From: a bacterium
GTDB lineage: Bacteria; SM23-31; JAUVVT01
Reading direction: 5' to 3'
DNA length: 12,360 nucleotides
Assembly: GCA_030616165.1 (NCBI GenBank)
Contig: JAUWXV010000099.1
Span: 1-12,360, forward strand
Shown here: piece by piece, positions 1-12,360 of the stretch
How the letters are laid out: the number at the start of each line of letters is the position of its first letter
Position numbering within the stretch: the stretch's first letter is position 1
Position numbers and translations under genes: made by a program
Notes under the pieces: generated by a model
The model's database searches: none
What the model was told of the DNA's origin: nothing
Seen by the model: only the letters and a program-made list of their open reading frames with translations

Positions 1-2
1 GA

Positions 3-1967
3 TATGACGTTTATTTTTATAGTACAGATAATGTAGAAATGAAGAACTGTATACTTAGAACACTTTATTACGGTGTAGAGGATATTGTTAGTGATTATAA
101 TCTTTACTATGGAACCCCTCCAGATGTAATTAATGGTAATATGACTCTTGCTGAATATTTTTCAGCGACAGGAAATGCGGAACATTCATTGACAGGAAAT
201 CCATTATTTACGAGTGCCGGGAATGGTATTTTCACACTTACTTCTGAATCTCCCGCTATAGACGCAGGTACTAATGTGGGTCTAACGGAGGATTTTACTA
301 GGAATTCTGTACCCAGTGGTGTTAGTCCTGATATAGGGGCGTATGAATACCTTTCCACAACTATACCTGTCCCTATCATTGATTTTGTAATTCTTGATCC
401 TAACAATGGCTATGCTAAAATTGGCGATTCAGTGACAATTACTGTGATTGCCAGGAACAGTGAGGCAGGTTTAACTCCTTCCAATGCTACCATCAATGGC
501 AAACAGGTTCCTCTTATTGACCAAGGGGATGGTACATACGTTGGTATTTATACAGTGGCTGAAGGTGACAACGACGCCACCAATGTTGAAGCAACGAACA
601 TTACACTTACTGGAGAGGACGGGACAAGCGCTCCGGCGTCTTCATCTGGTTCAACTCTTATTGTGGATGCTCATAAGCCAATTATTGCCTCAGTTACAAT
701 CAGCCCCAACTCTGGGTTGTTAAAAGTTGGGGATGGTGTAAATATTACTGTTACAGCTGTGAACAATGAGTCCGGACTTATCCCTTCAGATGCAGCAATT
801 AACGGGAAGTCCATACCACTGACTGATCAAGGGAATGGCACTTACACCGGGACATATACAGTTGGGGCTGATGATAACCAGGGTGTAAACATAGAGGCTG
901 AGAATATTACCCTCACAGATGCTGCTGGTAATGTGAGTGAACCCGCTTCCTCGACTGGCTCCACACTAATGATAGATACTCAAGCTCCCGGAATTGCCTC
1001 AGTTACAATCGGCCCCAACTCCGGATGGTTAAAATCTGGAGATGTTGTAACTATTACTGTTACAGCTGTGAACAATGAGTCCCGACTTATTCCTTCAGAT
1101 GCAACAATTAACGGGAAGTCCATACCACTGACTGATCAAGGAGATGGAACCTACACCGGGACATACACAGTTGGAGATAATGATAACCAGTGTGTATACA
1201 TTGAGGCTACGAATGTTACCCTCACAGATGCTGCTGGTAATGTGAGTGAAACTTCTTCCTCGACTGGTTCCACACTGAAGGTAGATACTCAAGCTCCCGG
1301 AATTGCCTCAGTTACAATCGGCCCCAACTCTGGATGGTTAATACCTGGAGATAGTGTTATTATTACTGTTAAAGCTGTGAATAATGAGTCCGGACTTATC
1401 CCTTCAGATGCAACAATTAACGGGAAGTCCATACCACTGACTGATAGAGGAGATGGAACCTACACCGGGACATATACAATCGGAGCTGATGATAACCAAG
1501 GTGTATATATTGAGGCTACGAATGTTACCCTTACAGATGCTGCTGGTAATGTTAGTAATGCTGTTTCAGCAACAAGAACATATAAATACTTTACGTTAAC
1601 TCAAACACTTGTTAATTTCATTGATGATGACTTGGATTACAATGACCCATACATAATTCGTGATGCAGAGTCACTATTTATAGCTGATAATGATAACTCC
1701 TTAACTTTTGTCTGGTCTTCATGGGAATCGCTTGGAGCTGAAGTGTATCAAATAAATCTATACTCTGGGTATTTTAAAAATTATGAGTTCTCAAAAACTA
1801 TTGCTGACACATTATTTTCTTTCAAAGGAGAACCTGGAAATACTTATTCTATAGAAGTTGTTCCCACAATATTAAATGGAGAAGAACTTGGAACTATTAA
1901 GTCGCGGGCAATATTATGTACATCAAGTATTGTTGGAACTCCAGGAAAACCATATATAAAAAAGTAG
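3..1967 (+). CDS. Large secreted/surface protein, C-terminal part (beta-helix end plus Ig-like repeats), 5' partial
   Basis: The frame is open to the left edge (first full codon at 3), so the gene starts outside the window; the ATG at 39 is internal. The visible part is 654 residues. The first ~115 residues look like the last coils of a right-handed parallel beta-helix, ending in the common closing pattern 'SPAIDAGTNVG...DIGAYEY'. Four Ig-like/bacterial-surface repeats of 102-103 residues follow (DNA 375-1595), each with 'PNSG', 'AVNNESGLIPS', 'GDGTYTGTYTVG' and 'TLTDAAGNVS'. The last ~120 residues form a different beta-rich, fibronectin-III-like domain. There is no Asn-Pro-Phe-Asn-Pro sorting tail, so anchoring or export must rely on the unseen N-terminus or another signal. 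Families like this are usually extracellular and bind carbohydrate or act as adhesins; the role here is inferred. No good terminator follows immediately. Confidence 0.85.
   Translation, partial: YDVYFYSTDNVEMKNCILRTLYYGVEDIVSDYNLYYGTPPDVINGNMTLAEYFSATGNAEHSLTGNPLFTSAGNGIFTLTSESPAIDAGTNVGLTEDFTRNSVPSGVSPDIGAYEYLSTTIPVPIIDFVILDPNNGYAKIGDSVTITVIARNSEAGLTPSNATINGKQVPLIDQGDGTYVGIYTVAEGDNDATNVEATNITLTGEDGTSAPASSSGSTLIVDAHKPIIASVTISPNSGLLKVGDGVNITVTAVNNESGLIPSDAAINGKSIPLTDQGNGTYTGTYTVGADDNQGVNIEAENITLTDAAGNVSEPASSTGSTLMIDTQAPGIASVTIGPNSGWLKSGDVVTITVTAVNNESRLIPSDATINGKSIPLTDQGDGTYTGTYTVGDNDNQCVYIEATNVTLTDAAGNVSETSSSTGSTLKVDTQAPGIASVTIGPNSGWLIPGDSVIITVKAVNNESGLIPSDATINGKSIPLTDRGDGTYTGTYTIGADDNQGVYIEATNVTLTDAAGNVSNAVSATRTYKYFTLTQTLVNFIDDDLDYNDPYIIRDAESLFIADNDNSLTFVWSSWESLGAEVYQINLYSGYFKNYEFSKTIADTLFSFKGEPGNTYSIEVVPTILNGEELGTIKSRAILCTSSIVGTPGKPYIKK
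375..1595 (+). repeat. Four tandem ~306-309 bp units encoding Ig-like domains
   Basis: Unit starts are at 375, 681, 990 and 1299, so units 1-3 are 306, 309 and 309 bp. The fourth runs to about 1595, where the similarity fades. Units 2-4 are very similar at the DNA level, sharing long blocks such as 'aacgggaagtccatacc' and 'gatgctgctggtaatgt'. Unit 1 is clearly more diverged. This suggests repeated in-frame duplication, or gene conversion, of the distal units. Unit number may vary between strains, and assemblies may collapse it. Confidence 0.9.
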
Positions 1968-2300
1968 TTATATCGTTGATGGAAACTAAAAAATATCAGA
2001 AGTTAACGAATATTTTAATTTTTTAATGTCTTTCCTTTTAATAGGTAGCATAACAAAGAGTATATAAAATTATTTGGATTAGAAAGATATATTGCTTCCC
2101 TGTGAAGGTGCACAGATTTTTAAGTTAGTGTTATAGTGGTATTCATTATCTATAAACCCTTTAGGGTGGGAATCCACTACTTTGTGGATGGAGTTATATC
2201 ATCTAATTTATGTATCCACTTGCATATGTGATTGCTCACACCATAAAATAAAAGCCGGTTAAAAGAACTTTTGCTACAGAAATCGGTCCTGTTATAAAAA
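1968..2300. other. Non-coding stretch between two convergent genes
   Basis: No convincing gene is seen in any frame. It contains the first copy of a 41-42 bp direct repeat (2017-2058), a weak hairpin CTGTG/CACAG followed by ATTTTT near 2100-2120 that could end the upstream plus-strand gene, and a small hairpin ATCCAC/GTGGAT near 2172-2190. Neither hairpin is strong enough to annotate separately. Confidence 0.5.
2017..2058. repeat. Direct repeat, copy 1 (pairs with 2845-2885)
   Basis: This 42 bp copy shares its first 22 bases exactly with the second copy, ending at 'atgtctttccttt'. The 3' part 'gcataacaaag' is also shared, with a few changes and one indel between. It lies ~50 bp after the stop of the plus-strand surface protein. 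Short open frames read on the minus strand differ in frame between the copies, so the repeat is probably not coding. Confidence 0.75.
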
Positions 2301-2335
2301 GATAAGGAGCCGGATACTACCCCCGGCTCCTTATC
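2296..2335 (-). terminator. Strong intrinsic terminator for the small membrane-protein gene
   Basis: A perfect 13 bp stem (2301-2313 with 2323-2335, arm GATAAGGAGCCGG) encloses a 9-base loop. Read on the minus strand it is followed directly by TTTTTATAAC (2300 downward), the classic rho-independent form. It lies ~60 bp past the stop of the minus-strand gene ending at 2398. The plus-strand side lacks a T tract, so termination should be mostly in the minus direction. Confidence 0.85.
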
Positions 2336-2397
2336 CTGAAGATGTAATCAAAAAATTGTTAAAAATTAAGCCACTTAAAAAATGGAGGGATAAAAAA

Positions 2398-2604
2398 TTA
2401 GAATAAATATTTTGAAATAAGACCCGTGACTACGGCTATGATAACAGCGGATAATATCCCCAAGAGAAAAATGTTTATTTTAGAATGATATTTAATATGA
2501 TTATCTATCATTTCAAAAAGAGCGTTCAGTTTACCATCTACATCTAAATCTTTGAATTGTTCGTATTTCACTTTTATATGATTTGTGTTTAATAATAGAT
2601 GCAT
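2398..2604 (-). CDS. Small single-helix membrane protein (68 aa)
   Basis: The 68-residue frame has a polar, probably helical N-terminal part (residues ~11-41, 'KYEQFKDLDVDGKLNALFE') and one C-terminal membrane helix (~43-64, 'INIFLLGILSAVIIAVVTGL'). The layout recalls XhlA/holin-like small proteins, but the match is by architecture only. The strong terminator just downstream supports it as a real gene. No Shine-Dalgarno is visible before the ATG at 2604, and a TTGACT box on the minus strand (2643-2648) would put the transcript start very close to the ATG, so initiation may be near-leaderless. Its position between two copies of a direct repeat is notable. The function is unknown. Confidence 0.55.
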   Translation of the reverse strand: MHLLLNTNHIKVKYEQFKDLDVDGKLNALFEMIDNHIKYHSKINIFLLGILSAVIIAVVTGLISKYLF

Positions 2605-2915
2605 AAAATTTCTAAATATATATGTAATATATTTTTTTAAAAAGTCAAGGAAAAAATATTTTTATTTTTTTTATTGAAACACGAACAATACATATGTGCT
2701 TGATTTAAATGTATCTATAACATTATAAATTTGAATATATTTTTTTTTAATTTTTATAAAAACTTTAATAATTAATTTACACTTTATTAAACTGAATAAA
2801 TTTTATAAATGTTCTATTAGGGTTTGTCAAGTATATAATTACGTAATTTTTTAATGTCTTTCCTTTAAAAGTTGGCATAACAAAGTACTTTTTCTGGCAA
2901 ATGAAATCCTAAATC
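2605..2915. other. Very AT-rich non-coding stretch
   Basis: Long A and T runs and no convincing gene. It separates two genes that both read on the minus strand. It holds the second copy of the direct repeat (2845-2885) and, on the minus strand, a TTGACT box at 2643-2648 with only a poor -10 (TACATA) 16 bp on. No terminator hairpin is obvious after the minus-strand gene that ends at 2916. Confidence 0.5.
2845..2885. repeat. Direct repeat, copy 2 (pairs with 2017-2058)
   Basis: This 41 bp copy is in the same orientation as copy 1, with a one-base indel and a few substitutions in the middle. It lies ~30 bp beyond the stop of the 284-residue secreted protein. The two copies bracket ~0.79 kb holding the 68-residue membrane protein and its terminator. 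Confidence 0.75.
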
Positions 2916-3770
2916 CTACCTGAGCAGCACCATTCTCTTAGTCTGGGTGAATGTCCCAGCCGTCAATCGATAGATGTAGATGCCACTACTTGCCAGCCGT
3001 CCTTGATTATCCCTGCCTTTCCAGATAACCTGATAATAACCTGCAGGCTGGAAGTTATTCACAATGGTCTGCACCTCTTGGCCAATCAGGTTGTAAATTA
3101 TCAAGCGGACCTGAATTCCTTCAGGAAGGCAGTAAGAAATCTTCGTCTCTGGATTGAAGGGATTAGGATAATTTTGATCTAAATAGAACTTGTCTGGTAC
3201 TCCGGAGGAGACTGCTTTTCCAAGTGCATTTGCATCAGAGGCCTTAGCCATAGCCTTAGCCTTCTTAGCCTTAGGCTTCTTAGCCTTAGCCTTTATAATT
3301 ACGCAGTCCCCCCCGTGTATCCAGGTACCATCAAGTAGACGACTACCATCCGAAAGAGATAACATCACTGTGTCCCCGTCACACACAGGGCCAATAGCCT
3401 CCACAATTTCCTGTTTGTCAAATTTAAGAACAAGATCAGGAAATCCATCGCGACCCTTCTTAGTGGTGCAATTACACTCCCCATCTTCAACAAGGGTGGC
3501 GACATCTTTAATACTCCATCTTATTGGCGCAACACCTTCCAGTCTTATAGTACTCACATTTATCGAGTCAACATTTAAGAAGAAACCACCCACAGTCCCC
3601 CCAAGTATCGCTACAGGCAGAACACCCTTAACACCCTTACTTTTAACCTTGAGGGGATTCGGACAGGATTTGGGTTTGATGTCTAATTTCACTTGACAGG
3701 GAAAAGATAATAAGTACCCTGCAATAATAAATACGATAAATATGACTATAATTAACAAGACTCGTTTCAT
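2916..3770 (-). CDS. Secreted protein with type IX (Por-type) C-terminal sorting tail
   Basis: The 284-residue protein starts at an ATG with an excellent Shine-Dalgarno (AAAGGAGGT, minus strand, 3776-3784). Residues ~1-25 are a signal peptide. Residues ~27-160 form a domain seen in many secreted proteins of environmental bacteria, recognisable by 'VKLDIKPKSCPNPL', 'LPVAILGG', 'RLEGVAPIRWS' and 'DGFPDLVLKFD'; its biochemical role is not established to my knowledge. Residues ~160-188 are a Lys/Ala-rich low-complexity linker. Residues ~196-284 are a FlgD-like/type IX sorting domain: 'YLDQNYPNPFNPETKISY', 'VRLIIYNLIGQEV', 'GIYIYRLTAG', 'KRMVLLR'. The product is expected to cross the outer membrane and stay on the surface or be released. 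Cysteines at 25, 36, 99, 101, 130 and 156 in and before the domain may form disulfides. Confidence 0.85.
   Translation of the reverse strand: MKRVLLIIVIFIVFIIAGYLLSFPCQVKLDIKPKSCPNPLKVKSKGVKGVLPVAILGGTVGGFFLNVDSINVSTIRLEGVAPIRWSIKDVATLVEDGECNCTTKKGRDGFPDLVLKFDKQEIVEAIGPVCDGDTVMLSLSDGSRLLDGTWIHGGDCVIIKAKAKKPKAKKAKAMAKASDANALGKAVSSGVPDKFYLDQNYPNPFNPETKISYCLPEGIQVRLIIYNLIGQEVQTIVNNFQPAGYYQVIWKGRDNQGRLASSGIYIYRLTAGTFTQTKRMVLLR
3238..3296. repeat. TTAGCC-type microsatellite encoding the Lys/Ala linker
   Basis: Imperfect hexamer iterations of 'ttagcc', with variants 'ttaggc' and 'ttcttagcc', encode the alternating Lys-Ala linker (residues ~160-177) of the secreted protein. Replication slippage here would lengthen or shorten the linker in steps of two residues without breaking the frame. 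Confidence 0.7.
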
Positions 3771-3815
3771 TTTAAACCTCCTTTTAGTTTCTTACAACCT
3801 TTGTGATTTTGTTCA

Positions 3816-4087
3816 ACTTTTTCTATATCACGAATAAAGATAGTAAGTAAACACAATTACTATAGGAGCAAGTTCGCTTTTCTTATGATTTTCAGTGCTT
3901 ATATTCAGCCTACTCCAGGCATTCAAATATACAAAATCATCACATTGGGTTTGAGTCAGCATAAGGTTTCGATTGATTCATTTGTACTTTGTGCTTGTGC
4001 TACAATATTGATTTCTTCAAATTCAGAAAGCATATCAACTAAGCTTACTTTTATCACCTTAGAATCATCTTAAATAAATACATTCAT
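3816..4087 (-). pseudogene. Response-regulator receiver domain, decayed pseudogene
   Basis: On the minus strand from ATG 4087, read through stops, the sequence gives 'MNVFI*DDSKVIKVSLVDML', then 'SEFEEINIVAQAQSTNESIE', 'TLC*LKPNVMILYI*MPGVG', '*I*ALKIIRKAN'. After a frame change near 3870 it continues 'APIVIVFTYYLYS*YRKS'. This follows the receiver fold: the acidic pair DD after strand 1, 'KPNVMILxIxMPG' where the phospho-acceptor Asp is now Tyr, 'GxxALKIIR', and 'PIVIVFT' for strand 4. There are at least five in-frame stops before the frameshift and another after it. No DNA-binding output domain is visible beyond ~3816. The plus-strand open frame at 3885-4073 is only its antisense shadow. 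A LuxR/NarL-type origin is a guess. Confidence 0.8.
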
Positions 4088-4480
4088 TACCACTTATGCC
4101 TTTTATATCAGGTAATTTTATCGGATATGAAGGCTATTTTTGTCTTGATTACTTAAATTGTCGATAAAAATTTTCGGAGAATTAACCGATACTTGTACTA
4201 ATATATTTACTAAAATCATTTAAAAAAATAGGACAAATTCTGTTTTTTTTGTAATATTTTTTCTCTGTTTGTTGTAAGTTTTTGTCTTACATGTAAAGAA
4301 GGGATATTTCTGAAGGGGTATTATTAGAGAATACTTGTGAGCATTTAAATCTGTGAGGAGAATATAAAAATAGTTAAAAAAATATAAGTATTATTAAAAA
4401 ATTTGAAGAACGAACGATAAATAAGAAAAACAAACTGATATTTGAAATATTTAAATCCCGAATGATTGCCACTTTTAATA
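4088..4480. other. AT-rich stretch with no gene seen
   Basis: I looked at both strands and see no coding remnant comparable to the receiver pseudogene next door. The stretch has long A and T runs and no strong hairpin. It may contain the decayed promoter of the pseudogene, and it lies just outside the candidate island boundary. Confidence 0.5.
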
Positions 4481-4481
4481 C

Positions 4482-4534
4482 AAAAAAAGCTGAAATGCAA
4501 GCATTTATTTTAAAAATACTTAAATTCCAGCTTT
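4482..4534 (-). terminator. Intrinsic terminator following the tRNA 3' fragment
   Basis: On the minus strand, arms 4524-4534 and 4486-4496 (AAAGCTGGAAT with ATTTCAGCTTT) pair over 11 bp including one G-U. The loop is 27 bases and the stem runs into seven U. It starts 3 bases after the tRNA 3' fragment, the usual position of a tRNA gene's own terminator. In the island model this is the original terminator of the disrupted tRNA-Glu gene. Confidence 0.75.
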
Positions 4535-4537
4535 CTT

Positions 4538-4563
4538 GTAGCGCATAGGGGATTTGAACCCCT
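4538..4563 (-). repeat. tRNA-Glu 3'-end fragment, candidate att site (direct repeat of 11105-11130)
   Basis: The 26 bp match the 3' end of the intact tRNA-Glu (T-arm, acceptor strand, discriminator and one base more) at 25 of 26 positions. The single change is in the T-loop (TTCAAAT instead of TTCGAAT). Similarity stops sharply at the 5' edge of the T-stem, and no D-arm or anticodon arm follows. Orientation is the same as in the intact gene. This is what is left behind when a tyrosine-recombinase element integrates into a tRNA gene. Confidence 0.8.
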
Positions 4564-4626
4564 ATCTTGACCAGTTCATATCTCCAATAAAAACAATATA
4601 TCTATTTGATATTACGAAATTTAGAT

Positions 4627-4860
4627 GTTTGATTTAGTTAGGTTTGTTTTGATATATTTTGGTATGTTTTGACATAAAAATGTCCCAAATGCGTCCCAGT
4701 TTGGAAAGGCTTATTTGTCATGAGTTTCGAAGATTTTTTCTATTTTTCGAAAATTGAAAATTGATTATTATTGGATTTGCATTGATATGGTTTTATATAG
4801 TTTGATATGGGAAATCGAAGGAAATCTAAATAAATCGAAGTAAATCAAACTATTTCAAAC
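4627..4860. repeat. Helically phased short repeats next to the att-like fragment
   Basis: Two adjacent 20 bp units at 4641-4660 and 4661-4680 share GGTWTGTTTTGAYATA. TTGATATGG occurs at 4782 and 4802 (20 bp apart), and AAATCGAAG at 4812 and 4832 (20 bp apart). Five consecutive 10-mers at 4811-4860 follow the pattern kAAATCnAAn. GTTTGATTT at 4627 appears inverted as AAATCAAAC at 4842. GTCCCA occurs at 4682 and 4693. Boxes spaced by one or two helical turns on both strands look like a multi-site protein-binding region, for example integrase arm sites; this function is inferred. Confidence 0.65.
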
Positions 4861-4863
4861 AAT

Positions 4864-5208
4864 AATTTATGGTGTAAAAAGCATCAATCAAAGAAATTAA
4901 TGAAAAGTTAGCATATATGAAAAAATAATGCCTTGTTACCGGCATTAGAAGCCTATAATATTGATATTTCTAAACGTAATTATTATAAAGTTTTGGGTTT
5001 GGAAATTGAAATAATAAATCGTTCACCAAAATGTGATTGGTTCGAGTCCAGGGCGGGGAATAAGTCACTAATACTCAGCGCACCAATTGTTAGAGATTTT
5101 ATAAAGTCTGGCAAGAATTGGTATGTTATAATAAGCATTTATGTGACGAGATTTACACTCTATCTTACTGACCAATCTTCTACATTGCGCAATTTTTACA
5201 ATACTAAT
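4864..5208. other. Stretch without a supported gene inside the island edge
   Basis: A plus-strand open frame (4933-5370) runs through here, but its second half is only the antisense of the sorting-tail pseudogene. Its first half ('ALLPALEAYNIDISKRNYYK') has no family I recognise and no ribosome binding site. A short tract 'ggttcgagtcc' near 5040 resembles a T-loop but has no tRNA around it. An integrase gene would be expected about here; I cannot read one. Confidence 0.5.
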
Positions 5209-5523
5209 TTACTTAATAAGCGTCATTTTTTTAATAGCAGAAAACTCTCCTGCTTGAAGGTGGAACAAATAGACACCAGAACTGACCAATTTACCTGCTT
5301 CACTTTTTCCGTCCCATTCGAAATCGTAATTTCCTGCAGGCATAGTATCAGATACAAGTGTCCTAACTAAAGAGCCATTAATACTATAAATTTTTAGGAT
5401 TACATTTGAAGATTGAGGTAACTGGAACCGAATCGATGTTGTTGGATTGAAATGATTTGGAAAGTTCTGCTCTAATACATATGAATCTGGTATTATGTCC
5501 TCAATATAGTGTATAATAAACAA
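5209..5523 (-). pseudogene. Orphan type IX sorting domain (C-terminal remnant of a secreted protein)
   Basis: Only ~95 residues of a FlgD-like/type IX sorting domain remain: 'IPDSYVLEQNFPNHFNPTTS', 'VILKIYSINGSLVRTLV', 'MPAGNYDFEWDGKSEAGKLV', 'SSGVYLFHLQAGEFSAIKKM'. The usual NPFNP reads NHFNP. There is no signal peptide and no cargo domain, an in-frame stop lies a few codons upstream of the TTG at 5523, and there is no Shine-Dalgarno. The tail is otherwise intact, so truncation (deletion or recombination at the island edge) was probably recent. It could not reach the periplasm as it stands. Confidence 0.8.
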
Positions 5524-5726
5524 ATAATTTTTTAGTTAATTATTAGTTATTTGAATAAATAATAATACAGTATCTCCTAATAACTAAAATTAAAAAGATA
5601 AAATTACTACTCTTAATAAAAATGGTTTGGTTTTTCAAGTTACCTTAACTAGCTTTTAAATCAAAGATTTGTGAAAATCTGTAATTTTTTCAAAAGCATT
5701 TATTTTATAATTAAAATAAATTTCAC

Positions 5727-5755
5727 TTGACTTATACTGTAAACTTGTTTATATT
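5727..5755 (+). promoter_or_regulatory. Sigma-70-type promoter with internal inverted repeat
   Basis: TTGACT (5727-5732), a 17 bp spacer and TATATT (5750-5755) give a near-consensus promoter whose start should fall ~35 bp before the ATG at 5799. The spacer ends in TAAAC-TT-GTTTA (5740-5751), which overlaps the first bases of the -10. A protein bound there would block the promoter. The same half-site recurs at 6707-6725. Confidence 0.7.
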
Positions 5756-5798
5756 AGTATCAAAATAATTTTTTAAACATAAAACAAAGGACAAAACA

Positions 5799-6395
5799 AT
5801 GGACAAAACAATTTTAACACCGGAAGAGAGCTTTGATATAATTACTAAAGCTATCTCAAACTTTAAAATGAATTATAAGGAACATGCAAAAATGTTTCTC
5901 CTATGGGGCTGGATGCTGAGTATTGCCAGCTTTTCTAATTTCATTATCTTAAAGATTTTAGACCATAAAGAAGCATACGAACTTTCGGGGATATTTAGTC
6001 TTGGTAATTGGTTTTTGTTTATCTTAAGTACATTTATAATCCTGTTTTTTATGGAGCGGAAAATAAATAAGGATAAGAAAATATATAGCCATTTAGAAAG
6101 TTATATCAATAAACTATGGGCAGTAAGCGGCATTTCAATGTTTGTAGCAACATTCCTTAGTTTTAAATTGGGAATAGTTCCACCAACAATACTTTTGTTA
6201 ATTACCGGTATTGCAACTACAATTACCGGGCTGGTTATTAAGTTTAAACCTTTAATAATTGGGGGTATAGCATTTTTTATATTCAGTATAGCTACAACAT
6301 TTGTATCAAATCACAACACAGCATTAATTACCGGCACGGCTATCATATGTGGTTATCTGATACCAGGATATTTTTTAAAATCAGCAAAAGAATAG
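5799..6395 (+). CDS. Six-helix membrane protein paired with a winged-helix regulator
   Basis: This 198-residue protein has a soluble N-terminus (residues 1-30, 'TPEESFDIITKAISNFK') and about six membrane helices (~32-53, 65-85, 107-125, 128-148, 151-169, 173-193). AAAGGA at 5786-5791 is a well-placed ribosome binding site, and a strong promoter lies upstream. The stop is four bases before the start of a winged-helix DNA-binding protein, so the two are co-transcribed and probably co-translated. From memory, this pair (uncharacterised membrane protein plus HTH_34-type regulator) recurs in Bacteroidota-related genomes. By analogy with membrane-protein/regulator pairs it may sense an envelope signal or control the regulator's activity; nothing in the sequence proves this. 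Confidence 0.85.
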   Translation: MDKTILTPEESFDIITKAISNFKMNYKEHAKMFLLWGWMLSIASFSNFIILKILDHKEAYELSGIFSLGNWFLFILSTFIILFFMERKINKDKKIYSHLESYINKLWAVSGISMFVATFLSFKLGIVPPTILLLITGIATTITGLVIKFKPLIIGGIAFFIFSIATTFVSNHNTALITGTAIICGYLIPGYFLKSAKE

Positions 6396-6399
6396 TATT

Positions 6400-6690
6400 A
6401 TGTACAAAGATTTAGATCCTTTATTACACTCGCAACTCCGGTTGTCAATCGTCTCTACTTTAATAACGGTCGATGAAGCAAATTTTAATTTCATCAAAGA
6501 GACCACTAAGGCTACATCGGGCAATATAAGTATTCAAATAAAGAAATTGCAGGAAGCAGGATATATTAAAGTAGAAAAATCTTTTAAAAATAATTATCCA
6601 AATACGACTTTGTCAATTACAGATAAAGGTGTTGAGGCATTTGAAACCTATGTCAATAATTTGAAAAAATATATTAATCCCGGGAAATAA
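6400..6690 (+). CDS. Winged-helix transcriptional regulator (HTH_34/MarR-like)
   Basis: The 96-residue protein is a single winged-helix domain of the PF13601 type: 'LHSQLRLSIVSTLI' (helix 1), 'NFNFIKETTKATSGNISIQI' with the recognition helix at ~39-52, 'LQEAGYIKVEKSF' leading into the wing, and 'TLSITDKGVEAFETYV' closing it. It has no ligand domain, so control must come from a partner, most simply the membrane protein encoded just upstream. Its probable targets are the inverted repeat in its own promoter (5740-5751) and the similar one before the lipoprotein gene (6707-6725). A T9 tract follows the stop, but no clean stem precedes it, so read-through into the lipoprotein gene is possible. Confidence 0.88.
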   Translation: MYKDLDPLLHSQLRLSIVSTLITVDEANFNFIKETTKATSGNISIQIKKLQEAGYIKVEKSFKNNYPNTTLSITDKGVEAFETYVNNLKKYINPGK

Positions 6691-6706
6691 TTTTTTTTTA
6701 CATATT

Positions 6707-6725
6707 TAGTTTACATTTTAAACTA
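6707..6725. promoter_or_regulatory. Candidate operator: inverted repeat before the lipoprotein gene
   Basis: TAGTTTACATTTTAAACTA is a perfect 7 bp inverted repeat with a 5 bp spacer, lying five bases before the Shine-Dalgarno (6730-6737) of the 6742 gene. The half-site TAAAC/GTTTA is the same as in the promoter of the upstream regulator operon. Binding by the winged-helix protein is inferred. As RNA it would form only a weak hairpin. Confidence 0.45.
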
Positions 6726-6741
6726 CTTTAAGGAGGTAACT

Positions 6742-8472
6742 ATGAAAAATTCAATTCTTATTTTTATGATTCTCATCCTGACAGTAACAGGATGCAATGC
6801 TCAGGAAAATCCAAAAAGACCAGCTGTGGCAGGTCAAAATAAAAATGAAGAGCATGTTGATAATTCAATTCTTGTTTTCTATCGTCAGTATAGTTCATTT
6901 ACCGATCCGGGAGAATATGAATATTTATATAAAAATCTTCCTGATTCTTTACCAGAGCTTTGCAGTTTAATAAAATCCCAGTTTATTCATCCCTATGCTG
7001 ATTTGCCTAAGTATCGTGAACTAATCCCCAGAGAAAGATGGAATGAAGGATTCAAGTATCCAACAGTTAAATCACAACTGGAGGGACTTCTATCCTATGA
7101 CTCATCGGGTTTAGTGAGAGATCGGAAACCTGAAGATAGATTGGTACTGGCTTGCCGGGATTATGCAATCTTACTGGCATCAATACTTAAATATCGCGGT
7201 ATTCCCGCCAGGGTCCGTTACGGGCACGCTACGTATTTAATCCCTGATTTTCATGCGAGTCATGTCATCTGTGAAGTATGGAATGAAAATGACAACCGAT
7301 GGATGCTTGTGGATCCAAGCACGGAAATGATTGATTTCAGCAGAGAAAAATTTGACTTTAGTCATGATGTCTGGTTAAAAATGCAACAAAAGGAAATAGA
7401 TCCCAACTTATTTGGGATACCTGGCAAATATACCGGACTGGTTTCGATAATATCGAAAGTTTTTGCTGATCTGGCATCGATACTGGGAACCGAATATACA
7501 GCTTATCAGTATGCGCCCATGGTGGATTATGCTTTTGAAAATGACAATCAATTGACTTCGGAACATATAGAAATTCTGAACAGAATAAGTGAATTAATGA
7601 AGTCAATTGATGCTGAAAATATCCGCATATTGCAAAAAATTTATAATAATAATCCTCAAATTCAAATTACAAAATCATTTGAACTTAATACGACACATAC
7701 TGAGAATAACATCAGAAATAGAGAGTCTAAAAAAAATAATTCCAATACTGAAAATAACAATCAAATTAGAGTTTCTTCAAAAAATAAACCCATTATTGAA
7801 TTTGTAGATATACCGGCAGGAACATTCACAATGGGAAGTCCTTCATCTGAAAAGGGAAGAAAAGATGATGAAATACAACATAAAGTTACACTGAACGCTT
7901 TCAAAATGAGTAAATATACTGTAACCTTTGAGCAATATGATTTATTTTGTGAAGCCACAGGAAAAACTAAACCGAGAGGACGTAAACGGGGAAATCTTCC
8001 AGTTTTATGGGTTTCTTGGTATGATGCCAATGCATTTGCAGAATGGATGGGCTGCAGGTTACCAACAGAAGCTGAGTGGGAATACGCAGCTCGAGCAAAT
8101 ACAACTGCTCCCTTTTATACAGGAGATTGCTTGACATCTGATCAAGCTAATTTCAATGGAAGAAAACCTTATACAAATTGTGATAAAAGTGAAAACAGAA
8201 AGAAACTATTACCTGTTGGTAGTTTTCCACCGAATGCATTTGGTTTATACGATATGCATGGTAATATTTGGGAATGGTGCAATGATTGGTATGGTGAATA
8301 TGACATAAATGATAAATTGAATCCACAGGGACCAGATAAAGGAACGCGAAAAGTTGATCGTGGTGGTGCCTGGTATGATCCTGCTTGGAGATGTCGGTCA
8401 GCCTATCGTGCAGGAGGTGATCCACCAGGTAACAGAGGTTCAGGAATTAGTTTTCGAATAGTGAAACTTTAA
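6742..8472 (+). CDS. Lipoprotein fusing a transglutaminase-like and an FGE/SUMF1-like domain
   Basis: The 576-residue protein starts after a strong AAGGAGGT. Residues 1-18 are a lipoprotein signal ('LILTVTGC', lipid Cys18). Residues ~110-200 are a transglutaminase-like fold with the expected triad: Cys138 in 'LVLACRDYAILLASILKYRG', His171/174 in 'FHASHVICEVWNE' and Asp191 in 'RWMLVDPS'. Residues ~315-350 are an Asn-rich linker. Residues ~351-576 are an FGE-sulfatase/SUMF1 domain: 'FVDIPAGTFTMGS', 'SKYTVTFEQYDLFCE', 'CRLPTEAEWEYAARA', 'NAFGLYDMHGNIWEWCNDWY', 'RGGAWYDPAWRCRSAYR', 'GISFRIVKL'. The copper-binding cysteine pair of true formylglycine-generating enzyme is not evident (only one Cys in that C-terminal stretch), so it is more likely a binding module or another activity. 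It should act in the periplasm or at the outer membrane, as a protease-, amidase- or crosslinking-type enzyme. Confidence 0.88.
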   Translation: MKNSILIFMILILTVTGCNAQENPKRPAVAGQNKNEEHVDNSILVFYRQYSSFTDPGEYEYLYKNLPDSLPELCSLIKSQFIHPYADLPKYRELIPRERWNEGFKYPTVKSQLEGLLSYDSSGLVRDRKPEDRLVLACRDYAILLASILKYRGIPARVRYGHATYLIPDFHASHVICEVWNENDNRWMLVDPSTEMIDFSREKFDFSHDVWLKMQQKEIDPNLFGIPGKYTGLVSIISKVFADLASILGTEYTAYQYAPMVDYAFENDNQLTSEHIEILNRISELMKSIDAENIRILQKIYNNNPQIQITKSFELNTTHTENNIRNRESKKNNSNTENNNQIRVSSKNKPIIEFVDIPAGTFTMGSPSSEKGRKDDEIQHKVTLNAFKMSKYTVTFEQYDLFCEATGKTKPRGRKRGNLPVLWVSWYDANAFAEWMGCRLPTEAEWEYAARANTTAPFYTGDCLTSDQANFNGRKPYTNCDKSENRKKLLPVGSFPPNAFGLYDMHGNIWEWCNDWYGEYDINDKLNPQGPDKGTRKVDRGGAWYDPAWRCRSAYRAGGDPPGNRGSGISFRIVKL

Positions 8473-8473
8473 T

Positions 8474-8920
8474 GAGGGGATAAAGAAGTTAGACGATGAG
8501 CTTTCTGAGAAAGGTAAAGAACTTGACGGACATAAGAACATAACCAGTATCAAAGGAATCGGAGATAAGAGTGGAGCGATTTTGCTAAGTGTTATCGGAA
8601 ATATAAATGACTTTGAAAGTGAGAAGAAGTTAGCAGCTTACTTTGGCATAGTTCCCAGGGTAAGCATCTCAAATGAAACTTTACATTCGAGTAGGATCAC
8701 AAAACTTGGAAGCAAACTTGGACGAACAACACTTGTTCAATGTACTTTAATCGCAAAAAGATATTCACCTTATCTGGAAAATTTCTACCAACGAATAAGA
8801 GCTAAAAAAGGAACTGGAAAAGCAATTATCGCAACAGCTAAAAAACTTTTAGGAATAATTTATAAAACACTAAAAAATAATTGGGAATTTGAAGATTTCC
8901 CAAACTTTGTAATAAAATAA
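8474..8920 (+). pseudogene. IS110-family transposase, C-terminal fragment
   Basis: The frame is readable from 8474 and starts one base after the stop of the preceding gene: 'KKLDDELSEKGKELDGHKNI', 'TSIKGIGDKSGAILLSVIGN', 'FESEKKLAAYFGIVPRVSIS', 'HSSRITKLGSKLGRTTLVQC', 'AKKGTGKAIIATAKKLLGII'. This is the linker helix plus the Transposase_20 (PF02371) domain, with the Ser-containing 'HSSRITKxG' motif kept. The N-terminal DEDD RuvC-like catalytic domain and the left end, where IS110-group bridge RNA lies, are missing, so it cannot move by itself. The frame of the remaining part is undamaged, so truncation is recent or the fragment is under selection. An ATG at 8582 could start a 112-residue product. 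Confidence 0.88.
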
Positions 8921-8926
8921 TAAATA

Positions 8927-8950
8927 AGTATTAATTCTAAAATTAATACT
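8927..8950. repeat. Perfect 10 bp hairpin after the transposase fragment
   Basis: AGTATTAATT (8927-8936) and AATTAATACT (8941-8950) are perfect complements around a CTAA loop, seven bases past the transposase stop. There is no T tract on the plus strand. It may be the subterminal structure of the IS110 right end or a weak terminator shielding the next gene. Confidence 0.6.
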
Positions 8951-8982
8951 CGGAGTGGAACTTTTTATCATAGGAGGATATA

Positions 8983-10215
8983 ATGAACAACAATTTAATA
9001 ACAGCCAATCCGGTTTCTATTTCAGATCGTATAGTATCCCTGGACGTTCTGAGGGGATTTGCCATACTTGGAATGTTGATAATAAATATCCAGAGTTTTT
9101 CCATGATTGAAGCGGCATATATAAATCCCACTGCTTACGGTGACTTGACAGGCATTAACAAATTGGTTTGGATGTTAAGTCATGTGTTTGCCGACCTAAA
9201 GTTTATTTCAATATTTTCTATTTTATTCGGTGCGGGTATTGTCCTATTCACCGACAGAGTTGAGCTGAAAGGGCTAAGTCCCCGGGGTTTGCATTACCGC
9301 AGGATATTCTGGCTGTTTATTATCGGTATGACGCATGCTTATTTATTCTGGTACGGTGATATTTTAGTGTCGTATAGTCTTTGCGGATTACTTGCATATT
9401 TATTGAGGAAAACGTCACCAAAGATATTGCTGACTATAGGTCTTATTATTTTCTCCGTGGCATCGGCAATATTTTTGTTTTCGGGGTGGTCAATGCAGTT
9501 CTGGCCTCCTGAATCTATAGAGGGATTACTGGAAGGCTGGAAACCCAATGCAGGTATTATTGCCGAGGAAGTAGGAGTTTACCAAGGGAGCTGGTTTGAG
9601 CAGATGGGAAAACGCGCTTATTCTGCAGTTATGTTTCAGACATTTTTCTTTCTGTCCTTTTTTGGATGGCGCGCAGGAGGATTGATAATTACCGGTATGG
9701 CGTTGTATAAACTGGGTGTGCTGACTACCCAGAGATCCAACCGCTTTTATGCTGTTGGAATGGCTGCGGGATTTTTGGTAGGGATGCCGTTGATAATTTA
9801 CGGGATTAATTTTAATTTCTCCGGCGGGTGGGTGGTCGAGAAATCAATGTTCACGGGGTCGCAGTTTAATTACTGGGGCAGCCTGTTCGTTGCTTTCGGA
9901 TATATCTGTATGATTATGCTTCTTTGTAAAAGGTTTTCTTCTGGTGCGATAAAAAGCGCCTTTGCTGCTACAGGACGTATGGCCTTGACGAATTATCTTC
10001 TTCAGACTTTACTGTGTACGTCAATATTTTACGGGCATGGATTCGGATTATTCGGAGAAGTGGAGCGGTATGTCCAGATTCTGATTGTTTTCAGCATATG
10101 GGTTGTGCAGTTGGTAATATCACCTTTATGGCTGAGGAGTTTCAGGTTTGGCCCCGCAGAATGGCTGTGGCGATCTTTAACGTACTGGAAAATACAGCCG
10201 ATGCAGAACGGGTGA
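8983..10215 (+). CDS. DUF418-family (YeiB-like) polytopic membrane protein
   Basis: The 410-residue protein starts after AGGAGG (8972-8977). The N-terminal signature 'RIVSLDVLRGFAILGMLIIN' (residues ~16-35) and the C-terminal 'GRMALTNYLLQT' (~331-342) are diagnostic of the DUF418 family (PF04235). About ten membrane helices are spread over the whole length, and the size matches full-length family members. DUF418/YeiB proteins are inner-membrane and poorly characterised; a transport or acyl-transfer role has been suggested from fold similarity but is not shown here. GC and codon use are noticeably higher than in both neighbours, so it may have a different origin from the rest of the island. 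It reads away from the IS110 remnant and is followed by a long hairpin. Confidence 0.9.
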   Translation: MNNNLITANPVSISDRIVSLDVLRGFAILGMLIINIQSFSMIEAAYINPTAYGDLTGINKLVWMLSHVFADLKFISIFSILFGAGIVLFTDRVELKGLSPRGLHYRRIFWLFIIGMTHAYLFWYGDILVSYSLCGLLAYLLRKTSPKILLTIGLIIFSVASAIFLFSGWSMQFWPPESIEGLLEGWKPNAGIIAEEVGVYQGSWFEQMGKRAYSAVMFQTFFFLSFFGWRAGGLIITGMALYKLGVLTTQRSNRFYAVGMAAGFLVGMPLIIYGINFNFSGGWVVEKSMFTGSQFNYWGSLFVAFGYICMIMLLCKRFSSGAIKSAFAATGRMALTNYLLQTLLCTSIFYGHGFGLFGEVERYVQILIVFSIWVVQLVISPLWLRSFRFGPAEWLWRSLTYWKIQPMQNG

Positions 10216-10224
10216 TTATTTAAG

Positions 10225-10255
10225 TTGTTACTTTCTTTACTTAAAGAAGTAACAA
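10225..10255. terminator. Hairpin after the DUF418 gene
   Basis: Arms TTGTTACTT (10225-10233) and AAGTAACAA (10247-10255) pair perfectly, extended by CTTT/AAAG with one bulged T and an ACTT loop. It lies nine bases past the DUF418 stop. The following plus-strand sequence is A-rich (aaagaaac) rather than T-rich, so it is not a textbook intrinsic terminator; mRNA 3'-end protection is equally possible. Confidence 0.55.
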
Positions 10256-10273
10256 AAGAAACTTTTAAACAAT

Positions 10274-10316
10274 ATCTGATTTCTCTCCCAGCCTAAGACG
10301 GGGAGAGAAATCAGAT
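10274..10316. repeat. Perfect 16 bp inverted repeat
   Basis: ATCTGATTTCTCTCCC (10274-10289) and its exact complement (10301-10316) flank an 11-base loop (agcctaagacg). No T tract follows on either strand. A hairpin this long and error-free in an otherwise non-coding gap suggests recent arrival or selection, for example a mobile palindromic element, an IS end or a bidirectional insulator. Confidence 0.8.
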
Positions 10317-10459
10317 GTGGATAAGCTTACCCGCCTACGGCGTGTGTAAATATGGAGAAACGTTTATCCGGTATAATAAGAATTGTATGTGGAACTGCCG
10401 TGAGGCGGTACGGACACTTTTTAAGATTGGAACTTTACTATATAAGTGAGGATAAAAAA

Positions 10460-10858
10460 ATGGTTTATTGGATTAGCTTGATTCCGGGGGCAATTGCGGG
10501 ATTTGCGTTAACATGGATAACAGCAGCGGCAATTAAAAAGGAACAGATTAAATTCGGTGATTACAGCATTAATAAAGCAAGAATATATGCTGGTGTTATG
10601 TTTATTTTTAGTACATTTTTATTTGGTCCTTTTGGCATGTATATGTATTCTCATTATATTATTAATGAAGGTGCAGATTTTTCGTTAAGCATAACTATTC
10701 TGGTATTGATAGGAATTGTATTAACTATCCCAAAATATAAAGAATTCTGGAAATCTTATTTATTAATGTCATTTTTATTTATTTTTGCTCTTGGGTGGTT
10801 TTTACCATCTTTTCATCTTCTATGTTGTATATATTATATAAAAAGTCCTTTCAAATAA
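10460..10858 (+). CDS. Small four-helix membrane protein, unknown
   Basis: The frame is open from 10352, but the first 36 codons look non-membrane and have no ribosome site. I prefer the ATG at 10460, preceded by GTGAGGAT and beginning 'MVYWISLIPGAIAGFALTWI'. The resulting 132-residue protein has about four membrane helices (~4-24, 41-66, 74-91, 99-125) and short polar loops. I do not recognise the family. It is the last gene of the island, followed by ~200 bp of AT-rich sequence and then the tRNA terminator. Being all-hydrophobic and AT-rich, it could be a chance frame, but the continuous helices and the start context favour a gene. Confidence 0.55.
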   Translation: MVYWISLIPGAIAGFALTWITAAAIKKEQIKFGDYSINKARIYAGVMFIFSTFLFGPFGMYMYSHYIINEGADFSLSITILVLIGIVLTIPKYKEFWKSYLLMSFLFIFALGWFLPSFHLLCCIYYIKSPFK

Positions 10859-11059
10859 ACAGAATTTTATTTGTTTTATTAAATTAGAATGGAAAAATAT
10901 TGCAAGAATTTAACTGTTCAAGAATATATATAAATAGAGAGGTATCTATCAACTAATAATCAGGAACAATTAGGGGAGTATAAAAGCGAAATATATTTAT
11001 AAGAATTAAACCATAAAGAGTTGTGGGGAATAGCATGGGGAATAAATAATATTAAACAT

Positions 11060-11092
11060 AAAAAAAGGACTTAAATCTTAACCTAAGCCCTT
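11060..11092 (-). terminator. Intrinsic terminator of tRNA-Glu
   Basis: On the minus strand, 11084-11092 (AAGGGCTTA) pairs with 11065-11073 (TAAGTCCTT) over 9 bp including one G-U, and the stem runs into seven U. It starts 13 bases after the tRNA 3' end. Its sequence is unrelated to the terminator behind the 4538 fragment, as expected if one belongs to the island and one to the original gene. Confidence 0.8.
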
Positions 11093-11105
11093 GTATTCAT
11101 TAGAG

Positions 11106-11177
11106 TAGCGCATAGGGGATTCGAACCCCTGTTACCGGCGTGAGAGGCCGGCGTCCTAACCCCTAGACGAATGCGCC
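11106..11177 (-). tRNA. tRNA-Glu (anticodon CTC)
   Basis: The minus strand gives a full cloverleaf: acceptor GGCGCAT/ATGCGCT (first pair G-U wobble), D-arm 'GTCTAGGGGTTAGGAC' as typical of tRNA-Glu, anticodon stem CCGGC/GCCGG with loop CTCTCAC (anticodon CTC, codon GAG), and T-arm AGGGG-TTCGAAT-CCCCT. The discriminator is A, and CCA is not encoded. Its 3' end doubles as the proposed att site. Confidence 0.95.
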
Positions 11178-11505
11178 CTCTTAATTCCTTTATAATTTAA
11201 TTAATCGTATTTTTAAATCAATCTATATATTTTTAGGTATAATGTCAATATCTTCTGTTAAAATTTACATTTATTATAGATTCGGGTATCTCCGTATTGT
11301 ATTAATTATTTGAATTATATTTAAAACGTTCACTCCTGAGAGACAAATACTGAATAAAAAATTGATATGTTTTTCATCAATCCTGCACAACACTCTAAAA
11401 AGTCAACACGAAAATACCCTATCTATTCTATTTTAAATTAAAATGAAAAATCATTCCTTATATTTGATTGTTTTAGAATATATTTTAATATGATGTAAGT
11501 GCCAA
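11178..11505. other. AT-rich gap between tRNA-Glu and the oxidoreductase
   Basis: No gene is seen in either strand. Apart from the candidate tRNA promoter, it holds only a weak inverted repeat of A and T residues near 11477-11492, just after the stop of the oxidoreductase gene. No clear terminator for that gene is visible. Confidence 0.5.
11220..11248 (-). promoter_or_regulatory. Candidate promoter for tRNA-Glu
   Basis: On the minus strand, TTGACA (11243-11248) is followed after 17 bp by TAGATT (11220-11225), or after 15 bp by TATAGA. This would start transcription ~35 bases before the tRNA 5' end. A second TATAAA lies nearer the gene but lacks a good -35. Confidence 0.35.
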
Positions 11506-12360
11506 CTAAACCTCATTGGGCACCGCATACGGCTGACGATATTCTCGTGTGAGATAGGAATTTGCATCATCATCATCAATAAATCTTTCAGAGTACGGAT
11601 TAAAAGTGAGTGTTCGTCCAGTTCGGTATGCAATATTTCCAAGGTGCATCATGGCGGTTGACATATGCCCTTCTAATATATCTGCATTAAGGTCCTGCCA
11701 TCTGCGTGACCTAACACAGTCGACGAAATTAATATAGTGCGGCTCAACACCTTTGATTTCAGATTCCACCGGTGCAAGGTCCTTATATGATATAGTTGGG
11801 CCCGGTTCTTCTTTTCTTCCTTTTCCCTTTAAATATGTTCGAAATTCACGACCCCCCAGATATGCCCATCCTTCAGAAGTATAAAAAAAGGCTCCTTCTT
11901 TCGACTCATGTTCAGAATTTGTAAATAAACTACGAACCTCACACTCCATAATAGTGCCATCCTCGTATTTAAAAGCAGCAGTCTGAATATTTGGTATTTC
12001 CTGGTCTGAATCCTGGGTAAAAAAGCCTCCCATGCATTGAATTTTTACTGGATGGGTACGTTTATTCATTCCCCAGCGCACTTTATCCATAAGATGAACA
12101 CCGTTATTCCCAAACTCTGTTGTACTGGTATCCCAGTACCAATGCCAGTTATAACTAAATCTGCTTTCATTAAAAGGTCGATAAGGCGCTGGTCCAAGAA
12201 AGAGGCTCCAGTTAACTCCCTTGGGGGTTGGACTATCCTTTGTGTATCCAATATTGCCTCTATATCTGTAAACAATTCCTCTACCCATATAAATATCGCC
12301 CAATTTACCATCTTGAAGAAATTTAACAGCCTCCTGGACAAGCCTACTGCTTCTGCTCTG
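11506..12360 (-). CDS. Gfo/Idh/MocA-family oxidoreductase, C-terminal part (5' partial at right edge)
   Basis: The minus-strand frame is open to the right edge, so the N-terminal Rossmann NAD(P)-binding domain lies outside; the TTG at 12303 is internal. The visible 284 residues begin 'SRSSRLVQEAVKFLQDGKLG', 'DIYMGRGIVYRYRG', the junction into the C-terminal domain. They continue with 'PKGVNWSLFLGPAPYRPFNE', 'FGNNGVHLMDKVRWG' (the conserved G-x-H-x-x-D), 'AAFKYEDGTIMECEVRS', 'HYINFVDCVRSRRWQDLNAD' and 'GHMSTAMMHLGNIAYRTGR'. This matches the bacterial type of C-terminal domain common in sugar-related Gfo/Idh/MocA proteins. The substrate, probably a sugar or cyclitol, cannot be told. It ends at PNEV with no obvious terminator. 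Confidence 0.9.
   Translation of the reverse strand, partial: QSRSSRLVQEAVKFLQDGKLGDIYMGRGIVYRYRGNIGYTKDSPTPKGVNWSLFLGPAPYRPFNESRFSYNWHWYWDTSTTEFGNNGVHLMDKVRWGMNKRTHPVKIQCMGGFFTQDSDQEIPNIQTAAFKYEDGTIMECEVRSLFTNSEHESKEGAFFYTSEGWAYLGGREFRTYLKGKGRKEEPGPTISYKDLAPVESEIKGVEPHYINFVDCVRSRRWQDLNADILEGHMSTAMMHLGNIAYRTGRTLTFNPYSERFIDDDDANSYLTREYRQPYAVPNEV

Follow-up and report, generated by a model that had tools for sequence, protein, structure and literature searches.

The window, meaning the whole 12,360-nucleotide stretch of DNA analysed here, contains an intact tRNA-Glu gene together with a displaced piece of the gene that lies 6.5 kb away and points the same way. The window thus holds a tRNA-Glu island. 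An initial annotation of the DNA had placed a set of short repeats beside an att-like site, and this setting is borne out: the 26-nt 3' end of tRNA-Glu (11105–11177) is repeated at 4538–4563 with one mismatch, followed by a terminator-like hairpin. The features of the locus are listed below.

4476..4537, minus strand: terminator-like hairpin beyond the relic (fold z −4.5 for 4470–4600, reached by 0 of 200 shuffles)
4538..4563, minus strand: outer piece of the tRNA-Glu relic, matching the intact gene at 25 of 26 bases over the acceptor, T-stem and loop of its 3' end
4564..4934, no strand: 371-bp insert inside the tRNA-Glu relic, holding all three box arrays; tRNA pieces abut both ends
4627..4675, plus strand: array A, five GTTTGATWT boxes in 10-bp phase at 4627, 4637, 4647, 4657 and 4667
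4683..4778, no strand: inter-array spacer, with predicted curvature among the highest of the window and 76% identity to C143:12112–12207
4770..4808, plus strand: array B, four GTTTGATWT boxes in 10-bp phase at 4770, 4780, 4790 and 4800
4812..4860, minus strand: array C, five GTTTGATWT boxes in 10-bp phase at 4812, 4822, 4832, 4842 and 4852
4935..4953, minus strand: second relic piece, GTTACCGGCATTAGAAGCC, aligning 16/19 with the part of tRNA-Glu that runs from the variable loop to the anticodon arm
5109..5125, plus strand: degenerate copy of the genome's TGGCAAGAATTGGCAAG att box with two mismatches
11105..11177, minus strand: intact tRNA-Glu (CTC), found by ARAGORN and forming the island's proximal end

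The split tRNA-Glu relic and its insert

Attachment sites of tRNA-targeting tyrosine-recombinase islands are recognised by an intact tRNA gene and a displaced fragment in the same orientation, and both are present here, at 11105–11177 and at 4538–4563 (with 4935–4953). The second piece of the relic resumes at the tRNA base immediately after the first, with a score that was reached by 0 of 1000 tRNA shuffles, and the relic is therefore split exactly between two adjacent bases. The hairpin beyond the outer piece is probably the original downstream flank of the tRNA. No second copy of the core is present where the insert meets the second tRNA piece, so the element has either been rearranged or represents another kind of insertion. 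At the gathering score, Rfam returned nothing but the intact tRNA, and a lax threshold added one weak miRNA match near the region. No box array was seen by eye near the proximal side at 11105.

The relative of the inter-array spacer on contig C143 carries neither arrays nor a tRNA fragment. There it lies immediately upstream, abutting the start codon of a gene that by eye resembles Nramp-type transporters. Within the island, positions 8582–8920 hold a remnant of an IS110-family transposase (Transposase_20). Positions 5037–5059, TTGGTTCGAGTCCAGGGCGGGGA, resemble the T-arm and acceptor end of a tRNA; no other place in the genome matches this stretch as a source tRNA at three mismatches.

Box arrays in 10-bp phase

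The initial annotation described several different words recurring at one or two helical turns. All of them are variants of a single degenerate box, GTTTGATWT, which is present in 14 copies and forms three arrays of 10-bp phase (five and four boxes forward, five reverse), with array C opposing array B across a 3-bp gap. The quoted repeats themselves are in place: TTGATATGG occurs at 4783 and 4803 and AAATCGAAG at 4812 and 4832, in both cases at +20, and GGTTTGTTTTGATATA and GGTATGTTTTGACATA are found at 4641 and 4661, respectively. Boxes lie on both strands, as illustrated by GTTTGATTT at 4627 (+) and 4842 (−). Four of the five 10-mers assigned to the pattern kAAATCnAAn fit it fully, and the fifth, ATTTCAAAC, does so imperfectly. 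That all bases of each box face one side of the helix was an overstatement, as the box-to-box spacing is 10.0 bp, not 10.5 bp, and one box almost fills a helical turn.

The consensus was taken from these very sequences, which leaves autocorrelation as the sole unbiased test of the boxes. The lag-10 self-identity of 4627–4860 is 0.522, compared with 0.307 in dinucleotide shuffles (z 7.1), and was reached by 0 of 2000 shuffles. At lag 20 the z value is 4.9, and at lags 9, 11, 12, 19, 21 and 22 the signal is near background. When 80-bp segments were compared across the 12.36 kb, the lag-10 maximum was located at 4781 with 47 of 70 matches (shuffle mean 32.7), a maximum reached by 0 of 300 shuffles of the whole window. 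Array A on its own has a weaker lag-10 signal (p = 0.011). The curvature of the region was estimated by a wedge model: 120-bp segments starting at 4661–4681 are predicted to rank with the most strongly curved in the window, and the predicted bend of 4770–4866 equals that of the most bent 1% of its own shuffles. The IHF consensus has no match in the region.

Searches for the box set and for an integrase were extended beyond the locus. For the TTTGATWT set (three boxes, up to three mismatches), the genome contains only one low-complexity match besides this locus, and the same array is absent at two mismatches from five genomes of the same class. TTTGATWT boxes are likewise absent from the fetched integrase flanks of the genome, and neither a second arm nor any further att site of the element family was found to have them. 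At the DNA level, no relatives were found in the other 59 genomes searched, and searches of phage and plasmid DNA gave matches at chance level. In viral contigs, three TTTKATWT boxes gave at least 120 stretches; among the matches listed, most are low-complexity repeats and one has an integrase-like ORF. Three TTTGAYAT boxes gave one match there, a short tandem between two genes without an integrase. The spacer and TTTGATTTAG patterns had no match in viral contigs, and no relative of the integrase on contig C106 (see below) was confirmed in them. Phage_integrase was found neither on the contig of the window nor in a Pfam search of ten window proteins. In Paenibacillus macquariensis (L229, 4771–4798), the array TTTGATATAATTTGATATAATTTGATAT adjoins several ORFs resembling tyrosine recombinases.

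Phased boxes at other tRNA-linked islands of the genome

The genome comprises 343 contigs, is 90% complete and has 13 Phage_integrase matches. The sequence TGGCAAGAATTGGCAAG consists of two boxes exactly 10 bp apart and has 21 matches in the genome at up to two mismatches, 11 of them exact; a reversed-pattern control gave none. It is carried at at least 14 places, ten of which lie beside an integrase/tRNA pair or approximately 105–131 bp from a displaced tRNA half.

Four of these sites adjoin integrase/tRNA pairs, on contigs C106 (Ala), C127 (Arg), C150 (Met) and C94 (Pro). Those on C106, C127 and C150 are related to one another and full-length, two of these being 56% identical to the first, and the one on C94 is partial. 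The C106 integrase has an HTH_17 gene on its upstream side, and the upstream stretches on C127 and C150 look alike by eye. The arrangement extends to a sister genus of the same family (G001), in which CGGCAAGAATTGGCAAGG is located between the integrase end and tRNA-Met. On C150 (L005) and C127 (L007), TGGCAAGAATTGGCAAG lies within the integrase frame and encodes the C-terminus ARIGKV; in L006 it lies just past the integrase stop codon.

Six sites (L261, L262, L264, L265, L271 and L278) are found approximately 105–131 bp from a displaced tRNA half. These loci, on contigs C4, C25, C69, C293 and C90, share a similar flank, in most cases AACTGCGTATGGCTGCTG...TTAACACCAAAAG. Opposed GCCAC boxes with a spacing of approximately 9 bp occur on the other strand in L262, L264 and L265. 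The tRNA-Met relic of L261 is also split, within the T-loop, by a 30-bp GC-rich, repeat-like stretch, TCCTCCGTAGGCGGATCTGCCTTCGGCGGA. As in the window, the TGGCAAGAATTGGCAAG att ends have exact 10-bp tandems near tRNA genes or displaced halves, some with opposed boxes. However, they differ from the window arrays in box sequence and in having only two forward boxes.

Autocorrelation was also run on stretches fetched from this genome. Inside displaced tRNA fragments the mean lag-10 z was 3.0, for a set of six that includes the window's own insert (z 6.7), which is therefore not an independent parallel, and four loci (L261, L262, L264 and L265) found via exact TGGCAAGAATTGGCAAG, itself a source of lag-10 matches. 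Outside the fragments the mean was 1.9 (six stretches), and at the flanks of intact tRNAs it was 0.25 (3') and 0.26 (5'). More independent support comes from the outside value and from where the sites lie relative to tRNAs. Within the outside set, only L264 (z 3.0) and L265 (z 3.5) stand clearly above their own shuffles. On the outer side of the L264 Ala fragment, an array of TTTTAGTATATTTTGTTATATTTT and then GGCACATATTGGGCACA is similar to one in the window, TTTTGATATATTTTGGTATGTTTT and then GTCCCAAATGCGTCCCA, at 83% over the first 24 bp; since this stretch is AT-rich, the resemblance is a lead and not proof. Among 33 intact-tRNA flanks, two gave lag-10 z values of 4.6 and 2.9, namely the 3' flanks of L016 (tRNA-Val, C112) and L042 (tRNA-Pro, C312), respectively. 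Both carry TTTTA/TATTTT-type arrays in 10-bp phase approximately 60–170 bp downstream.

The attachment-site reading and its alternatives

The locus combines phased boxes, a split tRNA-Glu relic and an intact tRNA-Glu, and phased boxes occur at other tRNA-linked islands of the genome. The boxes are probably the relic attachment-site arm, in the form of an arm-type and/or excisionase-binding array, of a tyrosine-recombinase element that used tRNA-Glu. Because other helix-phased arrays are present at the genome's tRNA-inserted islands, the 371-bp insert is most likely a relic docking platform for insertion and excision proteins. No cognate integrase was found, so that membership of the insert among such attachment sites is inferred. 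The element would no longer be autonomous, since the interval from 4564 to 11104 yielded no integrase. Several observations speak against this reading: the box set recurs neither in the genome, apart from the low-complexity match, nor at the integrase flanks examined; the 14 boxes outnumber the few arm sites of lambda-type attachment sites; similar 10-bp GTTTGA arrays occur in Bacteroidota mostly away from tRNAs; the second tRNA piece is joined with no second core copy; and the spacer's relative on C143 lacks both arrays and a tRNA fragment.

The arm-type sites of lambda (P'1-P'2-P'3) and its relatives likewise consist of short direct repeats approximately 10 bp apart, on both strands and around a bent spacer, and the window too has boxes that recur with the helical period close to the core. 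In attP, attL and attR, the boxes likewise are separated by tens to hundreds of bp from the core, which lies in the 3' part of a tRNA. In contrast to the lambda arm sites, the window has 14 boxes in three arrays rather than a handful, no integrase gene, and an insert within a split tRNA relic.

A second comparison is offered by winged-helix proteins that form filaments. RdfS occupies attP with one protomer per 10 bp (PMC11963761), and the structurally similar BldC forms filaments on direct repeats (PMC5859096). The window has direct repeats at the corresponding interval of approximately 9–10 bp per protomer. RdfS acts at an attP, and in the present genome a HTH_17 gene lies upstream of one integrase. 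The subsites of BldC, AATTNNNNC, are spaced at 9 bp (PMC5859096), whereas the TTTGATWT boxes of the window are spaced at 10 bp and no wHTH gene is tied to them.

On the attachment-site reading, each box would bind one protomer, either of the arm-binding domain of an integrase or of a HTH_17 excisionase of the RdfS/BldC type. The latter would polymerise head to tail with approximately one protomer per turn. With arrays A and B forward and array C reverse around a curved spacer, the DNA could fold into an insertion/excision complex. Both the binding of a protein and the identity of the binder are presumed in this scheme.

The initial annotation had suggested an arm-type region for an integrase supplied in trans. 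The att setting and the phased boxes at other tRNA-associated islands speak for the arm-type part of this reading, and its expectation of recurrence at other att sites holds for the architecture; the exact box set does not recur. Supply of an integrase in trans would be hypothetical, as the window has no integrase and the fetched integrase flanks of the genome lack these boxes.

The main rival, which we regard as unlikely, is that the arrays are a 10-bp GTTTGA minisatellite, similar to those of Bacteroidota, that has drifted, with opposed blocks that could form a hairpin and an incidental tRNA setting. In approximately 85,000 species genomes, three exact in-phase TTTGAYAT boxes were found in 40 stretches. 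Many of these belong to Bacteroidota, and gene ends and spacers are their usual positions. The Bacteroidota arrays (L205, L210, L215, L217, L221 and L224) have the same period and a near-identical box; in some (L210, L217, L221 and L224) a forward block is followed by an inverted one, and TTCAAACTATTTCAAACAA of L224 is close to window positions 4846–4865. They look like ordinary intergenic minisatellites and lie mostly away from tRNAs. They consist of near-perfect tandem units in unrelated places, with several arrays in at least one of the genomes, and unlike the window they show no link to tRNA relics or integrases. Predicted RNA folds of 4765–4866 on the minus strand (z −2.8) and of 4620–4870 (z −3.0) would suit a hairpin, but such scores rise from opposed boxes alone. 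A minisatellite would also be expected in several unrelated spacers, whereas the genome has this locus and the one low-complexity match, and the five same-class genomes lack the array. Furthermore, the insertion point falls precisely within a tRNA relic, and phased boxes are also present at other att ends of the genome. An association of GTTTGA arrays with four-helix-bundle genes (PF05635) was set aside, an array being present at 4 of 30 loci. In L237 and L250, such genes have 10-bp TTTGA arrays on both sides, and both genomes carry GTTTGA minisatellites.

It is improbable that the 371-bp insert is a small non-autonomous, MITE-like cassette in the tRNA-Glu relic, with the arrays serving as sites for a transposase or integrase in trans. 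The insertion is exact between two neighbouring tRNA bases, and a stretch of the insert is 76% identical to another place in the genome. However, only one full copy exists in the genome, even at E values up to 10, and neither a terminal inverted repeat (by eye) nor a clear target duplication is present. We are equally sceptical of the idea that the insert, with its three long phased arrays around a bent spacer, is a mobile, integrase-less attachment module which enters tRNA genes via recombinases acting in trans and forms an unusually long, 14-protomer nucleoprotein filament.

An operator for a filament-forming wHTH regulator of the BldC/AlpA type, concerned with transcription and not recombination, is quite improbable. 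BldC and RdfS do coat direct repeats with approximately one protomer per turn, and L189 of genome G342 has a TTTGATAT/TTTGATTT array immediately upstream of a gene recognised, by eye only, as coding for an AlpA-like HTH protein. In the window, however, no intact gene starts beside the arrays. They contain no ORF of at least 60 aa and have no adjacent cognate wHTH gene; the nearest such ORFs start at 4933, without a Pfam match, and end at 4073. Promoter-like sites are no commoner than in shuffles.

The origin-like site also proposed in the initial annotation, in the form of a replication origin with iterons, would account for 20-bp direct repeats within AT-rich DNA but is not supported and highly improbable, as an exact DnaA box is absent within 1 kb (nearest at 3055) and the Pfam search of ten window proteins gave neither a Rep nor any other replication protein.

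Read as a relic attachment-site arm, the locus indicates that phased direct repeats can flag such sites once the integrase gene has been lost. Through the analysis, a family of tRNA islands came to light in a little-studied genome, and its arm box is directly searchable. The 14-box array would be a good substrate for asking whether the 10-bp spacing is set by filaments of an integrase or of an excisionase.

Follow-up and report, generated by a model that had tools for sequence, protein, structure and literature searches.

Gene organization at the locus

The window, by which we mean the whole stretch of 12 360 nt that was analysed, carries a gene (6742..8472, + strand) whose 576 aa product joins a transglutaminase-like (TG) domain to a domain of the formylglycine-generating enzyme (FGE)/SUMF1 fold. 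The gene is a single unbroken frame of 576 codons closed by a TAA stop at 8470–8472, and the Shine–Dalgarno-like AAGGAGGT (6730..6737, + strand), which can be read directly from the DNA 4 nt 5' of the ATG, is predicted to be a good ribosome-binding site. Directly upstream lie a gene for a small membrane protein (5799..6395, + strand) with six transmembrane (TM) segments predicted from hydropathy and no Pfam family, and a gene for a winged-helix DNA-binding protein of the HTH_34 family (6400..6690, + strand; PF13601, 1.2e-31). The same order of 6-TM, HTH_34 and TG genes is found at four other loci (L007, L008, L113 and L114), and in three genomes of the KSB1 phylum the HTH_34 orthologue that immediately precedes the TG gene is 82–86% identical. 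The HTH_34 protein is probably the regulator of the operon. More distant HTH_34 paralogues adjoin genes for other exported proteins or ABC transporters, so that the 6-TM and HTH_34 pair looks like a reusable regulatory module. The fusion genes of L006 and L009 are followed by genes for a histidine kinase and for a response regulator, which at L009 is of the LytTR type.

Domain architecture of the TG-FGE protein

Both domains score above their curated Pfam cutoffs, Transglut_core at residues 138–192 (28.1 bits, cutoff 23, E 3e-6) and FGE-sulfatase at residues 353–575 (198 bits, cutoff 23.3, E 2.3e-58). Both were also modelled confidently by AlphaFold2 from 50 aligned sequences (mean pLDDT 82.7, with both domains mostly at 85–98 and residues 315–346 below 50), in a model whose pTM of 0.58 leaves their placement relative to each other poorly defined; a first model, built from eight sequences, was of low overall quality (pLDDT 52.5) and served for the TG part only. 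The presence of TG-like and SUMF1-like domains in one protein, which an earlier note on this DNA had claimed, is therefore borne out. A frameshift or a sequencing error joining two genes can be dismissed, because eight further full-length proteins from other MAGs (one each at L006, L008, L009 and L011, two in tandem at L007, and the tandem pair L113a and L113b) keep the same domain order with no stops; a further relative, L010, is a fragment broken off at a contig end. The combination is thus real and conserved, and it rearranges two known parts and is not a new kind of system. Our literature searches for TG-FGE fusions returned nothing relevant.

The hydrophobic signal sequence of the window protein (6742..6795, + strand) ends in the bacterial-lipoprotein lipobox VTGC, with its cysteine at residue 18, as recognized by a regular expression and as would be expected of a type II signal peptide; going by this motif, the protein is exported and probably lipid-anchored. 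The lipid anchor claimed in the earlier note therefore holds for the window copy, but does not extend unchanged to the family, as a canonical lipobox was recognized in four of nine fusion proteins, with L113b (AFGC) and some others near-canonical. Much the same is true of the Asn-rich linker, which is present and disordered in the window protein (residues 313–347; 7678..7782, + strand; pLDDT below 50 at 315–346) but is peculiar to it, the length and composition of the linker varying among relatives.

The transglutaminase-like domain

The TG-like domain occupies residues ~40–310 (6859..7671, + strand) and belongs to PF01841 by its profile score, its triad and its fold. The complete Cys–His–Asp triad that had been noticed in it corresponds to C138 (7153–7155), H174 (7261–7263) and D191 (7312–7314), all on the + strand, and these residues are invariant in all seven full-length TG-FGE proteins of our main alignment. 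When a profile of 14 relatives was compared with the PDB, it matched Pseudomonas aeruginosa TgpA (6g49, E 8e-6) in an alignment that places Cys, His and Asp in register; a weaker match was to 3isr. Since the structure list for the better AlphaFold2 model was filled by FGE matches, structural matches for the TG part come from the weaker first model, in which residues ~39–248 match human factor XIII, TG2 and TG3 (Z about 8.1–8.6), the best being factor XIII 1qrk (VIA Z 8.6, rmsd 4.0, 158 aligned) and TG2 and TG3 having Z about 8.4; these are moderate scores, backed by sequence. Compared with the window copy, dN/dS in the TG domain is 0.17–0.33, i.e. the domain is under purifying selection.

The periplasmic domain of TgpA has transglutaminase activity in vitro (PMC3507681). 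TgpA resembles the window protein in having an extracytoplasmic transglutaminase-core domain with an aligned Cys–His–Asp triad; it differs in being a polytopic inner-membrane protein that lacks an FGE domain, and ~60 residues align by sequence. Nearer in length to the TG domain itself are standalone proteins of ~280–330 aa in Rhizobium, Deinococcus, Vibrio and MAGs of WOR-3 and KSB1 (24–37% identity for those aligned), which are of the same TG family over most of their length but have no FGE head, are cytosolic in some cases and are uncharacterized. Standalone relatives, both exported and cytosolic, are common: those of Rhizobium, Deinococcus and Vibrio were found by tblastn of plasmids (280–310 residues), and in the phylum of L011 a TG relative occurs in nine of 147 genomes besides that of L011 itself, those that we read being standalone and several having a signal sequence. 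Of the 395 genomes sampled from the class of G008, a Mariniphaga MAG, the 394 others gave no TG relative at E 1e-20. Most exported standalone relatives have the triad, L128 being an exception with Phe at the Cys position, and the distant cytosolic relatives L094, L097 and L098 have Ser or Gly in place of the catalytic Cys, which indicates that the TG family tolerates loss of catalysis.

The tblastn search of plasmids also turned up TG domains that begin long proteins and have Ser instead of the catalytic Cys, in Paenibacillus, in an NRPS cluster, and in Klebsiella, with the annotation UvrA. Such proteins are encoded at L094:4989-7505 and L097:3992-7816, next to MATE and phosphopantetheinyl transferase genes; L094 is an NRPS cluster with a separate ABC-domain gene adjoining its TG gene, and the long TG protein at L097 is the one annotated UvrA.

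Relatives and interchange of the C-terminal module

In genomes of the KSB1 phylum, the TG domain encoded behind the 6-TM and HTH_34 genes is also seen with other C-termini, namely a type IX sorting tail, or an amidohydrolase and then FGE. The former arrangement is seen in L114, which ends in a T9SS sorting domain, has no FGE domain and shows no lipobox by eye in its signal sequence; the latter is seen in L113b, in which an amidohydrolase is inserted between TG and FGE. Such swaps would be expected of a C-terminus that serves as an exchangeable accessory. L114 may have lost the FGE head or may represent a branch older than its gain, the TG tree being compatible with either. L113b is a protein of 1011 residues (L113:5544-8576) encoded in tandem with a TG-FGE protein.

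The FGE domains of the fusion proteins form one clade (support 100/99) adjoining FGE-like proteins of Bacteroidota, so that the fusion, most simply, arose once. Closely related genes come from MAGs assigned to KSB1, WOR-3, Methanosarcina, Mariniphaga and Peregrinibacteria, in several cases on contigs 3–5 kb long, and the window's own phylum contributed six genomes to the comparison. The fusion proteins encoded at L006, L008, L009 and L011 are near-alike and come from MAGs assigned to widely differing phyla; most of their contigs are short. This spread may be due to misbinning or to horizontal transfer. A phage origin was considered and rejected, as among the matches listed those to phages cover the FGE part only, and queries with the TG domain against viral contigs found no relative.

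The FGE-fold domain

The FGE-fold domain (residues 353–575; 7798..8466, + strand) is assigned to PF03781 by both profile (2.3e-58) and fold, its structural matches being PvdO (Z 29.9, rmsd 2.0, 220 aligned), FGE (Z 28–30), TvpA (Z 28.5), PorK (Z 26.3, 216 aligned) and Mtd (Z about 14.5). The earlier note was right that the usual cysteine pair is missing: in a phmmer alignment, C336 and C341 of human FGE are paired with D546 and A548, and the only nearby cysteine, C551, stands at a different position and is Ser in one relative. The domain therefore lacks the copper-binding active-site pair of a formylglycine-generating enzyme proper. D504, G507 and E511, which we take to be the positions of the second calcium site in human FGE, are kept in nearly all 50 aligned sequences, and the first calcium site is not clearly kept. 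The domain has a dN/dS of 0.08–0.20 against the window copy, which indicates purifying selection.

That the copper cysteines are absent does not prove that catalysis is absent, because PvdO, whose structure is the closest together with that of FGE, carries the annotation dihydropyoverdine dehydrogenase; our literature search returned nothing on the active site of PvdO. The FGE-fold domain might thus be a PvdO-type enzyme that carries out an oxidation without the FGE cysteines, the whole protein then being a two-step bifunctional enzyme. Consistent with this are the top structural match, the NCBIfam PvdO model, which is the best match of its kind, the strong conservation of the domain and the additional enzyme domain, an amidohydrolase, in a sibling protein. 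However, the Z score of PvdO is tied with that of FGE and near that of TvpA, and hence does not point to PvdO; the NCBIfam score of 101.6 bits is far under the cutoff of 500 for PvdO membership; and the replacement of the head by a T9SS sorting tail in L114 is easier to reconcile with an accessory than with an indispensable step of catalysis. We consider a PvdO-type activity unlikely. SUMF1 and PvdO accordingly share their fold with the window domain (Z 28–30), but the window protein has neither the two copper-binding cysteines of FGE nor a score near the PvdO cutoff.

A non-catalytic use of the same fold is provided by PorK, in which a cysteine-less FGE fold is the docking hub for PorN (PMC12421860). 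PorK and GldK, lipoproteins of the T9SS ring (9mzu), are like the window protein in being lipoproteins with a cysteine-less FGE fold, but have no TG domain. This likeness could be taken further, to a protein in which the TG domain is dead or structural and which serves as an envelope binding or scaffold lipoprotein in the manner of GldK, GldJ and PorK. Scaffolding is a role that the fold has in PorK-type lipoproteins (PMC12421860), the NCBIfam models GldK and GldJ both match the FGE domain below their cutoffs, and there are relatives in which Ser or Gly has replaced the catalytic Cys. Set against this, the triad is kept in every aligned full-length TG-FGE protein and in most exported standalone relatives, and the GldK score (90.6 bits) is far under the cutoff of 350 for GldK/PorK membership. 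A purely structural role is in our view improbable.

SUMF1-like folds also occur in the variable proteins of diversity-generating retroelements (DGRs), and a comparison with these had been drawn. The fold supports it, TvpA and Mtd being DGR proteins. TvpA of Treponema denticola (2y3c) is moreover an exported protein of the lipoprotein type with the FGE/C-type-lectin fold, and most DGR targets of T. denticola are predicted lipoproteins (PMC4891356); residues 546–550 of the window protein belong to the C-terminal segment, the part of the fold that DGRs diversify. The remainder of the comparison failed. No reverse transcriptase (RT; PF00078) was found in the MAG, which is 90.2% complete, in a search that was positive in three control genomes, and none was noticed in those neighbourhoods of relatives that were read; no second, template-like copy of the 3' end of the gene was found; and positional entropy among relatives shows no C-terminal peak. 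TvpA differs further in being retroelement-diversified and in having no enzyme domain, whereas the window protein has no hypervariable part and its FGE domain has the low dN/dS given above. The idea that the TG-FGE protein is a surface enzyme whose recognition head is the hypervariable target of a DGR is strongly disfavoured, and we regard it as scarcely credible.

FGE-fold C-termini are also present on proteins that by eye are glycosyltransferase-like (L015:4885-6804) and NTPase-like (L024:2032-4056), and are further uses of the same FGE head.

Proposed role of the TG-FGE protein

Our preferred interpretation, which we hold to be reasonably likely, is that the protein is an envelope amide-bond enzyme (a hydrolase or a transamidase) whose FGE-fold head is inactive and serves in docking or recognition. 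The TG domain is probably a working amide-bond enzyme, and the FGE fold without catalytic cysteines is probably a binding or docking head. The proposal in the earlier note of an enzyme with a recognition head stands to this extent, an exported enzyme with a non-catalytic FGE head fitting all the evidence (the triad, the fold, the missing cysteines and the T9SS-tail swap), while the surface exposure and ligand binding that it implied are putative. Catalytic activity, reaction type, substrate, partner, exact location and regulation are what we infer in the following scheme. After export by the Sec pathway and probable lipidation at C18, the protein would work either in the periplasm or at the outer surface, where the C138–H174–D191 triad would attack an amide or isopeptide bond through a thioacyl intermediate, to be released either to water, as in a hydrolase, or to an amine, as in a transamidase. 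The FGE-fold domain would make no formylglycine and would instead dock or recognize, bringing the enzyme to a partner protein or a surface polymer, and the HTH_34 protein encoded upstream, together with its 6-TM partner, would probably control transcription.

Export also bears on another possible function, that of an abortive-infection or conflict system in which a sensor head is coupled to a peptidase effector. VMAP/STAND systems that contain FGS domains are the model for this, and both FGS domains and transglutaminase-like peptidases are components of such systems (PMC7159879, PMC8195603). The TG-FGE protein is, however, exported and not cytosolic, it has no PADLOC match, and no NTPase, EAD or vWA gene is present among the genes of the window, so that we judge this function very unlikely.

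More tentatively, the envelope amide-bond enzyme proposed here may represent an undescribed family of TG-fold enzymes in KSB1-like bacteria, with a common 6-TM and HTH_34 regulatory pair and one catalytic module to which different C-terminal heads (cysteine-less FGE, a T9SS sorting tail, or amidohydrolase plus FGE) are attached, and the FGE head would then target the enzyme to a particular partner or substrate in the envelope. The TG-FGE protein connects a widespread, uncharacterized bacterial TG-like family with the envelope, as well as with a fold that has been reused elsewhere as a docking hub, and the natural domain swaps offer a means to test the role of the cysteine-less FGE head.

Other features of the window

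Directly 3' of the TG-FGE stop codon lies the C-terminal part of an IS110-family transposase (Transposase_20; 8476-8920), of which the MAG contains no other close copy. The last residues of the window protein, next to this transposase part, are VKL, compared with VK[SD]E and similar endings in relatives. On the minus strand, two proteins with FlgD_ig/T9SS-type C-terminal tails are encoded at 2916-3770 and 5209-5523, the second comprising little beyond the tail. Positions 39-1967 encode a protein of repeated Ig-like units of ~100 residues each, several of which are nearly alike.
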